Virus record (IMG/VR): IMGVR_UViG_3300032053_000274 | Span: 1-34,032 of that record | Reading direction: 5' to 3' (one strand) | Source of the DNA: a virus | Length of the DNA: 34,032 bases | Part shown: piece after piece, positions 1-34,032 of the stretch | Numbering within the stretch: the stretch's first letter is position 1 | How the letters are laid out: every line of letters starts with the position of its first letter | The notes under the pieces: model-generated | What the model saw: only the letters and a program-made list of their open reading frames with translations | Databases searched by the model: none | What the model was told of the DNA's origin: nothing | Position numbers and translations under genes: made by a program

Positions 1-127
1 GTCTCGGTCGCATCGAATCGCTCGCCGATGACCAATGGCCGGAGCAACCGCGCGCCGCGCTGGGCTTCTTCGGCGGCCCGGTTGCGCGCCTCGGCGGCCT
101 GATTCGGCCACTCGCGCCGCTTGGTCA
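1..127. repeat. Terminal direct repeat, copy 1 (circular overlap)
   Basis: This stretch is identical to 33906-34032. A 127-base exact end overlap is the usual mark of a circular contig assembled with a k-mer of 127, so it is best read as an assembly overlap and not as a biological terminal repeat. The real circle is then about 33,905 bp. Confidence 0.9.
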
Positions 128-128
128 T
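1..128 (-). CDS. Small helical protein, 5' part (gene split by the contig join)
   Basis: This is the N-terminal part of a 71-residue protein that starts at 128 and continues across the circle join to a stop at 33818-33820. The product begins MTKRREWPNQAAEARNRAAEE, a basic, Ala/Arg-rich helix, and continues to a second amphipathic helix (TETLRRIAGALDALQTILRF). The start overlaps the stop of the upstream membrane-protein gene as ATGA, so it is probably translationally coupled to it. It lies in the early operon just before the ParB-like gene. I do not recognise a family; a small coiled-coil accessory protein is the most that can be said. Confidence 0.7.
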   Translation of the reverse strand, partial: MTKRREWPNQAAEARNRAAEEAQRGARLLRPLVIGERFDATE

Positions 129-430
129 CCAGTCCCCCGCAGCGCATCCTGGGCGCGCCGCCTGGCCTGCACGTGTCTCCACCACGATCCCACGATCATC
201 GGCACGCCGCTGAACACAAATGCCCCCACCGTCAAGAGCGCCGCGCGCCAATCCAGCACGGCCACGCCGCCCAGCGTCACCAGCACGCCGATCACGACCA
301 GAAAGCTCGTGTATCCCTCGTCATAGCCCCGGTTCTCCAACCAGCCCACGGCCCAGTTATAGAGCAGGCCAAAAACGAACAAGCCCGCCAGGACCCGAAT
401 CACGCCGGAACTGATCCCGATCTCGCTCAT
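125..430 (-). CDS. Small integral membrane protein
   Basis: A 101-residue protein with three hydrophobic segments: about residues 8-30 (VIRVLAGLFVFGLLYNWAVG), 42-58 (FLVVIGVLVTLGGVAVL) and 63-82 (AALLTVGAFVFSGVPMIVGS). It ends in a basic tail (RHVQARRRAQDALR), so the C-terminus is probably cytoplasmic by the positive-inside rule. Its ATG overlaps the stop of the GreA-like gene as ATGA, and its own stop overlaps the next start in the same way, so three genes form a tightly coupled block. The function is unknown. Its early-operon position argues against a holin and suggests a host-membrane or exclusion role, which is only inference. Confidence 0.7.
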   Translation of the reverse strand: MSEIGISSGVIRVLAGLFVFGLLYNWAVGWLENRGYDEGYTSFLVVIGVLVTLGGVAVLDWRAALLTVGAFVFSGVPMIVGSWWRHVQARRRAQDALRGTG

Positions 431-687
431 GCCGCCGCCGGTGCTACACTGTCCGTGATTGACAGAACCTTACCAAATAAATAGCCATCGTCCATCTGGT
501 GCACCTGCAACACGTCGCCGGGCTTGGCATTCGCAAGTTGCGCCCCCACCGGCGAAGCCACGCTCACCTCCTCGCCGATCGCATGCACGGTCATCACCAG
601 GCAGCGCACCAGGCGCACCTCGCACAACTCGAACTCGATGCGCTTGCCCAAATTGGTCACAGGTTGACTCTTCCGAATGTATGCCAT
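427..687 (-). CDS. GreA/GreB C-terminal-like small protein
   Basis: An 86-residue protein. Its central part, EEVSVASPVGAQLANAKPGD followed by VLQVHQMDDGYLFGKV, follows the pattern of the GreA/GreB C-terminal (FKBP-like) domain: ISVxSPhG..L....GDvh.V....G....KV. The N-terminal half (NLGKRIEFELCEVRLVRCLV) also fits the start of that domain. There is no N-terminal coiled coil, so if the match is real this is a stand-alone RNA-polymerase-binding domain, as in Rnk-like proteins. An AGGAG lies 5 nt before the ATG. A hairpin (ACACCC/GGGTGT, about 705-721) and a dyad/palindrome module lie in its leader. The Gre assignment is by motif memory only; the gene call itself is firm. Confidence 0.6.
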   Translation of the reverse strand: MAYIRKSQPVTNLGKRIEFELCEVRLVRCLVMTVHAIGEEVSVASPVGAQLANAKPGDVLQVHQMDDGYLFGKVLSITDSVAPAAA

Positions 688-721
688 GACCGCTCCTATC
701 CTCAGACACCCTTCAGGGGTG

Positions 722-777
722 TTCTGTAAACCGTGATTACCAATGTAGGGGCGCGGTCTCCGCGCCCTCCGCGCCCC
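722..777 (-). promoter_or_regulatory. Leader module: dyad element plus GTAGGGGCG palindrome
   Basis: The dyad (722-744, plus-strand CTGTAAACCGTGATTACCAA) is followed by a GC-rich palindromic repeat (GTAGGGGCGCGG...CCGCGCCC, 745-777). On the minus-strand mRNA the order is hairpin, dyad, Shine-Dalgarno, ATG of the GreA-like gene. Confidence 0.6.
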
Positions 778-782
778 TTGTA

Positions 783-883
783 AGGCAGCCTGGCAAGGGT
801 ACTGCCTCGAACCCTCTTTTTCATCGCCCCCCGATGAGCCAGGCTGCCTAATGGGGCTGGAGAGGTGTGACGCTCTCCAGCCC
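783..883. other. Two inverted repeats after the winged-helix gene
   Basis: A 12-bp inverted repeat (783-794 with 838-849, AGGCAGCCTGGC) encloses a 43-nt loop. Next to it is an 11-bp perfect stem (854-864 with 873-883, GGGCTGGAGAG) with an 8-nt loop. They sit directly downstream of the minus-strand gene that ends at 889. No T-run follows either stem on the minus strand, so they may be processing or pausing structures rather than classic terminators. A weak AGGGT/ACCCT hairpin followed by TTTTT (797-822) exists on the plus strand. Confidence 0.5.
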
Positions 884-888
884 GCTTG

Positions 889-1194
889 CTAGAGACCAGT
901 CGGCTTGTCGAACTGCTGTACCGCCGCCGTCAGCATCGCCAACTTGACCTCATTCAACACGTGCACCTGGTGCTCGATCCGGCTGATACAATGGAACACG
1001 TCATCCCACGTTTGCGCGAACCGATAGCCACCCTCGTCCCCGACGATGAGTTGCCCCTGCCGCCGCAAATCTGAGATCGCCTCGCGCACTTGGCGATCAT
1101 TTGAGCGTGTTGACTGCACCAGCTCGGCGCGTGTGACAAAGCGCGCATGCCGCTTGAGAACCGTTAGAATGTCGAGCGTGATATCGCTTCTCAT
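889..1194 (-). CDS. Winged-helix DNA-binding protein
   Basis: A 101-residue protein with a winged-helix layout: an N-terminal helix (TLDILTVLKRHARFVTRAEL), a recognition-helix region (RSNDRQVREAISDLRRQG) and a wing (LIVGDEGGYRFA). The C-terminal helix (VFHCISRIEHQVHVLNEVKL) could serve in dimerisation. The ATG lies only 2 nt after the stop of the tyrosine recombinase gene and has no good Shine-Dalgarno, so it is probably coupled to it. Being paired with a recombinase, it could be a directionality factor or an early transcription regulator. The fold is well supported; the role is inference. Confidence 0.7.
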   Translation of the reverse strand: MRSDITLDILTVLKRHARFVTRAELVQSTRSNDRQVREAISDLRRQGQLIVGDEGGYRFAQTWDDVFHCISRIEHQVHVLNEVKLAMLTAAVQQFDKPTGL

Positions 1195-1196
1195 GT

Positions 1197-2345
1197 CTAC
1201 ACCATATCGAAAAAGTCACCCACTGTTTTCCACAGCGGGTGGCGCTCGCGGTCAATGCCCTTCAAATAGATCATCGTCGTGTTGACGTTGCTGTGGTGCA
1301 GCATCTGTTGAATCTGGATCAGGTCGGCGCCCTTGTGCTTGAGGAACAACGCCGCCGTGTGACGCAGCGTGTGCGTGTGGATGCGCGTCTCATCCAGCCC
1401 GGCGCGCCGGGCGATGTGTTTGACGATCTGGTTGACGCGCGCGCCGGTCAAGCAGCTCGGCCCATCCCGGGGCGGCAACGTGCGGCCGTTCTTTGCCGCC
1501 TTGCGCTCGGCCAGGCGCGTGCCCACGTCCGACAACGGCACAAAGATAATGTCATCCTTGCCCATCGTATCCAGCCGCTTGGCCGCCTGCAGGTAAACGC
1601 AGATCGCCTTGTACGCCGCCTCGGGCAATTCGTCCACGCCCTGCTTGGCCTTGCTCTCCCAGCGATAAAACACCACCTGGCCCTTGACCTCGATCGCGCC
1701 CCACGTCATCGTCGCGATCGCCGCCGAGCGCTGGCCCGTCGCAAAGATCGTCGAGATGAGAGCAAAGTCACGCAGGCCCGCCACGCTGGCGCGGTCGCAC
1801 GCCCGCAGCATCGCCATCATTTCATCCTCGGTCAAGCCGCCCGCCTTTTCGTTCTCGTAGGGATTGATCTTGGTGCGCGTGGCGGACTTGACGGGATTGC
1901 GCCCGCACAGGAACATTTCGGTGCGCGGGTTGCGTGGATCGGGAAACGAGAATTTGTGACACAGGAACTCGTACAGCGAGGATAGCCCGGCCAGGCGCAG
2001 GTTGATCGTTTGTTCGGAGAGGTCCGAGGCGCGCATCGAATTCTGCCAACTGATCACCTGGCTGCCCATCACGCGCCACATGGGAAAGCGGTCGCCGATG
2101 AACCCGTGGAACTCGTCCACCGAGCGCTGATAGGCCCGGCGGGTTTGCGTGCTGATCGTGTGGCCGTGCGAGCGCCAGCCGCCCGCAATCCATTGCTCGA
2201 ACGCGATCGGCCATATCTGTGCCTTGATCGCATCCTCGTCGCGGTCGTCCACGCCCAGCCCGGGCTGGAGCGGCGCATCGGGCATCACGACCCAGGAGGG
2301 AACCAATTCGGTTCTAGTAGCGGTTGCAGTTGCCAGCGTCATCAT
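1197..2345 (-). CDS. Second tyrosine recombinase (early operon)
   Basis: A 382-residue tyrosine recombinase. With the start at 2345 the catalytic set is R206 (ATGQRSAA), a Lys near 232-234 (WESKAKQG), H325 and R328 (HTLRHT), H350/351 (LHHSNV) and nucleophile Y360. The usual Glu after the first Arg is Ala here. An N-terminal SAM-like core-binding domain covers about residues 50-165. The start follows GGAG and overlaps the stop of the upstream zinc protein (TGATG); a second in-frame ATG at 2342 is equally possible. It is not next to attP and is transcribed with early genes, so it is unlikely to be the integrase for 5066-5107. It could resolve multimers, invert DNA or act in replication. Confidence 0.88.
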   Translation of the reverse strand: MMTLATATATRTELVPSWVVMPDAPLQPGLGVDDRDEDAIKAQIWPIAFEQWIAGGWRSHGHTISTQTRRAYQRSVDEFHGFIGDRFPMWRVMGSQVISWQNSMRASDLSEQTINLRLAGLSSLYEFLCHKFSFPDPRNPRTEMFLCGRNPVKSATRTKINPYENEKAGGLTEDEMMAMLRACDRASVAGLRDFALISTIFATGQRSAAIATMTWGAIEVKGQVVFYRWESKAKQGVDELPEAAYKAICVYLQAAKRLDTMGKDDIIFVPLSDVGTRLAERKAAKNGRTLPPRDGPSCLTGARVNQIVKHIARRAGLDETRIHTHTLRHTAALFLKHKGADLIQIQQMLHHSNVNTTMIYLKGIDRERHPLWKTVGDFFDMV

Positions 2346-2497
2346 CACTCCAACTCTCTCTGAGATTCTAGCCAAGCTTCATATTCCTCTGGGTAATTTT
2401 CTTTCCAATCTGCATAACCATCAGGGTCTTCGCATTTCGAACATTCGCAATCTGCGTAGCATTCCGATGTACTACCACATGACCAACACGGTTTCAT
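2345..2497 (-). CDS. Small Cys-rich zinc-binding protein
   Basis: A 50-residue protein that starts MKPCWSCGSTSECYADCECS and ends in an acidic helix (YPEEYEAWLESQRELE). Six cysteines in 20 residues suggest a zinc cluster. The start at 2497 is chosen because GAGG lies 5 nt upstream; a longer frame from 2536 would translate through the dyad element. The stop is fused to the start of the recombinase (TGATG). The family is unknown; an acidic, zinc-binding mini-protein could be a host-factor binder. Confidence 0.6.
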   Translation of the reverse strand: MKPCWSCGSTSECYADCECSKCEDPDGYADWKENYPEEYEAWLESQRELE

Positions 2498-2507
2498 TTG
2501 ATCCTCT

Positions 2508-2528
2508 GTATTGGTAATCGGTCTTACC
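2508..2528 (-). promoter_or_regulatory. Dyad element before the zinc mini-protein
   Basis: The minus strand reads GATTACCAATACAGAGG directly into the Shine-Dalgarno. The ATTACCAATAC half-site is perfect; the partner half is degenerate. It sits right after the stop (2529) of the upstream gene. Confidence 0.5.
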
Positions 2529-2726
2529 TCAACCACGTTTCTTAGGCACCCAGCTTTTTTTCAACTCGTCTGGGTTCGATGTTGTAGCAGGTTTCGTCGG
2601 GATTTTCTTCATCCGAAGGACATCGAGGCGCTCGCCGTCGTAATCCACTCCACAGCCGGTGATCCATTCGACGAACGCCATCGCCTTGTCAAAGAGCCAG
2701 GTGTCAAACAGCCAATGCAGCATCAT
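2529..2726 (-). CDS. Small protein, unknown function
   Basis: A protein of about 65 residues with a hydrophobic, aromatic N-terminal half (MMLHWLFDTWLFDKAMAFVE) and a basic C-terminus (DELKKSWVPKKRG). The start is placed at 2726 (or the next ATG, 2723) because GAGG precedes it and the upstream gene stops at 2732. The longer open frame to 2912 has low-complexity content typical of a shadow frame. The N-terminal half could be an amphipathic membrane-associated helix. No family is recognised. Confidence 0.5.
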   Translation of the reverse strand: MMLHWLFDTWLFDKAMAFVEWITGCGVDYDGERLDVLRMKKIPTKPATTSNPDELKKSWVPKKRG

Positions 2727-2731
2727 GCACC

Positions 2732-3073
2732 TCACGAGATGGGGCTGATCATCAGCCCCAGCCGCTTGCGGATGGCGATGAGCGCCCGCTCGCCGCGCTC
2801 GGTTTGAAAAATGTCGCACAGTATCACGTTCTTGCTCTGCGCGCGCGCCGCGTTGGCCAACGCCACCAGCGCATCCAGCGCGTCCAGCCGGTTGAGGCCG
2901 CCCACCACACACTCATCCAGGTCAATCTCGACGATCTGCTCAAAGTTCGTGTTGCACTGTGACGATAGAACCCCTGCCAGGAACGAAGTCAGAAGCGTGC
3001 GCTCATCGCCGCCCCACACTTGCGGTGCGGCCTGCTCGAGCAACTTGACTAGATTCACCTTGATCTTGTTCAT
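2732..3073 (-). CDS. Hypothetical early protein
   Basis: A 113-residue, mostly helical protein beginning MNKIKVNLVKLLEQAAPQVW, with two cysteines (QCNTN and DECVVGG) and a hydrophobic C-terminal helix (RALIAIRKRLGLMISPIS). GGAG is 6 nt before the ATG. It lies in the early operon between a C2H2 zinc-finger protein and a small aromatic protein. Its composition is normal for a real gene, but I do not recognise it. Confidence 0.6.
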   Translation of the reverse strand: MNKIKVNLVKLLEQAAPQVWGGDERTLLTSFLAGVLSSQCNTNFEQIVEIDLDECVVGGLNRLDALDALVALANAARAQSKNVILCDIFQTERGERALIAIRKRLGLMISPIS

Positions 3074-3130
3074 GCGCCTCTCCTATGCACCAGTTACATC
3101 TCACGCCAAGTCGCCAATTCCCCGAATCAA

Positions 3131-3433
3131 TCAGTCGCCGGCAGCGGGAGCATCGCTCGTGCTGTGCTTTTTTGCCATGTGGATGCCAAGCCCCCTGGCC
3201 TTGAACTTGTCGCCGCATTCCGGGCAGATCAACGTCGAGGCCCGGGCCTTCGCTTTTGGGACGGCCTTCCGATGCCCATTCCGGCTCGCCTTGAGCGTCA
3301 CCGACGCCAGATCACCCAACGCCTCGCGCAACTTGGCCTGCAGCTCGCGCGGATCGCGCAGCGCCGCTATCGCCTCATCCCGCTCGAGCAGGATGTTGAC
3401 CGATACCAATTGATTGATCGTCGTCACGTTCAT
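3131..3433 (-). CDS. C2H2 zinc-finger protein
   Basis: A 100-residue protein. The C-terminal part carries a single zinc-finger pattern, CPECGDKFKARGLGIHMAKK-H (about residues 70-90: C-x2-C-x12-H-x5-H). A basic stretch before it (KASRNGHRKAVPKAKARAST) would suit nucleic-acid binding. The N-terminal half is helical (VSVNILLERDEAIAALRDPR). The start at 3433 has GGAGG 6 nt upstream; the longer frame to 3535 would read through two hairpins and is rejected. It is probably a small DNA- or RNA-binding regulator in the early operon. Confidence 0.68.
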   Translation of the reverse strand: MNVTTINQLVSVNILLERDEAIAALRDPRELQAKLREALGDLASVTLKASRNGHRKAVPKAKARASTLICPECGDKFKARGLGIHMAKKHSTSDAPAAGD

Positions 3434-3449
3434 TGCTACCTCCGAGAGG

Positions 3450-3554
3450 CCCCTGGGCCTGGCCCCCGTCAGGCCCAGGGGAAAGCCGGGTAAAGGAGGA
3501 GAAACCCGGCGGAGACCACACGTGGCCCGCGTCATACCCCGACGCGGGCCACGT
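3450..3554 (-). other. Three tandem hairpins in the early-operon leader
   Basis: Three perfect stem-loops lie one after another: 3450-3461/3470-3481 (12 bp, CCCCTGGGCCTG), 3485-3491/3504-3510 (7 bp, GCCGGGT) and 3520-3533/3541-3554 (14 bp, ACGTGGCCCGCGTC). They fill the gap between the RHH gene and the zinc-finger gene. The loop of the middle one reads TTCTCCTCCTTT on the minus-strand RNA, an anti-Shine-Dalgarno-like tract. No T-run follows, so this is a structured leader and not a simple terminator. Confidence 0.65.
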
Positions 3555-3560
3555 CAACAC

Positions 3561-3770
3561 CTACGCGCCGATGTTCCCAGCGGCACTTGCACCGCCGTTG
3601 GTGTCCGACTTTTCGGCGCCGTCCAGCGCAAGCTCTGGCATCTCTTCAATAAGTCTCTGAATGCCCGCGCTGAATTTTCGAATCTTCCAAAAGCGCATGA
3701 AGCGCTCGACCTTCTGAACCTGAGAAGGGTAGAGGGTAATGTTTTGAGCCGCTGCTTTTTCCTCTGACAT
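3561..3770 (-). CDS. Ribbon-helix-helix protein (early regulator)
   Basis: A 69-residue protein with an RHH (CopG/MetJ-type) layout: a short strand (NITLYPSQ), helix 1 (VQKVERFMRFWKI) and helix 2 (RKFSAGIQRLIEEMPEL), followed by a flexible Gly/Ala tail. It is the first gene of the early operon, behind a near-consensus promoter (3807-3835), and is divergent from the XRE repressor. That is the position of Cro in lambdoid phages, so it is a good candidate for the lytic partner of the immunity switch. The start has GGAG 6 nt upstream. The fold is from pattern, the role from position. Confidence 0.72.
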   Translation of the reverse strand: MSEEKAAAQNITLYPSQVQKVERFMRFWKIRKFSAGIQRLIEEMPELALDGAEKSDTNGGASAAGNIGA

Positions 3771-3806
3771 CTTGTACTCCAGGCATCTTTTTGTTGAACT
3801 GATGGA

Positions 3807-3835
3807 ATTTTACACCAAATAGCATAAAATGTCAA
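3807..3835 (-). promoter_or_regulatory. Early promoter with overlapping dyad operator
   Basis: On the minus strand the sequence has TTGACA (3835-3830), a 17-nt spacer and TAAAAT (3812-3807): a near-perfect sigma-70 promoter driving the RHH gene. ATTTTA and TAAAAT (3807-3812 and 3825-3830) form an inverted repeat with a 12-nt spacer that covers the -10 box, a likely operator. The plus-strand promoter for the repressor is not clear to me. Confidence 0.75.
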
Positions 3836-3867
3836 TAGGCAATTTTAGATTGAACCATAGGAATGGA

Positions 3868-4269
3868 ATGCCTGCTAGAATGAATTCAATGCCTAAAGTT
3901 GCTTTCGCAGATTGGCTTAGAGCGGAGCTTGCCGCAATAGATAGAACCCAGGCATGGCTATCACAAACATCAGGGCTGAGCCAGGGCTATCTCAGCAAGT
4001 TGATGAATCGTGAGAGGCTGGCAGGCCACGACGCCTGCACCGCCATTGCGAAGGCACTCGGCAAAAAAGACATCGAAGTAATGCGTGCGGCCGGACTTGC
4101 TGAGCCGGAGCCAGACAGCGATACCCCCAGCGCTCAAGATCTGCTCACCTATTTCTCGTCACTCATGCCCGACCATCAAGCGGACGTGATCGAACATGCA
4201 AAAGCCCTCTATGCGCTGGAGAAAAGCGAAAAACCGTATCGCGCTGTTGCTGCTGATTCAAAGTCTTAG
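3868..4269 (+). CDS. XRE-family repressor (cI-like)
   Basis: A 133-residue DNA-binding protein. The helix-turn-helix lies at about residues 17-55: RTQAWLSQTSGLSQGYLSKL then MNRERLAGHDACTAIAKALG. The C-terminal part (DLLTYFSSLMPDHQADVIEH) is a short helical dimerisation region. There is no LexA-type Ser/Lys peptidase domain, so RecA-driven self-cleavage is not expected. I chose the start at 3868 because AGGA lies 5 nt upstream; the frame also opens at 3829, with no Shine-Dalgarno. It faces the early promoter and leads the lysogeny operon, so it is the probable immunity repressor. Confidence 0.82.
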   Translation: MPARMNSMPKVAFADWLRAELAAIDRTQAWLSQTSGLSQGYLSKLMNRERLAGHDACTAIAKALGKKDIEVMRAAGLAEPEPDSDTPSAQDLLTYFSSLMPDHQADVIEHAKALYALEKSEKPYRAVAADSKS

Positions 4270-4361
4270 CCCGTCAAGCCGTTGCGCGTTGTGGCGCTAC
4301 ATGCGGGCCAGGTCGTGGAGCAGGGCAGGGGCCTTGCCCCGCATCATAGGAGCATAGCATC

Positions 4362-4805
4362 ATGAAAGGCTGGGGCCTCGTCACCATCGCCGCGCTCGTT
4401 CTCGCAGCCGGCTGCGTGACCCCCAGCGCGCCAGCAATCGCACCCACACTAGCGCCCGCGCCGCCGAAGGTGGCGCCAACGTCAGCCAGCTCGTCGAGCG
4501 CGACGGAAATCGCCCCACCAACCGAAACGCTTGCGCCCACGCAAACCCTCACGCCAACCATGACGACCACGTGGACGCCCATCCCGATGCGCGCCGCTAC
4601 CAATGCCGTCACCTGGACACCGGCGCCAACCCTGCGACCGCTGTCCACCGCAACGCAGGTCATTGTCATAGCGCCCACCGCGCCGCCGGCGGGTGGGGGA
4701 GGGGCCTGCTGCAAACATTGCGGCACAACCAGCAAGCCCTGCGGCGATACGTGCATCTCGCTCAAATTCACATGCAACACGCCGCCCGGCTGCGCATGCC
4801 CGTAG
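4362..4805 (+). CDS. Secreted lipoprotein, lysogeny-expressed
   Basis: A 147-residue lipoprotein. The signal peptide ends in a clear lipobox (LVLAAGC, Cys18), so it should be lipid-anchored outside the membrane. A long Pro/Thr/Ala-rich linker (about residues 20-110, with repeats such as TETLAPTQTLTPT) follows, then a Cys-rich tail (ACCKHCGTTSKPCGDTCISL...CNTPPGCACP) with nine cysteines. It lies 92 nt after the repressor on the same strand, apart from lytic genes: the position of a lysogenic-conversion gene. Superinfection exclusion or an altered host surface are reasonable guesses. Its stop codon TAG is shared with the repeat that follows. Confidence 0.75.
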   Translation: MKGWGLVTIAALVLAAGCVTPSAPAIAPTLAPAPPKVAPTSASSSSATEIAPPTETLAPTQTLTPTMTTTWTPIPMRAATNAVTWTPAPTLRPLSTATQVIVIAPTAPPAGGGGACCKHCGTTSKPCGDTCISLKFTCNTPPGCACP

Positions 4806-4894
4806 GGGTAGGGGCGCGGTCACCGCGCCCGTACACCGCGCCCGTACACCGCGCCCGTACACCGCGCCCGTACACCGCGCCCGTACACCGCGCT
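4802..4894. repeat. GTAGGGGCG repeat with 13-bp tandem array
   Basis: The element begins GTAGGGGTAGGGGCGCGG and runs into 5.6 copies of the 13-bp unit ACCGCGCCCGTAC (4822-4894). The pairs GCGCGGT/ACCGCGC can fold. It looks like a palindromic repeat whose right arm has been amplified by slippage, and the copy number may vary between isolates. Confidence 0.8.
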
Positions 4895-4898
4895 TATT

Positions 4899-4920
4899 TT
4901 GTGAAGCGTGATTACCACAA
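4899..4920 (+). promoter_or_regulatory. Dyad element upstream of attP
   Basis: Plus-strand TTGTGAAGCGTGATTACCAC. This is the one copy that is not clearly in the leader of a minus-strand gene; it sits between the tandem array and attP. Confidence 0.5.
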
Positions 4921-5065
4921 TAGCGCGAGGTCATGAATCGAGGTGAACTGAAGCGGGAAGAATAGAGCATCCTGTGAGAAAGTAACTCATCCAGGCCGGT
5001 GAGGGGGTAACATGTCCACAGACATGCTCGAGTGTCCGGAGGCGCTCAACTCCCCCAGTCTCAAA

Positions 5066-5110
<45 letters not shown>

Positions 5111-5115
5111 CACGG

Positions 5116-5161
5116 CCGGTGGACACAAGAGATAGCCCAAACCGTCTCTTGTGTCCACCGG
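5116..5161. other. 17-bp perfect hairpin beside attP
   Basis: CCGGTGGACACAAGAGA (5116-5132) and its exact reverse complement (5145-5161) flank a 12-nt loop. It begins 9 bases after the tRNA-derived core. It could be integrase or excisionase binding sites in inverted order, or a structured RNA after the restored tRNA. Confidence 0.7.
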
Positions 5162-5241
5162 TCGGCCAAAAGCGATATCGCCCCCCAGCGTGTGAGCATC
5201 CAACTCGCCCCGCTTCCGGTTCAAAAAAAAGCCCAAACCCA

Positions 5242-5275
5242 ATTATCTGAACGAGTTTCACATTATCAGAACAAG
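5242..5275 (+). repeat. Direct repeats in the attP arm
   Basis: ATTATCTGAACGAG (5242-5255) and ATTATCAGAACAAG (5262-5275) match at 12 of 14 positions and are spaced 20 bp, close to two helical turns. Their place between attP and the integrase fits arm-type integrase sites or operator sites. Confidence 0.5.
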
Positions 5276-5296
5276 CGTTCTCGAACCGGAGGCCAA

Positions 5297-6226
5297 ATGA
5301 ATACCCTATCACTCTCCAGATCAATCGAAGGATTCTTTCTCGAAGCGGGCGCCCGGCGGCTCAGCCCGAACACGATCCGCTTCTATCGCGCCATCCTGAC
5401 GCGCTTTCAAAAGTTTCTCGACGGCGATCCGCTCATGAGCGCGATCACCAAGGCCGACCTGCAGCGCTTCATGATCAGTCTCGAGCATCTCAGCAAAAAG
5501 ACGGCGCTCGGCCATCACGCTGGGCTATCCGCGCTATGGCGCTGGGCGCTCAGCGAAGCCCTCGTCGAGCGCAACCTGGTGCGCGAGATCCCCGCGCCAA
5601 TCCCCGAACAGCACACCATCATCCCCTTTACGCAAGTCGAGGTCAAAGCGTTGCTGGGCGCCGTGGACAAGAGCGCGCCCTATGCCAGGCCGGGCCAGCG
5701 CGAATGCCAGCACTCCAACCCGGAAGCGCTGCGCAATCGCGTCATCATCTACCTGCTGCTCGATACCGGCATTCGCGCGTCTGAATTGTGCGGGCTGCAC
5801 GTACGGAATCTCGATCTCAAAGCCCGCCACATCACGGTCATGGGGAAGGGAAGCAAGGAGCGGACGATCTACTTCTCAGAGAACACGGCCAAGATCATCT
5901 GGCGCTACCTGGCGCAGCGCTCCGATGAATCACTCGATGCCTGGATGTTTCCCGCCTGGCATTCCACCAGCCCGCTTGACGCGCGCGATCTCTACCACGT
6001 GCTGCATCGCATCGGCCAGCGCGCCGGCATCGCCGATGTGCACCCGCATCGTTTCAGACACACGTTCGCGATTCAATATCTTCGCAACCACGGCGACGTC
6101 TACACACTGCAGGCGGTCCTGGGCCACACTACGCTCGACATGGTCCGCCGCTACCTCGCCATCGCCCAAACCGATATCCAAGCCGCCCATCGCCTGGCCT
6201 CGCCAGTGGCCAACTGGCGGCTTTGA
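5297..6226 (+). CDS. int: Tyrosine integrase
   Basis: A 309-residue site-specific recombinase that should integrate the phage at tRNA-Pro. The full catalytic set is present: R160 (DTGIRASEL), K184 (GKGSKERT), H251 and R254 (HPHRFRHT), H277 (LGHTTLD) and nucleophile Y286. The N-terminal core-binding domain covers about residues 1-105 (LSPNTIRFYRAILTRFQKFL), XerC/D-like in style. I chose the start at 5297 because GGAGG lies 5 nt upstream; the longer frame from 5012 crosses attP. It converges with the tail-fibre gene, with only 9 nt between the stops and no visible terminator. Confidence 0.93.
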   Translation: MNTLSLSRSIEGFFLEAGARRLSPNTIRFYRAILTRFQKFLDGDPLMSAITKADLQRFMISLEHLSKKTALGHHAGLSALWRWALSEALVERNLVREIPAPIPEQHTIIPFTQVEVKALLGAVDKSAPYARPGQRECQHSNPEALRNRVIIYLLLDTGIRASELCGLHVRNLDLKARHITVMGKGSKERTIYFSENTAKIIWRYLAQRSDESLDAWMFPAWHSTSPLDARDLYHVLHRIGQRAGIADVHPHRFRHTFAIQYLRNHGDVYTLQAVLGHTTLDMVRRYLAIAQTDIQAAHRLASPVANWRL

Positions 6227-6235
6227 GGCTTCCAT

Positions 6236-7219
6236 TCATGCAGACCCAGTCCCATTCGCTATCGCCATCAACCTGAGCTTGTTCGCCAGCGCCACCACCG
6301 TCGCCAGGTCGGTGCAGGCCGCGCCCAATGAGTAGGCCGTCTGCGGCGTCGTGCCGTTGCATCCAAATGCTCCGACGACTTTGTGCGAGCCTGCAAAATA
6401 AACCTGGCCCGTGTCCGCCACGTAGATGGGGTATTTCGTCCCAGGCGTTCCCTGACATGCAAGTATGCGCAGGCCATAAGCGGTTGTCACAGCACCCGCC
6501 GTAAGCCCCCACGTAGCGATGAACGCATTCAGCTCAGTCAGAGTTCCAGAGCCGGTGTGAAGCGTATTCGATTCAATGCCACGAAAAGTCACAGTCAAAT
6601 TCTGCGCACAACCTGCAACACTGCGAATGCCGCCACGATAGCCATAGTACGTCGCCGACGAAGCCGAGGGAGGGTCTACAAATATGATGTCATTGACGCC
6701 GTAGATTGCGCCGGATGTGTCAACATAAGTTGGACTGATATTGATGCCTATTGTGGCGCTTGGAGCGACGCCAACCCCAATGCCAATCGTTCGAATAGTG
6801 CTTGCAAACGTATTGGCCGTCTCAAGCAGGGGCACGTTCCCTGTCACGGCAGGAAACGTATACGTTCGTCCCGTCGCGCCAACAAAGAAGAAGTCAGACC
6901 AGTCAAAAGCATTCGCTCCCGTTGCAATCAACACCTGTCCGGCTGTTCTACCACTTGTGGTGTGCTTTACGCCGACGATGCCGTGCTCAACCACGTAAGG
7001 CAGATCGGCTATCCAAGACGCTGTCACCAGGTCGTAAGTCAGGACAGAGTTATCTTCCGGCTCAAAAATGTCGAGTATGAATCCGACGCCGAGTGACGTT
7101 TCAATTGCCAGGATAGCAGATTGAAGCTCGTTCACGTCAACGGCCATCACGTCGTCTATGCCGTCCGTCTTTTGAACGTATGAATCCAGGTCGCCAGGAA
7201 ACACGCTTGGGAAGGCCAT
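6236..7219 (-). CDS. Tail fibre / tail-tip protein
   Basis: A 327-residue protein at the end of the late operon. The N-terminal region (about 1-60, DDVMAVDVNELQSAILAIET) resembles the attachment helix of phage fibre proteins. A Gly/Thr/Val-rich beta region follows, with a phrase AGQVLIATGANAFDWSD like those of virion fibres. The C-terminus (FGCNGTTPQTAYSLGAA then DLATVVALANKLRLMAIANG) matches the common trimerising end of tail fibres (fGatPv...alv.aLraali). The start at 7219 follows AAGGAG and lies 1 nt after the stop of the small gene before it. It probably binds the host surface. Confidence 0.7.
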   Translation of the reverse strand: MAFPSVFPGDLDSYVQKTDGIDDVMAVDVNELQSAILAIETSLGVGFILDIFEPEDNSVLTYDLVTASWIADLPYVVEHGIVGVKHTTSGRTAGQVLIATGANAFDWSDFFFVGATGRTYTFPAVTGNVPLLETANTFASTIRTIGIGVGVAPSATIGINISPTYVDTSGAIYGVNDIIFVDPPSASSATYYGYRGGIRSVAGCAQNLTVTFRGIESNTLHTGSGTLTELNAFIATWGLTAGAVTTAYGLRILACQGTPGTKYPIYVADTGQVYFAGSHKVVGAFGCNGTTPQTAYSLGAACTDLATVVALANKLRLMAIANGTGSA

Positions 7220-7220
7220 G

Positions 7221-7394
7221 TTACTCCTTCGGAGCTTCTGGTTGCAACTTCTTGACGATGCTCTGTACCATGCCAATCAAATGCGGCATGTCCTTCACAG
7301 CTACCTGCATTGGTGCGTTCAAAAGCACTTCCGTGATATATTGGACTTCTTCTTGAGTCAATTCCATGACGATGGGCGTGTCTTTAGTTTCCAT
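7221..7394 (-). CDS. Small late protein
   Basis: A 57-residue protein: METKDTPIVMELTQEEVQYI continuing as a hydrophilic helix and ending QLQPEAPKE-like (VKKLQPEAPKE). GGAGG precedes the ATG at 7394 (spacing 7). Its stop, TAAcATG, touches the fibre gene start. It is too small for most gene finders, but the spacing and Shine-Dalgarno are good. It may be a fibre chaperone or a minor tail component; there is no direct evidence for either. Confidence 0.6.
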   Translation of the reverse strand: METKDTPIVMELTQEEVQYITEVLLNAPMQVAVKDMPHLIGMVQSIVKKLQPEAPKE

Positions 7395-7406
7395 GTCCGT
7401 CCTCCG

Positions 7407-7458
7407 TTTCGCTAACCACGATTACCGATACGTCACCATAGTGACGACTTCAGTCGTC
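7407..7458 (-). promoter_or_regulatory. Leader module: dyad plus GACGACT palindrome
   Basis: The dyad (7407-7431, GCTAACCACGATTACCGATA on the plus strand) is followed by GTCAC/GTGAC (7432-7445) and GACGACT/AGTCGTC (7443-7458). The stop codon of the gene ending at 7450 lies inside the palindrome. The 19-mer TAGTGACGACTTCAGTCGT also occurs inside the portal gene (21289-21307). Confidence 0.6.
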
Positions 7459-7713
7459 GTGCCTTTCCAGTTCGGCGATTCGCCTTTCTAGTTCAGCGAC
7501 CTTCTTCGCCAGGTCGCTGTTGAGGATCAATTCATATACCATCGCCTTCACCAGCAACCCGATCGGGTCAGCCCGCGGCGTCGCAAACCGCCACGCCATA
7601 GCACCAGTCTTGTGATCGTGCTCGATACACACCTTGTCCTGCGTCATCGTCGCCAGGTCAACCGCATCGAGCGCGGCAAATTCAGCTTGTTTCCCGTTTC
7701 CGTTGTTGCTCAT
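7450..7713 (-). CDS. Small coiled-coil tail-region protein
   Basis: An 87-residue protein (MSNNGNGKQAEFAALDAVDL at the start) with a C-terminal heptad-rich segment (DLAKKVAELERRIAELERHD) that should form a coiled coil. The start at 7713 follows GGGAGAGG; an upstream GTG-type extension into the previous gene is less likely. It lies between collar-type fibre proteins and the final tail fibre, so it may bridge or help assemble the trimeric fibres. Confidence 0.62.
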   Translation of the reverse strand: MSNNGNGKQAEFAALDAVDLATMTQDKVCIEHDHKTGAMAWRFATPRADPIGLLVKAMVYELILNSDLAKKVAELERRIAELERHDD

Positions 7714-7721
7714 CCTCTCCC

Positions 7722-8258
7722 TCAATCCTTCCTGCAAAAGACGACTTCGATGTACGCAGGCAGCACAGTTGCGGTCGTCGCATCATTCCCAACCGTCACA
7801 GCCGAATAATCAAAGCCTGCAATTAGCTGATAGGCGGAGCTTCCTCCCCCGCCTTCCTGCGACATCCCGGCAGCCGACGTTGCGGTGGCAACAAGCAACT
7901 TGGCCGCATCAATGACCTGATTCTGTGCTCCATAACTCTGACCGTGCCGGTGGTCGGCTATCGTATTCGCATGAGAATGCGAGTGCGTTCCACCGCCTCC
8001 GGTCGAGCCATATGCCGCCGCGCCTCTCACGAACAGCCCATCGAGAGCGGCCACTCGCGTCCAACCCGATGGGCACGCCGCGTCCGCAATCAAAATGATC
8101 CCCTGTGGAAGCAGCGCATACAGCGAGCCGTCCCCCGCGCCCCCATCGTGATTGTGTGTGTTCCCCAGGAACGCCATGTTATCCGTGATCTGAGCATTCC
8201 ACACGGCCGCCGTGATGTGGGTGTTCGTCGTTTGCGTGGTAGGCGTTGACCAAGCCAT
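7722..8258 (-). CDS. Tail collar-domain fibre protein, copy 2
   Basis: A 178-residue protein with a collar-type motif (IILIADAACPSGWTRVAALD, about residues 54-73), a His-rich metal-binding stretch (GGTHSHSHANTIADHRHG, about 89-106) and a C-terminal LPAYIEVVFCRKD, common in virion fibre tips. In T4 gp12 such HxH motifs bind a metal on the trimer axis. It is a clear paralogue of the next gene upstream: same length, same order, identical ends of the form MAW...FC(R/K)KD. The start follows AAGGAC, 1 nt after the stop of its paralogue. Confidence 0.75.
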   Translation of the reverse strand: MAWSTPTTQTTNTHITAAVWNAQITDNMAFLGNTHNHDGGAGDGSLYALLPQGIILIADAACPSGWTRVAALDGLFVRGAAAYGSTGGGGTHSHSHANTIADHRHGQSYGAQNQVIDAAKLLVATATSAAGMSQEGGGGSSAYQLIAGFDYSAVTVGNDATTATVLPAYIEVVFCRKD

Positions 8259-8259
8259 A

Positions 8260-8793
8260 TTAGTCCTTCTTGCAAAACACTACCGCGATGTAGGCAGGCA
8301 AACTGCTTCCAGCGGTCGCGTCAGTCCCGGTGTTTGCGCCTCCGCCCGACGCGGCGCCACTCTGCATTTGATACGCCGTCGAGCCAGCGCCGCCCGTCAC
8401 CGTCATAGACACACCCAGCGAGTCGGTTGCCACGATCAAATTTGCACTCACAACTTTATCTTTGGCGCCGTAATTTTGCACGTGAGTATGCGCAGTGACC
8501 GTATGCACGTGGCTGTGCGTGTGCGTATCCGCCCCGCCCGTCGCCCCATACGCCGCCGCCCCGCGAATCATCTTGCCGTCCCACGCCGTCACCCGCGTCC
8601 AACCCGCTGGGCAGGCAGCATCGAAAATCGCAATGAGGCCCGACACGACAGACAAGTTTCCACCATCACCGGCAGCGCCGCCATGCTTATGGCTTGTGCC
8701 TAGGAACGTCATGTTGTTCGTGACTTGCTCGTTCCAGATCGCCGCTGTGACGAGCATTCCGGTACTTTTCGTAGACGGAGCAGTCCAAGCCAT
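8260..8793 (-). CDS. Tail collar-domain fibre protein, copy 1
   Basis: A 177-residue paralogue of the downstream gene. It has the collar motif LIAIFDAACPAGWTRVTAWD, a His-rich stretch (GGADTHTHSHVHTVTAHTHV) and the ending LPAYIAVVFCKKD. The middle (residues about 110-160) differs most from the other copy, as expected if that part contacts the receptor. GGGAGGG lies just before the ATG and overlaps the stop of the zinc-ribbon gene. A tandem duplication of fibre genes gives the phage two related tips or a substrate for recombination. Confidence 0.75.
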   Translation of the reverse strand: MAWTAPSTKSTGMLVTAAIWNEQVTNNMTFLGTSHKHGGAAGDGGNLSVVSGLIAIFDAACPAGWTRVTAWDGKMIRGAAAYGATGGADTHTHSHVHTVTAHTHVQNYGAKDKVVSANLIVATDSLGVSMTVTGGAGSTAYQMQSGAASGGGANTGTDATAGSSLPAYIAVVFCKKD

Positions 8794-8794
8794 T

Positions 8795-9421
8795 CTACCC
8801 TCCCGCCGCCTCTGGTGTATTGGTAATAGATGTTATCCGTAGGGGCGAGGTCTCCGCGCCCTCCACCCCGAGTCCATGCTCCGCATTCTCCAGCTCGAGA
8901 TCGCCCAGCGATTCCCCCGGGGCCCAATTCCGATTACCCATCTCGCGCCGGAGCAGCGCCGCTTCAATCGCCTTGCATTCGTCAGGGAACACCACCTGCA
9001 TCACGTGTCCGCCATTCCCGTCATTCCCGCACGACAGACAATAAAACACTGGCTCGCCCGGATCAGCCTCCTCAGCCCCGCTGCACGCCGGGCAGCGCAC
9101 GATCCAACGGCCATGATTGATCTCAGCCTTCACAGCTCCCCGCACAGCTACCTTGAACGGCAGCCAAATCGCGCCCGCCTGGGTCGCCAACCACGCGATG
9201 AGCTTCATCCCATTCCTGAGCGCCCCGATCGTATCGCGTGCCGTGCCTATCCTGGCGCCGCGTCCAGTCTGCGCATAAATCATTCTATCGGCTGCGTCTA
9301 TCTGCCTGGCCTTCCAGGCGATTAGCTTCACGATCTTCTTATCGGTTGCGTCCACCTGGGCGTCCACCTGGGCTTCCACCTGGGCGACTAGCTTCATGAT
9401 CTTCTTATAGGCTGTGTCCAT
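8795..9421 (-). CDS. Tail-region protein with zinc ribbon
   Basis: A 208-residue protein in three parts: an N-terminal helical stretch with short repeats (VAQVEAQVDAQVDATDKK), a middle hydrophobic part (MKLIAWLATQAGAIWLPFKV) and a zinc ribbon (CPAC...FYCLSCG, about residues 110-135) followed by an NRNWAPGESLGDLELENAEH motif that I have seen in many phage proteins of unknown role. The last roughly 20 residues are encoded by a GTAGGGGCG palindrome and a dyad element, suggesting that the repeat replaced or extended the original end. Its function in the tail module is unknown. Confidence 0.65.
   Translation of the reverse strand: MDTAYKKIMKLVAQVEAQVDAQVDATDKKIVKLIAWKARQIDAADRMIYAQTGRGARIGTARDTIGALRNGMKLIAWLATQAGAIWLPFKVAVRGAVKAEINHGRWIVRCPACSGAEEADPGEPVFYCLSCGNDGNGGHVMQVVFPDECKAIEAALLRREMGNRNWAPGESLGDLELENAEHGLGVEGAETSPLRITSITNTPEAAGG
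8817..8868 (-). promoter_or_regulatory. Leader module inside the 3' end of the zinc-ribbon gene
   Basis: The palindrome (GTAGGGGCGAGGTCTCCGCG, from 8839) and the dyad (8817-8838, GGATAACATCTATTACCAAT on the minus strand) lie within coding sequence, directly before the Shine-Dalgarno of the first collar gene. Confidence 0.6.
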
Positions 9422-9447
9422 TTCTCCGTTCCTTTCCCAATCCGTTG

Positions 9448-10992
9448 TTAAAACGCAAGCCGGCTATTGACCCCTAGCTCGTCATACCCCGCCACCCCCA
9501 GCTGCCAATACGCCTGGAACGCCGCCGCCGGCTCCAGCGTCCACCGTGTCCTGATCGCCTGCATGGACTCCATGCTGTCGTGCTGAATCTTGGCAATTCT
9601 AAACGAGTGCGCGATGCCATAATACGCGGACGTGAACGTGATCAGCGTCCCCAGGTCATACCCGAACTGGACGCTGGGCCGATCCACGATCTCCACCACC
9701 ACCGTCGGCAGCGGCGACGTCAGCCAGCTCAACAGCCAATCGCTCATGTCATTCGCCACCAGCGTTTGCTGTTGAAAAGGCAATTCCAACGTCAATTGCC
9801 TCCTGCCGTACACCGCCTGGCTCGCTGAACTCTCAGAGATACTCGCCGATACGTTCAACGATTCCAGCGCCCTGCCCCGAATCTTTAGCAGCGTGATGTA
9901 TCCCTCAAAGCCGCTCCCATTCGTCACCACCAGCTTGACGCTCCCCGCAAAGAGCGTTGCCGTCACGGTGAAACTGCCGGTGAGATTTGTGCCCCCGCCG
10001 TCCGCCTGCGTGTTCATCGTATAGTCAGTCGTCGGCGCTGGCGGCACCACATCCTGCGCGATCGTCGCGTTATAATTCTGATCTCTGAACGTTCCCCACA
10101 GCGTCACCGCAGAGCCGGGTTGTACAGCCCGCAGCTCATCCAGCCGCCAAATCTCCCCCAGCGCCGCCAGTTGTCTCGGATAGGCCCGCACACTGATCTT
10201 GTTCTTGACCGACTCCCAGGGGTTCGTCACCACCGGCTCGTTCCCGACTTCGCTTTCCGTGAGAGCCAAGGCCGCCGCTTCCAGCAGCAATGTGTGCCTG
10301 CTTTTGAAATAAATCTTCCCATCGCCTCCGATGTAGGTAAGCCCCATCTCGCTTTCGCTCAAATCGTGCAGCGCGTCAAAGGCGCTCTGATCGTTGACCC
10401 AACCGTAGGGAATCACGTCGCTCCCCACATCCAGCGACTGTCCCCATGTCGCAAGCCAGCCTACGTCGTCCAGCACGTCGTCCATCAAAACATCGGCCGT
10501 CGTGTTCGTCCTGAGCGCCACGGTCGCCCGCCGGTCCAACAGGATTCTCCAGCCGTCGCTGGCCACGAGCCGCGCCAGGGCTGTCTTTCTGCCGCCCGAA
10601 TTAGGTATCTCGTCTATCTTGCCTCGAAACAAATTGTACGTCCCGCCCCCTGATCCATCCTGAACCCTCAACCGAATTTCCCGCCCGGGCTGGACGTCGG
10701 GGTAGAGGGGACTCGTCACATACCACGGATCGTAGCGCCGGTCATAATTATCCAACGACAGATCGCATACACCGACCTGCATCCTCGCAAATCGAGATTC
10801 GCCGCCAGACGACGATGAGAACATGCCCTCTCGCCCCCGCGTGATGGAAAGAGCCTTCAGCCGCGTGTGCTCACCGCTGCCGTCGAACAATCCGTCGTTG
10901 TCCCAGTCCACCTCAAACGCCCAAAGTAGATTGACACTCATTTCCGCCCCGTACTTTGCATACCCATACTTGAACGTTCCATATCGCGCCAT
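9448..10992 (-). CDS. Minor tail protein / tail hub
   Basis: A 514-residue protein that directly follows the tape measure, the usual place of the distal tail or hub protein in siphoviruses. The N-terminus (MARYGTFKYGYAKYG) is Tyr/Gly-rich. The region about 40-150 (GREIRLRVQDGSGGGTYNLF then RGKIDEIPNSGG) has the look of a baseplate-hub beta domain. A later helix-rich part (STADVL-like segment with FDALHDLSESEMGLTYI) matches hub proteins that form the central ring. The start is 1 nt after the stop of the tape measure gene (TGAcATG). The exact class (Dit or Tal) is not clear. Confidence 0.65.
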   Translation of the reverse strand: MARYGTFKYGYAKYGAEMSVNLLWAFEVDWDNDGLFDGSGEHTRLKALSITRGREGMFSSSSGGESRFARMQVGVCDLSLDNYDRRYDPWYVTSPLYPDVQPGREIRLRVQDGSGGGTYNLFRGKIDEIPNSGGRKTALARLVASDGWRILLDRRATVALRTNTTADVLMDDVLDDVGWLATWGQSLDVGSDVIPYGWVNDQSAFDALHDLSESEMGLTYIGGDGKIYFKSRHTLLLEAAALALTESEVGNEPVVTNPWESVKNKISVRAYPRQLAALGEIWRLDELRAVQPGSAVTLWGTFRDQNYNATIAQDVVPPAPTTDYTMNTQADGGGTNLTGSFTVTATLFAGSVKLVVTNGSGFEGYITLLKIRGRALESLNVSASISESSASQAVYGRRQLTLELPFQQQTLVANDMSDWLLSWLTSPLPTVVVEIVDRPSVQFGYDLGTLITFTSAYYGIAHSFRIAKIQHDSMESMQAIRTRWTLEPAAAFQAYWQLGVAGYDELGVNSRLAF

Positions 10993-10993
10993 G

Positions 10994-12358
10994 TCATGCG
11001 GTCCTCATTCGTTTGGCGCCCGCCCACCAGGAATTGAGCACCGGCGTCAACTTTGATTGAACTTCCCGCTCATCGGCCAAACTTATCATGGGCGAGTAGA
11101 CAAACACAAAGCTATCGCCGCCTCCACTCCCGCCGCCGCCCACAGGATTAATTATCTCCCCACCGTGTGCCACAATGAGTTGCGGAGAGCCAATCGCACC
11201 GGGCACAGTTCCACCCGACGCGAAGCCGGGCACTTTGAAGGGAGCCTTGAAATCCTTCGCCTTGAATCCTGTCAGGGATTCGATTATGCCCGCCCAGAAA
11301 CCGTACCCAAGCCCAAGAGCGACATTAGCCATAATAGGCATAGCGATACTACCCATGTCTTGGGCCGCTTTTGTCCAGGCCGGCGCGTTCGTGATCGCTG
11401 CCTTGATGCCCGCCATCGCGCCCTTGCCTATCTGTTCTCCCGCTGCCTGTAACATAGCTTGAGTCTTGGGGTCATTCGACCAGGCGGCAATGTTGGATAA
11501 CACGCCACCAATGCCCTTCGTACTCAAGGTATTCAAAAGGCCCGCGCCCGCGTCAATTGCCTTGGGCAGCGCCTCCGCCAGCCAATTCGTGATGCTGTCA
11601 ATTGCCTTGGTGACGACGGGATTATCCAGCGCCTTGATCAATCCCTCGCCTAGCTTCGTCAGACCCGGCAACATCGCGCCGCCAATTTTCTCTTGGATGT
11701 CGCCGAACTTATTTTTCAAAATCTCCAACTTGCCAGAGAGTGTCTGACCCGCTGCCACAGCCAGCCCGCCAAACTCTGTTTGCAGCTCCCCCAGGATGAT
11801 CTTCTGCGCTCCCTGAACGTCCCCCAGAGCCATCAGGGATTTGATCTGCGCTTCTTGCTGATCAGTCAGTTGCACGCCCACCTTGCGAAGTGCCCCCACT
11901 CCCGCAATAGGGTCATTCAATGCCTTGCCCAATTGCAACGCCGCCGCGTCCACACTCCCAAACTTCTGCCCCATGTTGAGCATGGCTTCGGTCGCCATCG
12001 GGAACACGTCCTTGCCGATGTTGGTAAAGGTCAGAAGCATACCCTGACCCTTGAGCGTGACATCATCCTCGAACTTGGTCGTATTCATAAAACCGGTGGC
12101 CAGCGCATTCAGCGAATCGAGCGTCATGCCCGACGCGCCTTTTGTAGAGAGGAGTGTTGCGGCAAGATCGGCTTGGACATCTTCAGCGTCTGCCGCTGCC
12201 TTGGTGGCTACAAGAAGTCCACCAGCCAGGGCCGTTGCGCCTCCGAGCGCAACGCCCAACCCAACCTTGAGCGCGCCCGCGGCGATATTGCCAATCTTAG
12301 ATAATCCGCCGCTTGCTTGATCAACCATCGTGACGATGATCTTAAGTTCTTCGCTCAC
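10994..12358 (-). CDS. Tape measure protein
   Basis: A 454-residue tape measure protein, short for the family. The N-terminus (SEELKIIVTMVDQASGGLSK) is typical, followed by a Gly/Ala-rich hydrophobic segment (GLGVALGGATALAGGLLVAT, about 34-53), long helices (residues 60-300) and a C-terminal phage phrase (FASGGTVPGAIGSPQLIVAH). By the usual relation of length to tail length the tail would be short, of the order of 70 nm. The start codon is GTG and overlaps the stop of the chaperone extension (GTGA). It sets tail length and is carried in the tail lumen. Confidence 0.85.
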   Translation of the reverse strand: MSEELKIIVTMVDQASGGLSKIGNIAAGALKVGLGVALGGATALAGGLLVATKAAADAEDVQADLAATLLSTKGASGMTLDSLNALATGFMNTTKFEDDVTLKGQGMLLTFTNIGKDVFPMATEAMLNMGQKFGSVDAAALQLGKALNDPIAGVGALRKVGVQLTDQQEAQIKSLMALGDVQGAQKIILGELQTEFGGLAVAAGQTLSGKLEILKNKFGDIQEKIGGAMLPGLTKLGEGLIKALDNPVVTKAIDSITNWLAEALPKAIDAGAGLLNTLSTKGIGGVLSNIAAWSNDPKTQAMLQAAGEQIGKGAMAGIKAAITNAPAWTKAAQDMGSIAMPIMANVALGLGYGFWAGIIESLTGFKAKDFKAPFKVPGFASGGTVPGAIGSPQLIVAHGGEIINPVGGGGSGGGDSFVFVYSPMISLADEREVQSKLTPVLNSWWAGAKRMRTA

Positions 12359-12657
12359 GCTCTATCCTCTTTGGATTTCGCAATCAGATTATAATACTCG
12401 GCCCACCGCACCCGCCACACATAGCGTTTCGCCGGCGAGGGACTCATCTCGCCGCGCGTTTCCCAGGGTGGGATGTGCCACGCGCTCGACGCCTGTATGG
12501 CCCCCAACCAGGCCGGGCCTTGCCCCCGATGGTAGACGGCAGTGATCAGTTGCCGTCTGTCGTAGGGTTTACGGCCGTGCTGTTCACCGCCGCAAAGAAC
12601 TCTTTGACAACCTCGTGAAATTGAGGCCGGAGCAGATGGTTGATGACGCGAAACGCA
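12355..12657 (-). CDS. Tail assembly chaperone, -1 frame extension
   Basis: After the stop of the first chaperone frame at 12546, the -1 frame is open from 12657 to a stop at 12355. It encodes a protein-like tail with segments GRKPYDRRQLITAVYHRGQG, PAWLGAIQASSAWHIPPWET and KRYVWRVRWAEYYNLIAKSK. No ATG with a good Shine-Dalgarno exists near its beginning, and it lies directly before the tape measure, the standard place of the G-T type frameshift product. I see no canonical heptamer in the overlap; candidate stretches are GAGTTCTTTG and CCGTAAACCC. The coordinates give the maximal open frame; the real slip point is unknown. Confidence 0.6.
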   Translation of the reverse strand, partial: CVSRHQPSAPASISRGCQRVLCGGEQHGRKPYDRRQLITAVYHRGQGPAWLGAIQASSAWHIPPWETRGEMSPSPAKRYVWRVRWAEYYNLIAKSKEDRA

Positions 12658-12827
12658 TCAGCAGGGGCACAATACACGCCCTGATCATCCACGATGAACT
12701 TGGCGACCACATCCCGCAAAAGCCTGAGATTGATCTTCCCTGCTCCCACATCCTCGACGGCCACCATTTCCTCGACCGTCAGCATGTCCAGCCGGTCTTG
12801 CGTGACGTTGATTCGTATCTCGATCAT
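12546..12827 (-). CDS. Tail assembly chaperone (first frame)
   Basis: A 93-residue protein (MIEIRINVTQDRLDMLTVEE...) with the helical pattern of siphovirus tail assembly chaperones (ARRLL-like segment LRLLRDVVAKFIVDDQGVYC, then an ALxAL-like DAFRVINHLLRPQF). It lies between the tail tube and the tape measure, which is diagnostic. The start at 12827 has GAGGAG 6 nt upstream; the frame extends to 12860, but that part contains the dyad. It should keep the tape measure soluble during tail assembly, partly as a frameshift fusion. Confidence 0.72.
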   Translation of the reverse strand: MIEIRINVTQDRLDMLTVEEMVAVEDVGAGKINLRLLRDVVAKFIVDDQGVYCAPADAFRVINHLLRPQFHEVVKEFFAAVNSTAVNPTTDGN

Positions 12828-12843
12828 GCCCACTCCTCTATTC

Positions 12844-12865
12844 ATGTAATGCGAATTCACAGAAC
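12844..12865 (-). promoter_or_regulatory. Dyad element before the tail chaperone
   Basis: The minus strand reads TTCTGTGAATTCGCATTACA, directly before the Shine-Dalgarno. The TGA of the upstream gene (12857) lies within the TGTGAA half-site. There is no attached palindrome here. Confidence 0.6.
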
Positions 12866-13072
12866 AGCATCACGCATCCGCTCGACGTGCCGCTGCACGT
12901 TGCGCCACCTGGCCGCAATCTTGTCATGCTGACAACGGCCCCGAATTTCACCCGACCGGCGCGCCGCCTCCCCCCTGGTATGAAAGCGGCCCAGCCCCGG
13001 CTTGAGATGAACAACGCGGAACCTCGGCTCTTCTTTGTATCTTGGATCAGGCTCAATGTCCCAGTCAAACAT
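12857..13072 (-). CDS. Small basic late protein
   Basis: A 71-residue protein (MFDWDIEPDPRYKEEPRFRV...) rich in Arg and His, with a helical C-terminus (WRNVQRHVERMRDAVL). The ATG overlaps the stop of the tail tube gene (TAATG), so it is translationally coupled to it. Its place between tail tube and chaperone suggests a minor tail-assembly function. No family is recognised. Confidence 0.6.
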   Translation of the reverse strand: MFDWDIEPDPRYKEEPRFRVVHLKPGLGRFHTRGEAARRSGEIRGRCQHDKIAARWRNVQRHVERMRDAVL

Positions 13073-14301
13073 TAGAGCGTCGCCAGCAGATTCACGACGA
13101 TAAACGTCGCAAACTTGGCCGCCGTCGCGTTGTAGCGCGACGTGAACGTGCCCGTCACGATATCGTTTCCGTTCTGCTCGCCGAGCACGCTGAACTTCGT
13201 CCACTTGCCCGCCAGGTCCGCGATAAAGGTCTTGTACGTGTACGTGCCCGCTGTTCCGAGCGCGGTCCCCTCGACCTTGAGACGAAGCAAGCGCGACGTC
13301 AGCGCGCGGTAAAAAGCCTTCTCAGCCCGCGCCGTGCCGTCGTGCTCGAAGGTGACATCCAACACGACAGACGGCTCCGCGCATTTGATGAACCCGAAAT
13401 AGAGGTTCCCGTCGCCAGAAAACACGGGGTACCAGCCCGTCTTGATCGTCAAATCGAAACCCAGGAGCGTGTTCGATTTGAGCGTCGCCCCCAGCGTCCC
13501 TGCGATGAGGTCAATGTAGAGCTTCGACTTTCCAAAGTTCATCACCTCGAGCGTCGGCAGCGTCAAGCCGGTCGGGCCACCAGCGAACCAATCCTGAATC
13601 GTGAACGCAGTGCCAACCGATTCGTTCACCAGAGCTTCCGTCGTGACGATTTCACCCGCCACGCCGCCCGTTGCCACAGTATAGATGCCGTCATTGCTTA
13701 CCGTGCCAGTCACCTTGATAGTCGTGCCTGTCACGAACTGAGCCAACAGGTTAGCCGAGTCGGTAATCTTCTTGGTCGCTTGGACGAAGGCAATCGTGCT
13801 GGCCGTGTATTCAATCACCGCGATTTGCCGCCCCGTCAGCTTGGCGCTCATCATCACGGCCTCTTTAGGCTTGCCAACCAGCTTGATCTCCTCTGCGAAA
13901 AAGTAAGGCGATTCCTCTTTCTCGTTGTTGTCCCCGCCCTCGATCGTATAGGTGCGGATGGTGTTCGGTGCCGTGGTCGGCATGGCATACGTGTACACCT
14001 TGCCCGTCCCGCCCCCATCGGCCACGCCCGTCCCCACCGCCTTCACACCGCACTCCAAGAGCAGTGGCAGATGCTCGAAGGAAGCAGGTACAGCGTTGAG
14101 ATTCAGGCCCGCCCCCACCATCGGGATATAATCCCGGTCAACGCCTGACAGGTAGCCCACATCCTCCGAGGGATGCGTCACGGTGGTCAAGTCCTCCAAC
14201 TCCCCCGTCCCGCGCCAGGGGATTGTCGCCGGAGCGGATACTCCCACCACAGCCTCCGTGTACAGTTGCAACTTCCTCAACGCCTTGATACCTGCTGCCA
14301 T
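13072..14301 (-). CDS. Major tail tube protein
   Basis: A 409-residue beta-rich protein at the expected tail-tube position. The N-terminus (QLYTEAVVGVSAPATIPWRG) and a phrase like EHLPLLLECG are typical of tail tube proteins of this type. An inserted domain at about residues 155-235 (KKITDS...FVTGTTIKVTGTVSNDGIYTV) has the pattern of an extra beta-barrel seen in many tail tube proteins, which would decorate the outside of the tube. GGAGAGG lies before the ATG at 14301, next to a dyad/palindrome module. Confidence 0.72.
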   Translation of the reverse strand: MAAGIKALRKLQLYTEAVVGVSAPATIPWRGTGELEDLTTVTHPSEDVGYLSGVDRDYIPMVGAGLNLNAVPASFEHLPLLLECGVKAVGTGVADGGGTGKVYTYAMPTTAPNTIRTYTIEGGDNNEKEESPYFFAEEIKLVGKPKEAVMMSAKLTGRQIAVIEYTASTIAFVQATKKITDSANLLAQFVTGTTIKVTGTVSNDGIYTVATGGVAGEIVTTEALVNESVGTAFTIQDWFAGGPTGLTLPTLEVMNFGKSKLYIDLIAGTLGATLKSNTLLGFDLTIKTGWYPVFSGDGNLYFGFIKCAEPSVVLDVTFEHDGTARAEKAFYRALTSRLLRLKVEGTALGTAGTYTYKTFIADLAGKWTKFSVLGEQNGNDIVTGTFTSRYNATAAKFATFIVVNLLATL

Positions 14302-14318
14302 CGTTCACCTCTCCATTT

Positions 14319-14403
14319 TGATAACGTTGATTACCAATGTAGGGGCGCGGTCCCCGCGCCCTCCGCGGTCCCCGCGCCCTCCGCGGTCTCCGCGCCCTCC
14401 GCG
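14319..14403 (-). promoter_or_regulatory. Leader module with three 18-bp tandem units
   Basis: The dyad (14319-14339, TGATAACGTTGATTACCAAT on the plus strand) is followed by GTAGGGGC and three tandem units of GCGGTCCCCGCGCCCTCC (14347-14364, 14365-14382, 14383-14400). The array runs exactly to the stop codon of the upstream gene (14404). Confidence 0.65.
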
Positions 14404-14835
14404 CTAGGCAACCACCGTCTGCTGCTTCACGCCCTCGACCTTGAAAATCCACCCGAACGTATCCACGCCCGCCCAGCTCAGCGGCCCGAACGTGTACGTG
14501 ATCCGGTCAAACGTATCAATCGTATGATTGAACTGATCAGCATCCCGGCCCTTGAAAATCGTGTTCGGCACCGACTCCGCGAACCCCAGCGCCTCGCTCA
14601 CCGCCCGCGCCAGGCCCTGCGACCGCGCCACGTGCAGTTCCACCGCGATCGAGTGCAGTCCCGTCTTCATCCCCGCCGGGCCTTCTTCCCACGCCCCCGC
14701 GCCCGGATGCACCGTCATAAACGGGAACGCCGCCACCTGCTCCGGTGGATCGTCCGGTGCGCTCCGCACCGTCGTCAGCGCCGCCACCAGGTCCGCCATA
14801 ATCTCGTCAATCGCGCTCTGCAGAGTCACGGCCAT
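14404..14835 (-). CDS. Tail terminator / neck protein
   Basis: A 143-residue protein (MAVTLQSAIDEIMADLVAAL...) in the head-to-tail joining block, between the HK97 gp10-like protein and the tail tube. Length and position match the tail terminator (gpU-like) class; a Pro-rich loop (APDDPPEQVAAFPFMTVHPG) and a beta-rich body (HSIAVELHVARSQGLAR) also fit. The start at 14835 overlaps the preceding stop (TGATG) and has GGAGG 5 nt upstream. The assignment rests mainly on synteny. Confidence 0.6.
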   Translation of the reverse strand: MAVTLQSAIDEIMADLVAALTTVRSAPDDPPEQVAAFPFMTVHPGAGAWEEGPAGMKTGLHSIAVELHVARSQGLARAVSEALGFAESVPNTIFKGRDADQFNHTIDTFDRITYTFGPLSWAGVDTFGWIFKVEGVKQQTVVA

Positions 14836-15368
14836 CAACGCCTCCCCCATGCCGCCTGGATGTCATCGCCCAGTTGCTGCAGATAGCCCCGAATCTTGTT
14901 CAGGCTATCCTCAAATCCGCCGCGCAAAAACCGCCGAGGCTTCAATCCGCCCCGCTTCCCGATGATGCGCGCCACCTGCCCCCCGCTCGCAAACCCGTGC
15001 CGGCTCGCCCACACGTCCAGCGCCGCAGCCGGTGGCCAATGCCCGCTCTTGTGGCTCACCTCGGGATCGCCCATCCTGCCCGTGCCATACTCCATTGCCC
15101 GGCCCTTGTACCACAACGGCGATCCCGCGCTCGCGTTCAATAGGCCCACCTTCGCCCACAGCGGCACCTCGCGCGTGTCCACCTCGTATTGAATCATGTT
15201 CACCAGGTGGCCGGTATCGTGTGCGTCTCGGTTCGCCCGCTCGCGCGCCGCCGACTGCACCGTGACCCCGCACCGCTTCCAGAAATCTCCCAGCGGTTTG
15301 CCAATGAGTTCGGGCCCCAGCTTCTTCAGCAGCCGTTCCAATCCCACGATCTGGACCTGTGCCGGCAT
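14835..15368 (-). CDS. HK97 gp10-like neck protein
   Basis: A 177-residue protein (MPAQVQIVGLERLLKKLGPE...) with the layout of the HK97 gp10 tail-completion family: an N-terminal helix, a segment with alternating strands (TGHLVNMIQYEVDTREVPLW) and a conserved YGTGRMG phrase of the AMEYGT type (about residues 95-101), then a PRRFLRGGFE phrase near the C-terminus (the common PRPFL.pA motif). The start overlaps the preceding stop (TGATG); a GTG just upstream is an alternative. Confidence 0.78.
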   Translation of the reverse strand: MPAQVQIVGLERLLKKLGPELIGKPLGDFWKRCGVTVQSAARERANRDAHDTGHLVNMIQYEVDTREVPLWAKVGLLNASAGSPLWYKGRAMEYGTGRMGDPEVSHKSGHWPPAAALDVWASRHGFASGGQVARIIGKRGGLKPRRFLRGGFEDSLNKIRGYLQQLGDDIQAAWGRR

Positions 15369-15973
15369 CACACCCCCAAAATGTCAAACTTGATGTAGGG
15401 ATTCATCAAGATCGCCAAGTCTGGATCGTCCCTGAGCATCTGTTTAAGCTGACCCATCTCCGGCGACCCGACCACGCCAAAAACCGCGTCTTTGCGTTTG
15501 AAAAGCTTCTCACCCGCCAGCAAACACGCCTCCGCGATTGGCTTCGGCACGCTGGGCCAGCCCCACTTGCCGATCAGCTTGACGCCCTTTGACAATGTCG
15601 GGAACGAATACAAGCCGAGTGGGCTGGCGCACACCTTGGTGTAGGGTCTGCCGTCGAGTGCTGCATTGAACGGCTCCAGATCGTAATCCGTCGCCGCCCA
15701 GGCAGTTCCATACGTGCGGCTGCCGCTCACATCTGTCGCCAGCGTCGTCACGCTCACCAGGTCCCCAGGATACAACACGTCGCCGAACTCTGCCGTGAAA
15801 TAGCGCGTCGCATCGTTGGCATCTACGTAAAAGCGCCGGCTGCACTGCATGTCAATCGCCCGGCTGATCGCCTCCACGATGCTCTCCAGCTTCGTATCAT
15901 CGGCCGTGTCCCCCGTGATGATTCCGAGCCTGCCCTTGATCTCGGCCAGCGTCGCATACCCGTTTGTAATCAA
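15368..15973 (-). CDS. Head-tail connector / adaptor
   Basis: A 201-residue protein of the gp6-like connector class: an N-terminal helical part (ATLAEIKGRLGIITGDTADD then LESIVEAISRAIDMQCSRRF) with the typical phrase IDxxcxRxFY, followed by a beta segment and a long C-terminal helix. It follows the capsid block and precedes the gp10-like protein, which supports the role. The start codon is TTG at 15973 with AAAGGTG 5 nt upstream, 1 nt after the stop of the HNH gene. There is no ATG near the N-terminus. Confidence 0.75.
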   Translation of the reverse strand: MITNGYATLAEIKGRLGIITGDTADDTKLESIVEAISRAIDMQCSRRFYVDANDATRYFTAEFGDVLYPGDLVSVTTLATDVSGSRTYGTAWAATDYDLEPFNAALDGRPYTKVCASPLGLYSFPTLSKGVKLIGKWGWPSVPKPIAEACLLAGEKLFKRKDAVFGVVGSPEMGQLKQMLRDDPDLAILMNPYIKFDILGV

Positions 15974-15974
15974 G

Positions 15975-16595
15975 CTAACACCTTTCTAGAAACACTTCCA
16001 CTGGCCTAGCACCTTTGGAAGTATTACATGTCCGACAAGCTGGAACAACATTACTGGCAACGTGCTGGCCGCCTCTCGACAGCGGAACGATATGATCCAT
16101 TGTCATCTTCACATCGTTCCTACCACAATAAGCGCATCTATACTCGTGCCTCTCCAATATCTCCATCCATTCCTGCTTGGTCAACGCACCTGGTGCGCCG
16201 CGCTTCTTGGCTTGCCTTTCTCTCTCAAGCAAGATACGCTCCCATCGATGGGTCTCGCAGTATCTATAGCATATTTCCTTCACCTTGTCGGGATTCTCTG
16301 CTCTCCACTGCGCCGCACGCAGCGCATAGTATGCTAGATTCTTTGAGACACTGCGTTTGCTTCGCTCACGCAGCACATCGTATCCAACTTGTTCCCTATA
16401 CCGCTTGTCTTGTTCATCCCTTTTGCCTGGATTCGCCTTGCGCCATTCTGCGACACGGATAATTGATGCTCTATTTTCGCACTCCTTACACGCGGCCCTG
16501 CAACCGCCAATGCCTCTACCGTTCGAAGTCTTATAGAAATCTTCCAGCGGCTTCTCAATACCACATTTCGAGCAAATCCTGTGCGCAATGGCCAT
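15975..16595 (-). CDS. HNH homing-type endonuclease
   Basis: A 206-residue protein. The C-terminal HNH domain has paired CxxC zinc motifs (CAYCGRND and CRTCNTSK) and the core MTMDHIVPLSRGGQHVASN. The N-terminus carries another zinc motif (CSKCGIEKPLEDFYKTSNGR...CKEC), a common lead-in for HNH proteins of this type. The middle is Lys/Arg-rich and helical. The gene is visibly more AT-rich than its neighbours and sits between two structural genes, with GAGGGTG before its start. It is probably a mobile, free-standing homing endonuclease rather than a packaging nuclease. Confidence 0.85.
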   Translation of the reverse strand: MAIAHRICSKCGIEKPLEDFYKTSNGRGIGGCRAACKECENRASIIRVAEWRKANPGKRDEQDKRYREQVGYDVLRERSKRSVSKNLAYYALRAAQWRAENPDKVKEICYRYCETHRWERILLERERQAKKRGAPGALTKQEWMEILERHEYRCAYCGRNDVKMTMDHIVPLSRGGQHVASNVVPACRTCNTSKGARPVEVFLERC

Positions 16596-16599
16596 GCGT

Positions 16600-16971
16600 T
16601 CACCCTCGCAGATACCGGATGTGCGCTGTCACGCACGCCGTCAGCGCATCGCTGCCAGCCACGCTGATCGTGAGCGGCTGGTTCAGCGGAAACCGGTCGT
16701 GCGCGTTCGTGATCGCCGAGTTCGCATTGTCCACCGGCTTTTGCCTGGGCGCGTACAGCCCATCCGTCGCGCTATTCGCCACCGCCAGAATGTTCCCGCC
16801 GCGCTCGGTGTACGCAATCGTCACATCCGTCGTGTTGGGCGCGCTCGCGTGGTAATCCAGGAACACGTCCAGCAGGAAACCCTGCAGCGCCTCCGTCTGT
16901 GCGCTCCCCACCGCGCTCGCAGCCTCACCCGCCGTCGTCACCTTGACCTTGACCGTGCAGATTTCACTCAT
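16600..16971 (-). CDS. Putative minor head protein
   Basis: A 123-residue, beta-rich protein (CTVKVKVTTAGEAASAVGSA; later DVFLDYHASAPNTTDVTIAY and RFPLNQPLTISVAGSDALTA). I do not recognise a named family. The position between the capsid block and the connector suggests a minor virion component such as a decoration or head-completion protein. GGAGGG lies 11 nt before the ATG, with a dyad and palindrome in the leader. Confidence 0.6.
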   Translation of the reverse strand: MSEICTVKVKVTTAGEAASAVGSAQTEALQGFLLDVFLDYHASAPNTTDVTIAYTERGGNILAVANSATDGLYAPRQKPVDNANSAITNAHDRFPLNQPLTISVAGSDALTACVTAHIRYLRG

Positions 16972-17006
16972 CGCCTTCGTTCCCTCCCAAATTCGTTGTT
17001 CTGTTC

Positions 17007-17066
17007 ATGTAATACCAGTTATCCGTACCGTAGGGGCGAGGTTTCCTCGCCCTCTTCCTCGCCCCT
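17007..17066 (-). promoter_or_regulatory. Leader module: dyad plus GGGCGAGG hairpin
   Basis: The dyad reads GGATAACTGGTATTACATGA on the minus strand (17007-17024). The palindrome GTAGGGGCGAGG-TTT-CCTCGCCC (17030-17052) and a partial repeat (to 17066) lie on its upstream side. Confidence 0.6.
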
Positions 17067-17071
17067 CAATG

Positions 17072-17377
17072 CTATCGTTTCTTGCCCGATTTTGTCGCGC
17101 CTTCGACGACCACATGCGGCGTGATCGGTTCGTCCAGCGCAGCTTCCCCGCGCAGCACAGCCTGGCGCACCATCCGGTCCTCCGGCGGCGCCTCCATCGC
17201 GCGCGCTACAATCTCGGGCGCCTCATCGGTAGCTGGCACCAGTGTGCCCACGCTATCCCGCTCGATCCAGGCCGCCACCTCCGCCGGCAGCTCCACCATG
17301 TCGCCTGGCCCCATGAACAGCCCAATCCGGCCATAGCCTCGCCTCACCGTGTACTTTCGACATGCAATTTCAGCCAT
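17072..17377 (-). CDS. Small head-region protein
   Basis: A 101-residue protein (MAEIACRKYTVRRGYGRIGL...) with an acidic, Pro/Ala-rich middle (ATDEAPEIVARAMEAPPEDR) and a basic tail (GATKSGKKR). The start at 17377 is 7 nt from GGAGG; the ATG two codons upstream is too close. It follows the capsid-region fibre gene by 15 nt. No family is recognised. Confidence 0.6.
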   Translation of the reverse strand: MAEIACRKYTVRRGYGRIGLFMGPGDMVELPAEVAAWIERDSVGTLVPATDEAPEIVARAMEAPPEDRMVRQAVLRGEAALDEPITPHVVVEGATKSGKKR

Positions 17378-17392
17378 CGTCATACCTCCTGG

Positions 17393-18085
17393 TTATTTCC
17401 CACACAGCCAATAGATTGGGGCAGCCCGGGTGGCGGTATCAGATGAAAAGCCCGTCGTCGTGATCGTCAGCGTCGCCGTCACATCCCGCGCCGGAGTCAA
17501 AATACACACGGTCGGCGTCGTCGCAAACCCATGCGAGATGCTCGCCCCCGAGGTGTACGTCGCCGCCGTCCCATATTTGATCGGCCCGGTGAACGACACG
17601 CCCCCCTGCGATAGCGTGCTAGTCACATTCAATGTCCCGGAAATCACCGTATTGCCCGTTGCATCGGCCACGCTGAACGCGCTCGTGTCCATCGCCAGGC
17701 CGCCATTCAGCGCCGTGGCCCCCGTCACCGTCAGCGTCCCCGTGATCGCCGTATTATTCCCGATCACGCCTCCATCCACGGTCGAGCCGCTGACGGCCAG
17801 GCTGCCCGCGATAGTCGTGTCACCCGTTGCGCCATCCACGGCAAACTTTGACGTCGTTCCCTGGTTACTGTAGATTCGAACGTCACCACCGTTCCAGATT
17901 TCGACGCAATTCCCAGTCGGCCCGACGCTGTGACACTTGATGCCGCCCGACGTCAGCGCCTGCGGTTCCACCACTGGCGACGTCGGCGGCGCCGGAATCG
18001 GATACACCACGCCCAGGTAGCCCGCCACCAGGATCGCCACCACCACAATGAGCCACGCCAAATACTTTTTCGTCGTCTCGTTCAT
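17393..18085 (-). CDS. Membrane-anchored beta-repeat (fibre-like) protein
   Basis: A 230-residue protein. The N-terminus has a basic start (MNETTKKYL) and one strong hydrophobic segment (AWLIVVVAILVAGYLGVVYP, about 10-29), followed by a Pro-rich hinge. The rest is a repetitive, Thr/Gly/Val-rich beta region (SLAVSGSTVDGGVIG, TGTLTVTGATALNGGLA, NTVISGTLNVTSTLSQGG) like those of phage fibres and spikes. It sits just after the major capsid gene, where head fibres occur, yet has a signal-anchor, which is unusual for a virion protein. Start at 18085 by GAGGAG; a leader hairpin lies at 18102-18127. Confidence 0.62.
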   Translation of the reverse strand: MNETTKKYLAWLIVVVAILVAGYLGVVYPIPAPPTSPVVEPQALTSGGIKCHSVGPTGNCVEIWNGGDVRIYSNQGTTSKFAVDGATGDTTIAGSLAVSGSTVDGGVIGNNTAITGTLTVTGATALNGGLAMDTSAFSVADATGNTVISGTLNVTSTLSQGGVSFTGPIKYGTAATYTSGASISHGFATTPTVCILTPARDVTATLTITTTGFSSDTATRAAPIYWLCGK

Positions 18086-18101
18086 GTTCCTGCTCCTCAT
18101 A

Positions 18102-18127
18102 CCGGCGAGGCATCACCACCTCGCCGG
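18102..18127. other. 9-bp hairpin at a leader
   Basis: CCGGCGAGG (18102-18110) and CCTCGCCGG (18119-18127) form a perfect stem with an 8-nt loop, directly before the Shine-Dalgarno of the fibre-like gene. On the plus strand it is followed by CCTATTTTG, so it could act as a weak plus-strand terminator. Confidence 0.55.
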
Positions 18128-18132
18128 CCTAT

Positions 18133-18197
18133 TTTGTGAAGATACATTACCAATGTAGGGGCGCGGTCTCCGCGCCCTCCGCGGTCTCCGCGCCCTG
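18133..18197 (-). promoter_or_regulatory. Leader module with two palindrome units
   Basis: The dyad (18133-18154, TGTGAAGATACATTACCAAT on the plus strand) and two GTAGGGGCGCGG/CCGCGCCC-type units (18155-18197) fill the gap after the capsid gene stop (18203). Confidence 0.62.
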
Positions 18198-18202
18198 CTT
18201 GC

Positions 18203-19744
18203 TTACAGCGTCACGTCATAGATCGTATCCGCGCACTCCAGCCCGCTCGCCGCCCCCGTCGGGCTATAGCGTCCAAACCCGAAGCGCAGGCTGTACGTGA
18301 TCGTGCTCTGATCCAGGCCCGGATACCGCTCGAACTCGGTCCGCACGCGCCGCCGCCAACCCACCTTGAATCCGCGCCGGTTGAACACCTGCACCGTCCC
18401 ATAACTGTTGCCCGTGCTCGCGTGCACGAATCCGGTCGCCAGGCTCTTCTTGACCGCCATGCTGCTGATGATCGGATGCCCGATCATGTCACCGACCTGC
18501 CCATTCAACAGCGGCGAATTGCCCTGGAACTGACGCCACGCCTTGATCTCGTCAATCATGGCGATAGAGTCACCCGTGTAGGGATCGGCCACATACACCA
18601 GGTCTTTGGGATCCGTTGGATGTCCCCAATCCTGCAGGTACGTCTCGTCCACCATGCGCCCCTTGGCCGCCATCAGCGCATCCAGCGTGATCACGCCCGC
18701 CAGGTCCTTCTGGTTTGCCGTGTTGTCCACCAGGCCAGCGTGTCGCATCCCATCAAAGGCCAGGTAATGCTTTTCGGTTCCAACCGGATCGCTGTCAATA
18801 TTGATGTTGTCGGGCGAAGCGCCCGTGGTCGTGTCACCGTTCAACACGGCGCTGTCCGCATAGTGCGCCAACGAGAGTTGCGCTTGCCTGCGATAGTAGG
18901 GCACGAGCGGGATAATGCTGTCTTCTTCCATCTCGCCCGAATAGATCTGGCGGATGATGAACTTGTACGCCGTCACCGTCACCCGATTCGAGCCGGTTTT
19001 CTTCGGCGTGTACGCGCTCGGATCACGGATCGTGTTCTCGGCCACGAACAGCATCTCCGGCAGGTCAGCCTCCACCGGCAGATACGCCACCGGGTCCGTC
19101 ATCTCGAACGAATCAAGCAGCACGAACACGCGCGATTCAGTCCGCGCCGCTTCCCACAGCTCGCGCACGTACTGCGCGCCGATCAGTTGCGAGCCATACC
19201 CGCTATCGGCCGTGTCCATCGCGCCCGACTGGCCGCTGTCCGACGTGCGCATGTTGATCGCACCCAGCGCGCGCTGGTAGGCATCCATCTGCTCGAACTG
19301 CCCGCGCCCGTGCAGCGCCGCGTCTCGCGCGCTCAGCCAGGCCCTCGGGATCTTGGGGAACATGTCGTCAATCGCGCGCTTATCCCACTCGCGCACCGTG
19401 GCCTCGGGCACATACGCCGCCTCGGACAGTTCCGTGAACGCCTTGCGCAATTCCTCGCTCGGGCCGTTGCTCCGGCCCATGCGCGCCGCGCTCGTCAGAA
19501 CGTCGTGCGCCCACTCGATATCGGCCAGCGTCAAGCCCCATCGAGCGAACTTGCTGCCAGCCAGCTTCGGATCGCCCGCCCCGCCGAAGCGGAATTTGCG
19601 GCTGCCACCCTCGGCGCCGAACAGCTTATCCAGATACGTCTGGACCAATTGATTGATCCGCGCTTCACTCGTTTGCTCTCCCATCGTCGTCAAGCGCGCC
19701 TGAATATCTCGAACCAACTCCTCGTTGGTAGGTGCGTTAGGCAT
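18203..19744 (-). CDS. Major capsid protein (HK97 fold)
   Basis: A 513-residue major capsid protein. It has a helical N-terminal region (about residues 1-150) that could act as a scaffold (delta) domain removed by the protease. The body carries typical HK97-type elements: an E-loop and beta region (VRELWEAARTESRVFVLLDS), a spine and P-domain segment (YRRQAQLSLAHYADSAVLNG), and a C-terminal part (VQVFNRRGFKVGWRRRVRTE). The start at 19744 follows GGAGG and overlaps the last codons of the protease gene by 8 nt, as is common for protease-capsid pairs. It forms the icosahedral shell. Confidence 0.86.
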   Translation of the reverse strand: MPNAPTNEELVRDIQARLTTMGEQTSEARINQLVQTYLDKLFGAEGGSRKFRFGGAGDPKLAGSKFARWGLTLADIEWAHDVLTSAARMGRSNGPSEELRKAFTELSEAAYVPEATVREWDKRAIDDMFPKIPRAWLSARDAALHGRGQFEQMDAYQRALGAINMRTSDSGQSGAMDTADSGYGSQLIGAQYVRELWEAARTESRVFVLLDSFEMTDPVAYLPVEADLPEMLFVAENTIRDPSAYTPKKTGSNRVTVTAYKFIIRQIYSGEMEEDSIIPLVPYYRRQAQLSLAHYADSAVLNGDTTTGASPDNINIDSDPVGTEKHYLAFDGMRHAGLVDNTANQKDLAGVITLDALMAAKGRMVDETYLQDWGHPTDPKDLVYVADPYTGDSIAMIDEIKAWRQFQGNSPLLNGQVGDMIGHPIISSMAVKKSLATGFVHASTGNSYGTVQVFNRRGFKVGWRRRVRTEFERYPGLDQSTITYSLRFGFGRYSPTGAASGLECADTIYDVTL

Positions 19745-20855
19745 TTTGCCCTCCTGTGAAAATCTTGTGTAGTTGTAGCAGCGTCTCGTCCGTGCTCCGC
19801 TGCCCCTCATCACCCGCCGGCGTCTCGTCCTCGGACGCCGCCTCTTCTTTCGTCGCCCGCGCCAGCACGGCCTGGATCAACGTCACTGCCTGCTCCAGGT
19901 CGCCCTTGTTCCGCGCGCTCAGCATCGCCCCCGCCCGCAGCATGTCCGTGGCCATGAATTCGCCTTCGCCCTCCAGAAACAGCCCACGGATCTCCTCGGA
20001 TCCCAGCAAGGCCAGCTCCGCGCCAGACCGAAACTCGGGCGCTTCTTTGTCGAACTGCTGATAATGCCGCACCAGGTGATTGTACACGCCGCGCCGATCA
20101 GCGTCGGGAATCTCGGTGCTAGCCTGGAGCAGACGTGCCATCGCGGCAGCTACCCCACGCCAGACCACCAAACCCTCTGCCGTATGGTGCGGCAGCTTGT
20201 ACGCTCGTTTCGTGTTGGGCTCCATCGAAGAATCCACCCACGCGCATAACCGTCTCAAGGCGCTCTCCGTCGCCTCGCACTTTGCCATCTCGCCCGGCCC
20301 ATCCCACGTGGCCGTCTCCGGCGCCTTATCCGTCGTGTGTGGCGGGATCGCCCCCCGTGTCGTCACATCGCCCAACAGATTCTCGATCTCCCGGCCCAGC
20401 TCGGCCAGCGCCCTGACCTGCTCCGCCTTGAGCGCGTCCGGGTCCGCCGGCACCGGCACCGCACTAATATCCAACAGATCATGCCAGGTTTTTTTACCCT
20501 CCTGGACATCCTGCCAGCCAACGCTCACCGCGTTCAAAAAGCCGCGCCGGTACTTGCTCTCGATCTGCCGCGCAAATTCGTCCGCCTGGTCGAACTCCAC
20601 ATCCGCCAGCAATTCGCTGTTGGTGACCTCCACATTCACAATTCGACCGGGCGGCAATGTGCGGCCCATATAATCGTGCACGTAAAGAAAAACTGGATTG
20701 GCGCGAAAATTATCCAGCCGCCAGTCAGACGATGAAAGCGATTTACCGTCACGCTTTACGCCCTCTGTGGATGCGACAAAACGCATCGGTGAGCCTGGCT
20801 CATCGCTTTCATCTTTAGACTTTATTCTGTAACCTCGCAAGTATATTTTCGCCAT
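19737..20855 (-). CDS. Prohead maturation protease
   Basis: A 372-residue protein. The N-terminal domain (about 1-160) has the herpesvirus-assemblin-like (HK97 gp4, U35) pattern: FLYVHDYMGRTLPPGRIVNV with the catalytic His, and NAVSVGW with the catalytic Ser. A second domain (about 210-270; YKLPHHTAEGLVVWRGVAAA then YNHLVRHYQQ) is a conserved extension of many phage proteases. The C-terminus is helical and acidic and may act as scaffold. Start at 20855 with GGAGG upstream; an earlier GTG is less likely. It cleaves the capsid delta domain during maturation. Confidence 0.82.
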   Translation of the reverse strand: MAKIYLRGYRIKSKDESDEPGSPMRFVASTEGVKRDGKSLSSSDWRLDNFRANPVFLYVHDYMGRTLPPGRIVNVEVTNSELLADVEFDQADEFARQIESKYRRGFLNAVSVGWQDVQEGKKTWHDLLDISAVPVPADPDALKAEQVRALAELGREIENLLGDVTTRGAIPPHTTDKAPETATWDGPGEMAKCEATESALRRLCAWVDSSMEPNTKRAYKLPHHTAEGLVVWRGVAAAMARLLQASTEIPDADRRGVYNHLVRHYQQFDKEAPEFRSGAELALLGSEEIRGLFLEGEGEFMATDMLRAGAMLSARNKGDLEQAVTLIQAVLARATKEEAASEDETPAGDEGQRSTDETLLQLHKIFTGGQNA

Positions 20856-20883
20856 TGACAAAACCTCCAATTCCACTCTCCGC

Positions 20884-20934
20884 TTCTGTGAATCTACATT
20901 ACCAATACGGTAGGGGCGCGGTCTCCGCGCCCTC
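20884..20934 (-). promoter_or_regulatory. Leader module before the protease gene
   Basis: The clearest copy: the plus strand reads CTGTGAATCTACATTACCAA (within 20884-20908) followed by GTAGGGGCGCGGTCTCCGCG (from about 20911). It lies between the portal stop (20935) and the protease Shine-Dalgarno. Confidence 0.68.
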
Positions 20935-22986
20935 CTATCGGACCCCCGCCGTCATCGAACACCTGCAGTTGATGTCCTCCTCCGGCTCCCCGATCTGGCC
21001 CGGCGCAGGCCCTCGCCCGGCCCCCACCTCGAAATCCTCATCAATCTTGCGCGTCTGCCCATGCGCCTCGACGTGGGTGGGCCTCGTCCGCTCGTCCAAC
21101 CCGGCCAGCCACGTCTTCGATTCGACAACGTCGCTCTGCCGCCACGCCTCCAGCGTCCCGCCGTTCGCCGCCCCGATCACCTCGGTGCGCGCGATCGTCT
21201 CCGGCGTGCTGCGGATTCGCTCCGCCATCACGTCCAGCACGCGCTGCTCGAACTGGGGTATATTCTCGCCCGCCGCAATCCCTTCCTGTAGTGACGACTT
21301 CAGTCGTTCCCACGTCGTTTCATTCACCCGCTGCGCGAACCGCTGGGCGCGCCGCTCCAGGAATCGTGCCACCGCCGGCTGCGCCACGTCAAACGCCATC
21401 GTCAGCGCCAAATCCTCGAGCGCCTGCTGTCCCGCATCTTCCACGATCGTCAGCAGCACCGGCCGCGCCTCCGACCGGAACGCCTTGATCCACTGCGCCA
21501 TGTCGAACGGCTCAGCCGCCGCATCCTCCACCGACCGCGCAACTCGCTGCCGCAATCGAGCCAGCACGCTATCCTGCTGCCGGCGGAACAAATCCACAGT
21601 CACGCGCGTCACCTGCTTCTCGTAGCCCGTCGTCCGCCGCACGAATCGCGCAAAAAGCCTCTGGTGCTCGTCCGATCCGTAATCAATCGCGCGTGTCTGC
21701 CGAGGCGCCGTCTCCTCAGCCCCAGCCGATTCAGCAGGCGGTGCTGCCGGCGCGCCCGCTGGCGCCACCTCGCCACTATCCACCGGCAACAAGTTCGCCG
21801 GCGCCCACCACACGTCACCCCACGGCACTGGCTTCAGACCCTGTTCATCGCGCCACTCGTTGATCACAATCGCACCCGCGCCGATCTGTTCCTTGGCCCG
21901 CGTCCACTGCGCGCCTTCAGCCTCCTGGAGCACGCCGATCTCTGAGGCGTCGAACTCGGCCACGTCGGCCTGGTTCGGGAACATCGGCAGGAGTTGCTCG
22001 GTGATCTCCGTCGAGACGAATTTGCCTTGCGGCAACACGCAATTTTCCCACGCCGCCTTCAGCGCCGAGTTATAATTTTCGTAGGTGCGCTGGCCGCCCA
22101 CCAGGTCAATCGGCCAATGATACGCCCGGCAAATATCCTCCAGCGACCACTTCAGTCCGCCCAGGAACTCGGCCTCTTTCGGGTTGAACCCGACCGGCTT
22201 GACCTCGGCATCGAAGCGAAAGACCGCCCACCGGTGGGCCTTGTCCACGCCTCGGAGACGCCGCGCCAACGACTCCTCAATCGCCTTGGCTTGTTCGTCA
22301 TTGAATGTCTGACCCGATCGCGGCGACACCATCCCGCCCATTTGGATGCCGTTATCAAACAAATTCTTGTTCGACTTCATCCCCGCGCTCGCGTAATCTG
22401 CCGCCAGCCGTGCAGCAGCTAGTGGCGACAAGGGCGCGTACTCGTCGTTCGGATTCGGCAGCCGAATCCACATGACCTCGGTCGGCTTGTAAGCCACCTC
22501 GCGCACGCCATTTATTGGAAGATAGTAGTAGCCCGCAATGTACCGCTCCGGGTGCGGGATCACCCGAACACGATCCGGCCGCCCCCACCAGATCTCGCTC
22601 GGCGTCTGCACCCCGCTATCCCCGCGCTCCAAGAACCAAAAAGCCTGGCCCCATAAGCACAAGCTCAGTTCCGTCATCTCGATCAGCCGGTTGAACGTCC
22701 AAAAATTATTGACCTTCTTGAGCAGCGAATACAGCGGTCCGCTCATCACCTGTGACCGGTCGCCCTGCGCATTCAATTTGTAAAGCGCCAGCGGCAGCGA
22801 CGAGAGAAACTGCGCCCGCTGCGTCGCGCAGGCATACACGCCGTTGCTCGTGGCGATGTACTGGCCATACTCCGCGGGCGCCCACTCCTCGATCGGATGG
22901 CCCCATGCCTCGTCGGAGCGTTCCACCACGAGTGAGCCCAGCACAAACGCGCGCACTGCGTAACGAAGTCGATCAATGAGATTCAA
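20935..22986 (-). CDS. Portal protein fused to Mu gpF-like domain
   Basis: A 683-residue fusion. Residues 1 to about 400 are an HK97-type portal (LYSLLKKVNNFWTFNRLIEM, WGQAFWFLERG, VMWIRLPNPNDEYAPLSPLA, LKWSLEDICRAYHWPIDLVG). After an Ala/Pro linker (APAGAPAAPPAESAGAEE), residues about 440-683 form an SPP1 gp7/Mu gpF-type head morphogenesis domain with the hallmarks TIARTEVIGAANGG, DERTRPTHVEAHGQ and DINCRCSM. The portal is the DNA entry ring; gpF-like proteins are minor head components. The start codon is TTG (22986), GGAG 8 nt upstream. A 19-bp repeat also found at 7439-7457 lies in its 3' third. Confidence 0.88.
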   Translation of the reverse strand: MNLIDRLRYAVRAFVLGSLVVERSDEAWGHPIEEWAPAEYGQYIATSNGVYACATQRAQFLSSLPLALYKLNAQGDRSQVMSGPLYSLLKKVNNFWTFNRLIEMTELSLCLWGQAFWFLERGDSGVQTPSEIWWGRPDRVRVIPHPERYIAGYYYLPINGVREVAYKPTEVMWIRLPNPNDEYAPLSPLAAARLAADYASAGMKSNKNLFDNGIQMGGMVSPRSGQTFNDEQAKAIEESLARRLRGVDKAHRWAVFRFDAEVKPVGFNPKEAEFLGGLKWSLEDICRAYHWPIDLVGGQRTYENYNSALKAAWENCVLPQGKFVSTEITEQLLPMFPNQADVAEFDASEIGVLQEAEGAQWTRAKEQIGAGAIVINEWRDEQGLKPVPWGDVWWAPANLLPVDSGEVAPAGAPAAPPAESAGAEETAPRQTRAIDYGSDEHQRLFARFVRRTTGYEKQVTRVTVDLFRRQQDSVLARLRQRVARSVEDAAAEPFDMAQWIKAFRSEARPVLLTIVEDAGQQALEDLALTMAFDVAQPAVARFLERRAQRFAQRVNETTWERLKSSLQEGIAAGENIPQFEQRVLDVMAERIRSTPETIARTEVIGAANGGTLEAWRQSDVVESKTWLAGLDERTRPTHVEAHGQTRKIDEDFEVGAGRGPAPGQIGEPEEDINCRCSMTAGVR
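21289..21307. repeat. 19-bp intergenic-type repeat inside the portal gene
   Basis: TAGTGACGACTTCAGTCGT here is identical to the intergenic palindrome at 7439-7457. In the portal it encodes part of the helix ERLKSSLQEG. An exact 19-mer match is unlikely by chance in a genome of this size. Confidence 0.7.
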
Positions 22987-23009
22987 AGCGCCAGCTCCTA
23001 TTTGTCCCC

Positions 23010-23276
23010 TTAAAGGGGATTGGAGAAAATCACCACGCGCAACACCGAACGTTTCGGATCGAGCAGTTGATACGCTGTATCATTGTACATGATGTCTTGC
23101 ACCATCATCTGCCCATCGTGTCCATTCGCCGATAAAACTTGAACCGTCCGGCCCCGCGCGAGCTGCCCCGCCTGGCCCACCAGCGCCAGCACCAAGCTTC
23201 CCGCGCGCAGCGCGCCCTCGACCTGATCAATCGGCGTGTCAATCCACTCGCAATCCAAGCTCCGTCGTGGCCCCAT
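23010..23276 (-). CDS. Small late protein between terminase and portal
   Basis: An 88-residue protein (MGPRRSLDCEWIDTPIDQVE...) with a beta-rich C-terminal half (RTVQVLSANGHDGQMMVQDI). The start at 23276 has AAGGAA 4 nt upstream. The stop overlaps a 13-bp palindrome (CCCCTTAAAGGGG, 23006-23018). It is unrecognised; the location suggests a packaging or head accessory role. Confidence 0.6.
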   Translation of the reverse strand: MGPRRSLDCEWIDTPIDQVEGALRAGSLVLALVGQAGQLARGRTVQVLSANGHDGQMMVQDIMYNDTAYQLLDPKRSVLRVVIFSNPL

Positions 23277-23301
23277 CCGTTCCTTTCCCCATCCGTTGTT
23301 C

Positions 23302-23335
23302 TGGTAACGGCAATTCACAGAACGGGCGCTAGCGC
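23302..23335 (-). promoter_or_regulatory. Leader module after the terminase gene
   Basis: The dyad reads TTCTGTGAATTGCCGTTACC on the minus strand (23302-23323). A GCGCTAGCGC palindrome (23326-23335) touches the terminase stop codon on its upstream side. Confidence 0.6.
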
Positions 23336-24555
23336 TAATACACCAGCTTCCCGATCAATACACCCGCCGTCGCTGCCCACCAAGCCAGCGCCAGCGACAT
23401 CACCATGTCGTCGTGCATCCCTTCCGGGGCGCTGTACGTCGTCCGATTCGTCACCGGGTTCATCTTCATTTGGTAGGCTTCCAGTTCTCCCACCAGATCC
23501 GGCAAATTCGGGAAAGCGATCTCGCGCTTCTCCATCGCCACAGCCAGCGCCTCGATCAAAGGTGGTTTGCTCGTCGCTGTCGTCGCAAACCCCACCACAG
23601 GCACGCCCAGACGCTGCAGTTGCTCCAAGATCGGCTCGCCCATCGCATTGCTCTCTGCCAGCACCTGGATCGCCTGCCATCGTTCGCACATCACCTTCAA
23701 TCGCTGTGCCTGGAGCATGTAATCCACCTGGTTGCTGCGCGCCACCTCAACCACGCGCCGCGCCTGCACATCCAACGCCGTGAACACGGTAAAATCGTTG
23801 CTCTTGCCCCAGTCCACGCCGATCACCACATCGCCGTGCGACGCTTTCGGGTCCACAGTCATGGGCACGCTCGCGCACTCACGCACCAGGCGAAACACCT
23901 CACCGCCCGACTCGATGAACTGCGCCAGCCACTCCTGCCTGAACGTGCGCTCGGTCACTCGAGCGCGAGCCAGCTCGAACGCCTTGCGGATCTGCGGCGA
24001 GGGATTGGCATTCGTCGGCGATTGCCACGACATGAAATCCGCCACGCTGGCCAGGCCGCGCTGGTATTCAGCATAAAACCAGTTCTTGCCCTTCGGCGTG
24101 CTGATGAGAATCGCGTCGCCATTATGATCGGCCAACGTCGGCTGAATGACATCCGTCCACGCCTCTTCGGCGATGCGGCTCGCTTCATCGGCAATGACCA
24201 GGTGAAACGCTTCACCGCGCATCGAGTCCGCATTCTCGGCCGAGTAAATGCCGAGCCGACCATGCCATAGCGAAAACGTCAGCTCGCGCTCAGAGCGATT
24301 GACCGATACGGCCTTGTCGCGCATGAGCGAGCCAACAGCATTCTCGGCCCAGCGCCACAGCGGCCGCGAATTTTTATACGTCGGCGCGATCCACGCGACC
24401 TGGGCGCCCTGGCTGGCCGCCGCGAGTGCGACGCATCCACCCAACACAGTTTTACCCCAGCGCCTACCCATCGCCAGGCACTTGATCTTGGCTGGATGGA
24501 TCGCTATCCGACTCTGATCCGCTCGTAAGCGGGGCAACCGCAACTCGATAGTCAA
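23335..24555 (-). CDS. terL: Terminase large subunit
   Basis: A 406-residue packaging motor. Walker A is GRRWGKT (30-36), Walker B is HLVIADEA with D123-E124, and the coupling-type phrase ILISTPKGKN follows. The C-terminal RNase-H-like nuclease has GVDWGKSNDFTVF (first Asp at about 246) and the final acidic pair HDDMVMSLA. The start is uncertain: the frame begins with TTG at 24555 and overlaps the small-subunit gene by 92 nt, but the residues before Walker A (LRADQSRIAIHPAKIKCLAM) look conserved, so an upstream start is needed. It drives DNA into the prohead and cuts it. Confidence 0.92.
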   Translation of the reverse strand: MTIELRLPRLRADQSRIAIHPAKIKCLAMGRRWGKTVLGGCVALAAASQGAQVAWIAPTYKNSRPLWRWAENAVGSLMRDKAVSVNRSERELTFSLWHGRLGIYSAENADSMRGEAFHLVIADEASRIAEEAWTDVIQPTLADHNGDAILISTPKGKNWFYAEYQRGLASVADFMSWQSPTNANPSPQIRKAFELARARVTERTFRQEWLAQFIESGGEVFRLVRECASVPMTVDPKASHGDVVIGVDWGKSNDFTVFTALDVQARRVVEVARSNQVDYMLQAQRLKVMCERWQAIQVLAESNAMGEPILEQLQRLGVPVVGFATTATSKPPLIEALAVAMEKREIAFPNLPDLVGELEAYQMKMNPVTNRTTYSAPEGMHDDMVMSLALAWWAATAGVLIGKLVY

Positions 24556-25072
24556 CTGCCTTCACCGTGATTGTCTGCTCAACCGGGCCATTACCCAGGC
24601 CAACCAAATGCAGCGTGTGCTCATCGCGCGTGATACTGACAATGTCATAGTAGAGCTTGAAATGCCCTGCGCTGGCATCGCCGCCTTCCAATTGTGAAAT
24701 GAGCGCCATGTCCACATCGGGGCCGAATTCATCCATGCGCCGGATGCGCGCCTGGCGGCCCATGTCACGCAGGCTGATAGGCGGATCGCCCCACTTCTGA
24801 TTCTCCCACTTGTCGAGCGTCTCGCGCGAGACGCCCAGCCAATCCGCCAGCGCCGAGAGTGTCCCCAGGTTTCCCGCCTTGCGAGCATCCTTGGGCAGCG
24901 ACCACCAGGCCGGGATGAACGCCTTATCCCGTGGCACGCCACAGGCGATGAAATACCGCAGCCTGTCCCGCCATTCCACGGGCGCTGATTTGAGCCACTC
25001 GTCGAGTTCGGTGAGAGTTTTGCGTTCGAGCAGCTTGCCGGTTTCATCAAAGAGTTTCCCTTGCCGTGTCAT
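24464..25072 (-). CDS. terS: Terminase small subunit (putative)
   Basis: A 202-residue protein immediately upstream of TerL and overlapping it by 92 nt. A helix-turn-helix (LSALADWLGVSRETLDKWEN) lies at about residues 72-91, followed by a helical segment and a beta-rich part (KLYYDIVSITRDEHTLHLVG). An acidic, Ser-rich tail (SGSESDSDPSSQ) is in the overlap. Order, overlap and HTH support a small terminase that recognises packaging sites. The leader contains a nested inverted repeat (25088-25131) that could be a binding site. Confidence 0.72.
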   Translation of the reverse strand: MTRQGKLFDETGKLLERKTLTELDEWLKSAPVEWRDRLRYFIACGVPRDKAFIPAWWSLPKDARKAGNLGTLSALADWLGVSRETLDKWENQKWGDPPISLRDMGRQARIRRMDEFGPDVDMALISQLEGGDASAGHFKLYYDIVSITRDEHTLHLVGLGNGPVEQTITVKAVDYRVAVAPLTSGSESDSDPSSQDQVPGDG

Positions 25073-25087
25073 CTCACATCATTCAGG

Positions 25088-25131
25088 GGAGCGGTCTACG
25101 CCTAAAGGCGCTTTGTCACTCTGACCGCTCC
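25088..25131. other. Nested inverted repeat before the small terminase
   Basis: Outer arms GGAGCGGTC (25088-25096) and GACCGCTCC (25123-25131) enclose CGCCTAAAGGCG (25099-25110). It could be a leader structure or a packaging (pac/cos-type) recognition site next to its own small terminase gene; the sequence alone does not decide. Confidence 0.5.
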
Positions 25132-25152
25132 ATTCATAAGATTTTCCACACT

Positions 25153-25177
25153 ATTGTGGTAATCGCCCTTCACGGAA
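25153..25177 (-). promoter_or_regulatory. Dyad element before the small terminase
   Basis: The minus strand reads TTCCGTGAAGGGCGATTACC followed by ACAAT. It lies right after the stop of the 25183-25461 gene, upstream of the nested inverted repeat. Confidence 0.55.
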
Positions 25178-25182
25178 TAGTT

Positions 25183-25461
25183 TCAATCTCCCACTCGCGA
25201 TTCGTTGGCCTCGCACCCCGTCTGGATCCACTCTACGAACCCATTCGCGATCACCTTCACCGCGACCGTGTTCGAGAGATCGTCCCAAATCCGCAGCAAT
25301 TCAGCCACCGCGCCCAGCAGCTCCTCGTCCCCAATCGCCTGCGCAAATTCCGACATGAGGCAATACACGCGGTATAAATTCGTTAGATCACCCCGCACAC
25401 GCCCAATGAACTTGTTGCGCATTTCTTCCGCTTCGAGCAACGCCTGATTGCTATCAGCCAT
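25183..25461 (-). CDS. Small helical late protein
   Basis: A 92-residue helical protein (MADSNQALLEAEEMRNKFIG...; LMSEFAQAIGDEELLGAVAE). It has no transmembrane segment. It follows two membrane proteins in the lysis-like block and precedes the terminase genes. No family is recognised; a soluble partner of the lysis proteins or a packaging accessory are both possible. Confidence 0.6.
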   Translation of the reverse strand: MADSNQALLEAEEMRNKFIGRVRGDLTNLYRVYCLMSEFAQAIGDEELLGAVAELLRIWDDLSNTVAVKVIANGFVEWIQTGCEANESRVGD

Positions 25462-25467
25462 GTCATG

Positions 25468-25821
25468 TCACCCCTTGGAGATGTAGGGACAATCGGGCAG
25501 GGGACAATGCCCGCCGCGCTCGATTGCCTGCATGAGATGGAAAAGCTGCAGCGTATTCCCATCCATTGAACGGGTAAAATTCTCATTCATCGAGTTCATG
25601 GCGTTGGCCGCCGAGCCAATGAATCTGAGTGTCTCGGCCTGCTGGGCGATGAAACGCTCATAAACGTTGACCTCAGCCTGACGAATCAACTTGCGCTCTT
25701 CGAACCATGAACTGAGCCATTGCGGCCCCAGCTTGTTGGCGACGATGTAGATCAGCATGAGCGCCATCGCAAACCACGGTCCATATTGCCCGGCCAGGGA
25801 GATGAGCGTCGGCTCTGTCAT
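25468..25821 (-). CDS. Membrane protein with coiled-coil tail (lysis candidate)
   Basis: A 117-residue protein with one N-terminal transmembrane segment (YGPWFAMALMLIYIVANKLG, about 13-32), a charged helical middle (FEERKLIRQAEVNVYERFIA) and a C-terminal Cys motif (CPLPDCPYISKG). The single N-terminal anchor with a helical tail resembles small holins or spanin-like lysis accessories. Its ATG overlaps the stop of the preceding holin-like gene (ATGA), so the two are coupled. The role is inferred from topology and place. Confidence 0.6.
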   Translation of the reverse strand: MTEPTLISLAGQYGPWFAMALMLIYIVANKLGPQWLSSWFEERKLIRQAEVNVYERFIAQQAETLRFIGSAANAMNSMNENFTRSMDGNTLQLFHLMQAIERGGHCPLPDCPYISKG

Positions 25822-26177
25822 GCGCGCTTCACCACCAGGCGCTGGATCGAGTCAGGCAGCGGAAGCCCCAGCTTGGTCCACGAATCAAGCAGATCGCCGG
25901 TCAGCGTGGCCTCGATGGCAGCCCAGGTGATCGGCGCCAGAAAGCCCAGCCCGGCCGCCTCACCGGCCAGCTTGATCGCATAGTAGATCCCGACGTAGGG
26001 CGCCAATTTGCGAATCAAAAACTCGCCGACGCGGCCCAACTCGAACGTATTCGACTTGAGCGCGGCAGCGAGCGCGATCACCACATTGATGAGGGTGTGG
26101 CAAACGATGATTTTGACCCCATCGTATGCCCAGGCATTCAGCAGAATCGAGCGGAGAGTTTCGAGCCAACCAGCCAT
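25818..26177 (-). CDS. Holin-like membrane protein, first late gene
   Basis: A 119-residue protein with about three hydrophobic segments: SILLNAWAYDGVKIIVCHTL/INVVIALAAAL (about 8-38), KLAPYVGIYYAIKLAGEAAG (about 54-73) and FLAPITWAAIEATLTGDLL (about 77-95). The pattern FELGRVGEFL...LAPYVGIYY recalls a holin family of Gram-positive phages. It is the first gene after the late promoter and its terminator. The start at 26177 follows AGGAG by 7 nt. It would form the membrane hole that ends infection. Confidence 0.65.
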   Translation of the reverse strand: MAGWLETLRSILLNAWAYDGVKIIVCHTLINVVIALAAALKSNTFELGRVGEFLIRKLAPYVGIYYAIKLAGEAAGLGFLAPITWAAIEATLTGDLLDSWTKLGLPLPDSIQRLVVKRA

Positions 26178-26193
26178 GTGCATGCTCCTGACG

Positions 26194-26231
26194 AAAAATG
26201 GCGCATCCGTCCCCGGAGGACAGATGCGCCA
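26194..26231 (-). terminator. Intrinsic terminator in the late leader
   Basis: On the minus-strand RNA, TGGCGCATC (26231-26223) pairs with GATGCGCCA (26207-26199), with a further GTCC/GGAC inner stem, and is followed at once by UUUUU. It lies about 20 nt after the expected start point of the late promoter and just before the Shine-Dalgarno of the first late gene, so transcripts should stop here unless antiterminated. Confidence 0.85.
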
Positions 26232-26257
26232 AGGCACAGCACATGGCAAGTGATTAG

Positions 26258-26286
26258 AGGATAGCACTCTTTTTCTGGTCTGTCAA
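26258..26286 (-). promoter_or_regulatory. Late promoter
   Basis: On the minus strand: TTGACA (26286-26281), a 17-nt spacer, TATCCT (26263-26258). The -35 box is perfect. It faces the late operon, with no gene between it and the terminator at 26194-26231. Confidence 0.78.
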
Positions 26287-26291
26287 GCTAT

Positions 26292-26316
26292 TTTGATAAT
26301 GTGCATTCATGAAACA
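26292..26316. promoter_or_regulatory. Degenerate dyad element upstream of the late promoter
   Basis: TGATAATGTGCATTCATGAA resembles the GATAAC-N4-ATTAC variant, in particular the copy at 17007-17024. It lies just upstream of the -35 box of the late promoter, where an activator or repressor could act. Confidence 0.4.
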
Positions 26317-26626
26317 GGAGACCACGTCCTAACTTCTTCAAATGGATATCCCTTCTTTCTCTTCACTTATTTCTTTATTCTTTTATTGTACCCCTACACG
26401 TGTGCGTTTGCACCAGTAGACTGGTGCGTTTACACCAGTAGCCCCGTGCACCGGTGCGCATGTCCACAGACATGCCGGTGCTTTCGCGCGCGTGTGCACC
26501 GGTGCGCCCGGCACAAAGAGAGCCGGTCAGCGAAGATCGCTTGACCGGCCTAAAAGTTACTGGTGTGTTTGTTGTGCGAATGCACCAGTAAAAACGTATT
26601 AATACGTTCTTACTGGTGCGTTTACA
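26294..26626. other. Non-coding control region, candidate replication origin
   Basis: There is no convincing gene in these 333 bases. Contents: an AT-rich pyrimidine tract (about 26345-26390); CACCAGTA or TACTGGTG at 26411, 26433, 26558, 26583 and 26611, with degenerate copies at 26420 and 26625; two GCACCGGTGC palindromes (26448-26457, 26496-26505); CATGTCCACAGACATG (about 26459-26474); a hairpin with GCCGGTCA/TGACCGGC arms (26522-26549); and the perfect palindrome AACGTATTAATACGTT. Iteron-like repeats beside an AT-rich tract, next to a gene for a DnaA-domain protein, suggest an origin. Confidence 0.6.
26522..26549 (-). terminator. Possible early-operon terminator hairpin
   Basis: GCCGGTCAGCGA (26522-26533) pairs with TCGCTTGACCGGC (26537-26549) apart from one bulged base. 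On the minus strand it is followed by TCTCTTTG, only a weak U-tract. It lies about 80 nt after the last early gene (stop 26627). Confidence 0.4.
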
Positions 26627-26830
26627 TCAGTAAACGAAACCCTCAAATAGCATCGAGGTGCGTCCGCATTTCGAGCATGTCGCATTTGGCTCAGGTGAGA
26701 GTCCACTTTCACTGACCATAATTGAATCGTCCGCTTTGACAAAGCGGCCACACCGGTCGCAGACGGGAACGAATGTTGCGCCCTCATCATAAACTACCCG
26801 TCTGACTCTGACACTCTCGTATTCATTCAT
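26627..26830 (-). CDS. Four-cysteine zinc-ribbon protein
   Basis: A 67-residue protein with two CxxC knuckles (CDRCGRFVKADDS at about 24-36 and CSKCGRTSMLF at about 52-62), a complete zinc ribbon. The ATG overlaps the stop of the DnaA-domain gene (TAATG). As the last gene before the late promoter it stands where lambda has Q, so an antiterminator or RNA-polymerase-binding role is worth testing. It has no other recognisable feature. Confidence 0.68.
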   Translation of the reverse strand: MNEYESVRVRRVVYDEGATFVPVCDRCGRFVKADDSIMVSESGLSPEPNATCSKCGRTSMLFEGFVY

Positions 26831-27654
26831 TACTGAGCCTCGAACCAATCCCGCGCATCGAATCCATGCGCATCAAGCCAGCGATCATGCCGCACCTGGA
26901 GCACGTCGGCAAGCTGCTTGACCTGCGCCGGGCACAGCAGCGGCAGCCGCGTCCGCACGCTCACCACATAGATCACGTGCGGCTCGACGCCCTGGCGCGA
27001 GACCTTACCGATCTCGTGCATGACAAGCCTATCAAATCCGCCGCCGTGATGATGCAACTGACCATCCCCATTCGAACGATTGACGCCCGTAACGGCCTGC
27101 TTGCCGCAGTTGATCTGCCCGGCCAGGGTCGGCGCCGTCCAGCGTTGATCCGGCGTCCACTCACCCTTCTCTTTGCGATGGTCCCCCTCGCGGATGATCT
27201 CCCAGATCGCCCAGCCCACGCGCCCCAGCAGCGGACGCCAGAATGACGACTCGTAAGCCGAGATGGGAAACCAGCCGGCCTCGTGCGTGTTGAACTCGAC
27301 CGGCACAAACGGACGCGGCGCAGCTGGCTCGGCAGGCTCTGCCCCCGTTGTTGTAATGGAACTTCTCAGAACGGACGGCGCCAGGTCGTTCGCGTGCTCC
27401 TGGACAACGAACCTCACCGCCACCGGCCGCCCCACAATCCCATCCAGCGTCCGCAGCACCATCGTCTGCAGCCGGTTCTCCAGCCACTCCTTCGCATGGT
27501 CGTTATGCACCCCAACCGTGAACACGCCATCTTCATACGCCAACAGATTCGACCGAGCCAGCCACGTGTTGAACGTCGCGCCGGTCAGTTGCAATTGCAA
27601 CTCGCCCAGCGCCGCCTGCCAGATCTGATCGGGATTGTCTAGTCTGTCAATCAT
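26830..27654 (-). CDS. DnaA domain-I protein, putative replication initiator
   Basis: A 274-residue protein. Residues about 8-85 match the N-terminal domain I of bacterial DnaA: IWQAALGELQLQLTGATFNT, LLAYEDGVFTVGVHNDHAKE, WLENRLQTMVLRTLDGIVG. The AAA+ ATPase and the DnaA DNA-binding domain are absent. Instead, after a Pro/Ala linker, there is a unique C-terminal half (RVGWAIWEIIREGDHR, APTLAGQINCGKQAVTGVNR) that looks like a winged-helix region. DnaA domain I contacts DnaB helicase and regulators, so this protein may recruit host helicase to a phage origin at 26294-26626. ATG start with a weak Shine-Dalgarno. Confidence 0.78.
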   Translation of the reverse strand: MIDRLDNPDQIWQAALGELQLQLTGATFNTWLARSNLLAYEDGVFTVGVHNDHAKEWLENRLQTMVLRTLDGIVGRPVAVRFVVQEHANDLAPSVLRSSITTTGAEPAEPAAPRPFVPVEFNTHEAGWFPISAYESSFWRPLLGRVGWAIWEIIREGDHRKEKGEWTPDQRWTAPTLAGQINCGKQAVTGVNRSNGDGQLHHHGGGFDRLVMHEIGKVSRQGVEPHVIYVVSVRTRLPLLCPAQVKQLADVLQVRHDRWLDAHGFDARDWFEAQ

Positions 27655-27776
27655 AATTTTAATGAAGAGTGAATGCTACAACATGATGCCGGCGGTGCAA
27701 TTTTCGCTTGGAACAGCCTGTCTACGCGAAACAACATAACATGGCAACTGGCAGGTTTACCCCCCTGCCCTGGACT

Positions 27777-28985
27777 CTATCCCTGTCTGTCTGTCGTCTG
27801 TCTGTCAACCCCTTCCTCAGAACTGACACCAGACACACCATCGTCCAGTGGGGGGGTAGGGTCGTTCAATTGAACGACCTCCACCGGAGGATGCCTCCCG
27901 TTTCCGCTCGGCGCGCTTACCGTCGGTTCAGCCCCCTGCTCAGCCGTAATGTCATCCATCAACAGGCCCGTCGCATCCCGCACCGTATCCACCATGAACT
28001 CGGTGCGCGCCTTGTCCATCGGGACATTCACTACCCCGATCTCAGCCAGGTAGTGAACGACCGAGCGCCAGCGTTCCTCGCTCAACCCGTTCGGCCGGGT
28101 CCGCTTGTCCCGCTTCCACTGGCGATACGCCGCGCCTGCCTTGCCTCGAATCCCGACCTGGATGAAATTCATCAAGTCCTGCACGGCCAGATACTCACCC
28201 GTGGGGGACAGAACATATCGCGCCCCATTCTCGCGCTCCACCACGCGCGGCTTGTCCTGTGCCGGCCACGTCAATCCTGTCCGCTCAGATGTCCAAGTCT
28301 TTGGCGCCGCGTCCGCGTGCTTGGCGCCGCCATTGATCGTGATCGGTCGCACCACCTCGCCCACGTAATCCGGCGCTTGGCTCTCCTCGGCGAGAAGCGG
28401 CGCCAGCGTATCATTCGATGTCCACGGCCATATCGGCTTGTAATACTCCGTCAGCGCATTCCGGCTGATCCCAATATCGCTGATCTCCGCCGCCATGCGC
28501 CAGGTGAGAAACGTACGCGGGATAATGAACGGAATGGCGAAATACCCCGTCAGCACCAGCGCCAGCACCATCAGCGCCGTGCGCTCGCTCATCGCATCCA
28601 GGATGAGCGTCCACGTAAAAAACAGCACCACCGACGCTGCCAGCCACAATATGATCGGAATGCCCACCTCGACCCTGGTTTCACTCTGTTGCATTGCCAC
28701 ATGCTCGCGCCACTTGATCCAGGCCAGGCAGCCCACCCCCAGCGCCAGCTCGCCGCACGCCGCCAGAACGATGACGCCGAATGCCAGATACGCCACCAGC
28801 ACCACCAGCGCCGCCGCCAACTCGATCACGAACAGCGACTTGGTGAAAATCCAAGCCTGCTTTTCAACCAGGGCTGATTCGCTCTCCGATGTAATTTGCC
28901 GCTCGATGTACTCGCCTGGGCGACGTCCGAATCCGCCCAGATCACCGCCGGGCTCGTTTCCGTTTGCCCGCACTTTCGCCTTCAT
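27777..28985 (-). CDS. Four-helix membrane protein with cytoplasmic domain
   Basis: A 402-residue protein. Four hydrophobic segments fall in two pairs: about 45-88 (FVIELAAALVVLVAYLAFGV, VLAACGELALGVGCLAWI) and 106-155 (VGIPIILWLAASVVLFFTWT, TALMVLALVLTGYFAIPFII). A soluble C-terminal domain of about 240 residues follows, with a helical segment (AAYRQWKRDKRTRPNGLSEE then WRSVVHYLAEIGVVN) that could be a DNA-binding fold. The C-terminus encodes a perfect 18-bp palindrome (27861-27878) and CTGT repeats. The start overlaps the preceding stop (ATGA). I do not recognise it. Confidence 0.68.
   Translation of the reverse strand: MKAKVRANGNEPGGDLGGFGRRPGEYIERQITSESESALVEKQAWIFTKSLFVIELAAALVVLVAYLAFGVIVLAACGELALGVGCLAWIKWREHVAMQQSETRVEVGIPIILWLAASVVLFFTWTLILDAMSERTALMVLALVLTGYFAIPFIIPRTFLTWRMAAEISDIGISRNALTEYYKPIWPWTSNDTLAPLLAEESQAPDYVGEVVRPITINGGAKHADAAPKTWTSERTGLTWPAQDKPRVVERENGARYVLSPTGEYLAVQDLMNFIQVGIRGKAGAAYRQWKRDKRTRPNGLSEERWRSVVHYLAEIGVVNVPMDKARTEFMVDTVRDATGLLMDDITAEQGAEPTVSAPSGNGRHPPVEVVQLNDPTPPLDDGVSGVSSEEGVDRQTTDRQG
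27861..27878. repeat. 18-bp perfect palindrome in coding sequence
   Basis: GTCGTTCAATTGAACGAC, preceded by GGGTAGG. Its core (CGTTCAATTGAACG) is the same as in the ParB-like gene at 33745-33762. It encodes EVVQLND in the membrane-protein tail. Confidence 0.75.
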
Positions 28986-29512
28986 CGCATCCCCCCGTCC
29001 CTGAAATAGTACCGATCACGTTGGCGTCTCGATTGCCAAATCTCGGCGAACACCCATATCCCACCCGCAACGTAAATCATCACCATAATAACAACCGCCA
29101 TGTCAATCACAAACGAACCGGTTGACAGTCCATGACGATATGATTCTGCCTGAGCATATTCCACCGTCGCCGTCACACGCGTGTCGTTGGCCGTCCGCGT
29201 CCCCAGCGCCTCGTTGCCAATGACCTGCCGTGTCACCCACAAGGGCAAGGCGGTCGAGGTTGCCATCGCCCGCAGGCTCACCTCTGTCGAAGTCGCCATC
29301 ACTTGCACTCCAACCTCGGCGGACGTTGCGGCCGCCTGTACATTGGCAGCCAGGACCATCGCCGTGCCCTTTGCCAAATCCTCCGGGCGAGCCACCATGA
29401 CACCATCATTGGTCATGGTGGCCGACACGCCCATCTGCGCCAGAACAGCAATAAGCGCGCACGCCATGAGCATCAGCAAAATCAATAGACCAGCCACGCC
29501 CTGTCCACGCAT
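28982..29512 (-). CDS. Membrane protein with two terminal anchors
   Basis: A 176-residue protein with a hydrophobic N-terminus (GLLILLMLMACALIAVLAQM, about 8-27) and a second segment near the C-terminus (FVIDMAVVIMVMIYVAGGIW, about 134-153). The Ala/Thr/Val-rich region between them (TSAEVGVQVMATSTEVSLRA) is probably helical and outside or periplasmic-side. The C-terminal tail is strongly charged (FAEIWQSRRQRDRYYFRDGG). It is coupled to the downstream four-helix membrane gene. The function is unknown. Confidence 0.62.
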   Translation of the reverse strand: MRGQGVAGLLILLMLMACALIAVLAQMGVSATMTNDGVMVARPEDLAKGTAMVLAANVQAAATSAEVGVQVMATSTEVSLRAMATSTALPLWVTRQVIGNEALGTRTANDTRVTATVEYAQAESYRHGLSTGSFVIDMAVVIMVMIYVAGGIWVFAEIWQSRRQRDRYYFRDGGMR

Positions 29513-29518
29513 ACGTCA

Positions 29519-29725
29519 TCACCACAACTTGGGAAACAACTTGATCCACGGCGCCGCTTGGCTGACTTTAAGCGCCCCCATCATGCCGTACACGTATGCC
29601 CCGCCTGAGACCGCCGCGATCACCGCCACCAATAGCGCCCACCGGCCGATCGGCGCGCGCACTAGCCTGCCAACAACAACGCCCACCGAAAACGCGATCA
29701 CCGCCGCCATTATTATCTCAACCAT
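29519..29725 (-). CDS. Small two-helix membrane protein
   Basis: A 68-residue protein with two hydrophobic segments (IIMAAVIAFSVGVVVGRLV and WALLVAVIAAVSGGAYVYGM) joined by a short Arg/Pro loop, a hairpin topology. A strong GGAGG lies 7 nt before the ATG, with a dyad element further upstream. It is the second of four consecutive membrane-protein genes. Confidence 0.65.
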   Translation of the reverse strand: MVEIIMAAVIAFSVGVVVGRLVRAPIGRWALLVAVIAAVSGGAYVYGMMGALKVSQAAPWIKLFPKLW

Positions 29726-29742
29726 TCCACCACCTCCCCTGC

Positions 29743-29767
29743 TTCAGATAACTCTGATTACCACTAC
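29743..29767 (-). promoter_or_regulatory. Dyad element between membrane-protein genes
   Basis: Plus-strand CAGATAACTCTGATTACCAC. It lies just after the stop at 29771 and just before the Shine-Dalgarno of the 29519-29725 gene. No palindrome is attached. Confidence 0.55.
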
Positions 29768-29770
29768 ACG

Positions 29771-29947
29771 TCACTTGAGCAATTCAGCGCCGTTACCACC
29801 GCCTACGTAGGAACACACAACACAGGCGAACATCAAAATCAATACCACCAACAAATTCTTGGCGGTCACGCGATTGAGCAACATATCCGCGTTGCTCAAC
29901 GCGCCTCCTCCTAAAATGATAAGAGCGATAATGACAATGGCAGGCAT
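29771..29947 (-). CDS. Small membrane protein
   Basis: A 58-residue protein with two hydrophobic segments (PAIVIIALIILGGGAL and NLLVVLILMFACVVCSYVGG) around a short polar loop (NADMLLNRVTAKN). The start at 29947 follows GGTGAGGG; an ATG three codons upstream would overlap that Shine-Dalgarno. It is the first of the membrane-protein cluster. The 130-nt gap upstream (to 30077) shows no clear gene or promoter. Confidence 0.6.
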   Translation of the reverse strand: MPAIVIIALIILGGGALSNADMLLNRVTAKNLLVVLILMFACVVCSYVGGGNGAELLK

Positions 29948-30077
29948 GACCCTCACCTCAATTGAAATTTTAGAACCCAGCCCGCGCCATCATGATTCCG
30001 GCATTCGCTGCGCGAAGCGTCAGCGCTTTAGCCGGGCTGATTGCGCACGGTCATCCGTGTTGCAAGCTCGATCAACT

Positions 30078-30299
30078 TCACCGCATCCCCTCGGCCCGGT
30101 CGCGCGGGGCGCGGGCTGGAATTCCCGCCTCTGCCAACAATCGCACTCGCAGCGCCTTACCGCTGCGCGCGACAAAACTCTCGACGCACGCACAAGCAAA
30201 ATCAGAATGCGTCAACACGACATCGCCATCATTCGCCTGGTCAACCAGCTTCGGCACATACCTCGCCCAATCCCGCCTCGGCAAAAACCACATCGCCAT
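30078..30299 (-). CDS. Hypothetical early protein
   Basis: A 73-residue protein (MAMWFLPRRDWARYVPKLVD...; DGDVVLTHSDFACACVESFV) with an alpha/beta look. GAGGTG lies 3 nt before the ATG and overlaps the stop of the preceding zinc-finger gene. No family is recognised. Confidence 0.58.
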   Translation of the reverse strand: MAMWFLPRRDWARYVPKLVDQANDGDVVLTHSDFACACVESFVARSGKALRVRLLAEAGIPARAPRDRAEGMR

Positions 30300-30301
30300 G
30301 C

Positions 30302-30733
30302 TCACCTCTTGCTCCTGTTGATGCAACGCCTGCAGCGCCGTGTCTGCTCACGCGTCGCATTATAAAATCGGCCGCACCTGACACACTGCACCCATGCCTT
30401 CACCATCCATCGCCGCACGCCTACCGTGATCTCGACGCGGTACTCGCGCGACTCGGGCCGGTGAAAGTCACGGCGCAACTCGTCGGTCAAAACCTTGCTC
30501 GTGTGATCCTCGATCGCGCGGACCTGGCGCGGATCAATCTCGCGGCGCCCCTGAACAAAATTATTCACCTGCCCCCGGCTGATGTGGCGCGCATGAATCG
30601 CGCTCGGCTCCGGGATCAACACGCACGCCTGCGCGTGTGACAGATCCATGTAAATCAGCCAATCGCCGATTCCGCGCAGCTTGCGCAATTCAGCCACACG
30701 GTCATGCGTCTCGTAAATCGAATAAAGGGTCAT
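30302..30733 (-). CDS. Protein with C-terminal zinc ribbon
   Basis: A 143-residue protein with a helical N-terminal half (MTLYSIYETHDRVAELRKLR) and a C-terminal zinc ribbon (CVRCGRFYNATREQTRRCRR-C, about 117-137) ending in a basic tail. The central segment (RGQVNNFVQGRREIDPRQVR) resembles an XRE-type HTH recognition region. It may be a DNA-binding regulator of the middle genes. The Shine-Dalgarno is weak. The 106-nt gap upstream has a TATAAA just before the ATG but no good -35 box. Confidence 0.6.
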   Translation of the reverse strand: MTLYSIYETHDRVAELRKLRGIGDWLIYMDLSHAQACVLIPEPSAIHARHISRGQVNNFVQGRREIDPRQVRAIEDHTSKVLTDELRRDFHRPESREYRVEITVGVRRWMVKAWVQCVRCGRFYNATREQTRRCRRCINRSKR

Positions 30734-30839
30734 TTATACCGGGTCTCTCTGCAGCCTGCATACAACTGCATTCAAATTGATACAGTTCGTCATGCTTGGC
30801 TACCACACAATCACACAACAATGCGCCGCGTTCTCAAAT

Positions 30840-31475
30840 TCACCATCTCTCGTTCAAATCGGCGAGCCGCATTTCCTCAGCCAGGTCCACCGCGCCCGCG
30901 CGCCGCCGTTTCAAAAACTCCAACAAACGCTCATTCGTTCGCATCTCGGGCCACCAGCACGGCACGCCGATCTCGGCAAAGAATTTCTCCTCGGTCGGCG
31001 TCTCGAGCCGCTGCCCGCGCCGCCACAAGAAGCCATCCCGCATGGCCATGTCGAGCGGCATCGCCCCGCTCCAACTAATGCGCGTCACCAACGTCCGATT
31101 GAAATCCCCCGGCCCGGTGCGCACCGCCAGGTGCACGCCCCAATTATCCGCGTGCGCAAAATACAACTCGACCACCGCCGCCGTCGCCACGTGCACCAGG
31201 CGCTTGTAACGCGGCCCGTTGCGCTTCACCTGGTGATCCCACGCCATGTTCCCGCCCGCGATCATCTCCTCGATCACGCGCTCGATCATCGGCGCCGGCT
31301 TGGTATCGAACAAGTCCACCGCGCGATCCTCCATCACGGGGATCAACACGAACTCCAAATCGTGCGGCTCCGGGCGCTTGCGCCGCACCGACCCGGCCAC
31401 CTCGATGCGCTCGCACACCGGCCCCAACCGCTCGAGCAACTTGCCCGCCAACTCCTCAGCCACTGCCAGTTTCAT
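30840..31475 (-). CDS. PolX-like nucleotidyltransferase
   Basis: A 211-residue protein matching the palm and thumb of family X DNA polymerases. The Pol-beta motif VAGSVRRKRPEPHDLEFV has G28-S29 and the acidic pair D39/E41; the third metal ligand would be E103 (VVELYFA). The later region (NWGVHLAVRTGPGDFN, then TPTEEKFFAEIGV and a PEMR phrase) follows the PolX 'GS..fN..lr ... EE..F..lgl..i.PelR' order. No 8-kDa or PHP domain is present. Two of the three metal ligands appear to be Glu rather than Asp. The start at 31475 follows GAGG. A repair, gap-filling or nucleotide-transfer role is likely. Confidence 0.75.
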   Translation of the reverse strand: MKLAVAEELAGKLLERLGPVCERIEVAGSVRRKRPEPHDLEFVLIPVMEDRAVDLFDTKPAPMIERVIEEMIAGGNMAWDHQVKRNGPRYKRLVHVATAAVVELYFAHADNWGVHLAVRTGPGDFNRTLVTRISWSGAMPLDMAMRDGFLWRRGQRLETPTEEKFFAEIGVPCWWPEMRTNERLLEFLKRRRAGAVDLAEEMRLADLNERW

Positions 31476-31487
31476 GCCATGCCTCAC

Positions 31488-31811
31488 TCAATACTCAACA
31501 GGCTCATCAGGCTCATCTTTCTTGATGAGATTCAACAAACGCTGCTCAGCCAAAACACGCTTGACATCATTCTCAAGTTCGCCGATTCCCTTTTCGACGC
31601 TATCAAGCAACGCGCTTCCATCCTGGACTGGGACTGCTGGCGTCGCTATGAACAAACATCCATCGTGATCCAACCAACACATGACTGGATGCGAACTGAT
31701 TCTTTCAGCAAAGCTCGCATTTGGTGTGAATCCATCCAACGCGATCCGGCGGATAAGCCATTGTGCTGCGGCCATGCTCCCGACACATGGATTCCAAGCT
31801 GACTGTTTCAT
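31488..31811 (-). CDS. Hypothetical protein
   Basis: A 107-residue protein (MKQSAWNPCVGSMAAAQWLI...), with a beta segment (MCWLDHDGCLFIATPAVPVQ) and a helical C-terminus (VEKGIGELENDVKRVLAEQR). GGAGGG lies 7 nt before the ATG, and the stop lies 12 nt before the start of the PolX-like gene. It may work with PolX, but no family is recognised. Confidence 0.6.
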   Translation of the reverse strand: MKQSAWNPCVGSMAAAQWLIRRIALDGFTPNASFAERISSHPVMCWLDHDGCLFIATPAVPVQDGSALLDSVEKGIGELENDVKRVLAEQRLLNLIKKDEPDEPVEY

Positions 31812-31824
31812 CTGATACCCTCCG

Positions 31825-31849
31825 TTTTGTGAATTTCCATTACCGATAC
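31825..31849 (-). promoter_or_regulatory. Dyad element after the ParB-like gene
   Basis: Plus-strand TTGTGAATTTCCATTACCGA, beginning 2 nt from the ParB-like stop codon and ending at the Shine-Dalgarno of the next gene. It has no attached palindrome. Confidence 0.6.
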
Positions 31850-31851
31850 GG

Positions 31852-33792
31852 TTACTTCTTGCTTTTCGCCTGCGACTTCTTGGCTGCGACTTTCTTCACT
31901 GTCTGCGACTTGCGCGCTGCGTCCTCTTTGGCTTTGGTTGGCTTGGTGCGATTGAATGTGGCAACGCAAGATTCCGAGCAAAACACCATGTGCCCAGTTG
32001 GAGTGTCAACCTCAACCCAGCCGCGCTCGACATCCTTGCCCGTGATCGTCGGGCCAGGCGCGAACACACCACACACGTGGCAATTCGTTTCCGTCTTGTG
32101 CACCGGCGGCTGATCCCAATCCGCCGGCAGCGCCAGCCCCAGCTCCTCGGCGACATCCTCAACCTTTTTACACCCGCGCGTCCAATTGAATTGCTCCTCC
32201 AACTTGAACCCGCTAACGGCATACGCAAACCGTCGCACCAAAATAAAACGCCGAACCTCATAGACATCCGCATCACGCCGGATGTCAAGGCTGCGGCCCC
32301 GCAATCTATCTTCCAACGGGGAATAGGCTGTCATGTACTCGGGCCACTCGTACTGAGGCTGGTTGGTGTATCGCCGCGTCAGATCCGCGCAATACACCGC
32401 GATCTGGCCCGTGATCGGCAAGTCCACCGCCAGCATCTCGGCGTTATGCATGATGAGCCACACCAAGTCATACCTGGCCTTGCGAATCGCCGAGCGCGCC
32501 TCGCGTCGCTCCTCGGCCTCAGCCTCCTCACGCTCGATCCGCTTGGCGCGCGCGGCCGGCGTTTCCTCCACGGCGCTGGAGACATCCGCCGCCGGCGTTT
32601 CCTCCACGGCGCTGGAGACATCCGCCGCCACGCTCTTGCCATTGGCGGGTTTGTCGTCAGAGTGATCAAACAGATGAGGATTCGTACTGCCGAGCATCAC
32701 GACTGCGCAATCGAGCAGCCGATGATGATAACCCTTTACTGATCCCGAGTTGGGTAGCAGTTGCCCATCTTCGGGCATGAGATACAGATCCGGCTTGGTC
32801 TTGCGCTTGAGGTACGCTTTTGCCCTATCGTCATTTTCCCAGTTGATCATGACTGGCTCGATCGTCGTATCGTCCATTCCAGCGATGGGCAACCCTAATC
32901 GCTCACTCAAGCGAGACAATTCATGTTCTGTCCACAACGCTTTCTTGACCGCGTAGCAGGTTGGGCGCGCACAATGATAATCACCCATGGCCATGATGCG
33001 AAAGTCGCAACCCCGGCACTTGGCAATCGCTTGCCGCTCGCCATCGAGCATCGCCTCTTCCGCATTCCACTCGAGCGGCCAGAGATCGCGCATGATCTCG
33101 CCATGCTTATCGAGCAGTTCCTGCACCGCATCCTGGAACACGTCGTCCCGCTCGCTATCCGGCGCGCCCGCAACCTTATCTGCGATCTCGATCACAGTGT
33201 CGAGAGCAATGACCGCAAATGGCACTAAGCGCCGCGCCAATCGCTCGGGCAACAAGCGCTCGTTGACAAAACTTTTTATCTGTGGCGGCAGCTTGAGCAA
33301 GCTCAATAAATGCGCCACGCTACTTTGGCTCATATACCCGAACGGCTCGCCTGCCTCAAGCTGCGTCAGCCCAAAGTCCGCGATCCGCTTTTGAATCGCC
33401 GAAGCGACCTCGATGGCCGACAGGTTCTTGCGCTTGGCATTCTCGGCCGCTGCATAATCGCTCATCTGCCGGTCGCTCAGCTCGCGGATGATCACCGGGA
33501 ATTCGCCAAAGTGCCCCGCCGCGTCGCCCGTCACGTTCAAGAACTTGAACGCCGCCAGCCGGCTATGGGCGAACGCGATCTGCACCCGCCCATCCAACCG
33601 GCGTCCCAGCCCGGGCTGCAGCAACGTATTCGCCGCAATGTCCCGCGCCAGCGTCATCACGTGCGCCTCATCCTCTTCCAACCGCGTTTGCCACGGGTTC
33701 GAGTCAATCACGTCCAGGCCGACCATGTCCGGGATATATGTAGGGGCGTTCAATTGAACGCCTGTACTCGTAATCACCGTTTGGTTATCCAT
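31852..33792 (-). CDS. ParB-like protein with zinc fingers
   Basis: A 646-residue protein. Residues about 25-130 form a ParB/Srx N-terminal domain (DSNPWQTRLEEDEAHVMTLA, later FAHSRLAAFKFL, the GHRR-type box). An HTH follows (FGYMSQSSVAHLLSLLKLPP, about 148-167). Two zinc motifs come later: CRGCDFRI...CARPTC (about 258-280) and CHVCG...MVFCSESC (about 575-605). A duplicated SSAVEETPAAD repeat marks the linker and a Lys-rich tail (KKVAAKKSQAKSKK) ends it. There is no ParA gene. It may organise phage DNA, methylation or transcription. The GGAG-supported start places a palindrome inside codons 9-17. Confidence 0.8.
   Translation of the reverse strand: MDNQTVITSTGVQLNAPTYIPDMVGLDVIDSNPWQTRLEEDEAHVMTLARDIAANTLLQPGLGRRLDGRVQIAFAHSRLAAFKFLNVTGDAAGHFGEFPVIIRELSDRQMSDYAAAENAKRKNLSAIEVASAIQKRIADFGLTQLEAGEPFGYMSQSSVAHLLSLLKLPPQIKSFVNERLLPERLARRLVPFAVIALDTVIEIADKVAGAPDSERDDVFQDAVQELLDKHGEIMRDLWPLEWNAEEAMLDGERQAIAKCRGCDFRIMAMGDYHCARPTCYAVKKALWTEHELSRLSERLGLPIAGMDDTTIEPVMINWENDDRAKAYLKRKTKPDLYLMPEDGQLLPNSGSVKGYHHRLLDCAVVMLGSTNPHLFDHSDDKPANGKSVAADVSSAVEETPAADVSSAVEETPAARAKRIEREEAEAEERREARSAIRKARYDLVWLIMHNAEMLAVDLPITGQIAVYCADLTRRYTNQPQYEWPEYMTAYSPLEDRLRGRSLDIRRDADVYEVRRFILVRRFAYAVSGFKLEEQFNWTRGCKKVEDVAEELGLALPADWDQPPVHKTETNCHVCGVFAPGPTITGKDVERGWVEVDTPTGHMVFCSESCVATFNRTKPTKAKEDAARKSQTVKKVAAKKSQAKSKK
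32555..32626. repeat. 36-bp tandem duplication in the ParB-like gene
   Basis: Two exact 36-bp copies (32555-32590 and 32591-32626) encode the repeated peptide around ADVSSAVEETPA. The copies are identical, so the duplication is recent or kept uniform by slippage. Confidence 0.9.
33741..33791 (-). promoter_or_regulatory. Dyad and palindrome in the first codons of the ParB-like gene
   Basis: The minus strand reads GATAACCAAACGGTGATTAC right after the ATG, then an 18-bp perfect palindrome GGCGTTCAATTGAACGCC (33745-33762) followed by CCTAC. The spacing of the dyad is wider than in other copies. It is translated as DNQTVITSTGVQLNAPTYIP. Confidence 0.55.
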
Positions 33793-33817
33793 CGCTATTG
33801 CTCCATGTCCACAGACA

Positions 33818-34032
33818 TCATTCCGGGCGTGTCTGGGCGCCCACTTGTTCCAGAAATCTCAAAATCGTTTGGAGCGCATCGAGCGCCCCGGCGATCCGGC
33901 GCAATGTCTCGGTCGCATCGAATCGCTCGCCGATGACCAATGGCCGGAGCAACCGCGCGCCGCGCTGGGCTTCTTCGGCGGCCCGGTTGCGCGCCTCGGC
34001 GGCCTGATTCGGCCACTCGCGCCGCTTGGTCA
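33818..34032 (-). CDS. Small helical protein, 3' part with repeated end (partial)
   Basis: This is the rest of the 71-residue protein that starts at 128. Bases 33906-34032 repeat 1-127; the window ends one base short of the complete ATG. The unique part (33818-33905) encodes TLRRIAGALDALQTILRFLE followed by QVGAQTRPE and a TGA stop. The stop lies 25 nt before the ParB-like start. Confidence 0.72.
   Translation of the reverse strand, partial: TKRREWPNQAAEARNRAAEEAQRGARLLRPLVIGERFDATETLRRIAGALDALQTILRFLEQVGAQTRPE
33906..34032. repeat. Terminal direct repeat, copy 2 (circular overlap)
   Basis: Identical to bases 1-127; see the copy at the start of the window. It shows that the sequence closes into a circle. 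Confidence 0.9.

Follow-up and report, generated by a model that had tools for sequence, protein, structure and literature searches.

Why should a strong phage promoter be followed at once by a terminator, and how would the genes behind both be transcribed? We studied such a site in the window, the whole stretch of viral DNA that was analysed (34,032 nt). An earlier note had described a near-consensus TTGACA-N17-TATCCT promoter, a strong hairpin with UUUUU about 20 nt after the expected start and, behind them, the first late gene. To our knowledge, the proteobacterial systems in which late-gene antitermination has been worked out in detail are few, and their proteins are unrelated in sequence. 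The leader and the operon that it precedes have the following parts.

26258-26286, minus strand: late promoter, TTGACA (26286-26281), 17-nt spacer (26280-26264), TATCCT (26263-26258)
26232-26251, minus strand: initially transcribed region, about +1 to +20, the start being inferred from the -10 element; similar in G001 and L007 by alignment
26199-26231, minus strand: terminator hairpin, 14-15 bp, -27.3 kcal/mol, with compensatory changes in G001 and L007
26194-26198, minus strand: U-tract, TTTTT; TTTTTT in G001 and TTTTCGTTTT in L007
26173-26189, minus strand: Shine-Dalgarno and start region, AGGAG (26189-26185), start codon region GCACATGGC (26181-26173), ATG at 26177
25818-26177, minus strand: first gene of the late operon, 119 aa, hydrophobic
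20935-25072, minus strand: start of the packaging operon, HTH/TerS-like gene (24464-25072), TerL (23335-24555), portal (20935-22986)

The promoter, hairpin and U-tract agree with the earlier description. The late promoter has a TG extended -10 ahead of TATCCT and is one of only two promoters scoring at least 10/12 in the whole window. The other is the likely early promoter:

3807-3835, minus strand: TTGACA-17-TAAAAT, divergent from the repressor-like gene 3829-4269 (plus strand)

Transcription from the late promoter would begin near A26251, a position estimated from a distance of about 7 nt to the -10 element; the hairpin (26231-26199) then starts at about +21, and a terminated leader RNA would end near +58 and be about 58 nt long. 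An Rfam search gave no match. "First late gene" is a fair label, as the HTH/TerS-like gene, TerL, portal and, in the same operon, a capsid gene lie downstream of 26177, while early genes lie upstream of the leader on the same strand. That the product of this first gene is holin-like is a guess.

The window appears to be close to a complete genome. Its relative G001 (IMG/VR 3300018055_000003, 36,903 bp) is collinear with it and has a gene order that joins the two ends of the window, and therefore the map is circular or permuted. The phage is probably temperate, since it has integrase genes and a repressor-like gene; two different tyrosine integrases, encoded on opposite strands at 1197-2375 (minus) and 5012-6226 (plus), flank the latter. 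The host is a probable member of the Chloroflexota: the protein encoded at 26830-27654 has an N-terminal domain that is DnaA domain I and shares up to 56% identity with open reading frames of chromosomal-DnaA length in this phylum, the one searched, and a TerL relative with 51% identity is found in a Chloroflexota genome bin. A phage protein whose DnaA domain I is so close to Chloroflexota DnaA may be a replication initiator making use of contacts of the host DnaA.

We asked how far the juxtaposition of promoter and hairpin exceeds chance. Among terminator-like structures on both strands of the window, the hairpin ranks first in strength, and the same is true of the hairpin at this site in each of three near-complete relatives. 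Its stability alone is inconclusive, because 32 of 60 window shuffles contained some site at -20 or better and the best shuffled site reached -27.8. Unlike hairpin strength, the pairing of promoter and terminator is decisive against chance. All loci (1.5 Mb) were scanned for promoters that score at least 10/12 and have, no more than 110 nt downstream, a hairpin (-12 kcal/mol or better) with a T-run; 19 cases were found, against about 1 per shuffle. In a positional count over 137 non-redundant loci with 158 promoters, using terminators of -17 or better, 18 terminators lay 0-99 nt downstream of the -10 element compared with about 1.2 per other 100-nt bin, an approximately 15-fold enrichment of this order that speaks for this phage group and not for phages generally, the loci having been picked by TerL or portal kinship. 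Seventeen promoter-terminator cases were listed. Most are 4-70 nt from a start codon, many lie on the TerL or portal strand up to about 4 kb upstream of these genes, and in every listed case the U-tract directly abuts the stem.

Six relatives retain the promoter-terminator layout with differing sequence, two of them (G001 and L007) with compensatory hairpin changes and four with unrelated leaders. From 20 nt upstream of the -35 element through +1, G001 and the window are identical at 54 of 55 bases, and in the initially transcribed region at 16 of 20. The G001 hairpin differs yet is perfect (GGCGCACCTCCC-GTGT-GGGAGGTGCGCC-TTTTTT), and L007 carries a third version on the same outer stem (GGCGCACCTTCT-GTGG-AGAAGGTGCGCC). 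When the three stems were compared, several inner pairs proved to have changed on both sides, and no pair was broken. The first gene of L007 differs from that of the window, and the leader is thus not tied to one gene. The first-gene protein is 96% identical in G001 and 70-73% identical in G012, G013, G014 and L066, four phages whose leaders (type B) are unrelated in sequence to that of the window. Type-B leaders run in the order TTGACA-17-TATACT, a covarying hairpin, a second hairpin with TTTTTATTT, GGAGG and ATG; the promoter was seen in G012, G013 and G014, L066 beginning inside the leader. Between the -35 and -10 elements of G012-G014, 16-17 of the 17 spacer bases are identical, whereas the 20 nt upstream of the -35 element are only 26-67% identical. 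The window and G001 are silent on such a spacer element, because their spacers (16 of 17 identical) are no more conserved than the flank. Each clade contributes only a few sequences, and these are related to one another.

Further searches set bounds to the distribution. An exact promoter pattern scan of viral contigs returned only known relatives and chance matches, and a leader pattern scan only L007 and chance matches. Among larger regions around TerL relatives in Chloroflexota, a strong promoter-terminator pair was present in only one (L176), so the layout is not universal. We also noted related arrangements elsewhere. The type-B leaders of L065, L067 and L069 have a covarying hairpin GGGCG...CGCCCCTACA ahead of the terminator, which could have come from a repeat element or have a function in the leader RNA. 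In G013 (L152, about 10655, minus strand) and G012 (L150, about 10260, minus strand), a promoter is followed by a hairpin CCACCACGG...CCGTGGTGG with TTTTTT just past the end of an integrase gene, with no open reading frame found behind it; this site is possibly a small RNA or an attachment-site feature. L040 contains two copies (3456-3560 and 5531-5640) of a promoter-hairpin-Shine-Dalgarno cassette, GGCCCAGGA...TCCTGGGCC with TTTTCTTTTTGG, which precede two successive genes, the first being portal. At L147:2623-2651 a palindrome AGTTTAGC-N8-GCTAAACT occupies the promoter spacer and -10 element and looks like a repressor or activator site.

Because the layout is kept in six relatives and is positionally enriched, termination probably gates late transcription in this phage, in the manner of lambda pR'-tR'. 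We saw no operator-like palindrome over the late promoter, and a strong promoter of this kind would express the late genes in a lysogen unless transcription were stopped; a lysogen would need these genes to be kept shut. We propose that host RNA polymerase starts at the near-consensus promoter around 26251 and by default would halt about 58 nt on, where the intrinsic terminator lies directly ahead of the first late gene. In the lytic cycle, a factor encoded by the phage or by its host would render the polymerase termination-resistant, and the long late operon would then be transcribed. Such a factor would load at the promoter or within the first 20 transcribed bases, like lambda Q and AlpA. 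We hold this reading as a whole, a late-operon leader gated by its terminator and opened by factor-driven read-through, with moderate confidence, and it is in this sense that we infer antitermination at the late leader. The same conclusion had been drawn in the earlier note. Its gating part is supported by the layout in at least two clades with unrelated leaders and by the positional enrichment. The accompanying argument, that a terminator in this place makes sense only if it is overcome, was too strong, since the site is also compatible with a hairpin that stabilises the 5' end, with a small regulatory RNA and with leaky read-through.

A hairpin close to a 5' end can also act in mRNA stability or in translation. 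The one here might accordingly stabilise the 5' end, and the U-rich stretch that precedes the Shine-Dalgarno sequence might enhance translation, with a strong promoter and high read-through. No more than about 20 nt separate the stem from the expected 5' end, and in several relatives the U-rich stretch runs directly into GGAGG, for example in TTTTTATTTGGGAGG. Yet the abutment of U-tract and stem in the listed cases is terminator-like, as is the rank of the stem as the strongest such site in all four genomes, and L071 even has two tandem terminator-like hairpins. We consider this explanation unlikely.

The terminated RNA itself could be the main product, and here a further element of the leader comes into play:

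26239-26247, minus strand: 5' segment of the leader, GCCATGTGC, with complementarity to the first late gene's start region; kept in G001

Base-pairing is predicted between GCCATGTGC and GCACATGGC, located at the start codon, and between CCT and the Shine-Dalgarno sequence. The predicted duplex has -25.5 kcal/mol in the window and -22.3 kcal/mol in G001, each equalled by 1 of 2000 shuffles, and between the two phages its 9-bp core has seven unchanged pairs, one one-sided change and one two-sided, compensatory change. An RNA of about 58 nt could, by pairing through its 5' end with the translation start of the first late gene (ribosome-binding site and start codon), silence leaky late transcripts, and it may act together with the gate. 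A precedent exists in StxS of Shiga toxin phages, a processed, terminated late leader that binds a ribosome-binding site and silences stx1B (PMC7873438). StxS and the RNA considered here are alike in being short RNAs from a terminated late leader that pair with the ribosome-binding site of a phage gene; they differ in that the complementary site here belongs to the leader's own first late gene, and in that our RNA is a prediction from sequence. Against a main role of this kind, the pairing is confined to two related sequences. It is weaker in L007 (154 of 2000 shuffles were as good) and absent from the type-B leaders tested, and we therefore rejected it as a general feature. The same pairing could also form in cis. 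If real, it could let the terminated RNA silence the first late gene in trans, as StxS does stx1B, or act in cis; that the short RNA is the main purpose of the site seems rather improbable to us.

The terminator could also serve mainly to insulate the late genes from transcription of the early operon, late mRNA arising by leaky read-through or from another promoter and no dedicated antiterminator being needed. Early genes on the same strand upstream, and the failure to recognise an antiterminator, would suit such a role. The region between the early genes and the late promoter contains two further features:

26514-26549, minus strand: second, upstream hairpin, GCCGGTCA...GACCGGC with TCTCTTTG; kept in G001
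26398-26632, no strand assigned: iteron-like repeats, ACTGGTG-N6-CACCAGT and GTGCACCGGTGCGC, upstream of the late promoter

The upstream hairpin (26549-26522) is separate, conserved and likely the end of the early operon, and it would already terminate the upstream transcription; the late hairpin, moreover, sits after the promoter and not before it, and near the start of the late operon the promoter at 26286 is the sole one of at least 10/12. We judge insulation as the main function to be quite unlikely. The iteron-like repeats are palindromic; together with an AT-rich stretch they separate the DnaA_N-domain gene from the late promoter, and G012-G014 have repeats of different sequence at the same place. 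A replication origin is plausible here, and an operator is possible. Lastly, although a promoter-like and a terminator-like motif each arise alone in shuffled sequence, their chance juxtaposition is scarcely credible given the covariation in G001 and L007 and the same layout with unrelated leaders in four more phages.

If termination gates the late operon, which protein could open the gate? Three candidates were considered, the first two of them named in the earlier note.

26627-26848, minus strand: zinc-ribbon open reading frame
427-687, minus strand: GreA/GreB C-terminal-domain-like protein, 86 aa, encoded in all four near-complete genomes (phmmer)
30302-30733, minus strand: HTH protein, 143 aa, YdaS-type HTH and a CxxC...CxxC ribbon

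The absence of a recognisable Q homologue, also stated there, was confirmed for the proteins tested in Pfam, PHROGs and NCBIfam; no member of a Q or other antiterminator family was found among the proteins scanned, and an unrelated antiterminator would escape a family search. We rejected the zinc-ribbon protein as a general antiterminator: G001 lacks it but has both promoter and hairpin, and no copy was found in G012 or G013. The GreA-like candidate fared better in part: it is common to the four near-complete genomes and has a weak likeness to the Gre C-terminal domain, but nothing ties it to the leader. All four members of its family match PF01272 (best E-value 6.8e-6), the copy in the window doing so at 9.5e-4, under the curated Pfam cut-off. 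Its structure model is of low confidence (pLDDT 55), consists nearly all of strand without a long helix and gave no significant fold match. Neither the 86 aa nor this low-confidence model shows the N-terminal coiled coil with which Gre factors reach into the secondary channel; because 86 aa leave no room for it, the protein should not cleave RNA. In vitro, GreB aids polymerase engaged by Q or AlpA (PMC6606751, PMC9371919). An accessory role is therefore conceivable for the phage protein, and our analysis is compatible with an accessory factor at most. The early proteins present in all four near-complete genomes also include an integrase, a membrane protein (125-430), a ParB-like protein and the DnaA_N protein.

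A factor that reads the spacer should differ between the clades, as it would meet different spacers; indeed, the spacer motif differs between the clades, and hence no single factor would read both. The HTH protein is 98% identical in G001 and was not found in G012 or G013, and is thus a possible clade-specific regulator and, equally, a possible factor. Its structure model is poor as well (pLDDT 51), and the fold matches for both this protein and the GreA-like protein were left unused. Known phage records contained no relative of the HTH protein and no convincing one of the GreA-like protein, and neither the latter nor the first late gene was found in 400 Chloroflexota genomes. We tentatively suggest a broader scheme that has some, though a low, chance of being right. 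An undescribed antitermination factor, differing from clade to clade, would gate the late operons of a wide phage group, probably of Chloroflexota, possibly together with the phage protein resembling the Gre C-terminal domain; in the clade of the window, the leader RNA would also lock the ribosome-binding site of the first gene.

How does the proposed gate compare with known ones? None of 13 leaders contained a boxA-like [CT]GCTCTT motif of the N/nut type or an ops element (GGCGGTAG) of the NusG type (RfaH). Set against the put type of HK022, with its two leader stem-loops acting in cis on the polymerase, the window has no extra stem-loop upstream of the terminator, and type-B leaders have one covarying hairpin there. 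Q and AlpA need a -10-like pause sequence; a search of the initially transcribed regions of the window, L007, G014 and G012 found no such xAxxxT hexamer, most type-B leaders being without one, and a weaker element is possible. In the GafYZ/IHF system of the Caulobacter gene transfer agent, a putative DNA element for the antiterminator lies between -35 and -10 (PMC11150451). The system resembles our site in lying upstream of a terminase-portal cluster, and differs in that its promoter needs the activators GafY and IHF and is followed by a 229-nt untranslated region, the terminator here beginning at about +21. At PA0807, a target of AlpA in Pseudomonas aeruginosa, the intrinsic terminator begins 26 bp past the start site (PMC7969949). 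The alpB and PA0807 promoters thus share with the window a terminator close behind the promoter, gated by a factor there and putatively so here; the AlpA element GGGACG-N5-GGTA is missing from the window spacer, and no AlpA relative was recognised.

With the lambdoid pR'-tR'/Q systems (lambda, 21, 82), the window shares a near-consensus late promoter, a promoter-proximal intrinsic terminator, recognised here by sequence, between this promoter and the first late gene, and lysis-type genes followed by terminase, portal and capsid; it lacks their pause sequence and a recognised Q homologue, and its host is probably of the Chloroflexota. Q binds between the -35 and -10 elements (PMC6606751), and Q (lambda, 21, 82), AlpA and GafZ all load via a DNA element in this segment (PMC6606751, PMC7969949, PMC9371919, PMC11150451), which is the segment conserved in the type-B relatives, the likeness here being one of conservation. 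Judged by its layout, the leader appears to work like a Q system, of which it is at most a candidate member. Near-consensus promoter, terminator within 100 nt and terminase operon together could serve as a signature in metagenomic phages. Overall, the conserved promoter-terminator leader before packaging operons offers a defined place to look for new factors, in phages that have no known antiterminator and probably infect another phylum than the proteobacterial systems to which the leader has been compared.

Follow-up and report, generated by a model that had tools for sequence, protein, structure and literature searches.

A probable phage replication initiator that joins DnaA domain I to a predicted winged helix beside a repeat array

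The Locus and Its Phage Genome

The window analyzed here is the whole of the virus record IMGVR_UViG_3300032053_000274 (34,032 bp), and the coordinates of its features are given in Table 1. At the locus of interest, a leftward gene encodes a 274-aa protein composed of a DnaA domain I, a linker, and a predicted winged helix, and an array of repeats lies about 200 bp past its 3′ end, in the noncoding region 26268–26634. The first and last 127 nt of the record are identical, as would be expected of a genome of about 33.9 kb that is circular or terminally redundant and nearly complete or, equally, of an assembly k-mer overlap. The leftward genes include those for the terminase, the portal, and the tape measure protein, and the genome also carries two different tyrosine integrases and a ParB-like protein, for which no ParA partner was found; a similar ParB occurs in the records of L007, L132, L133, and L134. 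The host probably belongs to the Anaerolineae, as judged from sequence, because a metagenome-assembled genome (MAG) titled Anaerolinea sp. contains a relative of the portal (52% identity) and because domain I shares up to 64% identity with that of chromosomal DnaA proteins of Anaerolineae.

Table 1. Positions of the features discussed in the text, numbered along the window.
Feature	Position	Strand	Remarks
Putative initiator gene (274 aa; DnaA domain I, linker, winged helix)	26830..27654	-	ATG ORF; homologue under selection; AlphaFold model
DnaA domain I, about residues 10–86	27397..27627	-	PF11638; 4TPS; identity to Anaerolineae DnaA
Linker, about residues 87–128	27271..27396	-	pLDDT <50; fastest-evolving part; 59% amino-acid identity
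Predicted winged-helix DNA-binding domain, about residues 129–264	26863..27270	-	Profile, hhalign, and fold matches
Small ORF containing CxxC motifs and separating the initiator gene from the repeats	26627..26848	-	Sub-threshold zinc-ribbon matches only
Candidate origin repeat array	26396..26634		Dyads 26397–26418, 26419–26440, 26569–26590, 26611–26632
Exact half-sites CACCAGTA	26411, 26433, 26558(-), 26583, 26611(-)		Within the array
Inverted repeat, 22-nt arms, no spacer	26579..26622		Arms 91% complementary and ending in half-sites; kept in L080
AT-rich stretch next to the repeats (candidate unwinding element)	26248..26393		GC 0.356 vs. 0.596 for the genome
Terminase	23335–24555	leftward	
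Portal	20935–22986	leftward	
Tyrosine integrase	5012–6226	+	One of two
Tyrosine integrase	1197–2375	-	Second of two
ParB-like protein, 646 aa	31852–33792	-	Profile matches

Several other elements were observed in the genome. A GC-rich element, about 50 bp long and containing CGCGGTCTCCGCGCCCTC-type units, occurs at 722–772, 14346–14403, 18129–18196, and 20884–20935, and once in L007. At 4821–4893, a 13-bp unit (CACCGCGCCCGTA) is repeated exactly in tandem, with 5.6 copies. The most AT-rich stretch of the genome (3755–3900) lies upstream of a helix-turn-helix, repressor-like gene (3829–4269, + strand). A fragment resembling a Pol-X nucleotidyltransferase is encoded at 30840–31487 (- strand; DNA_pol_B_thumb match below the cut-off), and L132 has a similar frame immediately upstream of its initiator gene. 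A simple Walker A pattern, which misses the terminase, hit only one string in the window, in the portal region.

A DnaA Domain I Without the Rest of DnaA

The original prediction, that the N-terminal 80 residues or so resemble DnaA domain I and that the AAA+ and DNA-binding domains of DnaA are replaced, was borne out on both points. Residues 10–65 match DnaA_N (PF11638) with 33.3 bits, above its gathering cut-off of 24.6, and residues 6–85 align over 80 residues with domain I of Bacillus subtilis DnaA (4TPS; phmmer, E = 1.9e-9), which is also a structural match of the model (VIA, Z = 15.2 over 82 residues). By contrast, the NCBIfam DnaA profile (TIGR00362) is aligned at positions 1–85 of 437 only, the AAA+ domain III with its Walker A motif is absent from the 274-aa protein, and a Pfam search of the protein gave no match to the helix-turn-helix of domain IV (Bac_DnaA_C). 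The AlphaFold model was built from six sequences and has a mean pLDDT of 75, with about 85–90 in the domains; an earlier two-sequence model was poor (pLDDT 42) and was set aside.

The related phage IMGVR_UViG_3300018055_000003 (L007/L080), with 90% identity in the portal, encodes a homologue that is 81% identical at the protein level. Between the two genes, dN/dS (NG86) is 0.10 in domain I, 0.39 in the linker, and 0.20 in the C-terminal domain. These low values indicate that both domains are kept by selection and that the gene is real and not a chance frame; the linker varies while both domains stay conserved, as occurs in DnaA.

The C-Terminal Half as a Predicted Winged Helix

Searched alone against Pfam, PHROG, and NCBIfam, the C-terminal half gave zero matches, and solved structures, searched by sequence with a profile of the C domain, likewise returned nothing meaningful. 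Its initial description as an unknown domain nevertheless has to be revised, since profile–profile alignment and fold matches identify a winged helix akin to the DNA-binding domains of replication initiators. In hhalign, the C-domain family matches the Rep of Brevibacillus phage Jenst and its kin together with a group of Bacillota plasmid proteins (probability 97.5, E = 6.8e-12). These Jenst-type and plasmid proteins themselves match HTH_36 and DnaA_N, and the Jenst protein additionally matches replication-O-like and DnaD-like PHROGs. In the structural comparison (VIA), residues 130–264 of the model are similar to 4pql (Z = 8.5), to 5kbj, a “Rep-DNA complex” (7.3), to pPS10 RepA (7.2), and to the DnaB primosome protein 5wtn (6.9). 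The alignments with 4pql and 5kbj, which have a RepA_N-type fold that Pfam does not report here, cover 105–107 residues with an rmsd of 5.5–6.7; Z scores near 7–8 are not decisive alone, and it is their agreement with the profile result that counts. The best viral fold match, a weak one (E = 2.8e-3), is the initiator of Brevibacillus phage SecTim467. By these comparisons, the C-terminal half is a predicted winged helix homologous to the DNA-binding part of Jenst-type initiators, and the simplest view of the protein is therefore that it initiates replication of the phage itself.

An Iteron-Like Array Beside the Gene

The array, which the original prediction leaves unmentioned, contains four 22-bp dyads of the form TACTGGTG-N6-CACCAGTA with at most three mismatches, against 0.02 expected, and two neighboring dyads have a spacing of 22 bp. 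The exact half-site CACCAGTA occurs five times in the 34-kb genome (0.28 expected), and all five copies fall within 208 bp (26411–26618). The adjoining AT-rich stretch is the second lowest in GC among the distinct 146-nt windows of the genome, after that at 3755. Taken together, the array and the AT-rich stretch have the arrangement by which iterons are recognized, that is, specific repeats clustered near the gene beside AT-rich DNA. The repeat part is 91% identical to that of L080, compared with 78% for the initiator gene. L080 has no counterpart of the small ORF at 26627–26848, and its initiator gene ends inside the array; the small ORF is possibly an insertion. DnaA boxes in the window number three, against 3.8 expected, and so are not above chance; binding of host DnaA at the origin is therefore not indicated.

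Relatives and Domain Arrangements

A single-protein scan of viral and genome contigs for close relatives returned nothing, as did a scan with a Leptolinea plasmid protein as the query, and relatives were reached through kin of the portal and terminase and then by profile searches. They are found in phages, a plasmid, and Anaerolineae genomes. DnaA_N was detected in only two (L007 and L008) of the 45 records related by portal or terminase, so that possession of the gene varies within this phage group. Profile A5 of the C domain, which was built from two phages, found homologues (E ≤ 1e-3) in 11 of 298 Anaerolineae genomes. Most of these frames also contain DnaA_N, in three arrangements: domain I followed by a single C domain, as in the window (L097, L100, L102); domain I followed by two C domains (L092, L093); and the C domain first with domain I last (L094, L095, L096, L098, L101). 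Of the last group, L094 and L095 hit phrog_26369 in its winged-helix portion (2e-10). When three members with the reversed order served as queries, no viral relative was found. Further phage records have domain I first (L126, L131, L132, L136), and other phage proteins have domain I last behind different N-terminal halves (L127, L129, L133, L134, L135), which, on reading their sequences, appear helix-turn-helix-like and DNA-binding. The MAG G047 is titled Omnitrophota; in 58 genomes from its phylum, the hits were confined to domain I of longer frames, and no full-length relative was found.

Some other DnaA_N frames were noted during these searches. G047 itself contains a portal relative and a second, Anaerolineae-like DnaA_N frame on a small contig (L082, L090), possibly by binning contamination. 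Chromosomal DnaA_N proteins of 659–716 aa without a Walker A motif are encoded in Anaerolineae (L113:693–2669, L114:1209–3185, L115:2766–4913), with repeats such as SGFETL or DANGSHM within the frame, and G077 has two near-identical copies of such a gene.

Repeats at the Relatives' Loci

Clusters of repeats, for which a single 8-mer had to occur four times in 250 bp, in the gene or at most 600 bp from it, were found at 16 of 25 loci, whereas shifting the gene to other positions along each locus gave an expectation of 8.3 (P = 5e-5); this P value is indicative, since the criterion was chosen once the loci had been inspected, short loci have a high null rate, and some of the loci are related. 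No cluster was found by this criterion at L134, L002, L116, and L124. The position of the array varies: L126, L131, and L136 have dyad arrays with a 22-bp period right at the stop codon, L127 and L129 have the array inside the coding region between the domains, and L003, L122, and L123 have it upstream of the gene. The dyads are GGTTGTGAAATTTCACAACC in L119, GGCGGTTCTCGAACCGCC in L123, and TTGCGACACCGTGTCGCAA in L102, the last lying within the reading frame. As a separate observation, L102:1807–1914 holds a 30-bp dyad repeat that is in frame (CDTVSQLGAE units) and lies where the C-terminus of the DnaA_N fusion is encoded, an iteron-like array in a coding region.

The L132 protein is 46% identical to that of the window and similar to it in the segment CG(K/R)QA(V/L)xGVNRS, in the region of the recognition helix. 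In the first noncoding gap downstream, L132 has GGTG-N6-CACC dyads 22 bp apart, with the same core as in the window, and it is alone among 174 loci in having two such dyads within 60 bp. L126, L131, and L136 have (D/N)R..I.GR in the same segment and the half-sites CTTATG/CTTGTG. This matching of protein subgroup to site, in which the repeat core tracks the winged-helix subgroup, suggests that the C domain reads the repeats; it is the best evidence on this point, drawn from few cases and from an unplanned comparison.

Origin of Domain I

Placing all fusions in one clade is rejected (p-AU = 0.0009 with 18 fusion and 35 DnaA domains; 0.001 in the first set), and a single clade of the domain-I-first proteins alone is not (p = 0.17), in a tree of 81 columns with many unresolved forks. 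For five of the nine fusions that could be paired, domain I of the DnaA of the same genome is the closest of 52, in a DnaA sample picked partly by similarity to the window and with the paired hosts deliberately added. Because the fusions do not form one clade and often match the DnaA of their own genome, the data suggest repeated acquisition of domain I from the host, or ongoing exchange. Related phages and plasmids appear to have assembled the domain pair several times.

Recruitment of the Host Helicase

In Escherichia coli, DnaA domain I binds DnaB through Glu21 and Phe46 and dimerizes through Trp6 (PMC5448010), and in B. subtilis DnaA, Thr26, Trp27, and Phe49 are needed for recruitment of DnaD and hence of the helicase (PMC10201431). 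W12, T30, and W31 of the window protein occupy the positions of B. subtilis W8, T26, and W27, all of which are thus kept. The position of B. subtilis F49 and E. coli F46 is taken by His53; the related phage has Tyr there, and almost all Anaerolineae DnaA proteins, like nearly all related domains, have Tyr or Phe. The Thr-Trp pair of the helicase-recruiting face is retained in the phage proteins with domain I first. On the other hand, several recruitment residues are lost in the domain-I-last proteins of Anaerolineae, and for this reason domain I of the latter may have another role or be decaying. No DnaB_C protein and no IstB/DnaC-like protein was found in 11 phage records carrying such fusions. 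With a host-like domain I, a conserved Thr-Trp pair, and no phage DnaB-type helicase or DnaC-type loader found, the idea that the phage borrows the helicase-recruiting part of host DnaA is the best reading of these features.

A Replication Initiator and Its Alternatives

It is proposed, with a probability of about 0.78, that the protein is a replication initiator of the phage, which would bind the dyad origin and recruit the host helicase via domain I; the proposal is based on the domain identities, the selection on both domains, the conserved repeats nearby, the recurrence of the pairing, and the lack of a detected DnaB-type helicase or DnaC-type loader. A feasible model may be that the C-terminal winged helix binds the 22-bp dyads, probably as a dimer, that the dyads and the adjacent AT-rich stretch constitute the phage origin, in which the latter would melt, and that domain I, held on a flexible linker, recruits the replicative helicase of the host, either by contacting DnaB directly or via a host loader, as in DnaA. 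As a family, these proteins are Anaerolineae-type relatives of the Jenst-type initiators, with the domains permuted. His53 at the Phe position and the four loci without a cluster count against this proposal, as does the location of the repeats upstream of the leftward lysis and packaging genes, a possible place for operators.

That location could instead mean that the protein is a transcription regulator, with its winged helix on late-gene operators and domain I serving only in oligomerization. Winged helices are common among regulators, DnaA itself also regulates transcription, and the repeats are intergenic between the initiator gene and a leftward gene starting at 26267, where a promoter would be expected. 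This explanation is nevertheless unlikely, given that the relatives' arrays track the gene, at its 3′ side, inside it, or at its 5′ side, with no fixed neighbor, that the closest named relatives are annotated as replication initiators, and that the helicase-recruiting Thr-Trp pair is kept in the phage proteins with the domain order of the window. The chance that the repeats are unrelated to the initiator, being instead parS sites bound by the phage ParB or the operators of a different regulator, seems slimmer. parS sites are dyads, and ParB is encoded both here and in four of the related records; yet the records of L131 and L136, which may be incomplete, have strong arrays and no ParB match, and the repeat core tracks the winged-helix subgroup. 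Either of these possible readings would explain less than an initiator does.

The suggestion that the protein is a dominant competitor of host initiation, its domain I titrating host DnaB or the partners of DnaA, found no positive support and is the least probable of all. The likeness of domain I to that of host-type DnaA (up to 64% identity) would suit such a role, and there is a precedent for inhibition of initiation by a prophage in YfdR, which inhibits initiation in E. coli by binding DnaA domain I (PMC5448010); YfdR, however, binds domain I and does not copy it. A pure competitor would need neither a conserved DNA-binding domain (dN/dS 0.20) nor repeats, and its presence on plasmids and in host chromosomes would be odd. 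The repeats and the pairing of the domains in plasmids and phages point instead to a function for the replicon, and a side effect of the initiator on host initiation is possible.

Comparison with Known Systems and Implications

The nearest known counterparts are the initiators of phrog_26369, from the Brevibacillus phages Jenst and SecTim467, which combine a homologous winged helix with DnaA domain I and have repeats near the gene, as in the window. Residues 22–84 of the window protein match the C-terminal residues 282–346 of phrog_26369 (E = 5.3e-6), and the winged-helix homology holds for the window protein at the level of its family only. The order is reversed in phrog_26369, with the winged helix first and domain I last, and its domain I is of the Bacillota type, whereas that of the window is of the Anaerolineae type. 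Plasmids of Thermobacillus and Paenibacillus encode a “helix-turn-helix domain-containing protein” with a winged helix and DnaA domain I, adjoined by direct repeats (GTCACAAA); these are Bacillota plasmids and, unlike in the window, domain I is at the C-terminus. A plasmid of Leptolinea sp. HRD-7, which has an Anaerolineae host, encodes hrd7_34450, in which domain I precedes a linker and a C domain that may be related; however, the C-terminal similarity is non-significant by BLASTP, and no repeat cluster was found nearby. Bacterial DnaA shares domain I, including the W, T, and W of the dimerization and recruitment faces, and differs in its AAA+ ATPase and in domain IV, which has another DNA-binding fold; its boxes are not above chance in the window. 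Winged-helix plasmid initiators (pPS10 RepA; 5kbj and its N domain 4pql) have a similar DNA-binding fold, origin repeats, and no helicase of their own, but they show no sequence match and have no DnaA domain I, and their Z scores of 7.2–8.5 may reflect a common arrangement. A literature search yielded no description of DnaA domain I fused to a phage or plasmid winged helix, which is weak evidence of novelty because subscription journals were mostly uncovered. Multicopy hypothetical genes with DnaA_N have been described in the RAGE elements of Orientia (PMC10732058).

It is also tempting to speculate, at somewhat less than even odds, that DnaA domain I serves as an adaptor that is portable and matched to the host: in the Anaerolineae and, separately, in the Bacillota, phages and plasmids would repeatedly have joined domain I of their current host's DnaA to replicon-specific winged helices, in either order, so as to load the host helicase without an AAA+ domain of their own. 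If the initiator reading is true, these proteins would be a natural experiment in which domain I and a site-specific DNA-binding domain suffice for helicase recruitment without the DnaA ATPase, and they would allow the function of domain I to be tested directly in a phylum where hardly any replication biochemistry has been done. They would also account for phage and plasmid proteins annotated as “hypothetical” or “helix-turn-helix” and would supply candidate origins for uncultured phages. Furthermore, because domain I tracks host DnaA, it may serve as a marker for host prediction.
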